Assembly: GCA_037367355.1 (NCBI GenBank)
Contig: CM074695.1
Coordinates: forward strand, 1,426,001-1,490,000
DNA length: 64,000 bases
From: Neoscytalidium dimidiatum
Taxonomy: Eukaryota; Ascomycota; Dothideomycetes; Botryosphaeriales; Botryosphaeriaceae
Direction of reading: 5' to 3'
The position numbers were made by a program, and so were the translations under genes. Under the pieces are notes generated by a model. That model did no database searches. It was not told the DNA's origin and worked only from the letters and a program-made list of their open reading frames with translations. Positions 1 to 64,000 of this stretch are shown here, piece after piece (within the stretch, counting starts at the first letter, position 1; each line of letters opens with the position of its first letter).

Positions 1-649
1 TCGCGAACATCTCCGCATAGACGCGCTCTGGGAACTCCCGGCTGCGCCGAAGCCAAGGCGGCTCGGTCCGTGACGTCTGCTGCGAGCTCCCAAACGCCTT
101 GCGGGGCAAACCTAAGATGCAGTGGCAAATTCTCCGTCCAGCTGGCTGCGAAGCTTTGGGACAGCGATCTGCTGCCATTGGGGTCTGCCGTGCATGATAT
201 GACTCAGGCGTTGATTAGCCTCCAGCCTTGAGCAAACTTTCTTACAGCCGCAGCTTGGCCCAATGATAAGCAGCCAACAGAGTTGATACGAACAATACGA
301 GCTACTCTCGTAGAAGGACAAAAGGGGGTTGAAAGCATGCATCACGAGTCAACCCATTCTCCAGATGAGGAATTAGAATGGGATGTGGAAGAACCAAGAA
401 TGCTTCTATGGAATTAGTGAATTGAGACTGACTTTTTAACTCCTTCTGGTGCAAAGCCTTGTCCGCAACTGTCGGAGGTAACCTTCATCTGTCGTCTCCG
501 TGATCATCTGTACGGCTTTCGTCCAATCGGTGAATGTCCTACTGCCGCAGGACGAAGACGTCTGATCATAACCAAGTCTAGAGTCAGACCGTGCTCGTAG
601 TTCCAAGTGACTTTCGTTCACCACTTCCGATATGATATCGTCTAATCGA
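1..649. other. Left edge, no supportable gene
   Basis: I see no convincing gene. The open frames on the minus strand (112-345 and 436-624) lack a good ATG, are short, and have no recognisable motif. The stretch could be the 3' flank of the small gene that ends at 650 or the edge of a gene beginning outside the window. Confidence 0.5.
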
Positions 650-1093
650 TCAGACCACCTCGACTTCGGATTCTGCGCGAAGAAGGAGGGTTATATCAGC
701 AAAGAAGTTAAGGCGAAAGATATAACTTCGAAACTCACCACTCTCACTTGGATCCTCCTCGGCCTTCTCCTTCTTCACCCTCGCTCCGCCATCACCCTCA
801 ACATCGCTGGAAATAGCAGCGGCAAATTGCACGGTCTGCGTTGAAGTCTTGTCCTTGTCCTTCTTCTTCGAAGGGCTTTCAGAAAGAGCATCTGCACGCG
901 CCTCTTCCTCGCTGCCTGCCGTCATAGCTGCAGCAGAACGCTTCTTGCCAGTCGTACGAGGAGTCTTCTTAGGCGTGCTCGGGCCGCTGCTTCCATTAGC
1001 ACCCCCGGGAACGCGCGCATCGAGCTTACGCCGAATCGCGCGCATAGCGTTGCTGGCCGAACCGGGGTGAGACATGCCGGCGAGGCGCGCCAT
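650..1093 (-). CDS. Small charged hypothetical protein, two exons
   Basis: I do not recognise this protein. The model starts at ATG 1093 and has exon 1 at 1093-739 and exon 2 at 672-650, encoding about 125 aa. The 66-nt intron (738-673) has a GTGAGT donor and a CGCAG acceptor. It is a multiple of three and contains no stop, so its retention would add 22 residues. The N-terminus is basic (MRAIRRKLDAR), followed by a Ser/Pro/Lys stretch resembling nuclear localisation signals (KKTPRTTGKKR, KKKDKDK) and an acidic end (ESESEVEVV). No signal peptide or membrane segment is visible. A nuclear or chromatin-associated role is inferred from composition only. A chance open frame is possible, but the clean intron argues for a real gene. 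Confidence 0.55.
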   Translation of the reverse strand: MARLAGMSHPGSASNAMRAIRRKLDARVPGGANGSSGPSTPKKTPRTTGKKRSAAAMTAGSEEEARADALSESPSKKKDKDKTSTQTVQFAAAISSDVEGDGGARVKKEKAEEDPSESGEFRSYIFRLNFFADITLLLRAESEVEVV

Positions 1094-2280
1094 GACGTTG
1101 TAGTCGATCTGTAGTGATGAGATTGTTCAGTACAACATCAATGGTGAGATTTCAAAGTATTGCACTGATACAATGCACCATGGATGATTTTGATGGTATT
1201 ACGAACGGATCACAAACCTCCGGGGGTGCCTTCATGGCCTGGAAAGCGCATGCCATGAGCTGGAGCTCACGTTCTGAGAATGCGCTCATGATGGGTAGAG
1301 TGATGTCAGCAGGAAACGGCTGTTTTGTTGGAACTGAAGCGTAGATGTCTGGCTATCGATTGTTCCGAATTCGCGGTGGAGTGAGGTTGGTAGCGCAGCA
1401 GAAACCAGTGGGTGTGTTGTGGAGGAAGAGAGGTTGTGCAGGATTGTGGAGCAAAGAAGTCGTAACCGCTTGCTTCACAAGAAAAGCTCTGAAGTGGTGA
1501 GCCTTGGTCCGTGTGTTTCAAAGTGTTTCAGAACCTACCCCGCATGGAAAGGCATTATTCTTGTGTGGCTAGTTGTTATCGACTGTATATTGACACAGGA
1601 TTCACACCAATTCTGTGAGGCATATCTGTACCTTTTCACAGACCAATCCGGGTTCTGGCAGCCTTGTCGAGGAACACATATGCAGAAAATTTATGGTAAC
1701 TATTCCACAAGCGTCCATGCGAGTCGGGTCTCGACGTTAGTGGCTTTTGGAAGCGGCGTGAGCTAAGGCAGCTTGAAGTGCGCTGTTGCATCCGATGCTC
1801 ACACCATCGGATCATTCAATTGCATAATTCAAAGTATAAACAGCGATGGACAGCTATTTGCAGCAAATAGAAGATTTTCGCATCTCCATCTACCTAACAA
1901 TCCACCGCCTTCTCATCATTCGTATGTATACTCTCATCATCGAACTTTTACTTTGAAACTCGTCTCCACGCGAAGGGAGCGGCCGTCTCCCGTAGCATCA
2001 GCGTTCTCGGAGAAATATTAAGTGAGACATCCGTGAACCCGGTGAACATGTAAGAAAACAAAAACGTGAAAAGCTAGTCGTAGAGGAAAAAAGCTTGGGG
2101 GTATGTAGAAAACAACAGACATGAAGACAAACAACAGCAGGATGGCCAGGCGATGAATATGAGAGTCCCTTTGGCAACTCCAAATCCATCCCAATGCTTC
2201 GTGGGCATGAAATCAACCGCATTCCAGATTTCCTGTGCTCCATCTTCCTCCTCTCCATAACGCCCAAGGATCCAGACTTT
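1094..2280. other. Intergenic
   Basis: This lies between the start of the small charged-protein gene and the stop codon of the Hsp70-like gene, both on the minus strand. It should therefore hold the promoter of the former and the 3' UTR of the latter. The plus-strand open frame at 1419-1766 has no domain, signal peptide or intron logic and is not called. Confidence 0.5.
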
Positions 2281-4698
2281 TCATCTGAATTTGGCAGTGC
2301 AGCGACCCATAACCTCGCCCTGGCAAACCAACTCAGCATTGAATTCACTGCCGTCCAGAGTGAGGTATATGTCGAAATACACGCGGTAAAAGGTACCCTG
2401 AGGCGTGTCCATCCGCTCGAAATCTTTTTCAAGATTCTTGCGCGACAAGTCAGAGGTGAGGGTAACGACTTCCTTGATACCTGTTTAGAGCATGTCAGTC
2501 GCGGAATTCATGGAGGCAGACGAGCGAACACGGCGGATTTCGGGATAGACTTACGGGGATCCTTTGTGTATTCTGGACAGACATCGTCATCGCATGCGTA
2601 CAGAATATCCTCGTACATCAAAGTCGCACCTGGCGCCACTTGCCGGAAGAAGGAAACCTTTACTGGTTCGCCAATCTTCACGCGCTGTCCCTTTTGAACA
2701 AAAATTTGACGAGTGAATTTGCAACGATCTTTGCCATCCAGCGAAGGAACACGGTACTGTTCCGGGTGGTGGCCCTCTTTAAAGGGCTGAAGAGTGGCCA
2801 TGAGGTAGTGCCTCCGAGCGACACGGTGGGTGATGATGCGCTCGGTAATGCCAGCGGTGACGGCACCCTTGACGATTGCAGCGACAGAGTCCATGGGACG
2901 GACGACCTTGGATTGAAATTGCGGAGGAACGTGGAGCTTGATTTGTTGAAACAGGTATTCAGATGCTCCAAACCCACCAACGACCAACACGTTCTAGAAT
3001 AAAGATCAACAACTGTTCAACAGCAAACGAGTAGCTCGGATTACTTACCTGAAGATTCCTGTTCTGCGCTTGAATCGCAATGATCTGATTTCGAACCAGT
3101 TCAAGGATGCGATTCACGACTGGCTCGAAACATTGCAGGATTTCCTCGTTTGTGAAGGTCATGTACCCTTCCTCAATACCAGCCTCGGGAAATTCGGCCT
3201 CAATACCCACATCAACAGCCCATTTCTGACCGTTGTTTCTGAAGTCCGCCTTGATTCTGTTCTCGAAATCCATGATGCACTTGGCATATACCTTCCCGGC
3301 AGTCTTCGAGCCATCTGGGAGCTTCATCTTCCTGATCTTTGCCCGCAGGATATTACTGAAGTTTCGGTTGAGTGCTGTGGAACCGCAGGAATCACCAGAG
3401 CCCGCTGTGCACTCCGCGACTGAGAAAGGTTGCTCTTCTTCAACCTCATAGGCGATCAAGTCAACCGTACCACCACCGCAGTCCACAATCAAGACTGCAT
3501 CGTGTACCTTGAGGTTTAAAAGGCCAGTCTTCGAGCAAAACATTGCAGCCGCTTCGGGCTCAGTGACAAGAGTCAATCTATTGTCATTCTCATCCCGTAG
3601 GAATCCAGCCTGAATGGCTGCTGCCCTCGTCGCAGCCTTGCCTGCATCGTTCCAAATAGCAGGAACCGTAAGATAGTACCGAATGTTGCGCTCTTCACGG
3701 TTGAAAACTTCACCGAGAGTCTTCTGTAGCTGGTTGCGCATTGCCTGGCGCAGGTGGAAGAGGTAGTCGGCTGCGACATCGATCTCGGATTTTCCCGGCG
3801 GGAGCGGCGGCAAGTTGATGGGATCGATGTATGTATTACCGGAGAGCATTAGCTGGAGCTTGAACCACTCCACCTTTTGGACGCCGGGCTTAGGATAACC
3901 GGTGGGGGCCAAAGCGTCGGCAATGTCTGGCCCCCACCCAACAACCTTCTGATACTGATCGTAATACAACACGGTGGGAATCTGTTCAGTAGTCAGCCTC
4001 GCACGGGTTGGATCTCATGCGAAAGAGCCCACCTTCTGCTTAGTTTGGTTTCCGGCGCCGGGCCATTCCGTAATAATGTCTTCCTTCGCCTCGGTATTGG
4101 TAGCGAACGCAAAGGCGACGCCAGAAAATGTAGTGCCCTACCAAGACGCTGCGTGTCAGTGGTGACAATCCCGTGACTAGCATGTAGCTTACAAACTCAC
4201 AAAGTCGATGCCGACGATCAGTTGAGCCTTACTCCGTCCAGCGCCCTCGACCTCGACCGCCTGAGGCCGCGAGTATGCCTGCGGACCCGCCGGTGGCGGA
4301 TTGCCATAGCCACCGTAGCTTGGTTGCTGGGCCTGTGGAGGGTATCCGGGCGGGCCGGCTGGCGGCGGCTGGCCATACATCTGGCCCTGTGGTGCGTAGT
4401 GGCCTTGCGCGGTGTTGATAGGTGGGGGCGGCATCGGACTCGAGGTGCGCGGCGGGTGCGTACCGGCAGCCAAATGCTGGCCGGGCGGCGCGTATGTGTA
4501 CGAGGGCGGGCGACCCAGCGGGTTGTTGGGATTCATGGGGAGCGATGTGTTGGACGAGCTGGCGTTAGAGGGCGGGGATAGCGAGCTGGTGCTGCCCGGG
4601 GGCGGGGTCGTCGTGGTGTTTTGGGCCGCAACGTTGTTGGAGGATCGCCGTCTCGAGCCGCTTACGAGGTTCTTGAAGCGAGCATTCATGGACGACAT
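2281..4698 (-). CDS. Hsp70-family (HSPA12-like) actin-fold ATPase
   Basis: Five exons: 4698-4201, 4137-4033, 3981-3049, 2993-2555 and 2480-2281. They join in phase to give 724 aa. Residues 1-160 are a low-complexity Pro/Gln/Gly/Tyr-rich extension. The ATPase begins with the phosphate-1 loop GIDFGTTFSGVAFAF (split by intron 1), followed by the phosphate-2 motif LIVDCGGGTVDL and the adenosine motif VLVVGGFGASEYL at the start of exon 4. This motif order is that of Hsp70/actin ATPases. The divergent C-terminal part (~210 aa) without a canonical EEVD tail fits the fungal HSPA12-like group rather than cytosolic Hsp70. Introns are 47-74 nt. The start was chosen because ATG 4698 opens the frame and no upstream ATG is in phase. 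Its client or partner is unknown; a cytosolic location is inferred. Confidence 0.9.
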
Positions 4699-5862
4699 GA
4701 AGGAAGAGAGGGGGAGGTCGGGCGAGGAGGGAAGGTGGGCGAGGAGGGAAAGAAAAGTGAGCGAGGGGCGGGCGCTGGGGCGGGCGTAAGCTGGCAGGCA
4801 GAGGTGGTGCTGGCGGCTGCTGGTGCTGGTGCTGGTGCTGCTGGAGCTGCTGCTGCTGCTGCGGCTGAGTGATGTGCACAGTTAGCGGAAGTCAGCCTTG
4901 GGACATGGGTTCGCCGGCGGCAATACGGGACTGGCTAAGCTGGCAGCGAGGGCGCGGCCAAGAGCGGGCCGGGTGGCACACTGCGATGCTTTGTCTGGAG
5001 GGCTGATGCGGCAATAAAGCGGCGTCTGCGGTGGCAGGCGGGCAGCAGGGCGGCGGGACAGCGGAGCAAGCAGAGGCAGGAGCAGCGAGAAGGACGGTGG
5101 TGCAGAGGGACGGGGCGAGGCTGTCCTCTTTGAATCCTCTGCGCGAAGGTGAGCGATGCGGCGGTGTCAGCGCGCTGAGCCACGGCTCGCGCGCACGCTC
5201 GACATGGGCCGCCGGCGGTGATCGCTCTCACATGCTTGGCACCGTTGGACAGCGCTGCCAGCTGCGGTGCGCACGCGTCAATTGCTTCGCGTTGGGCTCT
5301 GCTGGCTCAGACTGCAGTCTGGACGCCGCCCTGCTGCCCTCCACCACGCGGCAGGTGTGTATACATACTTCGTCCGCTGCGACAGAGCTGCATTTGCTGG
5401 GCCGCCGCGCTTGCGTCCGAGCGGCCAACAGAGTGGGGCAGTCGTCGACTTCGGCGGTCCGTCCACACACCTCAGCCAACAGTGCCGGCGACGTGCCGCA
5501 GGACGCGCCCTTCCTCCGCTCAGTCTCCGCCGTTGCCTTCGCCATCGCCATCACCGTCGCCGTCGCCGTCTTCGCGGCGCTCGCCCTTCTCCCGTACTCC
5601 GCCATTCCTTGCGCATACTATGACGCTGTAGCCTGTGGGCCTGCAGACATGACCTGCGCATTGTGACAAATCAACGAGGACTTCATTCGTAAATCGCTTT
5701 GTCTCGTGCTGCCCGACCGCACCAACCCCTGCTGCAAGCCACCAACACCAGGAACCCATACGCCAATGTGCGCCATACCAATCGTCCCTGTCATGGATAT
5801 GCCCACCAATTTCGCCCAGTTGCTTGTAACGCCAAACGCCAATATCACCTACCCGCCCATCA
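4699..5862. other. Intergenic, promoter of the Hsp70-like gene
   Basis: GC-rich spacer between the Hsp70-like start and the 3' end of the WDR8-like gene, both on the minus strand. It contains a CTG/GGTGCT array (4807-4864) and a GCCATC/GCCGTC hexamer array near 5531-5577. The several overlapping open frames here are produced by these repeats and by high GC. I see no supported gene. Confidence 0.5.
4807..4864. repeat. CTG / GGTGCT microsatellite
   Basis: Interrupted GCTGGT then (CTG)n triplets. On the minus strand this reads as CAG repeats, about 110-165 nt upstream of the Hsp70-like start codon. It may sit in the 5' UTR or proximal promoter. Confidence 0.85.
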
Positions 5863-7554
5863 CTAGAAGCACTCTGAGTCTCGCAGCGGATCCATCAGGT
5901 GTCTTTTCCCGTGAAAAGTATCTTCCAGCACCGTGCTTTCTCCCGAATACTCGTAGTCATCGTAACTCGTCGAATCCTGCATTGTAGGCACAGGTGTGCG
6001 GCCAGTCAATATGTTGTACAAGGAATCTTCACTCTCATTGGCGCTACCGGGAGTGCCAGGTCGGCTGCCGGAGTGATCAAACTTGAGAATTGCTTCCTTG
6101 CCGTCAGGCCATACAGTGAGAAAGCCCCGAAGGTCGCTCAATATCAGGGATGGCTGTCTATTTGCATTGTCGTGTAGCCAGAGTGCTTCAAGCTTTCCAC
6201 TGGATCTGTCGAATGGTATATCAATAATCCTTGCTCCTTGCTTTTCTGCATCCCATAGGTAAATAAATGCGTCGTCTTGCACGCATTGAATGAGGAGCAA
6301 GCTCGTGATATTGGGGTGCCACCGAAGGCTCTTGACGGGTGCGTGCTGAATGAGCACTGTCCGAGCTGCAAGTCTAGTCAGGTCCCACAGCCAAACGCAC
6401 GTTGGCATCGAGTCATCCCGTGTAGCTATAAGGTCTCCCCCGGCGTTGAAGGCGATTACAGATATACCAGTCTTCAGACACGGCTCCGAAGCAATGAGTG
6501 GCGCCATTGGCGGCGAGACTGGCTGGGGTACCACAGCGTACTCCCGGGTAGCAGACATCTGCTCCTGCCAGACTTTACCCGCTGAGAGTTGCACGACAGA
6601 TGTATGATGCAAAAACACCGCAGGGGAGAACTGGCGAGGCCGTTGGTCAGCTGTACAGGTTGAAAGACGGGCCAACACCTACAGTTCGCGTGCTAAGCAG
6701 CGTCACCCTTTGGTCATATCCGCCTACTGCGAGATAATCTCCTCGTGGGCTCCACTCGATACTCTTGATTCCTAATCCCCGGACCTCCGCATCGTCATCA
6801 CCGCAGTATGTCCTGTACAAATGGCCATCCGCTGTGTAGACAAATAGCTTGAAGCCAGTGCTTGCAGCGTCCCAAATCACCAGCCACTTTCCGTCTGGAC
6901 TCCACTTCACGCCTTGTGCGTCGCTGCTTGGAAGTGGAATGGTCTTCAGCAGGAAATATGTGCCAGGTGCATGCAAGGTTAGGATATCTTGAGGCCCAGG
7001 TCTGGACATAAGGGCGAGAACTGCGTTGCGCGGCCGGTAACCAAATCCTCTAGAATCTTTGTAATATTTCGGGTCCTTGATCTCCACGCTGCGACCGGTC
7101 CTCAGGCACCAGATGGTCAACCGGGATCCAAAATCGGAGAAAATCAGAACTTCGTTCGTCGAGGCGCCGAATTCAGCGTTCGAAATTTTCCCCATTCCAC
7201 CACTCCCATTATCGATGACGGCTTTCCAGCGTGAGTCGACGAGGTCCCAAACACGAACGGCGCTTTCATCGGCGAGAAGTATTCGGAGGCACTGAGGGCT
7301 CGCAGTCGGAGACCACCTTACAATAGGCTGGTTCTTGGCTGTGTACTCGGTAGATAGTGGTATGGTGCGGACGAGGGAAAGCGACAAGGCAGCACGGATT
7401 TGCAGGCGATTGCCGGCCAGCGCAGCCACGAAAGAACCATCGGGAGATGCGACCGGGCGGGAGGACGCTAGATGGAGGTCAGCAAATATGTATCAAGTGC
7501 GCGAGTCAATGAAGGAACACCTTTGGCTTGCTGAGATACCTCCAGCGGTTCCAT
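5863..7554 (-). CDS. wdr8: WD-repeat protein, WDR8/WRAP73 family
   Basis: Exons 7554-7521, 7467-6683 and 6630-5863 give about 528 aa. The order of motifs follows WRAP73: an N-terminal SPDGSFVAAL blade, RVWDLVDSRW, a GSGGMGKISNAEFG segment, LTIWCL, GVKWSPDGKWLVIWD, GIKSIEWSPRGDYLAVGGYDQRV, then a linker and AFNAGGDLIATRDDSMPTCVW, VKSLRWHP and LYLWDAEKQ-like blades. WRAP73/Wdr8 works with a spindle-pole or centrosomal partner (Msd1/SSX2IP) in minus-end anchoring; that role is known for the family and not shown here. Exon 1 is only 34 nt, with the phase verified across GTGTTC...CTAG. A longer N-terminus starting at an upstream in-frame ATG in the same exon (7698) is possible. The C-terminal ~60 residues are acidic, Ser/Thr-rich and specific to this protein. 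Confidence 0.88.
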
Positions 7555-9653
7555 TGTTTGGTGGTGTGCTTGCGAGTGTTTACTATTTCCCGTTGTTGGG
7601 CCGGCGACGCCGCCTGGGCCTGGTCCAAGGGTCCCCCCACCAACACGCGTTAACGAAGAATTCGTTGCCGCCTCGCAATCCCGGAAATCCCATGGCATCC
7701 TCGCTACTTTTGCATTGCTGCAGCCGCTCTAACCTAATCGTCACCGGAGCAGAGCACAGCCATAGCATAACGCATCATACTGCCACTCATATTATCTCCG
7801 CACGGTAACCCTAGTCTACACACCGTCCACTTTGTGTCAACCTTGGCTCGACGATGTTCTGCTTGTGACAGAAGATCAGCAATCACGGGAATTAGGCTAT
7901 TAGTTACTTGCAACGAGTAATGCTCGCAGGCGGTCAGGGAGGCTTTTATTAACTATCTCCTACGGCCTATATCCTTCTATGGCTCTGAACCTTGATTGTG
8001 GATCAGAATTTAGGATGCGCTCCACACAAATACGTCAGGACAGATTCCTAGGCGTTACGTGTAGTTTCTGTAAGGCCACCGCCACTACAAGGTTGACTTT
8101 GAAAGTTCACGAGAATCAACTCTTGCCATTGGGCAAATGAAATATCTGTCCGCGCATGAATATTGCTAACACCTTTAAACAGTCATGCCGAGCGAGGGCT
8201 TCGACTAAGTATGTACACCGTTGTTTGCTATTAGGATGCTTCTGTGCCTGATCGTGCATCATTGACAAACCAACTATACATGCCTTTCCTCGTGGCTCGT
8301 CAATGCAATGCTAGGCGAAGTGATCATGCCCGTATTTCCTTCATTTTTCACCGATCTCCCCAGTCGGTTTTATTCTTAGACCTACCGCAGGTTCTAGATC
8401 CGTAAATTCAAAGCCGCTGCTTGAACAGTGTGGGAAATTACTTTTCAGCTTACCTGCTTCACCTCCAGTCACTGCTGAGTATAAATGAAACTGACAGCAA
8501 GCGATGCACTCCTACTTTATGCGGATTTTGATGTTACACGCGTGGAGACCTTAAAATCGCAGGCTCGCTGCTATCATGAATGTAAACCCGCATTACCGCC
8601 TAAAAGGCCCTGCATTGCGGGATCGGGTGGCGGTGGGAAGCTACTGCAAGGCATTGCATTGCCGCTCCATCCACGAATGACCTAACGGCGTCGAGATTGA
8701 CTACTATAGTCCGGCGTGTAGCTTAGTGAGTGACGGAAGGGAATCATTAAACAACAGATTCTTACGGGGTGCATGAGGTGTTGAAGCAGTTGCGCGGACG
8801 TAAGTGCGGCAGGGGAGAACGGTCGTGTTTCTATAGGTCCAACAATTTCTGTAGCAGAGTAATGAGATGCGGCGCTGCTTGAATATTCTTCAGACGCTAT
8901 TTTCCATACAAACATACTACTGACGCTCTCGCTGGAGCGAACTGTTTATTTCCGTCGCTTCCTCCACGCGAGGGCTCTTTCTTCAGGAATCTTCCCGGAG
9001 CTCTCGTTTGCCGTCGTTTAGGCTGAACAGCCATTCAGTGAGGCCCTTTTCTTCCAGGAGGTAAGGCTCACTGCTGCCTGCACGATTCTAATGCCGCCGC
9101 TTTCACGCCAGCTGGTGCGGCGGATGGATGGCTTAATGCCTTCGCACGGAAGCGATCTTCTGCCACCCGTGCCCAGACGCGGTTGGCTGGTGCCAGACTG
9201 TGCTGAGCGTGGACGAGTCGCTGCTGTTTGTGGAAGTGGCACGCTGCCGCGCTCGCTGCAGAGTCGCGGGCGATGTGGTGAGGAGAGGCAGTCGTGCTCA
9301 ATGGGGAAGCAGCGACTTCCGCCGGCCGCGTCTCAACGAGCTCACGCTGCGCAGGTGCAGCAGCGCTGCTGCTTCGTTCGACCACAGCTCTTCAGCTGCG
9401 TCAAGTGCAGAGCGCTGGGGTAGCCACCTATCTAAGACTCTCTTCTCTTCGTTCTCTTCCGTATCCTCTTCATCAACATCCATTACCACCAAGCATCCCA
9501 ACTACTTGCTGGCATCACTGAGCTCATTCCGCTTCATTGCTTTGGCCTGCTCCAATCGCCATCTACCATTTTCCAGAGCAGCTCCAACACTCTGACCTCA
9601 CTCTTCGCCACTGCACCGCTCAGTTCAAGCTCTTGCTGCCCTGCACCACCGAC
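7555..9653. other. Divergent intergenic region
   Basis: About 2.1 kb between two divergent genes (WDR8-like on minus, secreted protein on plus). The part at 7800-8700 is AT-richer than its surroundings and has no long open frame, and 8781-8806 carries one copy of the 26-nt dispersed motif. Pyrimidine-rich sequence upstream of 9654 looks like a fungal promoter or 5' UTR. No gene is supported. Confidence 0.5.
8781..8806. repeat. Copy of dispersed 26-nt motif (left-arm orientation)
   Basis: Begins TTGAAGCAGTTGCGCGGACG and matches the left arm of the inverted pair at 10564-10640 with a few substitutions. No facing right arm is visible nearby. Confidence 0.6.
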
Positions 9654-10342
9654 ATGCGTTTCTCTGCTGCCATCCTCTCGGCTGCCTTCACCTGCACGGT
9701 TCTGTCTATGAACAACGGCAATGGTGTCAATCACAGGGCCCTCGATACGTCCATACAACCTGTTACGACCACACAGGAGAATTTCCCTCAAGGCACTCAG
9801 CTGCCTTCCGAGACTGAGACACGCATCCAGCCACGCGATATCCGATCCGAATCGAAGTTGTCGTGAGTTCACCCTCTTCCTGTTGACATTCTGTTTACAC
9901 ATGCTAAATGGCGACTTCTTACAGAGCTGTTAACAAAGAACCGGAGAACAAGCCATACGGAAAATTCATTTACGAGACCACCTTCAACTGTTACAATGTT
10001 ACTGAGCACGGTATCTATTTCAACTGCTCTCCCACGCAATCGGTCACCAGTGGAGCCAGGCGCGGTCTCAACGTCCCTGGCTTTCTGTCCCTTCCAGTCC
10101 GCCTTGTTCAAATGTTGCACAGACCTGTCCAGGCACAGAACTCACCTGTCACCAAGACCGCGTACGTGCCGTACGAGTATCCTAAGCCAACTACGACTAC
10201 GACTACGACTACCGCTACTGTGATTGACGCGAGACCGACGATGTTTACTGCTTCTCAAGAGACAAGTAGTGCTGAGCGTACTACTAGACGACCGGCTGTG
10301 GCGCGTGTGTGGGCCCAGGTTAAGAAGCTGTTGTGGCTCTGA
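9654..10342 (+). CDS. Small secreted protein of unknown function
   Basis: Exons 9654-9862 and 9925-10342 encode 208 aa; the 62-nt intron has a GTGAGT donor and a TTACAG acceptor. The ATG was chosen because it opens a classical signal peptide (MRFSAAILSAAFTCTVLS); the frame continues upstream without a better start. The mature part has few cysteines (a FNCYN...YFNCSP pair), a Pro/Lys segment and an eight-Thr run encoded by an ACT/ACG microsatellite (about 10191-10215). There is no membrane anchor or GPI-like tail, and the C-terminus is basic and ends LLWL. I recognise no family. Secretion is inferred from the leader; an effector or surface role is speculation. It is flanked by the inverted motif family and a large gene-free region. 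Confidence 0.65.
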
Positions 10343-10563
10343 GAGATGCATGGCGGTTGGCTGTTCTTCACCTGGAGTGATATTTACCTATAAGTCGCAA
10401 GCATGAGTTCCTCTAAGCATTAGTCTACTATCAAATTGAGAATCTCTCCATTCACCTTGATGTCTGATGTGCTACTCGAATGTGATTACACCTTGCTTAC
10501 ATGTGCTAGCCTGTCGTTCAGGTGTTGAATCCAAGGCAGGAACTGATTTCATCCCATGGGCAG

Positions 10564-10640
10564 TTGAAGCAGTCGTCCGGATGTAAATGCCCCCCCGTGC
10601 CCCCCAACTGGCGACATTTGCGTCCGGATGACTGCTTCAA
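10564..10640. repeat. Inverted-repeat pair of the 26-nt motif
   Basis: Left arm 10564-10589 and right arm 10615-10640 are reverse complements with three mismatches over 26 nt, separated by a 25-nt C-rich loop. The arm contains GAAGCAGTCGTCCGGA. The pair could fold as a cruciform or RNA hairpin, or be the termini of a tiny mobile element. Confidence 0.75.
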
Positions 10641-10749
10641 GTCCGTATGCATGTTAGAGGGAGAGATGGTGTAAAGGTGATGGTATTTAGCCTATCAAAG
10701 TGTGCAGTGATAGCCAACAATCCTAAAGAACGCCAACAACGTGAATGTA

Positions 10750-10820
10750 GTCGAAGAGTCGTCCGGAGGCATGTGTCATGATTTCGCTCTGTTCATTTGC
10801 GTCCGGACTACTGCTTCGAC
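10750..10820. repeat. Second inverted pair of the 26-nt motif
   Basis: Left arm 10750-10773 (GTCGAAGAGTCGTCCGGAGG...) and right arm 10794-10820 (CATTTGCGTCCGGACTACTG...) are imperfect reverse complements, and both resemble the pair at 10564-10640. The core TCCGGA is conserved in all four of these arms. Confidence 0.7.
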
Positions 10821-11224
10821 TCCCCACATGCAAACTTTGCTCTCTCGGTGGTTTTAAGGGCGGCTTTCCCTTCTTGCTATCCGTTGTTGGGGGAGTCATT
10901 GTATGCATACATGACCGGGGAAAGAAGGTCCGCCATCGCCCAGGCAACAGCAAGGCAAGGCTGGTCAGCGCGGCACAGGCTTTGAGGGGATTTCCCCTGG
11001 AGCCAGGCAGGGCGGCGGGAATTACTACTGCTGCTGCTGCTGCTGCTGCACACATGCAGGCATGCGAGGGAGAGAAGGGGGAGGTTTGGCCAAGCGGCTC
11101 ACCATCACCATCAAATCGTGCGTGAATGAATTTTCTTTTGCTGGGGGAGGAGCGAGTCAGACAATGACTCGGTGAACAGACCATGCCACGCGGGCTCTCA
11201 CGTGTCTCGCGGAGGCGCGGGTAT

Positions 11225-11255
11225 GCAATGCATGCATGCATGCGTGCGTGCGTGC

Positions 11256-11316
<61 letters not shown>
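11225..11316. repeat. Composite ATGC / GTGC / GT microsatellite
   Basis: ATGC tetramers grade into GTGC tetramers and then into a pure GT run of about 13 units. It is alternating purine-pyrimidine DNA, able in principle to form Z-DNA, and likely to be length-polymorphic. Confidence 0.9.
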
Positions 11317-11318
<2 letters not shown>

Positions 11319-13572
11319 GTGGGTGTTTTCGTCAGTCCGAGGAGATGTGCGAACGGGGTGGACCGAGAACGAAGGTTGCTGCATTTGCGGTTACGGTGCG
11401 GTGCGATGCGGCTATGCGAGTGGATGCGTGGGTAGGGTGGGGGAGATGTGAGGGACGGAAGGACGGAGACGGGCATCGAAGTGAGGAGGAGTTGCAAGGC
11501 GGAGTATAGAGAGAGAGAGAGAGAGACATTGAGCAGGGCGCAGCATGTTAGACAGGAGGGCAATGCGATGGCAATGCCATGCCGACTGCGCAGAGGGATA
11601 GGGATGGCCAGTGCTTGCGTAGCATCATCGTCAGGGTGGGCAGAAGGGCAGCGTAGGTGATGAGGTAGGCAGGCAAGCAGGTCGGCACAGGCACCGGTAA
11701 GACGGCATCATCATCACCACAGCGTGCGCACGCACCCTCCATACACCCTACCATCATTCCCTCTGCGCGTGCGCTGAATTTCCCTTGGCATTCCGCTTGA
11801 TTATCTTATTGTATTGTTTTGGTAAGATATAGTGCCATTTTATGTGAATCGCGGGCGGCACGCGGCTGAATAGCGCGGTCCAGCCAGTAGGTACGAAGAA
11901 TAATAGGTGCCGGCTGAGCTTGGTCAATAGCAGCAGATCTAGATCCAGTCCATGTCCTTCTCCCACAGGGCCCTGCAGCAAGCAAGAGAGCGCCGATTGA
12001 TTGCTATGTCTGAATCCAGGGTATCGCATATGGTCGAGCAGGGTCGACGCCGGTATGGCCGCAGGGAACATGATGCGTATGTTCGCACGGCACGCTGCCG
12101 CTTGACCGATGAAGGTCTGGTGAAAACGCACATGAAGTGCAAAAAGGTTGGCGCCGTGGCTGCTGCCGCCCTGCCGCGCGCCCGTCTGGACCGCCGCCGT
12201 TGCTAAGAAAGCGTGCAATCAATCGGCCAGTGTAAATCAACCGAGAATCGAACCATTTTCATCTATGCACCGCCGTCCGAACAAGCCTTCCTGTCGCAAT
12301 AGAGCGAAGGGGTTTGAGGAGGGTGATGAGCAGCAGAGCAATCAATCAATTAATAGCGTCAGCCACACGCCCTGCGAAAGCACAGACGACGAGCGAGCAA
12401 TGACGAACGGACCGGCCGTGAGACAACCAAAGCGCCGGCTCTCTCGCCCTTGACTCTCTCTCCTCGCCTCTTCGCCCCTCCGCGCTGGGGTACTCGACGT
12501 TGGGTGCCTTTAGGGCGAACCTCTGATCAACACTCGCTCTGCTCTCTCTCACTGTCTCTCGCTCTCGCTTAGCCCTGTCGAATCTTTAACCACCGGCTGG
12601 CTCCTTCTCTCTTTCTCTTCCCCCTTCTGATCTCTGCCCTAGGGAGGACGTGCGCATTTTTTCTCTTTATTTTTTTTTTTTTTTTTTAGCGGCGTTCTTC
12701 ACCTGCCTTGCACCCATGCCTATCTACCGTTTGCCATGTCTTACTGCACAAGTCATGCACACACGTCAATCAGCGCCGCTTGGCCTCACCACCGACTCAA
12801 GCACTAGCACTCCACCATCGTCGTAGGTGTCTCTGGTCGGGCAGGATGATCCCCTTGAACTGCCGGCTGCCGTGCGAACACCATTAGGGTGTTGCGGACG
12901 GGTGGGCGGATGGGAGCGGACGGGGCGGTGCGCTGCGCAGCGCACTTCGGGTTTCCCGGATTGTCGGGCGAGGCGTCTTTTTTTTTCCTTCCCAATGGTA
13001 CGCACCTCGCTTCACTTGTCTTAGAGAGAGTGGAGGTATGAGGTGGGGAAATAGAGGGGAACTGTTCATCAATAACTTGGTGGCAGTGTCTCTCCAGTGT
13101 CTGTGGTCTGCTTTGGTCGACTCATGCCATCTGCACTCGCCTGCCGATTGACAGCGTGAATGAGTCGGGCTGTCAGTGCTGGTGAGCCGTGTGGTGGACT
13201 GACCAGTCGGATCGTCGTCCTGTACACTGCGCTGCTCTGTGCGCCGCCGCGCATGTAGGGGAATGGTCTGTACCAGACTGCAGAAAGAGGGGTAGCAGGA
13301 GGAGCATGGGGAGGATCGCGGCATGTGTGGGAACGGCACTACTGGCACTGGCATCGGCGCCGGCATCAACGCCGGCGGGAGTGAGCGGTGGAAGTAGGGC
13401 TGGCTGGCCTGCTGAAGCCCTAAGGGAGGGTTGTGCGCAATGAGGAAGGGGCGGAAACCTCAGCAGTGCACTGACTGGTGATGAATGCGATGATGGGAGA
13501 GATCCGTGACGAGGGGTCAGGGTGGTGCCCGCAGTCAGGCACACACGGGATGCGCGGCAAGGCTGTGTAGGA

Positions 13573-13643
13573 GATGCTGATGCTGATGCTGATGCTGATG
13601 CTGATGCTGATGCTGCTGCTGCTGCTGCGGCGGCGGCGGCGGC
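13573..13643. repeat. CTGATG / CTG / CGG array
   Basis: About seven CTGATG hexamers followed by CTG triplets and then CGG triplets. The long Asp-Ala, Ala or Ser-Ala open frames here are products of the array. Confidence 0.88.
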
Positions 13644-14744
13644 CTCGTCCATTTCGGTGCATGTTGTCGCGGTTCGGCCGGTCTTGTCTACTGCGGACTG
13701 CATGGCCTGTTGTTTCAAGGTCGCCCGCCTCGACACCACGAAATAACTGGCCCTTCCGCACGCCCATTTTCTCTTTCCCCGCTTTCCAGGGTTCTGCCTG
13801 CGCGCAATCTTGCAGTCCGTCTCAAGAGTCGCCTCCTCAGGACCAGGTTTGCTTTTTTGCGGCTATGCGCGTGACATTGGGTCTGGCGGCGCTTTCCAAA
13901 GGTACTTGCCGTCTACCTGGGCTGATCCAAATAATTTGCCGCTGAAACTAGATTGTTCAGATGCACTTGGCGATAAGGGCAGCCGGATGGGACAGATGAT
14001 AAATTGACGTTGGTTTATTGGGTTGGCAGCATCATCCCCAGAGCTCCCGAGGGCCGTCCGAGCGGCCGAGTGCAGCGCTGTCGTCGGTCGTTCTTGGTGC
14101 CTGCGCGGTGGTGTTGGCAGCGCCGCCTACACAGACGCCGCCTCCCTGCAGAGGCAATCGGGCCTAGTGCAACGAGGCTAAGCGGATCTCCCCAGGCCTG
14201 GGCATCAAGCAATAGTCGCTCTGCCAGTGCTCCGGCGCCGCCGCTGCGGTCCAAGATTGCCAAATTTCAGAAATGAGAGACAGAGATATGAGGTGTGGGC
14301 TCGCCGTCCCATCACTTCGCGCTACATGCCGGTGGCATGTGCTTCTCTCATCAATCTTGCGCCTCGCCAGCACCGCGGATGCCCGCCCGCCCTACCGGGA
14401 CATGACTAAGGACTCCAGCGTGGAAAATAGGGAGGAGGCGTCCATTGTGTTCCATCATGCGGGCCGTTGTGGGCCACAGCGGTCTTCGCGAACCCGACAG
14501 CGAATACAATCCATGGCGAGGGACGAGTGCAATCCATGCACGTGGCCTTGCAGGGTTCCTGCTGCACCATAAAAAGACCACAGGTGTAGGGAGAAAGTGG
14601 GGATCACCGCAGCGGAGGAGGCAGAAAAAGAAGCGCCGAAGTGGACGACAGCGAGTCGCGCTGAGGGCGGCGCAGCACCGCAGCAGTGCGAATAGCGGAG
14701 GCGGCGGGCCCGGAAGACGGAGATTCATCCGGTCCGGCTCAGCG

Positions 14745-14781
14745 CTGGACGGGGTCCTGGACGGGGTCCTGGACGGGGTCT
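14745..14781. repeat. 12-bp minisatellite
   Basis: Three tandem copies of CTGGACGGGGTC, the last slightly diverged (CTTGG follows). Confidence 0.8.
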
Positions 14782-15788
14782 TGGGCTGGTTGCTGGGACG
14801 TTGGAGAAGGGGGGGCAAAAGGCATGCATGCATCGGCCAGCGTCGTCTAGAACCCCCATAGAGCGGCCGTTATTGAGGTGCAACGGGGACCACGCCCGTG
14901 ATCTTCTTCGTTTCACCCACAGTCCAGTTCCAAATGCGTACGTCTGCAGCGGCCGCAGTATCCACCATCACCGCCGGCGAGCCCGTGGACACGGGTTCTT
15001 CTGCCTGTCCTGGAATTCCCGCTTTCGGCAACCTGCACGCTGGGAACAGAAGGACGAGGAGCGGCACTGCCACGCGAATGGATCCGTGGCCGCGCGACAC
15101 GCCCCGCGCCTTGGCCAGTGGGAAGCGGCGCGAGATCGGGGATACGGTAGGGCAGAGCCTATGGCGCACGAGATACGATAGGGCAATACGGTAGGGCAAA
15201 GGGGGGAAGGAGCGTGGAGCATGGTTGAGGATGCGAAGGCGATGTGTGCATATCATGTCCCAAGAGGGAGATGCGTACGAGTGGGTTGAGTACGAGAGGC
15301 TCGCAGTAGTCAGTAGCGCAGCGCGCGCAGCTAGCGTAAGCGTGGGCAAAAGTCCGGTGGGAGGAGCCGGTGGGATGCTGTAGGGCAGGCGCGGGATGCG
15401 CGACGTGGGCGTGCGGCGGCGGTGGAGGAGGCGGCCGCCGCCCGTTCGTCCATGGGCACGGGAAAGCATGCCACTACGGCTCCGGGCGGTAGGCGGTAGT
15501 GGGCAGGCGGGCGCGACTCGGCCTAGGGTTGACTCGCGGAGGTCTCAGGTGAGGCCGCCGGGGCGGGCAGAGGCTAGCACGGACTTGGGGAGCGCTGCAA
15601 AAAGCCGGCAGGGCTGAAGATCGGCAGGACCGGCGTGCGCGCGTGCCAACAGACACACGGCGAAACCCTCGACTCGGGGGTGGCACCGCGGCGGGCAGAA
15701 TGCTTGTGCGCGGGAGCCAGAGTCAGAGAAAGACAGGCAGACGGGGAATTTCCGCGCTGCTGATTGATCAATGTCTGGAGATGAGTGT

Positions 15789-15827
15789 GCTGCTGCTGCT
15801 GCTGCGGCGGCGGCGGCGGCGGCGGCG
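15789..15827. repeat. CTG then CGG triplet array
   Basis: Five CTG-type units run directly into about seven CGG units. The same CTG-to-CGG arrangement appears at 13573-13643. Confidence 0.85.
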
Positions 15828-18800
15828 ATGATCGCTCAGGGCCATGGAGCGCGTGCGCACCGGGCGCCTGCGCAGGCTGCTGCGATGTTCCGGAGAAAGG
15901 CGAGACGATATGCATGGCGAGCCTTGCCGCTGCTGCTGGCGGCCGTTGCGCGCTCGGGGCAGCGGGTGGGTGGTGTGCGCGGTGTCGCGAGTTGCGCTGG
16001 CTACGCTGGCTGCGCTGGCTGCGACGGCGCGGGAAGCTCTCAGCGATGGATGTACATGGAGGGGGAGAATTGGTCGGACCGAAAGACGTCCAGCAGGAGT
16101 CCCGCAAATTGCCGAAGGGAGGGGAGAGGAGAACGCCTCGGGGTCGCCTCAGCGTAGTGCGGAGCAGAGGGCTGAAAGGCGGTGATAGACGTCGCTTACT
16201 CGGAGCGGGTGGGGTTTGGGAGCATCGTGAGATGGCCATTCTGGTGTTGAGGCTATGCCAGGCGAGCGGTCCGTGTGCTGCGTTACGTTTTTTTTCTCTC
16301 TTCTTTTCAGGCAGGGCGTTTCAATACACCGACACACTACGCCCGTACCGGGCAACAGGGGAGACCGCGGCAAAGGACAGGGCAGCGACGGGGGACCACC
16401 GTCTCCGCCCGGAGCAGCCCGCTCTTGCGCGAGATGTGGCCCCGGCGTCGGTCGGCTGCGCGCTCAACCTGGCAATGCGCCTCCGACGACGCTCAGTGGC
16501 CGCCGCACTGCGCCCAAGGCACACCATCACGCTCACAAACCACCGCTCCTCCCCAACGACCACTTTTTTTTCTGCCCGGGAGGCTGTCCATCAATGTGGC
16601 CCCTGCGCCTTCGGTCCCAGCACGGCGGCCTGTGTGTGGCGGAGCATTAAGGCCAGACTAAGCGGCGAGGCACAGCCCGCGCTGCATGCGAAAGAAAAAA
16701 AAAATCCCACTGCAACAACATGCCCAGCGTGCCGGTCGACTGCGGCCGCAAGGTAGCAATTTGATCGGCAGGCGGCCGCGGACCTGCTCGAGCGGGTTAC
16801 AGCGGCATGGTGCGACTCCGTTCACGGCGCTGCTGCTGCTATATTCTGCTCAACGCCGCCGGAGCTCTCTCCAAACATAGCGGCGGCAGCTGGCGGCTAT
16901 GCTCGTCTGCCACCTCCAGCGCCGCTGACTTCATACCGCTGCCTGCCCCCTCCCAAAAAAAAAAAAAAAGAATTCCTGGGCAGCCGCTTCGTCCTTGGTG
17001 CTCGCTGCTGCTCCGTCCTCGCTAATGCGACCTTGGGCTCTTCTCGGGCCCATCGTCGAAGCGCGGTTTGTGAACCCTGCCGAAAGGTCGTCCCAGCCTT
17101 CCCGATCGGGAAGGACCGGGCGGATGACAGCAACGCTACACGCTTGACGTACCTAGGTAGGTCTCTGCTGTTTTGTGTCGCCGCACTCTGCCTTGCCAAT
17201 CAGCCCATCTTTCCATTCTTGCGTGTAGCTGAAACATTCAAACGGACTCTGCCCAAATGTCCGTCTTTGCGCGCGGTGCCCTGTCGTGTGCTGCGGAGGC
17301 GAACCGCTCCCCCTCCCCCCCCCCTAAGCCTACTTAGGCAGCACTTCCAAGCCGCACCTTGTTTTTTTCTTTTTACGGCAGCCGTGCAACATACAGCTTT
17401 TTTTTTTTTTTCCTTGCTAGATTCCGGCGGGCAGTCCACGCTAGCGAGACGGCGGCGCTAGAGGAGGGTAAAAGTGGGAGAGGGAGGGAGGAAATGGGGC
17501 ATCACTTGCCCGTGGCTAAACATGCCCCATCGTTCTTCGCCCTGCCTTTTTTGTTCCTCCTCGTCTCTTCCTGCGGCTCAGCCTCCGCCTCCGCCGCCTC
17601 CAACCCCCCCGGCTGGCTGGCTTGCGAGCTGATGACTGGCTGCTCGCTCTCGCTTCCTCCTGCGCGCCTGGCTGACCTTATTTTTCTTTTCGTGGACTGT
17701 TTGTTGACTGATCTGGGGGGGGGGCCCACGCGCCACCAACAGCCGACGGGCTGATCGACTGGCGCGCGGGCAGATCTTGTCTGCCTCAGGCGACTGTCCC
17801 GAGGAGGGAGACACGAAGAACGCAGTGCAGGACGGGGCGGGCGAGCGGCTGCGGTGTCACGTTCGCGTGCGGCGCGCGCGCGCGCACACACTGTAAGGGC
17901 GCACCGGGCCAAAAAAGCCAGGCCAGCTCTTTTGTGGCGGCCTTCGTGGCAGCTGCCAGCCCATCGCACGGCAGGGTGGTGCGACGAAGATGCTGATGAA
18001 GTCTGATGGTAGAATGCGAATGCCGGGGGCCCGGCTGGGCTGTTCCCACCCCTTCCCCCTCCCTCCCCTCCTCCTCCTCCTCCCCCCCAGGACTACCGGT
18101 CTTTCGTCGTGGCAGGGTCGGTGGCGGTACTTCGAACCACATGGCGAGCCGGTTGTGCTTGGGTTCCTTGTGCTGCGGGCTGAGCTTAAGTCGTCTGCAT
18201 GTGTTGTCTTGCGCGCTGGTTTTACTTGCGTTTCCAGAGACGGCCGACCCGGCTTCCCGCGCAGCGCACTCGTCGGCCTCCGCTGCCCATGTGCGTGCGC
18301 GCGCCCGCCGCCGCCGCGGTGTTGCGCAACCTCGTGGAACTGCCAGGCGTTGGTGCTGCACGCCGAACTTTCCAGAGCATCTTAGCCCAAAGTCTATTTT
18401 CTCCTACTGCGCTGCCGGCTTTCGCGACCGCCGCTGCTTCGGGCTTGGGTGCTCGCCTGTCCCCGGCCTGTGATTGGTGACGCGTGGCCTCTTGCACTTG
18501 CTCTTTTCGCCCGGGCCTGACCGGGTGCGCCCCTTACAACATCGACGTAAATCTCACTGCTAGTCAACTTGCTTAAGGTTATCCTTGGGAATTTGATATT
18601 CGCAGGGCCAAAGCGCGTGGCTTTCGGCTCTCTCCTAGCCCTATGTCGACAAGATACTTGGCCCTCCGTCCCTTCCGGGCTCATGGGAAACAGATATTCG
18701 ATAGTGAGAAACCAACCCCCTCTTCGAAAGCTCCCAATAGCGCCGCAGCTATGCAATTCTGGAAACAGAAAACAACTGAAACACTCGCCGTATGCGTGCC

Positions 18801-19353
18801 CAACCCGCCCGAGCCCTGGCTATTTTCCCCCCTCAACGCTTCCTCTTTCGCGCACCCCAACTCTTGGAGAAAAAGGAATCCCATTATTCCCAGCGCCAGA
18901 TAAGAAGAAAAAAAAAGGGTTTCCTCGCCAAATGCCCCAGAATGCAAAAAAAAAAGTGCTTCGCTTCGCTCGCTAGAAAGGATAAATAATGCTCGGGGAA
19001 ACGGATGCTCCTCGGCGTTGCTTGCGGTGTCGTACAGGGTAATCTCGCTCCCTTCCGGCGATATACACAGTGAGGCCGAATCAGGAGGTCGTTCAAGTGC
19101 AAATGCGATTCATGAGATTGCAAGCATGATCGTCATGTCGTAACGGCGGTGAGAAGATTGCAGATGCGCGTTGGCCCGCCCGGTGGCGGATAAGGGGCGG
19201 TGCGCCATGGTGACTGATGACTGCAGTTACGATGTTGAGCTTGTGGCTGTAGAAGGTGTTTGCGACGCCCGTGTGTGCTCTCACATCGTATCTCCTCGAC
19301 CTTTGCCTTTGAAGTTCGGGTCGTGGGTGTCGAACTTGATTGTAGGCTGAGAG

Positions 19354-19418
19354 TGGTGATGTTGGTGATGGTGTTGTTGTTGTTGATGTTGTTGTTGTTG
19401 GTGGTGGTGAGGTTGTTG
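19354..19418. repeat. TTG / GGT array
   Basis: Interrupted GTT/GGT triplets just beyond the 3' end of the transcription factor gene, probably in or beyond its 3' UTR. Confidence 0.75.
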
Positions 19419-19468
19419 AGACTGATCCCTGGAAGAAACGAATTCGATTCAGCCTCGTCCTTTTGTCT

Positions 19469-21372
19469 CTAGGTCCATACCGTCGGAGTGGCCACGAACC
19501 CGCCGGCATATCCAAGCCCCATCCCACCACCAAAGTTAAACATGTTGTCCTCGTGCGCGTAGCCGATGGGCGGTGCTGCAGGCGATCCGAGCGGCGAAGA
19601 ATAGGCACTGCTAGGCCTGTAATCTATCGCCGACCTAGGAACCTCCAAGTACGGCGAGCGAGCCTCCATCATTCCAGGAGCTTGCACGTGTAAAGGAGAA
19701 GGCGCGAAGGCAGGGCTCAGGCTTTGTCCGTAGCCGTACTCCTGAATCTGCGTCTCTAGGTCGAGGTTGAGCGTATCCAGGCCGTAAGGATCCTGCTTGA
19801 TCTGCAGATCATCCGTCTGTTGACGAGACCATTCCCGACGCGTCCTATACGAAGAAGCGGTATCCCTGGGGAAATCCATCAAGTAGACGGCGGTCTGGAC
19901 TGCCTGTGCGTAACCCTGAGTCGCTTGCAGCGTGTTGACGTAGCGGATGATCTCCTCCAGCGGCAAAAGAGCATTGTCCGCACAGAAAGCGGCACCGATG
20001 TCAGGGAATATCGGTTCAATCGCGACTGCGGCGGCGTAGAAGAACGAGAGCACGAGCAGCACGTTGATATCGCCACTTCTAGCAGACAGGAGAGAAATCG
20101 GCACCCAGAAAAGCCACTTCCGTAGCGCATACAGTTGTTGAAACTGGTCTTCAGGAGTTTGCGGCGGATTCGATATTCTCAAGCGCTCGATGTAACCCTT
20201 CAATTGCTCCAACCACTTGCTCTCCTGGTCGTAATTCGCCAAATAGGGCTGTAACCGCTGGATGTTGCTGTGGACAAGCTGCAGAGTTGCGAGGTGATCA
20301 CGGCGGGCGTCAGGCGCGACGAACGATCCAGCCGAGGTCATGAAAGACTGGGAAACGGTCGCGCCCTGTTCAGAAATGTAATCCGAAAATGCCGATTCGT
20401 GTCTCCAGGGTTGCATGGCATTGACGATCTGTAAAAGTCCAGTGTTAGCAGGCCAGATGAACACATGGTGATTTCACAACGCCTTGGTCGCGGGAAAAGG
20501 CAGTCCTACCGTCTTGATGCCCGTCATGAGCGACGCCCATCCACGCCTGAAACGGATCGTCAGCGCTAAAGCTTTGCTGGGCCATCTGGCTGCGGGAAAC
20601 TCACCAGTCCGTGGCCTGCCATGAGAGCAGGAGCGAGGAGGCCAGAATGGCGTCCGAATTCGCCCTGGAGAAGTTGCCAATGGCCTCGTGGAGGCCCTTG
20701 AGAGCGATGCCGCCGTGGGCGATGGCCAAATTTCGCGTCTCGGTCGACTGCGAAATCCAGGCCAGGTGGGAAGCGGAGAAGGCTAGGATGGAGTGCATGA
20801 CAAAGGGATATGAGGAGGCGATGCTCAGAAACCTGCCGTTCCTGTCAGCTAGTGCACTGGCGAATACGAAGGCCCCTCCAGCTAGTAAGGGAGGAGGCCC
20901 ACTCACTTCGGCATGTTTTCCGCCCAAACGGTGAGCTTGGAGGTCCTGCCGCGGAACATCTCGTTGGAGATGGACGACAGGTGGTGGATCAGGCGCAGAT
21001 CCGTCTTGGAGTAGTTGCGCCACTGGGGCTGCGGATACACGTTCAGCTCCGGGAAGGGGAATTCGCCGGTGGATTGCCAGATGTTGATTGTCGCCTCGAT
21101 CTCAGGGGTCCACAGAAGGTTGGGCTGCTGCGGTCCCTTGGGACTGTCGGGGGCGGCCGAGGCCGGGTTGTCGTTGTAGTCGCAGCGGACCTGGTGCTTG
21201 GTGCAATTGCGGCTGGGAAAGCGTCAGTGGGCGTCTAGGCAGCACTCTCGCGGCGGGCGTACCATTGCGGGAAGGTTTCGTCGCAGCGAATGTGCCGCTT
21301 CTTGCAGGTCTTGCAGCCTTTCCGCGACTTGGTGTGGCTGCGGCGCGAAGGACCACCACCGGGGCCAGCCAT
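19469..21372 (-). CDS. Zn2Cys6 transcription factor
   Basis: Exons 21372-21263, 21212-20907, 20832-20605, 20546-20510 and 20428-19469 give about 546 aa. The binuclear zinc cluster, residues ~18-46, follows C-x2-C-x6-C-x6-C-x2-C-x6-C (GCKTCKKRHIRC then QCRNCTKHQVRC). It is preceded by a basic RRSHTKSRKG and interrupted by intron 1 exactly before its fourth cysteine. This layout resembles the Upc2-like C6 group. The regulatory domain includes FVMHSILAFSASHLAW and LASSLLLSWQATDWRGWASLM, typical of fungal C6 regulators. The start is the only in-frame ATG; the frame extends upstream from a TTG only. Exon 4 is just 37 nt. Tandem acceptors nine bases apart (ending at 20833 or 20842) could give isoforms. 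Target genes are unknown; a nuclear location is expected. Confidence 0.9.
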
Positions 21373-21528
21373 TGCGACTGGAGCTGAGTTCGGCGGGCGG
21401 GGAGGAGGGGAGAGGGTGTTCTGCGCCTCGGGATGGCGGCACGAGGCGGGGTTGCGGGCCTTCAAATCTCCGCGCGGGTGCAGGCGGTCGTGAAGCTGGG
21501 CAACGGGGTCGCCGTGATGGTAGAGCTG

Positions 21529-21566
21529 GGCTGACGGGGTCGTCGAGGGCTGACGGGGTCGTCGAG
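21529..21566. repeat. 19-bp tandem duplication
   Basis: Two exact copies of GGCTGACGGGGTCGTCGAG, about 160 nt upstream of the transcription factor start. Confidence 0.85.
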
Positions 21567-22240
21567 GGCTTACTCAGGCGGATTGCAGGGCAGGTGAGCG
21601 AAGGTGAGTTGTAGCGACGGTGCGGTCTGCGAACGATGTAAGGCTGATATGCACCGTTGGCAGGCTAACGAATGTGACGGCGGAAAGCCAAAGCGAGCGT
21701 TTGAGTTGGTTCCCTGCAGCGAGTCCGGCGGGCACAGCTGAGAACCAGGCTACTCTTATGGCTTGTGCGAGGTTCCGCTGGCGGCCCATGATGGGCAGCT
21801 CAGTGATCAGACTGAGTGAGAGGTGCCGAGCGCAGGGACTGGCATGCATGTCCACAAATAGAACCGGCTACTGCTGAAATTGCCTAGTCAGCGAGTGCTC
21901 AAGCTCCCGTTAGTTAACCTTCTCCACGAGTTGCTGGGCAGGGAACGTGATCAGATGCGGTCGTATCATGTATGATGGCATAGCCCCCCGCTGTAACGCT
22001 TGGGTGTTAAGCTCACCAGACGGATCCAGGCACGCGGTCCGTTTCGGGCGGAGTCGAATGGCGAGCAGGGCGCTGGCCCAAACGGGCGAGCGTGCGGTGG
22101 TGTGCCTGTGCCTGCCCTGCCCTGCCCTGCCACGGCCACGGCGGCCACGGCCACTGCGCTGCCCGCTGCCCGCAGCCCGCAGGCACTGCCCTTCCTCCAG
22201 GCCCAGCCGGCGCCGCTGCCCATGCCCACTCCCACTCCCA

Positions 22241-22266
22241 CGCCCTCGCCCTCGCCCTCGCCCTCG
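22241..22266. repeat. CCCTCG hexamer array
   Basis: Four tandem CCCTCG-like units, preceded by CCCACT units. Confidence 0.8.
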
Positions 22267-22548
22267 GCCCTCGATGCCCCCGGCGCTGGATGGCTTGCAT
22301 GAAGCAGACCGCCACATTCGCCCGGCGCCCGAGCGCTGCTGCGCTGTGCTGTGCTGAGAGCGATCGGGAGCAGCGAATGATGAGACAGCCTGCGAGGGAC
22401 TGCCGCAACGGGCATGGCGGAGGATCGAGCGCAGCTGCCACAGGGTCCGCTAGATCGCGTGCGGCAGCTGCAGCGACGGCTATATTTAGCAGAGAGAGGC
22501 ACGCCCGCCCGGCGACGAGCTGAGGGCCTCCACGCGCGCGGCCGGGCC

Positions 22549-22597
22549 TGCTGGCTGCTGGCTGCTGGCTGCTGGCCGCTGGCCGCTGGCCGCTGGC
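22549..22597. repeat. CTGGCTG / CTGGCCG heptamer array
   Basis: About seven tandem 7-bp units shifting from GCTGGCT to GCTGGCC. Confidence 0.85.
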
Positions 22598-23116
22598 GGT
22601 GCTCCAGAGGGCGCTGCTGGATGAGCTGGCGCCGCCCCGGGCGGGCGTGCGCGCTCGCTCCTGGCCGCCTTCGCACCGTGTTGAGGCGCACCCGATTCGT
22701 GCATATTGGCTGCTGGCCCCTGCGCGCGTACTGCAATAACTTTCACGTCGCGTCAGTAACAAAACGGCCGCGCCCAGCGCCAGACGGAGCGAAGGCAGAT
22801 CACCGGCCCCACCGCGCGCGATGCGAGAGGCCGGCGGTGGAGCGGCGGCAGCGGGCGGCGACGTGAAACTAGGCGGCGCTGGGCGAAGCGAGCGCGGCCG
22901 GGGGCGCGTCGCTACGGTGCTGGCATTGCGGGCGCGACTGGCCGGGACTGGCACCGCGACGGGCCTGGGACTGGGACTGCTGCTGTCTGCGACGGCGACT
23001 GGGGCTGGGACCAGACGAGACTGGCGTGGGCCTCTGCTTGGGGCTGGTGCCGGTGCCGGTGCCGGTGCTGGTGCTGGTGCTGGTGCTGGAGCCGGCGCGA
23101 GGGCGCGAGGGTGCGA

Positions 23117-23180
23117 GGTGTTAGGTGCTGGGTGCTAGGCGCTGGGTACTGGGTACTGGGTGCTGGGTGCTGGGTGCTGG
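23117..23180. repeat. GGGTGCT heptamer array
   Basis: About nine 7-bp units (GGTGCTG, GGTACTG, GGCGCTG variants). The seven-base period matches the array at 22549-22597. Confidence 0.85.
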
Positions 23181-24890
23181 AGGGCGTGCGCGCTGGGCTG
23201 CCACCACCGCGCCTCGGCAGCCCGGCGTCCGCCCGTAAGGCTGAGCGATGACGTCTAGGGGCGGCGCGAGTAAGGAGGCCTCTGCACGAGTGCACGCCCC
23301 GGCGGCGCGCTCGCTGGCCGGGGGAGCGAGCGCGAGTGTGCAGCGCCTGGCAGCGCAACGTCGTATCCCCCTCCCTCCGAGCCTAGCAGGTAGTATTGAC
23401 GGCGCGTGCATGCGCGCCCGCGGCGGCCACGGCTTTTAACAGTCGATCGCCACGCGCAAGAAATCTGATAACGCGCTAAATATAGCCCCCAGCGCGCGCT
23501 GCCTACCTGCCCGCCTGTCCGCCTGTCCGCCTGCCCTGCTGACCCGCCAAGCCTGCTGCAGCATCTGCGCTCCATGCTCCAATACAATATCGCGACGCCA
23601 AGGGGCTGCCCGGCTGCCCTGTGGCCGCCCCCGTGACCGTGAGCGCGGTCGACATGGAGCATGGAGCTTGGAGCATGGAGCTCGCAGCCCGCCAGCGCCG
23701 CCTTTGAATCATTGAATTGTTGCGCCTGGGCGCCTTGGCGCGTCGTTCGATGAAACGGCTGCCAGCGCCAGACTCAGTCGCCCGTTGCGCAGCCGCCTCT
23801 TCCCCGAGTCATCGCTGAGGTGCGGTGCGGTGCGGTGCGGTACGCCAGCTGCGTGCCTGTCGCGCCTGTGTGCCGTTTTGTGCACGCCGCTGCAACGGCT
23901 GCACGGTATTTTTAGCGCCGCCTGTCGCGAATGATCTGGCCCGCATGGCCTTCCATTGCTTCCATGGGATTTCGGGCAAGCCACGCTCCCGAACTCTGGG
24001 AACCGCCTGGGGTCGGGTGGTCGGGAAGGCGGGATACGAATCCGTCCACGCCCTCTCAGAGCCCGTTGTGCAGATGCTAAGCGACTGCCCACCGCCTCCA
24101 GCTGCCCGCATCCCGGCACGGCGCGCGTGAGAATATCAAATATGTTACCGTACCCGGCGTGCTGAGCGAGCGCTTCCGTGACCTAGCTCACCATCACCGC
24201 CGCTGCCGCAGCAGCAGCAGCAAACACTCAAGGGCCTGGCGGGTGGAGGCATGGATCGCACCGCATGCAAGAGGGGGGCCGTCAGCCGCATCATCTTTGC
24301 CCGCAGGGCTGTCCATGCCGCCGCTGAGGCAAGGCTGAAGCTGTCGGCCCTTTCGCTGGTCGAACCACCAAAAGAACGCATGCCCACCTAGCACGGAATC
24401 GCCGGACACCGCTCAGAGACCATGATGAAACTTCATCAGCTGCCTGTAACGCCCAAACGGTTCTGTTCGTCTTCGCGCCGGTCTTAACCATCCCGCTAAG
24501 CGATGGCAACCCGGTGAAGAACAGCTACCTACTGCTACCTATTTGGAAAACGCCTCGCAATGTTCCGCGGCTAGGAAAACGGCTGTCATGCCCAGACGAT
24601 ACGCTACGCTGTCTGCTGGCTCCTGTATGCCGGCCATCCCGCCGACGCCCTCAGGGAGTATACGCAAGAAGAACCGCTCAAAAACAACTATGTCTATATA
24701 TGTCGTCGCCCGGTGACGATTGCATGTGCAACTGATCAATCCCGCATCTACCCTGCCCCACTCCTTCCTTCAGCTGGCTCTTCCAAATTTGGCCAGCCTG
24801 TCATACCCCAGTTCCTGTAGCCCCTTGTTGTTTATACTCCATGCCGCCTCCTGACTGCCGAGAACTTCACATGCCGGATGGGACTTGCCT

Positions 24891-27849
24891 TCACAGGCGA
24901 TACGTCTGCCGCAACGCCTGCTCCTTGTCTGCTGGCAGGTGGTGTAGGAAGGCATCGAAGTCTGGAATCATATTTTTGTATTGCATGAGGGCCTGGCCAA
25001 ACATCAGCGAAACTCCTTGATATATTTGGCGCAAATTTACCCTCGAGAACGGCTCCGCTGGCCCGTCCGGATTCGGCGTGCAGAGGAACTCGCTTGGTGC
25101 TGACGCCATCTCCGCAAAGAAGTCCAACAAACATTGCTCCATGGCCTGTGGGTTGTGCAGGACGATATTGATGAACCCGTTCAGCGCATGGCCCTTTTCA
25201 TCTGTCCAGTCGACGTGTCTTATGGCACTAATGAAATACGGCGCGAACGTTCCTAGATGCGGAGCAAGTGTCTGGGCATTTCCAATGCCCAGTCTCCCGA
25301 GCGCGATGGCAGCATTCTCGTTCAATGACATGGGAACCTTGCTGTTGAAGAGGATAGTTGCAAGCTTTTGTAATAGTCTCTCAACGTAGGGTGCCATGCC
25401 TTCTCTTTGGCGCATGGCTATCTCTCCCACGGACCAGCAAGCATTATTGACGACGGAGAACCCGTTGTCTTCCACATTGGCCACCGTGTGGTCAAGATCT
25501 AACTGCGCTATCAAGATCTCCAAGATCGAGGGCAGGAAGGGCTGGAGCTGAGGGAAGACGTATATTGCGCAGTCGCCAAGCAGAGCGTAAGCTGACTGCC
25601 GAACGTCGTTGTTAACGTCCTTCATGCAATAGGCCAACAGTTCGAACATATTGGGCTGAGAAGTTGCCACCAACTCCGAACTCTTCGGCTCTTCAAGAGA
25701 CTGGATGATAGCACTCAGGAGATCAAGGCTGGTGACCAAGAAGTCCTTATCCGGTTCGTCAAGGCCGGGATTGTTACTGGCCTGGAAGTATTCCTCCAGA
25801 TTTTGGTGGACAATGTTGATACACCTGGTGAAAATAGGTTTGGCGTAGGGGGCAAAGAGATCACCAAGAGCGGTGGCCACGTAGGAAAGGCATTCCAGCA
25901 ATGGGAACATTTCTCTTGAGTGATCTGATACCTTGTTCCAACGCTGGATGAGGGCTGGCATAAGCAGATTTACAAGCTCAGGGGCTTTCAACGCAGGACC
26001 AACATGCTCCGCCAAGGTCTGAACGCAATCGTACAGGATGAACATATTGCGGTCCTTGTATCTAGCAAAGCACTCAACAAACTGCTGGACGATGACCGTG
26101 CAGTAGGGAGTGAGCTGAGCGTTTGCCTTCTCTTCTAGGTTGGCGAAAGCAGAAGCCGCAGCTTCCTGGACTCGCTTGTTGGAATCCAGCATCCGCTTCA
26201 AAATGCCGTCCATCATCGGCTCGAAGTATTCCCTTTGCCCCGCGGGGTCCAAGTGCGCAGCCCATGAGGAGTACCGCCCCAACGACCAGCAAGTGATTTG
26301 ACGCACGACCGGTTCCTTGTCTTGCAGAAGACTGATGAGATAACGGGTGAGATCGGGAAGGTGAGGCTGGACTACATCCATGCAGCCATCTGCTATGGCT
26401 CCAAGTGCCAGAACAGCAGCCTCACGGTTCGGCCACTCAGCGTGAACCAGGTTCTCCTTGAGGTAAGGCAGCGTGACTTCGAAGACCGGTTGGTGAAAGA
26501 CGGATGCGAGTACATCCAAAGCAGCAGCCGAGCATTTCCTCAAGTTCCACTGTTCCTCAGGGTCCATGCCGTCCTCATCATCGTCATCGAAGTCCTCGAG
26601 TTCGCCATCACTTAAGTCATCGTCCCCAAAAGACTTCGGCACCGCACTCTTTTCCGGGTCAGGGGTGTCTCCATTTGCGGTAGTGAATCGATTTGCTTTC
26701 GAACTTGCGAAAGCAGGCTTGATATCTTCTTCACGGTCTTCCTGCTCAGCATCGTCTCTCTCACCCTCGAGTCGGAGAATGTCGTCTTCGCTGTAGACCA
26801 TGCTCTCCAAGAGCACAGGTACGATCTTGGGAAGGTATGGGCCGAGCGAGTTGCGAAGGTTATCATCCTCGCCGACGCAAAGCCAGAATTCTGCAGCGTC
26901 TAGCGCGAGTTCTGCATCGTCCACTGAACGTTGTTGAGTGACCATGTAGTCCACCAGCCCTTCCATATGAGGGATGATCCTTTCCGGGCTGATCTCAGCA
27001 ATGTGAACGAAAGCGCGGCAAACGTGTTTCCGTACGTCGCCACTACTATCGCTAGCGAGACGGAAGAGGGCCAGAAGAAGGGCATCCAGGCTGTTCACCA
27101 CAGCGGTGGGCTTATCGGGAACGAAAACATTGATGGCGGCCAATGCATTGGCGCGAACCTTAGGTGATTGGCTGCTGGTGAAGTCTAGCAGCTTGGGAAA
27201 CATGAAATCAAGCGGTCTTTGACCCTGATACTCCCGGTCCAGAGCGCGCCTGTTGTCCTCGCAAATCTTGAGTAACGCACCCATGGCACCTTCTTGAGTC
27301 TCCTGTGAGACAGAGCCGCTCTCATTGGAGACCAATGAGATGAGCTCCGCAAGAACCTGAGGCCAACCAAGGATACCGCCCTGTCGCACAACCTCGGTGA
27401 TCACGTTCCCTGCATAGCTCCGCATCTGCTCATTTGGATCTTGAAGCGCGCTCAGGATTGTCGAACGGATATATGCCTTGCTGTCGTCTGGAATCGACTT
27501 GTAATGTGTCTTGATGTCGTTCTTGAGCATAATTGCTGCAGCGCTTCTTGCCAGATGGTAATAGTCGGGGGTAAGTTCGATGCCGGCCGGGGGCTGGGCG
27601 CTTGTGAAGAGGCATACGAGATAGTTTTCGATGTCGGGGGCGCGCTTTGCTTGCGCGAGCATCTGGAGACACGATGGACAGTCAGTGGATGCGGCGCAAC
27701 ACGGGGCAATAGCAGGGCAAACGTGGAAAGGAGTTGGGGTTACTCACAAGCTCCGCATTCTTCTGCGCACTTTGGTCATGGCCGCTCAGTGAGTCCTTGA
27801 GACACAGGGCAAGCTGCCGCAGCGGCTCTTGCTGGGGCTCCCAAGACAT
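24891..27849 (-). CDS. KAP104: Transportin / karyopherin beta-2 (Kap104)
   Basis: Exon 1 at 27849-27748 and exon 2 at 27662-24891 encode 957 aa; the 85-nt intron splits the protein after the opening helix (QSAQKNAEL). The protein is HEAT-repeat throughout. Diagnostic features of transportin are the acidic loop (FDDDDEDGMDPEEQWNLRKCS, residues ~385-405), the following CSAAALDVLASVF helix, ITCWSLGRYSSW, RMLDSNKRVQEAAASAFA, MFPLLECLSYVATALG and the C-terminal FLHHLPADKEQALRQTY. Length agrees with yeast Kap104 and human TNPO1. Family role: RanGTP-regulated nuclear import of PY-NLS cargo, mainly RNA-binding proteins, through the nuclear pore. The start ATG 27849 gives the family's usual short N-terminus. 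I see no break. Confidence 0.97.
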
Positions 27850-28614
27850 TGTGAAGTGGTGTCGTGTCCGCGATTCCGAATCTCGCACGGTTGCTGGACA
27901 GGAGGGGTAGCGATGAATGATCCGCGGGGTAGGTCCGAGAGTCGAGATATAAAGCTTCACACACCGGGACGAATGGCTGAAGAGACCAGCTTCTGCAGCG
28001 CGCGAACAGGTTAGGCCATGGACTGAAAAGTGGCATTAAAAATTTAAAAGCGTCCGACGATGCGGCCGGGAGCGGTGCGACGCAGAGGGAGCGTACCTTG
28101 GGAGGCCTACTGTGCGACGACCATCTTTTCCAGAAAACACAATTTTAGACCCTCAGTTTTCAAATCGACGTCGGCGCGCCGTTTGACCTGCCGTGGAGCT
28201 TGCGGCTGGCCTGGGCGGGAGTGTGCAGAGCGGGCGGGCGGCGTCGAAGCACGAGCGGACGGGGCTGCGGCGACTGTGTAACTGTGCGCAGGCGGGCGAC
28301 GATGACAGAGGTGAGCGAGGAGCGGACCGGGGCCCAGCGGCGGAGTGGAGCAGCGTGTCTCTCAGGACGCGGTGTTGGCGGTGCGGTGGTGCGGGCTCGA
28401 CAAAGAGCGTAGTCCAGCCAAGGCGGGCAAGCAAGGGCGAGGTGGCCGCGCTACCAGAAATTTTGGCGCCTGGGAAGCTCGACGCGAGCACACACGCTGC
28501 GTTCTGGCGGCCCACGCACGCATCTGCCTGCACGAGTGGCCTCTTATATCCTGCACTGTCCGCGCCGGTGCTGATGTCGCCGGTGCTGCTCGCTGTCCGC
28601 TGCTCCTGCTGTTT

Positions 28615-28652
<38 letters not shown>

Positions 28653-30683
28653 ACTGCCGCCGCCTCACCTCCCGCCCACCCTGTGCGGTGAGCGCCGCCA
28701 ACCCGCGAGCACCAGTGCCAGCAGGCCAGCGCCCGCCTCAGCGTCGACATCGAAATAAGCTTGGAGCCATGGCACAGGCACGGCGCGCGTGCTGCCGGGC
28801 TTGACTGTGCTTGTGCTCTGGCGCCGTTCTCTCAGGGTGCCACACGGCTTGCTGCTGGTTTTGTCTGTTTGTTTAGGCTGGCCTAGCATTACTTTGCCCT
28901 GCCCATCACCACCTCCTTCTCCTGTTGATCTTTGTAGCTCCCCGCCGACGGCACTGGCCGACTTCTCCCATAGCCACAGGGCTTCGTGCATAGGACGCAG
29001 TCATCCGGCCGTTGGATGTCCATCTGGATGGAACGTCTCTTACTGTTCGGATGGATGCTTCGTCAACACCGAGACGGAAAGACGTGTTGCCTTGAGATGA
29101 CGCTAGGTCTCCTTTGACGAGAGCCTCACTCCTCCATCAGAAGCTTGCCGGTGGGCTATCCACCTCGCCGTGCGTGACGTTACCTCTTGCCTCACTTGGA
29201 ACGTCTATTCCTGTCATACAACGACTCGGATGCAGACAGCCGTCGCCTAACTCTGACCCCGCGCATGGCTTCTGGTAGTTGTCACACTTTTGTCACTTCC
29301 GCCCTCCTGGATGCAGGAACGCCGCGGGAAATGCTGAACCGTTCTGGTAATTGACATACTTAGCCTCAAGAGAAGAAATAGCACAAAGCTGTCAGCAACT
29401 CTCCTCTCGCCGCCTATTCCGCACATTCCCGGGAATGGCATCGGGTCATTTTAGCACATGGCGTCGCCACGAAGCTTTGTTGTTTGCTCTAGCAATTGTT
29501 ACAAGGCGCGGTAGTGTCAAGATAGGCGGTCTTGTGCTATTTGACACAACCGCGGAATCGCCGGCTGAAAACTCCGCTGTCACAGACGGGCCGTATGCGG
29601 GCACGTCTATGTTTCTCGCTTGGGAAGAATTGCAGTTCGGGAGGATGTCAGGGTAGCTAGACTAAGGCGGCGCGCATTGCGTGTGGAGATTTGCACAGGG
29701 TCCCCGGCGAATACGGGCCTGGGTTACTGTTGTGTCGTGCTGACGATGTTTTGCGGTCTGCTGCCGATTGGTAGCTCCCGCTCGACCTTCACCTTGAGCT
29801 TCGGGGCGCGAGGACGATAAGGTGAGAGTTAGCCAGCAGGCGAGCGCGATCAGCGGCGGTGAGTTTGAGGCAGTGTGGTGCGGTTATGCTGCAAGATTGA
29901 CGAATGGACTGAGTCTGTCGGGCGCGGAGGCCCTGACATTGCTGCGCATATTTAGCTACTCGTGGGCGGGACGTTCGCGCGGCGTGCAGGGCTGTCCACT
30001 CATGCGAGTCAGGTTGGCCGGGGAATGGGACGGCGGCACTGGCGCTGGCCCTGATTCACTCTGCCGCCGGCAGCTGTAGGAGTGCGACAGCGCCAGTGGT
30101 GCAGCCCGTCGGCCAGCCAGCCAGCGCGTCCGGGGGTAGAGAGCGTCTGTAGCGTGCAGCAGCGCGGCATGCACGAGAAGGTACTAGAGCGAACCCGCCG
30201 TTCCGAATTCCGCGCGCGCGGCTGAGCGGCGGTCAAGTGTTGGTGTTGGCAGCGCAGCAGGGTGGAGGTGGCAAGGCGTCTCGAACACTGCCGCTCGCTT
30301 CGTCGTCGCATGCAAACGGAAGAGGCAGGGCGGGCCAGCCAGCGACAGCTCATGCGACGCTTCCTCTGCACCACTCACTCTCTTCGCTCCCGTCTCATCA
30401 CCACCGATCTCCGACCGAACGCCTGTCGCCTGCTGGAAGCTTCCCTCACGATCTCGACGACGCCGCCCGCTGTCGATCTCGTGCCACTCGCTTGCTCTTT
30501 CGCGCGCGCTGCGCTTGCCCCCGACGTCACCTCTCTTCCCTCCGGCACCTGGTCCCCATCAGCGGGGCGAACGTGCGGCACGATCGGAACCATCAACACC
30601 ACCACCTGCAACCGTCTTCCCACAACGTCGCTCGCACTACCACAGTCGCCGTTTTTCGCACACGAGGAGCAAGCATCACCACG
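27850..30683. other. Divergent intergenic region KAP104 / SSH4-like
   Basis: A 2.8-kb GC-rich region between divergent genes. It holds a CTG array (28617-28652) and pyrimidine-rich stretches before 30684 that look like the promoter and 5' UTR. An open frame upstream of 30684 continues to 30237 but opens at TTG and is His/Ser/Pro/Arg-rich; I treat it as untranslated leader. No other gene is supported. Confidence 0.55.
28617..28652. repeat. CTG microsatellite
   Basis: About eleven CTG/TTG triplets in a row, on the plus strand. Confidence 0.9.
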
Positions 30684-32344
30684 ATGCGGCTGCCCGACGC
30701 CGAGTTCCTGGCCGCTGTGCCGATTACCCTGTCCACGCGCGCGGCACATGCACTCCCGACCGGTGCTTCGTCGCCGCTGTTCCTCGCATCCCGGCCGGAG
30801 GCCATGCAGGCGCCGCCGGGCGGTGCTGCAGACACGATGAACATCGATAGGATGAGCTCGACTGGAAAGGGGATTCTTGTCGGAATGATATCGGCCTTCG
30901 GCTCAGCCGCATTCGTTGCCATCGTTTTCGCAATCATCTATTTCTTCAGATACACCCAGCAGGGGCGGATTTTCTTGGACCGGATAGGCAGGCCCGGAGA
31001 GTACGACGACGAGCAAGCTTTCCTCAAGGAGGAGGCTGAGGCGCTCGAGGAGATGGACGATCTGCAGCGCACCGAGTACATGAGAGCGAAAGGTACGTCG
31101 ACGCGGCAACCACCACGACTCCTGACTATGGCCACTCCTGGCGCGGAACTGGCTAACTGCCTTCGCAGCTTTCATTCAAGCAAATCCGCCCGAGTCGGTG
31201 CAGACCGACATCTCGCTGTCACAGTTCTTGGCGATCCAGGAGAAGGGTGTTTCAGCCTGGGAGTTTGAGCCGGAGCTGGAGATCGCAAACTGCTTCGTTG
31301 AGGGTCGCACTGAAATTGAATTCTTCGACTCCGAATGCAGCGTGCAGAGCAATCTCCCGATTCCGAAGCAGAACGAAGTCTACTACTGGGAAGCCAAAAT
31401 CTACGACAAGCCTGAGAACACGACGATCAGCATTGGCCTCACCACCAAGCCGTATCCCCTGTTCCGTCTTCCCGGTAAGTCCGATGGGATTATGCCGAGC
31501 TGCGCAGTTTTTTGACCCGAAATTAGGATTTCACAAGACCTCGATTGCGTACACATCCCACGGATCGCGCCGGTTCAACCAGCCGTTCACCCCTACCCCC
31601 TATGGCCCTTCCTACGTCCAGGGTGATGTTATTGGCGTTGGTTACAGGCCACGGACAGGAACCATTTTCTTCACACGCAACGGTAAGAAGCTCGAGGACG
31701 TCGCACATGGCCTGAAGTCACAGAACTTCTTCCCCACGGTCGGAGCCAATGGCCCGTGCCAGGTGCACGTGAACTTCGGTCAAATGGGATTTGTATTCAT
31801 CGAGGCGAACGTGAAGAAATGGGGACTCGCGCCAATGAACGGCTCATTGGCGCCACCGCCGCCGTACGGTAGTGAGCAAGGGAGTATTCTTTTGGAGGGC
31901 GGAAGAGAAGGAATCAGGGAAGGCATGGGCTACCTTGCAGCCGGTTACGCCCATGCACGGAGAAGCAGCCAGCAGATGCGACTTGGAAGAAATCAACCCA
32001 CAAGTCCCGGACCGCAGCGATCTCCAACCGATATTTCTTTGGCCCAGCTGAGCTTGGTCGATTCAAACGAAGGTGATGTGGGCGAGGGTACAAGCAACGC
32101 TGCCGCAGACTCTTTCTCGCCATATGGCCAGGTGCCTCAGAGTCTGGCGATCCCCGTTGCGGAGCCCCCGCCTGAGTATGAATCTCCACACGGAAGCCCT
32201 AGCACCGAAGCTAGCCACGACGTTGGGGCTCCTTTATTAGGAAGCCGGGGTGAAGAGCCCCCGATACCCACTTATGATGCGGCAATTGCGGATTCTCAGG
32301 CTGAGAGGAGGGGAAGGAGTGATACCCGAAGCTCGCGCTCATGA
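30684..32344 (+). CDS. SSH4: SPRY-domain, single-span membrane adaptor (Ssh4-like)
   Basis: Exons 30684-31092, 31169-31474 and 31527-32344 give 510 aa. A membrane segment at residues ~64-88 (ILVGMISAFGSAAFVAIVFAII) precedes an acidic linker, then a B30.2/SPRY domain (~165-330) with YYWEAKIYDKP, GLTTKPYPLFRLPG, HKTSIAYTSHG, VIGVGYRPRTGTIFFTRNG and PCQVHVNFGQMGFVFIEAN. The C-terminal tail carries two PPxY motifs (PPPPY and PPPEY), ligands of the WW domains of Rsp5/Nedd4 ligases. This is the architecture of yeast Ssh4, which recruits Rsp5 to cargo for sorting at the endosome and vacuole; that function is inferred from family membership. Both introns are 52-76 nt and keep phase. The start is the first ATG before the membrane segment; M41, M52 or M57 could also serve. 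Confidence 0.93.
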
Positions 32345-32743
32345 CTATGACGACAGCACACTTGTACATTTGCTTGCACTGCGCTCTCTTACTTTTATAC
32401 GGTCATGGAGCACCGGCGTCCGTCATTTTGGTTCCTTAGCATTGTAGCGGTTGGACTGGTGGCACTTCTGATACAGGAGGAACTCTTTCATATCGTGTTT
32501 GGCGAAGGGATTTGTGTTTACTAAGGTGTCTACAGGCGTGAGATACCACAATACCACAGGAGGGAAGTTTGGCAGTTTGTCCAGAGATTCAAGCTGGCAA
32601 CAAAAATTCTCATGACCGCTGGATAGATACCGTCACCCGTGTACTTGGATCAACTCATTTTCCTTTTTCTTCCTCAATACACAAACCCTGAATATTCATA
32701 TTGCCGCTCCTTTTGCCCACACATCTCCTTTTCTCCTCTCTGG
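32345..32743. other. Convergent 3' flanks
   Basis: A 399-nt spacer between the converging SSH4-like and permease genes. It is AT-richer than the coding sequence, as expected for 3' UTRs and terminators. No gene is visible. Confidence 0.6.
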
Positions 32744-35046
32744 TCACAATGCGTATCTAAAATATGGATTTTCCTTGTCTGTCAGGTCCTTAAAAGCAAG
32801 TTTGTCTCTCTCCTCTTCGTCAATCGCGTGCGCGTCTCTCCGTCGATTCTCCCTACGCAAGATCACGTAAAGGATCGCCGCTGCCACGATGGTGATACAA
32901 TAGCTGCACAACAGAATCAGGTCAGCTTTAACGTACTGCATCGGACGGGAGATGTACCCAGGACCGTTTTCACGCCGAGAAACGAGGAGTGAAAGAAAAA
33001 AAAAAAAGGGGTGAGGAAAGGGAGCTCACCATATGATGAGACCAAGCCACAGCTCCGGATAATGCCTATCCTTGGTCTCGCTCTTGACCAGCTGGGGGCC
33101 GACGATGTTGCCGACGCAGTAGGCGACGAAGATGGCTGCGGCGACGGTGCTCTTCTTGGTGGCGCCGGCGACGTTGGACATGCCGACGGCGATGACCAGG
33201 CTCACGACGGCGCCGAAGGTGCCGATGATGGAGTAGCCGGCCACGGGCGTCGCCGCGCGGTGCGTCCACGCGGACCGCCAGATCATCGCGCAGCCGGCCA
33301 TGACGGGGAGGCAGTTGAGCGCCAGCAGCGGCAGGCGCGCGTCCGGGACGCGCGAGGTGAGCCAGCCGCACAGCAGGATCGCGATCAGGCACACGCCGCC
33401 GAGCGGGAACTGCAGCAGGATCGACTCGAGCGGCGTGTACCCGAAGGTGCTCACGATGAGCGGGCCGAAGCCGGACACGGCGCCGTTGACCGTGTAAGCG
33501 GCGCCCATCATGACGAAGACGAGCGGCGTCTTGACGTCGCGGAACAGTGCCTCGACGACCTGGCGCGGCTTGACCGTCGCGCAGCGCGTGCCCGTCGCGC
33601 CGCGCCGCAGCCGCTCGACGGCCACGCGCCGCTCCTCCGCCGACAGGAACCACGCCGTGGCGGGCGAGTCGGGCACGGCGGCCCAGCACCACGCGCCGAA
33701 GAGCACGGTGACGGCGCCCGCGGCGAGGTAGAGGTACTGCCAGCGCCGCAGCGGCGTGCGCGCGTCGTCGATGCGGCCGAACGCGTAGTTGAGCGCCGCG
33801 CCGACGATGGTGAACAGCCCCGTCGACGCGAACCAGATGCTCTGCCGCAGCCCCTGCTCGCGCTGCGCGTAGAAGGACGTCACCGTGCACATGTAGCCCG
33901 TCGGGATCGCCGACTCGAGGAAGCCGAGCACGAAGCGCTGCGCGTAGAGCCCCCGGTGCGTCGTCACGCCCGCGGTGGCCATGCACGTCGCGCCCCAGAG
34001 GATGATGAGCGTGCCGAGGGCGCGGTTGAGCGGGTAGCGCTGCAGGAGGAAGGTTAGGGGGTAGAGGCCCGCGAGCATGCCGAAGTAGAAGAGCGAGGTC
34101 GCCCAGCTGAGGCGTGAGGAGTCGGTTGTGCTGGGCTGCCCCGGGTTGGGGGACGGGTGCGTGACGGTGAGGTGGAGAGAGCTCGACATGCCCAGGAGGG
34201 CTGCGGAGCCCAGGATGGCTTTATCGTAGTAGACGAGGCCGTAGCCTGTGGGTAAACAGCACATCAGCGGTGGTGAGCTTGAAGTGAAGAGTTGGTGGTG
34301 AAGAGTGCAACCATGGTGGACGTCGTCTAGCGCTAAAGTGTTGCAGCGAGAACGGGGAGAAATTCGGAGTTGAAGTATCCATTGTGTTGATAGTAGATAC
34401 AGGTGACGGTTATGAGGATATCCAGACGAAAGGCTAAACCCTCATGGACGGCGACTGCGTTGCAGCCCAGGGTGAATGGTGAATGAGAGCCCGCTGAGGT
34501 TGGAAGTGAATGATACACAGCTTCTTCAGCTAGCAGAATCGGGCAATACGATCTACATGCTCGTGTTGAAGAAAAAATGAAAACGGGGGTCCTCAAGCGA
34601 TGGGGCATCCACCGCTGGTAGGAAATCCCCGCAGCAACAGCGACTATCTCAACTCCACCAAGAAGAATCAAGATTGCGGAGAACGTACCCAAAATCATCG
34701 TCGGCATAAGGAACCAATCGATCTTGCGCAGGACCCGTGCCTCGACCTGCGGGTCATATTCCTGCGCCCGCTCCCCGACGACCGTAAGCGCGACATCCTT
34801 GTCCTTGTCGATGGACGCCGCCGCCGCCGTGCTACGTGATTGCTCGTCACAAGAGCTGGCCGCGCGGACGGAGCCGTGCCCATGGCTCTGGCTCTGGTTC
34901 TGGCTCTGGTCGGTGCGGGCATCGTAATAACGTCCAGCATCACCGCCGTTGCCATTATGCTTTCCATCGCGCTGAGCTTCGGTGGCGAATGCGGACGCGC
35001 GTGAGGCAGCCACCGTAGAAGATTCCACGTCTGCGGATTTTTCCAT
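32744..35046 (-). CDS. MFS permease, Dal5/allantoate (anion:cation symporter) family
   Basis: Exons 35046-34689, 34245-33030 and 32903-32744 encode 577 aa. A ~100-residue hydrophilic N-terminus leads into DPQVEARVLRKIDWFLMP, then GYGLVYYDKAILGSAALLG and about twelve membrane spans, including FYFGMLAGLYPLTFLLQRYP, RFVLGFLESAIPTGYMC, and the loop PDSPATAWFLSAEER typical of Dal5-like transporters. The end is ILRRENRRRD plus an acidic tail. Family members import allantoate, nicotinate, pantothenate or related acids at the plasma membrane; the substrate here cannot be told. Intron 1 is unusually long (443 nt) and stays open in phase for ~118 codons; intron 2 (126 nt) contains a T-rich run. Codons in the middle are very GC-rich (33.1-34.1 kb), producing long antisense open frames. 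Confidence 0.93.
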
Positions 35047-36100
35047 TTCCGTGACTACGGCGGGGACAAAAAGGAAAAGCTGATCACCGGGTTGGAGAAG
35101 GAATGATTAGCTGACCGGGTCGATGGGTAGATGGGAATGTCGGTCCTCTAGTCGATTGTGCGGGAATGCTAGGTTTGCTTTTGGTGGCCAGGCAGGTCCA
35201 ATATTCCTGCGATATCGCACACCAGGCTAAATTTTTCTTCTCGCGGTCGCGGCATTGGCCGCCGATCACCCCATCCTGCAAAGACACCACGTGTCTATGA
35301 CTATTACTGATGAATTGCTTCTGCAAGCCATGGCTCACTGCGGCAAGAGCTCAACAGGAAAAACCCCCGCAGGAGGCGGCAGGGATCATGGCGAATCCGT
35401 GGGGATCCATCATGAAATGTCGTTGCCGACTACCCGTCGGCTAGGTAGATGTATAGTGGAGTGGTGTCTTACGTGACGTGCTGTGTGCGCGTTCAGAACC
35501 GTGCTGTTGGATTCGCTTCCCCGAGGAATGGATGCACGGGCACGTTTTCGTGAGTGATCCTGGTAGTGGTGTTGTTGGAGAAAACTTTACTTGGGACTGC
35601 AAATCTCCGCTGAAAATCTCCGAATTGAAGTCAATCTCGCGCTCTGTCTTGCATTTTAGAGTCGCAAATTCACGCCCACTGCAGCACCCTGGCCCGTTAA
35701 TAGGGCGCTAACGCCTATCTTGGGAACGGATGGAAATGAAGACCATTGGTCCGCCGGGGCTAGTGCTTGAGCTGGGCAATCACGTATGACGTCTTCACAT
35801 GAACCGAAAGGATTCAGCGCTTGACGAATCAGCTGTAGCATTTCAGACAAAGGTACTCTTCAGAAGGACAACATATCAATGTGTCGTTAGTCATTACCCA
35901 TATATAGAATCCAGACATGCTCCGATGAGAAATGAAATCCCCTGCCGATGCAATAATTACCACACCAAGTCCTACAACATTATGTCCTGATGATTGTGAG
36001 GCTCCTGTTTTCGTCTTTTCCTCTCTTTGTGCTGGCTCAGCATCAACATCGCGCGGTTCAATACCATCTTCTGTACGCTCGACTATCTCACATCTTGCCC
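35047..36100. other. Intergenic
   Basis: About 1.05 kb between the permease start and the FET3 stop, both on minus. It holds the permease promoter and the FET3 3' flank. It is AT-richer, with no domain-bearing frame. Confidence 0.55.
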
Positions 36101-38367
36101 TCACGACAACATCTGCTCGCTTCCCCGACTACTTCTCCTGGTCTCGAGCATATGCGACGATCCGCGACTGCTCCTCCGCGCATCCAACATATTCGATGAA
36201 CCACGGCTGCTCCTTCTCTGCTCAACCATAGTTATTTCTCCTTGTTTCTCCTTCTGCATCTCCGCCACGAGATCCGTGCGGCTCGCCATTTTCTGCTCTC
36301 GTTTGGCCGCCACTGCCAGCGGCATGACGCCCACCTGTGCTGAGCGGCCCTGCGGGGCCTGAGAGATGCGTTGTTGTTGATTATTTTCGCCTGAGGTCAA
36401 GGGTGCCATGCCGTACCATACAATAGAGGCCATCCCGAGGAACGCGGCAATGCAGCTAAAGACAAGTGCAACAATACCCTTAGCCGTGAAGCCGGACGGG
36501 AGCGGGTCGGGGCTCTTGTTCTCGCCGGTGAGGTCCTCGTAGTCAACCGTGTTGCCCGCAGCGTTGCCTTGAGTGAGCGTGCCGGCGGCAGCACAAGCTC
36601 GCCAGTGATCAGCGGGAATATTATTGCTCAGCTGAGACTGAAGGTCCAGAGGAGCTTCAATCATTGTAGCAATGAGACCCGAGGCTACATGCCTACGAAG
36701 TACGAAACAGTCAGGGGGTGCTCATAGCTACGGAAGGAGAAAACGTACCATTCAATATGGCAATGGAAAAGCCAGACACCGGGATTATCAGCCTTGAACC
36801 TCAGCACAATGTTGCCATTGGGGCGGACGAGGATAGTGTCACGGCGCATGGGCGTCTGCGGAAAGGTCTCATTCGCCACGTAAGCACCGGCTTCTTCGTC
36901 CGAGCGTACTACAGCCTGGAAGGCATGGCCGTGAAGATGAAAAGGGTGCTTGCCCGGGTCATTGTTGTTCAAGACGATCTCCACAACTTCATCCTTCTCC
37001 AGAACGAAACTGTTGGTATTGCTACCGTATATGACCGGATCTGTAGCATTGTTGCCGGTAGACAGAACGGTGTAGAGCGTTGGAACCTTGGGCTCAACAT
37101 ACGTCACATCGTTGAAAAACGCACTGGGCAGGTTAGTATCTGGGTGTACGTTGCTGACTGCAGAATGCTTACTAGTTGGCTCCATCTCCGAGGTTGTCCA
37201 TCTTCAGATCCAGGGTAATTGAATGATCAACTCGATCGTACAAAGCCATACCGTCCTGAGGCACAAGTGTGAAGTCGTCGAAGGGTTCATATTCGCCAAT
37301 GGGCAATGGTGGCAGCAAGTTCAACTTGGGATCGTAAACAAGCCACCCAGTGACGTTATTGTTGAGGCCGGCGGGAATGGTATCGAAGAGATCCTGCGAC
37401 TTGTTGGCACCTTCCAGTGTCTGGTTGCTAGAGTACTCACCTGATCCATACTCCCAACAAAGGCGAAGTTCCCACTTGTATCATTTCTAGCAGTAATGAT
37501 AACGCTATACCGCTGAGCAGCAGTCATGTAAATCATGTCAGCGTCAGCGGGTTCAGTGTAGATACCGTCCACTTCGATGATTCGCATAGAGTGGCCTTCA
37601 AACCACACATACTGGGCGGCGAAGGCACCGATGTTGATCAGGCGAAACATGTATCTCCGGCCTGGCCTCACTTGGAAGGTTAGGTTTTGAGTATCATTCA
37701 CAAGAGCCGCATTGGGGACAGGCTCTGCTCCAGTGGGGTTGGTGACACTGATGAAGCTTTTCATGAGATCCGGGATTCGGTCATGATACCAATCAGAGAA
37801 GGTGAGGATAACCTCCTCATCGTAATCATCGCTGAATGGATTGTCCGGGTCTCTGACAATGAGAGGCCCGCGGAGTCCATCGGGATACTGGCCGCGATTA
37901 TGAGAATGGTACCTTTCACCGTGTCAATGCCGCGAACTCATGATGCTGAGGTATATACTCACCAGTATGTTCCCGGTTGGTCTACCTACACATCGTTAGT
38001 CGAAAATGCGGCCTGGGTAAAGAGCGCGCCTTACGGTGAAGTTGTACGTGAATGAACTTCCTGGAGGGATTTCGCACTGAGTCACTCCGGTGGGGCCATC
38101 CATGTGATTCGTCCCATTCATATAGATGCCGTGGAAATGCAAGCTGGTGCTCTCCGTCTCAAGCTGGTTGTTGACATTGACGACGACGCGGTCGCCTTTG
38201 GTGACGTCGATTGCAGGCAGAGGCCACTGGCCGTTGATGCCGATGGTCGTGCGACGATAGGCAGCATCAGGGTTGGCGGTCACCCAGGTCACGTTGAAAT
38301 CATAGGTGACTGTGGCAGCATTGCTGCACAGGGCGGCGGCAAGCAGGAGGAACGGAGAGCGAGCCAT
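36101..38367 (-). CDS. FET3: Iron-transport multicopper oxidase (Fet3 ferroxidase)
   Basis: Six exons: 38367-38035, 37985-37963 (only 23 nt), 37912-37441, 37393-37173, 37123-36749 and 36692-36101, giving ~671 aa. There is a signal peptide ([19 protein letters not shown]), then three cupredoxin domains. Copper ligands are visible: LHFHG (76-80), YHSHNRGQ (~120), [11 protein letters not shown] and [21 protein letters not shown] is the fungal Fet3 signature before domain 3. A C-terminal membrane span ([22 protein letters not shown]) marks it as the membrane-bound ferroxidase rather than a secreted laccase. The cytosolic tail ends in three tandem RRSSRGS-type repeats. Family role: oxidise Fe(II) with O2 at the plasma membrane and pass Fe(III) to Ftr1. 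It is divergent from FTR1, which sits 1.16 kb away, implying co-regulation by iron. Confidence 0.96.
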
Positions 38368-39531
38368 TGCGGAGAGGGGTGCGGGTGAGAGCCCGGTCTC
38401 AATTACCCCTCATATACGAAGCGAGAGCGTATCGGCAGCGGGTCGGGTGGACGAGTCGTCTGGACAGAGTCGAATGCGCCTTGATGCGAGGTCCAGAGGG
38501 GTGTCGGAGGAGAGTGGCTTGGATGGCGGGCGGCAGGTAGGTCAGAAACGAGGCGTGATTGATCGATTAGATTTGATAAAGTTTAGCATCTGATTATCGA
38601 GACGGAGACGTCTGGCCACAACAGCGGATGAAGCCGACGCAGCGAGGGCGCGGAGAGGAGCAGCTGTCGTGTCAGACGAGCTAGCCAGGGTCCAGACAAG
38701 CCAAGGTGCCCAGGTTGCCGGCTGAAGCTTAATGCACAAATGCCGCAACGCGGGCTGGGGCAGCTGCAGGGCCTATGAGACGGTCAGAATCAGATAAGAA
38801 GCAGCAATATATGGGCCAAGCGTCGGCGACAGCGGTGTGAACAGCACTAGTGAGGCGGCCTGAGAGCGGTCCGCGACATGAAGAATGCCGATTCCTGCCC
38901 AAGAAAAACAAACGCGAGGGGAGGCTGGTGGCGAGGCCAAGCGCCTCTCTGGGGTGATACGACAGCTGATCCGCCATCCGGTCTTCCAAACCTTTCTGTC
39001 CGGCGTGGTGGCTGGAGCTAGAGGCTAGTCAAGCAGGCATGGACACGAACCGTGGGACCGTGGGCGCGGCGGCAGCGGATCTACCTAGGACCCTGCGCGG
39101 TGTGCGGCCTGCGTTTGCGTTTGCGTTTGCGTGCATGCCGCGGCTGCGAATCGTGCAGCGCGCGCGGAGATATTCATAGCAGCGTTCGGCAGCGTGTTGG
39201 CTGATCCGTGGATCGCTGGCGTGCGGTCGAGCAAGCAATGGCCAAGCTCCACGGCGGAGAGGCGGACGGCGGGGCGGCAGAGATGGGATGAGTGGAGAGG
39301 TTTCTGTGAGGGTGCAGCGCACTAGTAATGCACAGGCCGCCCATCTGGCCTGACCCTTGTGGCATGCTGCGAGAGCACCCCGGAACGCGCGCCATCAAAG
39401 CCCGCCATAAGCCTATGATCCGCCTCCTCTTTTTGTCAGTCTATCTGATCAATGCCAGCCTCCCTCCTTCCTCCTACCTTGCGAAAGGGCCCTTCTGCAA
39501 CTCCTCTCCGTCGAGGCGCTGTGCAGCCACC
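38368..39531. promoter_or_regulatory. Shared bidirectional FET3-FTR1 promoter
   Basis: The 1,164 nt between the divergent start codons must serve both genes. It holds a perfect ATCAGATAA at 38789-38797 and near matches ATCTGATTA (38588-38596) and CTATCTGAT (39441-39449, i.e. ATCAGATAG on minus). Fungal iron-repressor GATA factors (SreA/Sre1/Urbs1 type) bind ATCWGATAA. I saw no clear CCAAT box. A GTTTGC repeat lies at 39111-39133, and a CT-rich stretch precedes the FTR1 ATG. Confidence 0.6.
38789..38797 (+). promoter_or_regulatory. Candidate SreA-type GATA site
   Basis: ATCAGATAA is an exact match to the ATCWGATAA consensus of iron-responsive GATA repressors, about 420 nt upstream of FET3 and 735 nt upstream of FTR1. 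A nine-base match can arise by chance, but the location between iron-uptake genes raises its likelihood. Confidence 0.5.
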
Positions 39532-40927
39532 ATGGTGAACGTTTTTGCCGTGCCCGGTAAGTGCGCCAGCGCGGAACAATCCATGGCTGCAACCCACCGC
39601 TTACGATCCCCCAGTTTTCTTCATCTGTATGCGCGAATGCCTAGAGACGAGTATTATCGTCTCCGTCCTGCTATCCTTTCTCAAGCAGACGTTGGGCCCG
39701 GAGCATGATGCTCAGACTTACAAACGCCTGGTCAGCCAGGTCAGTATCTTCCCTCAAACATTGAGCGCATTGGAGCTAAACATGGATCTAGGTCTGGTGG
39801 GGAGTAGGCGTAGGCCTGTTCATTTGCCTCGCAATCGGAGGTGCTTTCATCGGCGCCTTTTACGGCATTGGCCAGGACTTCTTTTCCAAAACAGAAGACC
39901 TCTGGGAAGGCATCTTCAGCCTGATCGCAACTGTCATCATTACGGCCATGGGCGCCGCCCTGTTGAGGGTGAGCAAGCTCCAGGAGAAATGGAGAGTAAA
40001 GCTCGCGAAGGCCCTTGAAGTCCGCGACAATTCCAAGACAGTCACGCGAAACCGCATGAAGAGCTGGGCCGAAAAGTATGCCATGTTTCTGCTCCCGTTC
40101 GTGACCGTCCTGCGCGAAGGACTTGAAGCCGTCGTATTCATCGGCGGGGTCAGTCTTGGAATGCCAGCAGAGAGCTTCCCACTGGCTGTTGTTGCCGGCT
40201 TGGCTGCAGGCATCCTTATCGGTTACTTCATCTACAAGTAAGCATTGAACCGCCTGTCAATGTGCATACCTGTGCTCACAGAGAGAATTAGGGGAGGAAA
40301 CTTTACTTCTCTGCAAATCTTTCTCATCATCTCCACTTGCTTGCTGTACCTTGTTGCCGCAGGCCTGTTTTCTAAGGCGGTGTGGAATTTCGAAATGCAT
40401 CATGTAAGCATGACGCTTTCCCGAATGATCCACGACATTCGTATTGACTCTCGCAGTGGAGCCAGCTTACCGGAGGGGATGCCGCCGAAACCGGTTCGGG
40501 TCCTGGCTCGTACGATATTCGTCAAAGCGTATGGCATGTGAACTGCTGTAACCCGGAGATCAACGGCGGTGGCGGCTGGGGTATTTTCAACAGCATCCTG
40601 GGATGGCAGAATTCGGCGACATACGGCTCTGTCATCTCCTACAACCTCTACTGGTTGGTAGTGATTGTGACATTTATCATCATGCGTCACAGTGAGAAGG
40701 GCGGTCGCATGCCATTCGTGAAGAGCAAGGCAAGCTCCCCGCGCGACAGTGAGAGCGAGCCAGGCATCCGAGACAGTACCATTTTCGGGAAGACTGTGGC
40801 GGATGGCAATGGGGTGCCGGCAACAACAAATGTGCGAGAGATCCACGAGCAGGGGACTCGCGACTCGAATAGGATTTCGTCGCACTCCCGCCTGTCGGTG
40901 CTATCGGCCGACTTGCGCCAGCATTAG
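39532..40927 (+). CDS. FTR1: High-affinity iron permease Ftr1
   Basis: Five exons: 39532-39556, 39615-39739, 39792-40237, 40292-40403 and 40457-40927, giving 392 aa. The first exon is only 25 nt; all junctions keep phase. About seven membrane spans are present. The two iron-binding RExLE motifs are RECLE (residues 15-19) and REGLE (158-162). Other family landmarks are [51 protein letters not shown] and the exoplasmic HVNCCNPE. The C-terminal tail (~70 aa) is Ser/Glu-rich and probably cytosolic, with possible phosphorylation or ubiquitination control. Family role: the plasma-membrane Fe(III) channel that works only in complex with Fet3, encoded next to it. An Fth1-type vacuolar paralog is unlikely given the FET3 neighbour. 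Confidence 0.96.
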
Positions 40928-41538
40928 CTTTTCCACTTTGAGCTTCGCCCGGATTTGGTGGGTGCCGGTCTCATATTTCTTTATCTTAATGGGTGCAGTT
41001 AATGACCGTCGCGCGGCTTAAGCGCTGCTTTGGGGTGGGTGGAGTAATAAGTTAGCTATTTAAAGTGAACACGGGGTACGTGCGAGCCTATTAGTGAAGC
41101 TGGCGTTTATGAGAATATTCGATGATGCGCTATGCGAACCATGATGATATTTGGAAGCCAAGTGGAACGCGACGTGTAGCTCCGCATGAGCAAAGGTGAA
41201 ACGTGGTTTTGAGAGAGTGGTGAGAAACTCAGTAGGCTGTGCGGGGCGGTGCTGTTGAGGAAATGCGCGTCGGAGACTCCCTAGCTTTCAGCCTTACAGC
41301 CTCAGGCAGAAAACACCGGGTCATCATCGGCGCCACCGTTGCAGTGATGTTACTAAGCTATCCTCGCCAGGCGCGCGCAGAAGCAATCTCTATACACTCA
41401 CTTCTCTGCAGATATCGCGACTTTCCCCCCGGTCACGATGAACTGGCCATACCCCTGAATAACAATTCGTCTAGAGCACAACAGCGTCGACCTCACCCCG
41501 TGGATCTTTCGTTCGCTCCTTCTCCGAAAAATTGCGCT
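40928..41538. other. Intergenic, promoter of the BTB gene
   Basis: 611 nt. The BTB open frame continues upstream to 41239, but with a GTG opening and an ATG at 41263 that adds an unrelated hydrophobic segment. I treat this as leader. No other gene is visible. Confidence 0.5.
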
Positions 41539-43019
41539 ATGGCCCGCGAGTCTCTCTTTGGCGCTCCGCCCGCTTCCCCTGCCTCTCTGGATGTGAATAA
41601 GGAGGATGTTCAGCCTGAGTCTAGCACCATTACAATCTCTGCTGATGGTGATTTATTACTCCGTGTCAAGGAGGACGACAATCAGGAAGGCTTTCTGTAT
41701 CGTGTGCAGTCCAGCCATCTCCGAGCTGCATCCTCGTACTTTGAGAAACTGCTCAGTGGCAGTTTCAGCGAGGCATCCCATGTTTCTGCTCATCATGAAC
41801 GCCTCCGTAGGCAATATTCAACCATGGCAGACATACCTGATGATGAACTTCCCGAGGTCACAATCGTGGATATCGGGAGGACTTCCAAGGTCAACTCCAT
41901 CAAGCTGATAACCGCCGATTTCCTCCGCGCTCTCCACGACCAACCCTTGGGAAACGGAAAAGATGCCCCGCCTATCACAAACATGGCCAACCTTACAATC
42001 GTTGCTGATCGATTCGACGCCCTCAACACATTTTCCAGCTTTGCACACCGGAGGAAATACTTGCAGATGATAGATGCGAAGATGAAGGGGAAGACCGCGG
42101 CAAGCTTATCGGAGGAACGCGTGCGTCAAAAGCTCCTGATTGGTGCACTCCTTAACTATCACCCATGGGTCAAGCTCTATAGTAAGAGGCTCATATTAGG
42201 CGGCTCTGAAAGATGGACATCTGAGGCCAGTAACGAGATTGGAGGCGCCTTGTGGTGGGATTTACCAGCGGGTATTGAAGGTAAGATATGCAATTATGGG
42301 CGTGCTCGTGGATGGCTTGTCTCCTTTACCGTGGATAATATCGGCTCTCATCCCATCCCAAAAGAATATGCTAACATTGCGCAGATGAGCTCGTTTTTCG
42401 CCGGTCGTGCATCTTGCAAACTATTAGTTCACTCCAATCCCACTTCATCAAGCTATATACGTCCGGGCAACGACAATGCAGGCTTGGATATGATTCTTCC
42501 GCACAATGCGACGTTTATCAACTCGGCGAGACGATTCGGTTTTTCACGCGCATTGGCACCGTCCGTCTAGACTCAGCCATCTGTGGCTCAGATCCGACAG
42601 GAGACTATGAAGGTGATATCTCCCGACTACTGGATTCCTTGCGCCAATGTCCATCGTATCAGATTGACAGCAACCATTCGCACTGCGGTCTCCGCACAAG
42701 GATTATCCCTCTGCTAGACCATTTGCAAAGCTGCTTCAGTGGCAACGCCACTCAGTATGACTGCGGCATCTGCGGCGAGTGCTGGCGAGATCGGAGAGCA
42801 GAATACGCCTGGTCACAAGCGAAGCGACCGGTGCTGTGGAATCTCCGTTCTGCTCCTCCGCGTCCGGGACCTAAAGAGCCGCATTCAAACGACGTATGCC
42901 TGCGCCGTCACGCGACGATCCGAGACATGTTCATGGCTGCCGAACGTGACTGGACTGCAGCTGACAGCGTTGCCGCAAGGTCTTTTGGAACATGGGCCGT
43001 TGACCGGAAGGCAGCTTAG
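41539..43019 (+). CDS. BTB/POZ-domain protein
   Basis: Exons 41539-42280 and 42385-43019 (intron 104 nt, GTAAGA...GCGCAG) give 458 aa. The N-terminal half matches the fungal BTB pattern: ITISADGDLLLRVKEDDNQEGFLYRVQSSHLRAASSYFEKLLSGSF with the long insert usual for these proteins, then ITNMANLTIVADRFDA. The second half follows the associated conserved region (LWWDLPAGIEDELVFRRSC, ISSLQSHFIKLYTSGQ, QCRLGYDSSAQCDVYQLGE, GDISRLLDSLRQCPSYQID) with many Cys/His that could bind metal. BTB domains mediate dimerisation and often recruit Cul3 ligases; a specific role is unknown for this fungal group. ATG 41539 was chosen because it starts the homologous region. Confidence 0.82.
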
Positions 43020-43803
43020 GGTGCTTGCGGTGAACCGCTTTAGCTATGGAAGCATTCAGCTACAGGCAATCACTAGAAATCGAGTGTGTGTCAAGGGCAG
43101 GGATCGCGATGATGATTTGGACGGCGTGTGCATAGTCAACAGCAGGCGGTTAAGCGCCTACCTTTGATGAGTTTGCCATAGGGCTGAAGCGCAAGCCACT
43201 TCGGCATGTAAACCCGATTACGGGAACATCGAATTTAATTCGATGTAAGGGAATTCTACGATTGATTGGGGGCTGAGTCTGCGTTGGTCTATTGGTGGGG
43301 TCGTGACAACCAGTCCCGGACTAAGTTGGGGGCTGTGCATCAATACCAACAAAAGGCGTTCTCAGGCAGACCTCAGGCTATGCTCAGCCTCTCCTGTCAC
43401 ACCAGAACACCTGCACGCGGTGGGGCAAGAAGGCTGAGCACACCTTTTCCCCAGCCCGTCTAACAAGGACACCCACACCCTCCACGGACATAGCGCAAGC
43501 CGCGAGCAGCTACGGCGAAGTAGGTGCGCCTTACAAGGTGATCTCGCAAAACTTCATCGCACGAATAACTGCCTCGGGCGTTCTTCGAGGCAGAATCTAA
43601 AACATCCTCATTATCACCATCATCACAAGCCATTATAAAAGGAGTCAGTGACTGCCGTACGTTAAGTTTGGTCCGTCGTACCAAGCCGCAAACCCTTGCG
43701 ACTATATAGAGTTCTTTCACTGAACCACTCAACCAAACACCCACCTTCCACTTCCGTTTGCCTCCTTGCCTCCTTGCCTCCTGCTTATTTAAAGCCACGC
43801 AGT
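43020..43803. other. Intergenic, promoter of the VWA gene
   Basis: 784 nt. A CTTGCCTC-type pyrimidine stretch right before 43804 looks like a 5' UTR. The minus-strand frame at 43460-43828 is not supported by motif or a good start context. Confidence 0.5.
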
Positions 43804-44934
43804 ATGTCTTCTGCTGCTGTCGTCGCACTACTCAGCAACAACTGTGCGCAAAAGCCGCGCCTGCGGAACCGATCACCCACGATGGAGCGTAGGGAGTCTA
43901 TCCTTGGTAGCTTAAAAAATAAGTTTTCCCGATCGAGCACCAAAGACGCATCAGGCTCCGCATCTTCGCGGGCAAGGAGCTTCAAGGCTACACTGTCTGG
44001 AAACCAACGCCAGGCAAACGACAACGCTTTTTCTCAGCATTCGCCACCTACACGCCGACCAGGTAAGTCACCCCACCGCAATCACCAATTCCATCCGCCA
44101 GTGCAATATCTGACAATATTTGCAGACCGCTCTGGAATGAATGCCTTCACGGCGCCGGCTACGGAACCGCCACCCGCGTATTCGGCGACACCGCAGGGCG
44201 GCAATACTATCGCCGCCACCGCTCCAATCATGGTCAACGCAGCCGCACCGGCAGTCCCAGCCGACGATCGCTACGCCTTCCTCAGCTCATTCGACACCAT
44301 TTTCCTAATTGATGATTCGGGCAGTATGGCGGGGCGTTCGTGGCGCGAAACAGGCAAAGCTCTGGAGACCATTACGCCCATCTGCACGGCACACGACGCC
44401 GACGGCATCGACATCTACTTCTTGAACCACCCGGATAACATGTACCATCACAACGTGACGCTACCATCGACAGTCACTGAGATCTTCACGACCGTGCGCC
44501 CCCAGGGCGGCACACCGACCGGTCAGCGCCTCAATCAAATTCTCAAGCCGTACTTGCAGCGCGTCACGGCTGACCAGGATAACACGAAGCCACTTAACAT
44601 CATCGTAATCACAGATGGTGAGCCGAGCGACGACGTAGAAAGCGTCATCATTAATGCAGCAAAGAAGCTAGATAAGTGCGATGCTCCGGCGTGGCAGGTC
44701 GGCATCCAGTTCTTCCAAGTTGGCCGCGAGCCTGGCGCCAAGGAGCACTTGAAGCAGCTGGATGATGAGCTGGCCGAGCTGGCGGGCGAGGAGGATCTCA
44801 GGGATATCGTTGATACGGTGCCATTCGCAGGTCAGGATGACGCGGAGCTGACGGCTGAGGGTATCCTGAAGGTTGTCCTCGGCGCTGTCAACCGCCGCTT
44901 GGACCGCAAGAGGTCAAAAGATCTGCACAGGTGA
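43804..44934 (+). CDS. von Willebrand factor A-domain protein
   Basis: Exons 43804-44062 and 44126-44934 give 355 aa. The 63-nt intron has GTAAGT, a CTGAC branch site and a TTGCAG acceptor. It is a multiple of three and stop-free, so unspliced RNA would encode 21 extra residues. Residues 1-130 are basic and Ser/Pro-rich, with a PPPAY motif. The VWA domain starts at DTIFLIDDSGSM, whose DxSxS supplies the MIDAS metal site (D149, S151, S153), and continues through RPQGGTPTG and IIVITDGEPSDD. This soluble fungal VWA type has no known biochemical role; Rsp5 binding through PPxY is possible. The start could instead be Met27 (MERRESILGSL). An A17 tract lies 25 nt past the stop. Confidence 0.88.
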   Translation: MSSAAVVALLSNNCAQKPRLRNRSPTMERRESILGSLKNKFSRSSTKDASGSASSRARSFKATLSGNQRQANDNAFSQHSPPTRRPGKSPHRNHQFHPPVQYLTIFADRSGMNAFTAPATEPPPAYSATPQGGNTIAATAPIMVNAAAPAVPADDRYAFLSSFDTIFLIDDSGSMAGRSWRETGKALETITPICTAHDADGIDIYFLNHPDNMYHHNVTLPSTVTEIFTTVRPQGGTPTGQRLNQILKPYLQRVTADQDNTKPLNIIVITDGEPSDDVESVIINAAKKLDKCDAPAWQVGIQFFQVGREPGAKEHLKQLDDELAELAGEEDLRDIVDTVPFAGQDDAELTAEGILKVVLGAVNRRLDRKRSKDLHR

Positions 44935-45774
44935 TCGATGACGCTTTGAAACTCCCTGAAAAAAAAAAAAAAAAAGAAGAGCCGCGGACTCAAGTTTCCG
45001 ATTCTCAGTGTTCTCTCCATTGAAGATTCAATATCTGCTCTTACCCCTCTGTTACGTCTCCTTCGATTCTGCAGTATGACGCGACGATGTCATATTGTAA
45101 CTCTTACTTACCTTCTCCTGTCTGTATTTCTAAATAGATTATTCTCTTTCTGGGTGATACGCCCGTCTATGAAAGATGCTTCAAAAAATTGGCGATGGTA
45201 CGCGTTGGGCTTTCAAACTCGATACCAGGTCTCAGTTAGAGCCGCGAGAGTAGGAAACAGTACATTAACTTAGTACGTCCAACTTATTTGCATTCATAGC
45301 ACTAGTTAATGTCCTTTCTCTCAACGTGATGTCTTCGATTCAGCTCAAATAACTCTTCCAAGCGCTTGGCTGATCATTTTGCAGGAAAAATTCATGCACC
45401 CTTGAAAGTTGTTGCCGTAGTAAATACAAGACTCCCAACGGCGAACCAGGATAGCTCTCAGTATAATGCGAGAATGAATGCAAGTGGGCCAGGGATTATG
45501 CCCTCATATTCGATGTGCAAAAGACCACGATGTGAGTATGGAATAACTGCTGCAAGACTGGAAAACGGGAGGATGGGGGGTCCGGCAGTGGCGGGGAAGC
45601 GGCTAGGCAACTCCTGGGTTTGCTAAGCGAAATGGCCCACCTCGCGGACGTGCCTCGCCTTTGGCCCGACAAAACTTCTTCAACACTGCCCTCTACGCCG
45701 CACACGCCTCGTCCCACCCTTCGACATGTGGACTCTACCTTCGGGTTTTCCCCCTTAACTCCTCTTTCGCTGCC
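44935..45774. other. Intergenic
   Basis: 840 nt between two plus-strand genes, starting with an A-run at 44959-44975. It is AT-rich in the middle and contains nothing I recognise. The F-box-like frame continues upstream of 45775 without a convincing start. Confidence 0.5.
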
Positions 45775-47486
45775 ATGGAGCCAGCCTCGTCGAGAGCTCT
45801 CGGGATTGCTCATGTCGTTGCTAACATCCTCCGTCGCCAAATAGATACCTGTCAACAGGTCGACAGGCGAAACGTGTCATGGCTCCCCAAGCTTGCTTTG
45901 GTGAACAAGCTATGGGCTGACGAGGTGACTGAGATGATTTGGGCACATCTCGAGGATCTCGAGCCTCTTCAACGCGTCAAGCCAGATCGCCGCCAGTACT
46001 ATGCTGCGAAGATTAGGTCCCTGAGAGTGGAGCTTGACCCTCGCTCACCTCCAGTCACGGCTTGCCTCTTGGATTTGGCTCTATCACGCCTGAGAGAAGT
46101 TGAGATGATGTTCTATTGGGATGCGACGCTGCAACACATTCCGCCTATCCTGACACCAGAACTCCGCAAAGTCACGGTCCACTGCTCAAATCGATGTCTC
46201 TCTCGCGCTACTGACTATGCTATGCAAGCCATCATGGTGAGTTGCAACTTTTACTTGCCCGCATGTTGTATTTGCCACTTCTGGGTCTTGACTCTGCTGC
46301 TGGCCAGTTCTGTACTGCAACTTCCACGTTCACAACCGCATCCGTATCTTTGTAACTCATCTTATGGCATTTATTCTCTTTTCACGCTGATCCCACGTCT
46401 CAGATGCGGTGTAAGAGCCTTGAAACACTCAAGTTCATCGTCCCATCGCGCCATCTGGACTCGGATCGGCTTCTCGAACTGTTGATCAGCCAAGGCCAAA
46501 CTCTCTTGGACTTCCGGATCCACTTAGCCGACGTCCTCGCCCAACCGTTATTAAACGAGGAAATTTCCACTTACATTGCTGGACAGTCTGTAATGCGGAA
46601 TGTTCATGTGCCACAGTTGAAGCTGTATGCTCCGCGAGATTTCACTTCATTTGGGACTCTTGAGATGCTCGATGCCAAAGTTGATTATCAAGCACTTTTC
46701 ACCATCAGCGCTTCTCTTCCACGGTTGAAGACTCTCCGGGCCACTCTACTGCGCTGTCAAGGCCTTTCTTCCGAGCCGCTAGATCCAATCCTTTCTCGCT
46801 TAGCCGCCAGTGCCCAACTTGAGATCCTGGAGCTAAATCGAGGTCCTCAACGACGAGATGATGCTGACATTCAAACTCCAGTAACTCTCTCGGGAGCTGT
46901 TTTTGCGGACTTTACTCAAAGCTGCCGAGGCTTGCGAGAGTTCTGCTTAGCAATTCAACCGGGAATCGCTGTACAAGATTTTGATGTGGAACATCTCCGA
47001 TGTGCTGCCTTGTCTCTCCCACGCCTACGTGAAGTGAGGCTTTACTTCACACCGGAAGCCAGCTCTTTGGCAGCTGCGGCCGTTTCAGTCTTTGGAGAGA
47101 ACTGCCCCGAATTGGAATCCTGCCATATTTTGGGAGAATTTACTGTTCTGGACATCGACTGGGACACCGAGACAATCTTCCCCAAGCTCCGCAGTCTCAG
47201 TTTGAATCAGATCAGAGGCCAGAAGACGAATTCGTCGCTTGACACTTATGATTCGAACCTTCGGAAAAAGTTTCCTCGACTTGAACTCTTGCAGGTAATG
47301 AAGGCCTTTCCCGGAGCACTCTCTGCGCCCACTTGTTATTTCTTTAACATTCCGCGTGCTCCCCGGAGCGATCCTTCTGCTTGATACATCCTTCTTGTCC
47401 GACCTGGGTGGATCCTGTCGTCTCCTGCCTCGCTCGGTCTTCAGTTCCAATCTGAAGATCTTGAGCTGGATGCACACTTTGTGTAA
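45775..47486 (+). CDS. F-box/LRR-like protein
   Basis: Exons 45775-46236, 46404-47294 and a proposed 47445-47486 give about 464 aa. The N-terminus (ALGIAHVVANILRRQ...WLPKLALVNKLWADEVTEMIWAHLEDL) has the look of a fungal F-box: a helix, then LALVNKLWADEVTEMIW matching the L-V-C/N-x-x-W core. Leucine-rich segments follow (LETLKFIVPSRHLDSDRLL, LPRLKTLRATLLRCQGL, AQLEILELNRGP, LPRLREVRLYFTPEA, FPKLRSLSLNQI). If it is an F-box protein it would act as a substrate receptor in an SCF ligase. Intron 1 is 167 nt. Without the proposed second intron (GTAATG...CTTCAG) the frame ends at 47384 with an unrelated tail, so the 3' end is the weak point. Confidence 0.7.
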
Positions 47487-48463
47487 GAGACAAGAGCGAC
47501 TCTTCGACGATTTTTGAGTATGAGTGCGCCGGAACTCGTCCAGCGGTGGACTCGTAATTTATCTGTCGGAACATACAATTATTCCATTCGAGCTTGCTGT
47601 CCACAGATTTGATGTTAATAAAAACAGAAACTGTTGTTCTACTACACTCAGTTTCACATGGTCGATTTTCCTGTGTGCATCTTCTCCTTGGTGTTATGCC
47701 TGTAGTCATCGAGCATTGCAAGTTTTGTCTCCAGCCGTACAATTGATGCCTTGTGATCCAACTTCTTTGTCTCTGGCGCTTTACTTCTTGGACTGTAGCA
47801 GTGCTTGTCACGATAGCTTTCACTTCGGAAAGCTCCTGCATCCTTGGATTCCTGCTTCAGGCAATGATGTGATTTTGACTGCTCCGTGGGTGCGGCATAG
47901 TTCGACTGAGCCTGATTGGCGGTTCCCCTCGCCATCAGGCCTGTTGTGACATCATTCCATTTGGCAGGAAGACAAGCCTTGGAAATTTTATCTAGTGAGG
48001 TGCAGGACAAGCGGTGAGTTTAAATTTCAAGCCGTTGTCCTTTCACCCTTCGCCAGAAGAATTTCTGCCAGCTCCCGATAGTCAGGATTCCTAAATGGTC
48101 ACCCGCTTGAGTACTGATAGCGGAGGGGAAGCACTCCTAGATAATTAAGCGCTTACTAAAACAAAAGCCGTAATTCGCGATCCGTTCATTAGCGGACAAT
48201 TTTCGCATGTCCGCTAAATATCTCTATAAGCAACGTACTGCATACCGGACGTTTGCTTACGGACTTGTACCGGCCCGGCTAATGAGTCGTTCTGCGCTCA
48301 TCGTTTATTGATGGTTAATTCTATGCTTTCTTGATGATGCTCGGTACTGTCAAGTTCCGAAAAAGAAATGATATTCTTGGCAGTGACGAGAGGGAGCTGA
48401 GGCCCGGCTCTCATCATCTGAGCTACGCTTAGGAAGCTATTTACACGCGACCTCGACAATCAT
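47487..48463. other. AT-rich intergenic
   Basis: About 980 nt downstream of the F-box-like gene. AT-rich, with broken open frames on both strands. It marks the left side of the block of damaged genes. No gene or recognisable element. Confidence 0.5.
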
Positions 48464-50021
48464 TCATCCAGCGGCTAGGAAAGCGTTGAACTTGTTGACT
48501 GTAAGATACACCCCGGCCGGCTGCGCCCGTAGTGAGAAGAAATCCTCAAAATAAATATAAAGTCGACAGAGAATATAGAGTAAACAAGTGACCGTCACGG
48601 GAAAGAGAACTTGTAGCGAGATTTCCATATCGGTGTCCTGCTCCGGTGATATATGCCTGCAGGACCGCACCCAGTGCACGAAGTGCTCCATCCGTTGGCG
48701 AATGACAGTGTCCGAGCGCTGCAGAAACCACCCTATACGCTGAGATTCTGGATCTTGGACCTGCGTATCGTGGCGAGAACGAAAGGGAAGCGAAGGCTCC
48801 TGGCTGTGTGGACATTGCCGCTGACTGCTCCTACACATCTCAATCAGGTAGTAAATCCCGCCATAGATACTGAAGAATGCATGGTAAACACTGCAGATCC
48901 TCCACAATATCTGCTCAGTATATGTGGGAAAGTGAAAGTTCCATGCGGTGAGGAATAGGATACTAAAGCCAATCTGTATAACGGCCGCAAGCGGAGCAAA
49001 CTTCGCGTCCGCGCAAAGCCAAGTGTCCGAAAGGAATCGGTCCCAAGGTCGTGATTTGATGGGACGAGATATAAGGGAGAATCTCGCCATGTGCGCCAGT
49101 CTGATGTAATAGTTCCAGTGTGTGTTGATGCGGAATTGATTTCGTCCGACAAAGTCCAATGGTGTTTGATACCAGGTATCTGTAAGCTGTGGATGCGTCT
49201 ACCGGTACCAATCATTAGTAGATGTGTTTATGACCAGACCAAGGTCGTACATTTTCCTTAGCAAATGCTCGGATGCTTTCCATCGTCTTCTGTCTTTTCG
49301 TTTGGATGGGGCGAGGTTGTGAGATCGAGGGTTTTGGATACCAGAGTAAGGAAGTCGCAAACATGACGAAGGAAAAGGAGATTGCCGTGAGCTCGAGAGT
49401 CGTGATAGGCAAGCCAGTCAGGGTACGCTGTATCTCCGTGACGAAAAACCAAAAGGTTTGAAAACGGTGATAATGCTGTCGAGGCGTAAGAGCAAACTCA
49501 ACACTGGGGAGCGACGGGTGACACTCACCGTGAAAGAGTATCCACCTTGTTTCTTTCAGCGATGGCCAATTTTTCTATATCTGGAAATTCAACGTGCTTG
49601 TGGACAAGTAGGTAATGTAGTTGCTCGGCATTGATGGGGAAGCCACTCGGGTAGTCAGGACTGATGAGATGAATGCCTCCCATGTCCACGAGGAAAGCAT
49701 GGGCGTATGTCCATTCTATACCATTGCACAAATGTTCATTCCCCTTGAATAACTGCACGAAGACCTCCTGTTAGCTATAATCTTCTAAGCATATGATTAG
49801 CCTGAGTAACATTGCTTGCCTTCACACTCTTCCTAGCGCTGGAGAACTGTCCGAAGGCGATGCCGAAGAGAAAATCTGGACCGAGGATGCCGATCAAAGC
49901 AAGACTGCACTTGTCGAAAAGAAGGTGGTACCATTTGTCTTCGGTCGAGCCTACGTTTGGGAAGGTTGGAAACCCAGCAACACAGGAAGATGGTGACGCA
50001 GGAGGACCACATTATGTCCAT
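48464..50021 (-). pseudogene. Frameshifted multi-span membrane protein (fungal family, function unknown)
   Basis: Segments in order: 50021-49816 (MDIMWSSCVTIFLCCW, then ILGPDFLFGIAFGQ), 49752-49529 (WTYAHAFLVDMGGIHL, INAEQLHYLL), about 49484-49212 (TFWFFVTEIQ, GLPITTLELTAISF) and about 49178-48464 (PLDFVGRNQF, WNFHFPTYTEQILWRI, VYLTVNKFNAFLAAG). These are the landmarks, in order, of a common fungal membrane family whose role is not established. The frame shifts by one base near 49964 (in CCCAAACG) and again near 49460 (in TTTTCAAACC), and no plausible intron repairs either. The first internal intron uses a rare GC donor (AAG|GCAAGC). No signal-peptide exon is recognisable upstream. Sequencing error could mimic one shift, but two shifts suggest decay. 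Confidence 0.7.
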
Positions 50022-50548
50022 CGTACCCCTATCATTACTGGATGATGTTCATCCGTATATTTTATCTTCGTATGTGACATTTTGGAAAATGAAGCTATGG
50101 TTATCTTCCATGAGCGATCTTCTTCTCCGCAACAAACACTTCAGGACAATGACTCAGCCTGGTAACAGAGAGAAGCAAGGAATTGAACAAAGATGTGAGG
50201 TTGCGCAAATTTGCATAAACACGAACAGCAAAATAGAACACCAAGGAATGAACGACATGTATTTTAGATGTTCAGTAGGCTATATATGCAGCAAGACAAA
50301 ACGAGCATCTCATCATAAGACGCGCCTCTCACTAGTATAAGATTATAGTTTCTGGCTCGCGGCGTCTTCCCGTCTTGCGGCGTCTTCCAGTCTTACGGTG
50401 TGTTCTAGTCTCGTAGTGTCTTCCAGCCTTGCCAGCGTGCTGTCTTACACGCGCCTCACAAGATAGCATATTACTATAGCGTGCCTCTCTAATACCAGGC
50501 GGTCTTCTTAGTTCATCGTTCTCGATTCGGGTGGCTTTCAATTGTATC
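50022..50548. other. Intergenic with minisatellite
   Basis: Separates two damaged genes. Contains the 18-bp minisatellite at 50360-50431 and repeated ATAAGACGC-CTCTCA-like strings near 50315-50330 and 50550-50565. No gene. Confidence 0.55.
50360..50431. repeat. 18-bp minisatellite, four copies
   Basis: Four tandem 18-mers of the form CGGCGTCTTCCAGTCTTG, diverging to the right, with a fifth partial copy up to about 50447. It lies about 150 nt from the proposed inversion breakpoint. Confidence 0.85.
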
Positions 50549-51184
50549 TTATAAGACGCTTCTCAGACCGAAAGATGGGAGAAGACAAGACATGCTGCTT
50601 ATCTTGCAAGCCGTCTCGTAGAGAAATCTTGGGAAATCGTGATCATATTCGAAAAGAGACAAGCGACCACCGGGGCGGAGAACACGGTAGAAGCCCGCCA
50701 GCACCGCCATGGGGTCGGTAGCATGTACAAACGTCTCCATGGTGTAGACACCTTCAAATGATTTTTCATCGAGACTTTCGAGGTGATGGTAGTCCATCTT
50801 GCGCACCTCGACCTGGCCCTCAGACAGGCGCGACCGGACGACGTTTCGCCTCGCCTCGACTAGATGATGATCGACAACATCAATCCCTTGCACACGGTAT
50901 CCGTACTGCCTTGCAAGGTGTAGAGCAACATGGCCCACGCCACATCCAGCATCAAGAACGTGGGCTCCCGATGAGAGGCCTAACGACGCCGCCATCTTGT
51001 CTTCCATGGCGCGTAGAGCACGGTTGAGGGGAAAGGGCCAATATTTATCACGCTCGTAGTAGCCAAAGTGACGTGTACCGCCGAGCAATAGTCGATATCC
51101 GATTCTCGATTCGAGCGAGAGATAGTATGATTGGAGCTGAGGATTGCTGTTGATTAGCAGTTCGCGCTCCGAGGCGGGTGCCAT
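50549..51184 (-). pseudogene. N-terminal half of a sterol-methyltransferase-like enzyme
   Basis: Open frame of 211 codons from ATG 51184. It holds the SAM-binding core: motif I VLDAGCGVGHVALHLA, post-I VQGIDVVDHHL, and motif III region FYRVLRPGGRLSLFEYDHDF. After FLYETACKI (about 50600) the sequence stops resembling the family and runs ~16 residues to a stop. The missing C-terminal half is found on the opposite strand at 51577-51915. The intact protein would be an Erg6-like (24-C) methyltransferase paralog using SAM; the substrate is unknown. The first ~600 nt show no internal stop, so either the break is recent or a truncated protein is still made. Confidence 0.8.
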
Positions 51185-51576
51185 GCTTCTGACAGCGCCG
51201 GAAAAATGGTGTTCAGTGGCTTGATAAAGTTACAAGCCTGAATGCTGATGCAGTTAAACCAAGTTGAGAGGCGCGAAGGGGATGGATCTTTAGATGAAAA
51301 GGTGGGACTTGACGCGCTGCGGAGGTAGAAACAGAGTGTGGGAGCTCAATGACTTCAAATTGTCAGAGAAAGTGAAGCGATTGGAGGACCAGATCACCAC
51401 TGCGGAGAGGCGGCAACAACAGAAACACCCTGGCTGTGGTGGGAGACGCGCCTGAAATAAACAACAGCGGTTCAATTTCGGGTGGTACAATGCTACTATT
51501 TTTAAATGGAGAAGAAAGACATACCAGAGCTCCCACCAAGACAATTTAAGACAAGCCGGAAGAATCGCCTGATTAC
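51185..51576. other. Spacer between the divergent methyltransferase halves
   Basis: About 390 nt, probably the original promoter of the methyltransferase gene, now inverted together with its 5' half. The minus-strand frame at 51290-51544 has no recognisable content. Confidence 0.5.
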
Positions 51577-51915
51577 ATGGAAGCCTCGATGCATAAGATC
51601 AATGCGTTTGCTGCCATTCCAACCAACGCTGTATCGCATCCTGGCGTATTCAAAAGTATGCTGGAGGACGCTGGCTTCACCGACATTGCCGTTCGAGATT
51701 ACTCTGAGAACATCAGGCCCATGACAAGGCTGTTTGCTGTCATCGCCTACATTCCTTTCCTAATCATTACCTTCTTCCGACTTGAACGATACTTCATCAA
51801 CACTGTGGCTGGAGTGGAATTGTACCGGGGTTATGGCCGCTGGCGGTACGTTGCCATCTCAGCAACAAAGCCGCGGGATCGGTTACGAGAGCGTGGAAGC
51901 ACGCGCCAGGTTTAA
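51577..51915 (+). pseudogene. C-terminal half of the methyltransferase, opposite strand
   Basis: 112 codons from an ATG that is internal in the family. The sequence (INAFAAIPTNAVSHPGVF, MLEDAGFTDIAVRDYSENI, PMTRLFAVIAYIPFLI, FINTVAGVELYRGYGRWRYV) matches the C-terminal, lipid-facing part of Erg6-like methyltransferases and carries no SAM site. It begins at exactly the point in the family where the minus-strand half ends. On its own it cannot be catalytic. It may be untranscribed, or transcribed from sequence in the inverted promoter. Confidence 0.8.
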
Positions 51916-52931
51916 CAAGTAATCAATTATCAAATCCATCAGGTATCAATCCCAGAAACAACACGCAACATACCTCTTTATGCTCACACGATTGGCTAAA
52001 GGACAAGTGTATTTAATCCAGATATTTTGCTACTCAATTCAAGAGGTCAGCAGTGTGCACTTCATTCTTCTCACACTGCTCGACATCCGCTTTTTATTGA
52101 CTCTCTCTCTCTCTTGCTTCATCACTAGCGTGATTCATTGTCATTCTCATGCAATACAATCTCTTAACACGAAGGTACTCTTCTTTACAAATAAGTGAAC
52201 AAACACGTAGACCTTCTGCTATTCAGAGGATCAGACAGCTTAGATTCATTTATGATCAGCCCGGCTGTTTAAAGGGGTTTTATACCGTCTAATGCAAAGC
52301 GATTCGGAATCGTTGTTAAAATACTGCTAAATGTGCTTGCGGAGAAGGTTCTCTACGAGAATAATCAGTATGTCACCGCTTCATGTAAAGACATCCTTAA
52401 GCCCCACGTTACCCATACCTAAAGTTTATCACGATAGCGTGCCATTACCGGAATGTCGCTCTGAAAGCATTGCGGTAGTTGCCTGTTGTTTCCTTTGTCA
52501 AGTTCCAGTCGACTGTCTTGCCCACTGCTGTGGTCGCTGCCTCGCTCAAAGTATATGCTCCTATAAAGGTTAAATTATACCTTAGCTCGGACCGTTAAGA
52601 CTTTCTAAAGTAATACGTCTACAGATAGAGGCTTGTAAAGAACGTCGTAGGCCTTTCCTCGGGAAAGAGTATATCGTACTCGGGTTCCGTGCACGTATCC
52701 GATAATACTCTATTCCAAGCACTATGAATAATACTCCCTATAAAAGCCTTGTTCGGATTCCTGTTCACATTTGTATCTATGTTATCTACAAGCTTGGCTT
52801 TAGTGGTCTTATGAAGGCTACGTATATCTTCTTAGAGAATTCATCATCCAACAGCAAATATTTTCTCCAATTGGAACCCATTTTCCTAATCTCTCAAGCT
52901 CAGCAGTATTTCCAAAACTCACTATTACATC
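51916..52931. other. AT-rich intergenic
   Basis: About 1 kb with short broken frames (for example 52331-52573 and 52724-53002), none with a recognisable domain. It may contain old mobile-element sequence, but I can identify no termini. Confidence 0.45.
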
Positions 52932-53218
52932 ATGCAGTTCACTATTGTCCTTGCCCTCCTCTTTGCAAGTCTGGCCCTGGCCACACCAACATATTCGGGT
53001 GAAATTGAAGCGCCAGAGCCGGGACTGCAACTAGGGCGAGATTTGCTGGTGTAAGGGTAGCTGCGCTGAGGGCCGGTGTCGCTTCTCCTGCTGTACCTCC
53101 GCCTTGTGCTCTGTTTGCGGCGCCCAATGCAATGTAGTAAGTACCACTTCTTCCTTATATCTAAGTTCCAACTTGGTAGCCAAATCAGATTTCTCCAGTG
53201 CTAGACGAGCTTCAATAA
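52932..53218 (+). pseudogene. Broken small cysteine-rich secreted-protein gene
   Basis: ATG 52932 opens a clear signal peptide (MQFTIVLALLFASLALATP) followed by a short acidic Pro/Glu pro-region. The frame then reaches TAA at 53055. One base out of phase, from about 53035 to 53136, a second frame encodes nine cysteines in ~32 residues, including a CxC and a CC. That frame ends at a canonical donor (GTAAGT, 53137), and a 52-nt intron leads to a short final exon (53189-53218, TAA). The shift falls in the GGG run at 53034-53036. No donor/acceptor pair restores phase without removing the signal peptide. Such small cysteine-rich proteins are often fungal effectors or antimicrobial factors; the function here is unknown. 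Confidence 0.65.
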
Positions 53219-54126
53219 TAGGCGGAAAAATCGAGCAGCTCTGTCCTTGGTACATGGCCATTCAACAACTCTTCCCGCCAGTATGGAAGGCTAGAGAGTC
53301 ACTTTTTTTGCTAGGTAGATTGGCAAGGGGGATTCACAGTGTAATTGTTAGAAAATCACGTGTATTTAGCTTTAGTGCAGTTTCAGCTGCGTACTAGCCG
53401 ACTGGAGTATAAAGAGGGGCACCTCTGGCACCCCGCCTCTAGCATGCCCAGAATACTGCTTCGCTTTTGCAACGTCTTCTGAACTTAATAGTAATGAAAC
53501 CCCTAAATTGAAAGCTCTGGTTATTTAGACCGTCTGCCCTGCCGAGAGATGCGCTGCTCTTCTTGAGATATCTCCCAACGCCGGTATAGAACATGGCTCG
53601 GCTATCCGATCACTCGCGAAAATTAAATCTGCTTCCTGGTATCGACGTGATTTTCTCCTACCATATCTTTCTTCATCCGCTGCCATTTGTCTAATAGGCG
53701 TCTACTTGCCGCTGTTATAGTTAAATCTTGGGATGGCCTGCACTACTGCCCAGTGAGTCTGCGCCTTATTTCGGAGTTATAGTACGTTCGAAAGTATGCT
53801 GACGTCAACCTTGATGCGGCGCAGCTCGCAGTCATGGTTGGGATGTTTCTGGATGCCTTCTAACTTGGAGATGGGGAGATTGGACCCTTCGACCCTGTCG
53901 TTGTTGTTCCCTTCTCACATACTGCATCCCCGTTATCCAGCGCTCAGAACCACTGTATGCCGAGGCGATACAAGCACAGAATTAGTGGACATACAGTATT
54001 GATAGAGAGTACAGATGCCCCAATGCCGATAACTCCCCCAACGGCCAATACACCAGACACCGATCCAAGTATTACAGACACCATGAGCTTTCTGCACCAA
54101 CACTCAGCGCCCCAGAACACACATCT
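53219..54126. other. Intergenic
   Basis: About 900 nt between the broken secreted-protein gene and the 3' end of the SRA-like gene. No frame with a recognisable domain. Confidence 0.5.
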
Positions 54127-54628
54127 TCACCAATTCGCCGCGTCTCCAAAACTCCTCTCCAACACTTCCTTCACCGCCTCCTCCTTCCCAATCTCCCTCT
54201 CCTTGCTTCCCTCCCTCCCCTCCTTTGCACCATCATTAGCGTCCTCCCCGGCCGCCCCCTCATCCACAACCTCATCCACAGTCTCCTCCAGACACTCCCT
54301 CTTGAACAATCCCGAGAACCGCACGATCGTCGGCCTCCTCGCGCCCCTCCCCCTCGCGCCATCTTCCCCCATCCCGCCCAATCCAGGCATCCGCGTATCG
54401 AACGTGCTCAAACTGCTCCTCCTGGCCCCCACCAACCCTCCGCCCTTCTCGCCACTGCTGCTCGAACTGCCGCTGCTGAGCCGCTGGCTCTGGCGCCTCG
54501 CAACGACCTCCGGGCTCGTCGCACTGCTCTCCGACATCTGCCGCAAGACGCTTCCGATCTCGTGCGCCGAGTCCGCAGAGGCGTACTCGCCGCCATCTCC
54601 GGCGTGCCAACTTCTCCTCACTCCGCTA

Positions 54629-54660
<32 letters not shown>

Positions 54661-56928
54661 ACTACCGCTAGGCGCGAACCCACTCCCGTCTTCCCCCACC
54701 GCCGCCTGTTGCGCAATGAACCTGCCGACATCGATCCCACCGGGCGGAATCCTCAACATATAATCGTCGCTCCGACTCCCGGTCCCCGCGCCCCAGTCGC
54801 CGCCCTCCCCACCACCAAACCCGCCCGAGTACCCAGAGTTGCTCTCGTACACCGCAGGCTCCTCCAGCACCATGTCCGGGTATTCCGGGTCCGCGCAGTC
54901 GTCCCACACCTCGTTGAGCGCGGCGAGCAGCAGGCGCGGCTCCGGGCACTCCTGCCGCTCGAATGCCTCGTACACGGCGCGGTCGCGGCGGCGGCGGTGG
55001 CGCGACTTCTCCTTCTTTTTGCCGTCTTCTGCCTCACCGTTTCCCCCTTTGCTGTCGGCGTTACCCCAGTGGACTTGTCGGAGGACGGGGTGCTGCTGTC
55101 TCCGGTTGGACACAGTGTCGTTGGGTGTGCCGTTCGGTTGAGCCAGAGAGTCTGTGGGAGGGAGGGGCGAGAGGAGCGGCGGGAACATGTCGAAGGGGAA
55201 GGACGCTGGCTCGCCGCCGTCACCGGGGAACATGGAGCCAAAGGGCGATTCGGGAATGTCCGAGTCGCGGGCGCCGTCGGAGAACATGCGGGTGAGAGAC
55301 TTGGCGATGCTGCTTTTCGTATCTTTCGTTGGAGCTGCCGGGGCAGAGGGCTCTTTGGTGGACTCGCCGCGGTCACCATCGGCAGGCGTGTGGAAATGGC
55401 TGGCCTTTTTGGGAGAGATGTTGGTGTGGGATTTTTTCCCTTTGGTATTGACGCTGATTGTAAAAGCAGGCTTGCGGAGATTCTGTGGGACGGTAAGACT
55501 GCGAGGTTGTGGTGTGGTTTCGCGGTTCTGGGGGATCGCCGGCCCTGTCTGCGCGCGTGGTGATGGCGGTGGCTGAAAGAAAGATGTGCGTGATACGGGT
55601 GGGCTCTCTGGCGACCCTGGCAATACTGGCTCCCGCATCAAGCAGTAGTCGCCAACGACAAAGAATGGTCTCTCGGTCTTCGGCGACATCGAAGGCGACT
55701 GTATCGCGAAGGACGGCTTCTCGGGAGCAGGAATTGGGGGAGGGGTTTGAGGAAGGGTAGCAGGAATGCCAGTAAGGATTTCCTCCCGGACTCTCGTAAG
55801 CATTTCTTTCCTCACCCGTTTGTATTCCATATAATCATCTGTTTCTTCGGCTAAAGGACGCTTCAAGATGGTTGCGGAAGTGTCGTCGTCGAGGCTGTGA
55901 TCACGTTGAAACTCAACTTCCCAGAGAAGGCTGGACCCACCATTCTCCGCTGGATCCGTTGGTTTGATCGCCCATCCAGTAATCTTGTGGCTGGAAAACG
56001 TTATTCAAATGTACGAAGCTACTGGGGGCGGGCAAAAGCTCACAGGCCCTCGTATCTTATGCCACTCCTGGGTGACCAAAGAGAATTGAGGGTATGAGAC
56101 CGCAGTACTCGGATAGGATACCTTGACTGAAAATCGGCAGCAGTCATTCGGAACCGGCCCGGGTCATTTGACTTGCAGCGATACCTGAACTTATCCACAG
56201 ATTCAGTGCAGATTTCGTCTGTGCCCTTCATGACGACGGCATATGCACCCTTCTTGTCTGCGCAAATGCCACCGTCGGTGCAGTTAAGGTCGATTATGCC
56301 GGCGTGAAAGGCAAACATTCCGTTTATCCACCAGCTATGTCATGCGAAGCCCGTTAGGTCTGTACGTTCGGCCGAAGCTTGTATCTGGACAAGAAAACTC
56401 ACGCTCCAGGCTTGAAGCCAAGCGAACCGTGCTGCATGCCTCTACCAGGGCTCATATAACGGGAATCCTGCTCAGTCCAGAATTTGACGAGAGACTGTAA
56501 CAACTATGAGCCCGGATGGAATCCTCAGTACAATCTGGATTTCAAGCACCTACGTCTCGCGTGAGCTCTCTGCCTGTACAGACGCCGTACAATCTCCCGT
56601 CTGGTTTGAACAACCTGGGCCGAATGTCGCTCAGCTTCCCATACTTCTTCGACCACACGTCGATTGTCCTGTCGCACTCCTCTGCTAATCTCTTCGGCCA
56701 GCGCGTCGCCTTCCCCGAGACTTCCAGGATCGCGACGTGGATGCGTGAGTAGCGCAGCACGGAAATGGAGAGATCGGCCTCCCGCAGACCGACGAAAAGC
56801 TCGTGCAACGTGAGGACGTCATCTGGCTGCATGCAGTCTGGACCATCGCGAGCGATGCGGGGGTCGAGGTCGTCCCGGATCCATGAGGCGCGCTGGCGAA
56901 GGAAGTCTTTGGAGAAGTTCGGGGACAT
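54127..56928 (-). CDS. SRA-YDG-like domain protein with long disordered tail
   Basis: Exons 56928-56554, 56494-56403, 56334-56044 and 55990-54127 give 873 aa. Residues 1-125 are helical and charged. An SRA/YDG-like domain (~145-310) follows. It shows FAFHAGIIDLNCTDGGIC, GAYAVVMKGTDE (compare the GAYSIVLSGGYED of SRA proteins), YPIRVLRSH, GIRYEGLHKITGWAI (compare RYDGLYKV) and LWEVEFQRD. SRA domains bind methylated or hemimethylated CpG; reader function here is inferred. The remaining ~560 residues are Pro/Ser/Gly-rich and disordered, with an RHRRRRDR basic patch, a Gly run and an acidic C-terminus. ATG 56928 is the only in-phase start; the upstream frame opens at GTG. No methyltransferase or RING domain is present. 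Confidence 0.75.
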
Positions 56929-59311
56929 AGCAAGAGACGGCACACGGCGCGGCGTGATTGACGACGTCGTCGGACTGGAGATAAAGGTGGAGAGGATGAA
57001 GAGCACCTAGCATTCTGCAGCGGCATGGTTGGTAGTACGCGTGTGAGTCGCAGGGCGGATCCTTGGTGCCGAGTCCTTTGTCACTGCTGAATTGAGAGGA
57101 AGGCGCGTCGCTGGTTGCGCTTTCGGATACTTTGATCGGTACCAGAAACGCTGTAGCGCTTTCTGCGGACTGCAATCGCAATGAGTGGGTGTAAGACAAA
57201 TAAGGGACGCTAAGGAAATTGCGGCGGCTGCTTTGTACAAACAGCAGTCCTCGTGCAAATCACGAGTGGTGTCAGACTCAGATTTCGGAGAGCCTCCCGG
57301 TGATTTTGCCGGTCCTCAGATTCAAATGCCTGTCTACTAATTTCATTCGGTAGGATTCTCCAATTCAATTTTGATTCTTCACCCGCGCGACATTGCGATA
57401 GCTAATTGTGGGTGTCTGCTTTGGTATCCGTCAGCGTTAAGAACAAATTAAAGGCTTGAGTTATCGAACTCACAGCCGAGTCTCTGGAGCAGGTTCAGAT
57501 ATCACTGATTACTCACTATCTGGAAATACTGAGTTCCAATTGACCGGTGCGGTGGCGGGAAAGTCGAGCACATGGGATTTGACTACGACTACCGAGTTCG
57601 CACACTTGCTAAGCACATAGATCGGTAAGAGCTTTTGAAAGATGTGTTTAGAAATCGAGATGGAGACCTCCCGAATACCCTTACGAATGATACGGTAACA
57701 GTCAGCTCCGCAGCTATTGTGATCGAGAACTCGCCTTTTCAATCCGTGTTCGACGGCCTTACACGTTGCATGTGGTAGATTTGGCCCTTGCAGGGCGAGT
57801 ATTTTGAGTACGTACGACGGTGGGTCGGAAGCTCTTTGAGAAGTTCAGATCCGCATCATTCCTTGGCCAGGGCGGCAATGTCTTTTGTGGTCGGAATGTG
57901 CGGGTTTGCTCGAAGCCTGCAAACAGCAGCCAGCCAATCAGGCCTTTTCATCATTGGTCATGTCTCTCGCAAAGCGAAAATGTGTTGAATACGGATACCG
58001 CGGAGGTGGCGATGCTGGTCTTCCAGAGGCTGTCCCCGTTGCCCATTACAGAGCTACCTGACTGGTTCAGCCAGATTCATCCCAGAAGGGTAAAGTCAGC
58101 GTCTCCGCTGTTTTCAACCAAGAAAATCGAGATTAAGTATAAGGCCTTGCCCATTGCCAACTTCGAATAATCAATTTCGAGAAGATCAAGAAGTTATTGG
58201 GTGTCTACTTCGGCACTTTCTGGTAGGCGGAGACGGCCAAGAAAACAGGGCTGTAGACTCCAAGTATATATTCTGAATATCCCGAGACTTTGGCCAAGCT
58301 GCAGCATCTATGACCTTTTAGAGTGAGGTCACGATCCCCAAGACGTTGTCGGAAGCTATCAATGCGGAGTCGTCCAAAGATCCTCAGACGGCAAGGAGAT
58401 GGCAGCTTGCTCTGACCGTGTTTCCGCTCAAAAGTGAGCTAGTGGAATAGGGGTTTTTTTTGGGGGGGAGGGCTAATACGTCTTGCGATACGGCAGTTTC
58501 TTTAGAGGAAAACAATTTAGTACTTGATGCTCTGCCCACATATACCCTCAAGATGGCAAGTCCTCTATGGCAGGCAACAAGCAGAAAACACAAAGGTTCT
58601 CCCCGGGGGATCCTTGTGGCGAAGGTAGGAAGAACTGTATACAAGAAAAAAAAAAATGGAATGTCGGTTTCAATGGGTTGTTCCGAATGTGCAGAAATGG
58701 TATTTTGAATCCCGTGTATATTAAGCGGCGATGAACATCCATCAGTGCGAAAGGGTCCAATGCCAGCGCTCACATGTTAATATCTCGTGTCTGATTGGCT
58801 CAATGAGCGGCCTCTCGATCTCACCTGCTTGCCCATCCCAGGGCCGCGGAGAGTTGAGTGTGGAGAGAGCGAAACAAGCTGAGAGCGGCAGAATGGCCGA
58901 AGAAAGGGCGTAGGAGGAAGACTGTCACACCACAAGATGCGCAGGGGAGATCGAGGGGTGGGCCGAGAAGCGCTTACGGGATAGAAAACAACGTAACGGG
59001 AACGTCGATCGTCGGGCCCCTGAGGCTCAAATAAAGCTGCGAAGAAAGTTGCACAGGTGGAGTGAAGATTGCATTCGACATGTGGTGAAGAAATGGCGTG
59101 CTGCGGCGGCGTGTTTTCGATCGGCTGTATCCCTGCCGCCGATCTCCCGCGCCCGCCTGTCAGTCCCGACGCTGTGTCCTGCCCCCGTCTCTCTCCACAC
59201 TCGATGACGTCTCCACACCTGTGCCGTCCCTTCTCCGCATTTATTCACAATTGCGATGCTCCTCACCGTCGCTTGCTTTGTGGTCCTTTGAACCGCGTCC
59301 TCCCACCCGCC
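56929..59311. other. Sparse region with possible coding relics
   Basis: About 2.4 kb. No intact gene is supported. Short stretches read like protein but are broken by stops and shifts, for example a minus-strand segment near 57855-57915 (NPHIPTTKDIAALAKE), a minus frame at 57509-57742 and a plus frame at 57820-58170. They may be relics of one degraded gene that I cannot name. The last few hundred bases are the promoter of the gene at 59312. Confidence 0.4.
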
Positions 59312-59746
59312 ATGACGGTCAGCACTCACGTCTTGAGTCTAGGGCCATACCGCTTCGCGCAGCTCTTCTCCGCAACCTCGCTGGCCTTTTTCTTCGGCTC
59401 CTGCAGCTACTCCTCGCTCTCCATGATGCCATCTCTCATCGCCGCGCCCCTATCCACCCACCAGAAGCTCTCTTTCTTCCAGCATATGATTCACCACGCC
59501 AACGCCATCGTCCCGCCCGCCCTGCTCTGCAGCATCGCTAGCCTAAGCTACCTTGCCTACAGCACGCCGCTGCCGACCTCACGCCAAACACATATCGTGG
59601 CCTTGGGAACTGTGGCCACGACGTTGGGCTTGCAGGTGCCCATACTACCAAAGAATAAGGCAGTGATAGCCATCGCGGAGAAAGGGGAGGGCAAAGGCGA
59701 TGATGGAGGCGAGGCCAATTGGAGAATAGCGGAACTATCGAGGTAG
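59312..59746 (+). CDS. Small membrane protein, DUF1772-like
   Basis: A single exon of 144 aa starting at ATG 59312. Three to four hydrophobic segments are visible (FAQLFSATSLAFFFGSCSY, IVPPALLCSIASLSYLAY, HIVALGTVATTLGLQVPIL). They are followed by LPKNKAVIAIAEK, which resembles the TN-K/R-L end of the DUF1772 (anthrone-oxygenase-like) family, and a short polar tail. Family members are small integral membrane proteins, some acting in polyketide pathways, but there is no polyketide synthase nearby. The protein is slightly shorter than usual (~160 aa), so a missed 3' exon is possible. Recognition is tentative. Confidence 0.55.
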   Translation: MTVSTHVLSLGPYRFAQLFSATSLAFFFGSCSYSSLSMMPSLIAAPLSTHQKLSFFQHMIHHANAIVPPALLCSIASLSYLAYSTPLPTSRQTHIVALGTVATTLGLQVPILPKNKAVIAIAEKGEGKGDDGGEANWRIAELSR

Positions 59747-62700
59747 AATTGGGGGAGGATCGTGCTGAGCGGCGTGGCTTTTTTTGTCACCACGTGGGAG
59801 ATGATTCCACGGCGGGATGGTGTGCCGTTGGCTGTTAGGCTCTGACACGCTGAATATGTGTGAGTAGATACGGGCAAACGTGTTGAATCAAGCGGCCGCC
59901 TTTTCTGTGATACCGCTGATTCAACATCCTACTTAGAAGGTTGATGTATCGGAAGCATATCTGGCATCCACCTAGCAAGGTTCACGTAAGTATAGGAACA
60001 TGTGAGTGGAACAGAGGCCGAACGAATATGACTCACCTTGACGGAACAGTGCCTGACCGTGCCAGATGAAAAAAAAAAAAAAGTGTTGAACGTGGCCAAC
60101 TATTTGCGTGGCAAAGATGGCAAGAGCAACGATGCTGAAGATTGTTTCAGTAAAAAGTGGTGCTATAGTTTCACTCAATGGATGTTAGGATGACTGACCG
60201 ATAGCACAAGTTGACAATAGGCCAATAGGTAGTATTGAAGCAGACTGAAATCTAAAAAGAGAAAGCGAATTTACACTCATAAAAAGCTTCCCTGAAGTTA
60301 CAAGCCGATCAATCATGATAAACGGCGAGAGTCACTGAGTATAGGTGGTTTATATAAATTCAGGAATTGAGTCTTTCATATAGCGCGAGTGGAGTAGTTG
60401 AAAACCCGGGTTTTAGGATGTTGATAAGGCCCATGCGGAGGTATCCCTCCACTTGGACGAGGCGGTGTAGCACTAGGTATGCTATTGAATGTCGGGCTGT
60501 GAAGTTGATATGGTAGCGCGAGGCGATCGCCGCCGTCGTGGGTGGAATAGGCGTAGCGCACTCGGGTGTGGGTGTACCCCTGGCCGCTTGCGATCGCCGT
60601 CCGGGTGTCACCCAATCGCCCACGATGCAGCCTGAGTGTTTGAGCCAGGCAGAGGGATCCACTTTGATTCAAGTCACGACGGAACTTAAACAAATACGCT
60701 ACACATATGACGCAGAAGCTCACTTGTCTCATCAATTTCCAGGTTGGGCTCAAACCCTTTGTAAATAAATTTATGATTGGCACGACCAAAGGCTGTAACT
60801 GCAGCGTTGTTGACGAGTGCTACGCCCAGAGTACGCAATGTTGTTTTTCTTTTTTCTTTTTTTCAACAGAATGTTTCCCCATCTAATGTATGGATCAGAT
60901 ATGGCAAAGTGCCTGAGACACTTACCCCTAGTGACCATGGTTGAACAGCCACGTCCCGAGGCCATTCACATGCGAACGTTGGATGTTTGGCTGATTTTCC
61001 ATGAGCTCAGGTAAGTAATGGAGCGTACGGGTCCGTGCTTGCAACGCAGCCAGCGATTCATCCGCTTCTATCAAAAAGCTTATATTGCTGTATGGGTCAG
61101 TCGATAGCAGATGTGGAGTACAAAATTATCTCATGGAATGAATATAGAAAATCCAAGATACTGTATTTCTGACTTGCACGTAGTCCATAACGTCTTAATG
61201 GGAAACATTATCCGTAAACGCCACACCAGTGCTCCGAATTCCTTGAAACCAAAAGTAAAATCACTTGACAGGGTTATGACGAGTAGAAAGTCCCTAAGAT
61301 TGTCAGCGAGAGGCTTTGAAGATCCCAAAGCTTAGGACATACAGCGTCTTCAGTCTCGCCGGACAATTTGGATCTGCTCAATTTCCATGACCCATCTGAT
61401 CTCCTGACTAGCGAAATCCAATAAAATGATGCAACTACCTGTTTCTAGAATAAAGATCAGCCAGTTGACTGCAAAAAGCTGCTGTCTTAATTTCGAATCT
61501 TGGAGAGACTGGGAACGCGACTGACTCCGAAGGAAAACATGAGGTAACATGTATGCCACGATGTGGACAATGTGCAGGACGAGAGTTACGAGAGCGATAA
61601 TTGCTTCATCCGAGAGATGCGCTATAGCATGAGCTACTTGGAAGTCCGTAAAGGAAAAATTACTCGAACTGGAACCGTACGCATATGTACCAACGGATGA
61701 TTGCAAAGGCGAAATCTAAGACTTGACGAGTTGTTGACTAATGCCAGAGGATGGAAAGTGTTGAGCTTGAACTGCGCTGTCGGATATTGGCCAAGGGTTG
61801 CAGCAGATATATACATCTGCATCGGTTCAGCACTGGGGCTAGAGGCAGCTATAGCGCGACGTAAGCTGTGGAGTTGCTTAAGACAAAGGCTTACGTGTAC
61901 TAGGCAGGCCGAGGAGGCGTAGCGAAGGTCCGCGACCGAGAAGGAATACTTGCGCTCACCGGTCCAAGTTTAGGATGCTCCGGTGTAACTGTGCTCAGCG
62001 ACCAGACTATGAGGCCTAGAAGCCTGGGCTCTGTGGGGCTGAGCCAATTGACAGTGTATCAGGAACGTCGACCATTACCACGACGTGTTCGCTCTTGCTC
62101 GGGCCATTGGTCTTCTGTAATTTCAATCTGTATATTGGATCCGCAGAATAATGTTTGGAATTATGTCATTTCCTGTATGGAAAAGAGGAATTTCAATTCA
62201 TCAGCTATATCAGCCACTGCCCGTCGTTTCAAGTACGACTCATCTGCCTGATCGCGTAGGAAACCAGGCAAAGGAACCACAACAGCTGAGGCACCCACTC
62301 CTATCCATCCCAGCCACACCGGTGTACCCATAAGCAGGGCCCCGCCTCTGTTTTTTTTTTTTTTTTTTGGTGCGTACATTTCGACCGTCGAGCTTTGGGT
62401 ACTTGTTGCGCGTATCTTGGGCTACACTCATTCGAACGTGTCAGTGCGATGCATTCCAAGTACAGATGCTGGTCTGATTGGAGATAAGTGCGTAGGATCA
62501 GACATAAGATGAAAGATGGTATGGTTGTTTCTCCAGAGGCGCGAGGCCGTCGGTTGAACTATGCATAAAAGTTGGAACATCATAGGAAAGCACGCTGACA
62601 TAAAAAGATTGTTGACATACCCAATGCAAATGAAAAGTCAAGCTCTGCATCCTGTGGATTAGTAGCCTGAGGTGCATTAAGAGCCTGGTCTCATAGATGC

Positions 62701-63426
62701 TGGAGTCATGCAGCATTTGCCGGGAGCTAGGAAACAAGAGCACCCGTTCATGTCGCATCTGGGGATGAATGCATCCTGGATGCGAAAGAGGACAGGGAGA
62801 CGACGTGCTAGTAGGGGCGTGCCCAGACGGACAGCGATGTTTCGTGGTGGGAGTGATTGAAAAGAAAACTTCCGGCAACAAGCGAATTTCCATCACTTCC
62901 GGCGAATACCCGGCCCCATCGCGCCCACGTGATTCAAACATAACATAACTAATCACTACCGAGAACAGGTTAGGATTCTGGTGAGATTCACGAGAGAGTC
63001 TCATCGCTACGCGTCATTCAGATGTCATACTGCAAGCCATGGGTTGGGTGATGAAAACGGTCTCGGCGCAAAGGGCTCCGTTTCCTGATGAGCAACGCCG
63101 ACTCTACCCCTCTCGCCCCGCGCTGATCCCCAAAATTCCGAACGGCTAGATCACAAGATGATTTCAGGAACCAAATACCACCTCGAATTTGGCCGCCAAT
63201 CAAGAGGCTTCCAGGAAATTATCCTGCACCATTCCGCTCTGAAGTGCGGGCAGAAGGCAGTTAGCAATGCTACAGTACAGGCGGACGGCAAAATGAGCAA
63301 CGACTACTGTCTGAGCAAGGGGGGAAAGAGTGGTTTATGAGCTAGAATAAAATGATTATCAGCAGCTAAATTCTCGCCAGTCTGAACAGATTCTGAAAGT
63401 GAAAAAAAAAAAAAAAAGAAATTTTC
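59747..63426. other. AT-richer gene-poor region
   Basis: About 3.7 kb with homopolymers (A-run 60067-60079, T-rich 60841-60863, T18 at 62351-62368, A16 at 63402-63417) and no intact gene. A possible membrane-protein exon (61350-61706, minus) is listed separately. The minus frame at 62498-63004 starts at an ATG but has no recognisable features. The A16 run ends ten bases before the alpha-galactosidase ATG. Confidence 0.45.
61350..61706 (-). CDS. Possible exon(s) of an unidentified membrane protein
   Basis: A 118-codon open stretch with two hydrophobic segments (IIALVTLVLHIVHIVAYMLPHVF and QLFAVNWLIFILETGSCIILLDF) separated by a polar loop. It opens at TTG, so the true start would lie upstream, possibly the ATG at 61822. 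A strong-looking intron (GTATGT donor near 61343, CTGAC branch, CTTAG acceptor near 61294) follows, but the frame preceding its donor is not the same one. The model does not close, so this may be a decayed gene. I cannot name a family. Confidence 0.25.
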   Translation of the reverse strand: MQSSVGTYAYGSSSSNFSFTDFQVAHAIAHLSDEAIIALVTLVLHIVHIVAYMLPHVFLRSQSRSQSLQDSKLRQQLFAVNWLIFILETGSCIILLDFASQEIRWVMEIEQIQIVRRD

Positions 63427-64000
63427 ATGGCTTCCAGAGTCTTACTTTTCCTTGCCTCAATTGCTTCCACGGCCGCTTTGGTCTTACCAGATGGCGTCGG
63501 CAGACTTCCGGCACTAGGCTGGAACTCCTGGAACGAATTCGCCTGCAACATTAGCGAAGACAAGTTCCTGACCGCGGCGAACAAATTCGTTGAGCTTGGC
63601 TTTAAGGTACATACCATCGCTCACATACCTCCATTATACACAGCTTTGACGAATATTTAATAGGATGCGGGCTACGAATATGTAAATATTGACGACTGCT
63701 GGTCCGTCAAGGCCGGCCGCGATAACACGACCGGCCGTATCATCCCCGACTACACCAGATTTCCCGACGGCATCAACGGCACCGCGGCCAAGATCCACGA
63801 CCTCGGCCTGAAGATCGGAATCTACAGCAGCGCCGGAGAGACCACCTGCGCCGGGTATCCCGCGAGTCTGGGACACGAAGAAATCGACGCCGCCACCTGG
63901 GCAGAATGGGGGATTGATTGTACGCGGCTACGCCCACAAAGCACTTCGAGAACATAAAGAAAAACTCACCATCCCCTCCTGTCAGACCTCAAATACGACA
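63427..64000 (+). CDS. Alpha-galactosidase, GH27 (partial, cut by window end)
   Basis: Exons 63427-63606, 63664-63919 and from 63986 past the window edge. A signal peptide ([18 protein letters not shown]) precedes the GH27 opening [16 protein letters not shown]. Next come [14 protein letters not shown], the short DYTRFPDGI segment, [34 protein letters not shown] and WAEWGIDYLKYD, whose last Asp is the catalytic nucleophile of clan GH-D. The YLKYD codons are split by intron 2 (66 nt). Family role: hydrolysis of terminal alpha-1,6-galactose from galactomannan, raffinose-type sugars or glycolipids, outside the cell. Only the N-terminal third is present; the acid/base residue and C-terminal domain lie beyond the edge. 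Confidence 0.95.

Follow-up and report, generated by a model that had tools for sequence, protein, structure and literature searches.

In the 64,000-nucleotide stretch of Neoscytalidium dimidiatum DNA analyzed here (the window, C1:1426001-1490000 of a genome of 43.76 Mb in 40 contigs), a methyltransferase which is a single protein of 300 residues in relatives is present as two head-to-head pieces on opposite strands. The minus-strand ORF (51184-50549, 211 aa) aligns gap-free with residues 1-183 of the intact ortholog P0002, with 163/183 identities, and the plus-strand ORF (51577-51915) aligns with residues 192-290 of the same protein, with 88/99 identities. Neither half contains an internal stop, as the first-pass annotation of this DNA had stated. 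Eight proteins picked among 120 listed homologs (P0002, P0003, P0004, P0005, P0006, P0008, P0010 and P0016) were compared by tblastn with positions 48501-53500 of the window, and all eight gave an identical layout of two segments. With P0002, residues 1-183 were covered by the N segment (89% identity, E 4e-110) and residues 183-290 by the C segment (85% identity, E 1e-58). The N segment started at 51184 on the minus strand (51175 for P0010); the C segment, which is plus-strand, began at 51550-51562 and ended at 51870-51885, so that homology of the C-half at the DNA level extends to about 51550, upstream of the ORF start at 51577, which is the first in-frame ATG of this half (residue 192). When the same comparison was repeated over the whole window, the next best match beyond the two segments had an E-value of only 0.048, and a two-segment match by chance is excluded. 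At one locus, opposite strands carry the reciprocal portions of a single ortholog, which is the layout of a gene-breaking micro-inversion. The earlier proposal of a methyltransferase split head-to-head, its N-half on the minus and its C-half on the plus strand, is borne out by 8/8 homologs, and each half matches P0002, with no sign of different parent proteins. The features of the locus are collected in Table 1.

Table 1. Features of the split methyltransferase locus, in positions of the window.
Feature	Positions	Strand	Basis or remark
Degenerate 18-bp tandem repeat, 4.1 copies	50359..50432		some 200 bp away from the left cut
Left-flank sequence continuing the N-half ORF (its residues 185-211), 27 foreign codons and a stop	50549..50632	-	
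Left inversion breakpoint zone, best estimate 50632/50633	50627..50638		end of homology
N-terminal part, residues 1-184, SAM-binding core, strands 1-5	50633..51184	-	alignments; Pfam Methyltransf_11, E 1.3e-18
Roughly 370 bp of 5' flank (putative promoter), turned around along with the N-half	51185..51555	-	position
Right inversion breakpoint zone, best estimate 51555/51556	51550..51561		start of homology, 51550-51562 in 8/8 homologs
C-terminal part, residues ~185-290, helices and last two strands	51556..51873	+	alignments; model
Stop and C-terminal tail, no longer in the register of the conserved family end	51874..51915	+	

The cut lies at codon 184/185, and the uncertainty of each breakpoint is about 3-6 bases. 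On the minus strand, 50633 is the last base of codon 184; on the plus strand, codon 185 starts near 51556 and codon 186 starts at 51559. In six of the eight homologs, BLAST prolonged the N match to residue 205/206, which generated an overlap of about 20 residues of low identity with the C match. Because this extension adds just 3 identities over 21 residues in the case of P0003, like P0002 an intact protein (157/205 vs 154/184), the break was placed at residue 184/185, and the extension past residue 184 was taken as noise in the alignments. An inversion of about 50633-51555 (923 bp) leaves no more than one or two codons of the conserved protein, as far as residue 290, unplaced. The ends of about 50600 and 51576 given in the first-pass annotation fall at the same locus and are shifted by about 33 and 21 bases, the flipped piece being about 0.92 kb long.

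The N-half matches methyltransferase families, the Pfam model Methyltransf_11 among them (Table 1), and it carries SAM motif I, in which L77, D78, A79, G80 and G82 are invariant and C81 is near-invariant in 39 sequences. Together with a Rossmann-like core, these matches assign the protein to the class I SAM-dependent methyltransferases. The intact ortholog was modeled with AlphaFold2 (39 sequences, mean pLDDT 76.9, pTM 0.80, with residues 1-7, 37-53 and 293-300 below 50), and the model positions the cut just after the strand formed by residues 169-182 (strand 5) and before the helix 190-202. The N-half comprises strands 1-5 and the SAM motif and the C-half the last two strands of this model, and neither half would form a complete fold. 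Both halves break at the same point of the fold, residue 184/185 after strand 5, in agreement with the earlier description. Calling this fold Erg6-like was loose and too specific. The sterol methyltransferase C-terminal domain (Pfam Sterol_MT_C) is absent from the matches of P0002 (E 0.01) and of either half (E 1), and the solved folds nearest to the intact ortholog are the small-molecule methyltransferases AtmM/RebM, TleD and MitM (PDB 6uv6, 3bus, 5gm1, 8zc8). These structures are 21-26% identical to the ortholog in the rows listed, and the same enzymes are also among its best sequence matches. Names given to the family in the sources vary ('methyltransferase type 11', 'sterol 24-C-methyltransferase', 'S-adenosyl-L-methionine-dependent methyltransferase'), and no NCBIfam model reached its cut-off for P0002 among the 25 of 51 matches listed.

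The named relatives closest to the methyltransferase among the matches listed belong to Neofusicoccum and Phyllosticta (Botryosphaeriales). No near-identical protein was found for the N-half among the best 120 of 1710 matches (top identity 89%), nor for the C-half in the 19/19 matches listed (top 78%); the species seems to be missing from the proteins searched, entries that lie very close to this genome may be excluded, and such negatives bear little on other isolates. Plasmid records contained only relatives below 60% identity, bacterial by organism name (134 records), and among viral contigs only distant methyltransferases were recovered (17 loci, best segments at 26-54% identity). For the neighboring vWA protein, the best match by E-value has 87% identity over 93% of the query, and among the best rows the top identity is 91% over 71% (Diplodia), the named matches being Macrophomina, Diplodia and Neofusicoccum.

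Elsewhere in the window, an H/ACA snoRNA, snR36, is located at 47418-47575 on the plus strand (Rfam RF01242, 72.8 bits for a gathering score of 43). Multicopper-oxidase-like ORFs, recognized by eye, adjoin an exon of an FTR1 iron permease (Pfam E 3.2e-6) at 36101-40018 and possibly form with it a reductive iron-uptake pair. The region 52000-54000 beside the broken gene is AT-rich (GC 0.42-0.49). Heavy RIP at 52-54 kb was rejected on the usual index thresholds: TA/AT rises up to 1.22, yet (CA+TG)/(AC+GT), at 1.10 or more, does not point to it. A dispersed repeat of about 145 bp (53346-53494) lies about 1.8 kb from the right cut and has 28 further full or partial matches in the genome at 73-91% identity; the three copies compared share their start base, their ends differ by at most 7 bases, and no terminal inverted repeat was seen by eye.

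The head-to-head halves could also result if, in place of a single inversion, the gene had been duplicated in inverted orientation and the two copies had then lost complementary parts. The two deletions would have to meet within a codon or two, and the window yielded no trace of either missing part, the sole other DNA match to either half being 14 bp long (E 0.071). We hold such a history to be extremely improbable. In the whole genome, no second copy of either half was found besides that of the window, apart from a weak match to the N-half on contig C3 (46 residues, E 2.5e-4). The inversion put forward in the first-pass annotation is well supported by the reciprocal parts of the same ortholog and by this lack of a leftover duplicate in the window. 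A single small inversion would be the simplest history of the locus, because the cuts lie just 0.92 kb apart and the pieces are oppositely oriented.

A search which omits simple repeats and very common words gave no further match in the genome to either the left flank (47400-50640) or the segment 51180-51580, and a transposon or repeat at the cuts was rejected. No inverted repeat was detected at the cuts beyond what shuffled sequence gives (exact seeds of 9 and 5 bases, gapped alignment up to ±300 bp): between the two 71-base breakpoint zones the longest inverted match is 6 bp, a length reached in 169/300 shuffles, and out of 500 shuffles, 250 equaled or exceeded the gapped inverted alignment score at ±50 bp, 245 that at ±150 bp and 398 that at ±300 bp. 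This absence of inverted repeats would fit two breaks followed by end joining, and not recombination between repeats. Direct similarity of the two zones was also scored, and the local match was reached by 141/500 shuffles at ±50, 4/500 at ±150 and 14/500 at ±300; these shuffles are mononucleotide and the figures hence soft. A direct 7-bp word is common to both zones (50607 and 51552). Direct repeats do not drive inversions, and the similarity does not predict one and counts against the explanation that we prefer. The degenerate 18-bp tandem repeat near the left cut is merely compatible with the reported association of breakpoints with simple repeats in Dothideomycetes, because 10.5% of positions between 30 and 64 kb and 23% of those of the whole window lie within 500 bp of a tandem array (26 tandem-repeat rows merged into 20 arrays). 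The proximity may therefore be due to chance.

One rival reading is an inversion confined to the assembly. Assembly errors that flip a segment usually involve a pair of inverted repeats, of which none was found at the cuts; the locus moreover lies inside a large contig, C1 reaching at least 4.78 Mb, and the altered C-terminal tail of the C-half would have to be independent damage. Such an artefact appears decidedly unlikely. The first-pass annotation had also considered that the event might be switchable. In such a case the enzyme would be turned on and off as the 0.92-kb piece changes orientation in certain cells or generations. The near-lossless cut and the conservation of both halves are in line with such a switch, and gene-truncating invertible regions do exist in filamentous ascomycetes, as reported for the mating-type (MAT) locus of Sclerotinia (PMC3574095). 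Against it, the Sclerotinia region is described with identical 250-bp repeats, whereas no inverted repeat beyond chance occurs at the ends of the present piece, and the extreme C-terminus is already out of the family register. The proposal is left unsupported by these data and we consider it very improbable.

The condition of the two halves was then compared with that of the 112 full-length homologs which remained when 8 of those listed (120) were omitted for a length outside 290-320. The N-half departs from 3/86 columns conserved at the 90% level, and 35/112 homologs depart at least as often. At the 95% level it departs from 3/78 columns, which is matched or exceeded by 14/112 homologs, a hint of relaxed constraint; P0002 itself shows 4 departures. 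The C-half departs from 1/47 columns at the 90% level, a value matched or exceeded by 77/112 homologs. Private changes in the window and in P0002 numbered 16:13, 15:12, 14:14 and 11:11 with four outgroups, counts which omit sites where all three sequences differ (8, 10, 9 and 15, respectively). For the C-half alone, with P0003 as outgroup, 8 private changes were counted vs 3 in P0002 (p 0.23). Accelerated decay is not clearly seen, save for the 95%-level hint and the C-terminal tail. Beyond residue 290, the last ~10 residues of the C-half leave the family register and the near-invariant lysine 298 is missing in frame. Because another reading frame past residue 290 resembles the family end, the alignment suggests a small frame-shifting change.

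If both halves have been neutral since the break, the latter would have occurred within the last 9%, 20%, 45% or 76% of the branch at an assumed omega of 0.05, 0.1, 0.2 or 0.3, respectively. The upper bound on the age hinges on the selection strength assumed. The young event proposed in the first-pass annotation is likely, given that internal stops are lacking, that the conserved columns are mostly kept and that rates are not measurably raised; its youth is not tightly bounded.

The ordinary conservation of the two halves would equally fit continued selection on both, in which case they might be expressed from the shared divergent region as a split enzyme or in a new role. The open frames are consistent with this reading, as are GC3 values of 0.57 and 0.59 for the two halves, near those of the importin and vWA ORFs (0.62 and 0.65; 0.96 for the MFS ORF), and the C-half has its own in-frame ATG at residue 192. 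The partition of the fold argues against it: in the model, strands 1-5 would reside in one polypeptide and the last two strands in the other, the N-half bears 27 foreign residues and the tail of the C-half is altered. Nor is a precedent established by the C-half search: its 19 short matches measure 73-188 aa, none exceeds 78% identity and several come from short contigs. A split enzyme or new role of this kind is, in our opinion, quite unlikely. Because neither half holds a complete methyltransferase sheet, the gene is most likely dead.

Taken together, these results make it highly probable that a one-off micro-inversion repaired by end joining has left a young pseudogene, the ancestral gene having been on the plus strand; from them we infer a single inversion, end joining, loss of function and youth. 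End joining is pointed to because the breakpoints show no inverted repeat. The ancestral gene order, deduced solely from the protein alignment, would be that of an intact class I SAM-dependent methyltransferase gene on the plus strand. One break would have fallen inside the coding sequence, at codon 184/185, and its partner about 370 bp before the start codon, and the intrachromosomal piece consisting of the 5' flank and codons 1-184 would have been rejoined in reverse by end joining, without repeats and with almost no sequence lost. The N-half would have retained about 370 bp of its own upstream region, running at its other end into foreign sequence and stopping after 27 residues, and the C-half, deprived of the original start, would have come to lie head-to-head with it. 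There is a slim chance that the locus represents instead a polymorphic reversible inversion without long inverted repeats, or a split enzyme driven by one divergent promoter. If so, a metabolic enzyme of a filamentous fungus would be toggled by DNA inversion, or would be made in two parts from one divergent promoter.

On the reading that we favor, a micro-inversion followed by end joining, the locus would be a clear record of a small inversion, resolved almost to the base, in a fungal class whose chromosomes inversions have reshuffled. The breakpoints are directly readable because one cut falls inside a conserved protein and the other beside it. Broken genes of this sort may escape gene finders or be annotated as two spurious genes. 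Among the papers listed in our literature search there was no report of this broken methyltransferase locus, which is not to claim that none exists.

N. dimidiatum (Botryosphaeriaceae) belongs to the Dothideomycetes, the class in which chromosomes have been reported to be reshuffled by the intrachromosomal inversions behind mesosynteny, with simple repeats over-represented near inversion breakpoints (Ohm et al. 2012, PMC3516569). Our locus resembles these inversions in the host class and in the inverted intrachromosomal segment; a tandem repeat also lies within 500 bp of one breakpoint, perhaps by chance. The inversions of that work were described as rearrangements between scaffolds of different genomes; here a 0.92-kb piece cuts one gene. 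A second comparison is offered by the MAT locus of Sclerotinia sclerotiorum, also a filamentous ascomycete, where a small inversion of 3.6 kb truncates MAT1-1-1 (PMC3574095). That region is reported with identical 250-bp inverted repeats and with two orientations segregating 1:1; none of these repeats, which mark both ends of a programmed invertible region of the Sclerotinia MAT type, has a counterpart at the present cuts. The flip/flop mating-type switching of Ogataea polymorpha, likewise a fungal chromosomal inversion, involves a reversible 19-kb inversion induced by nitrogen starvation (PMC5720833); its role is in mating type, whereas nothing here suggests regulation. Set beside these systems, the methyltransferase locus clearly exemplifies a type of event already known, and not a new mechanism.
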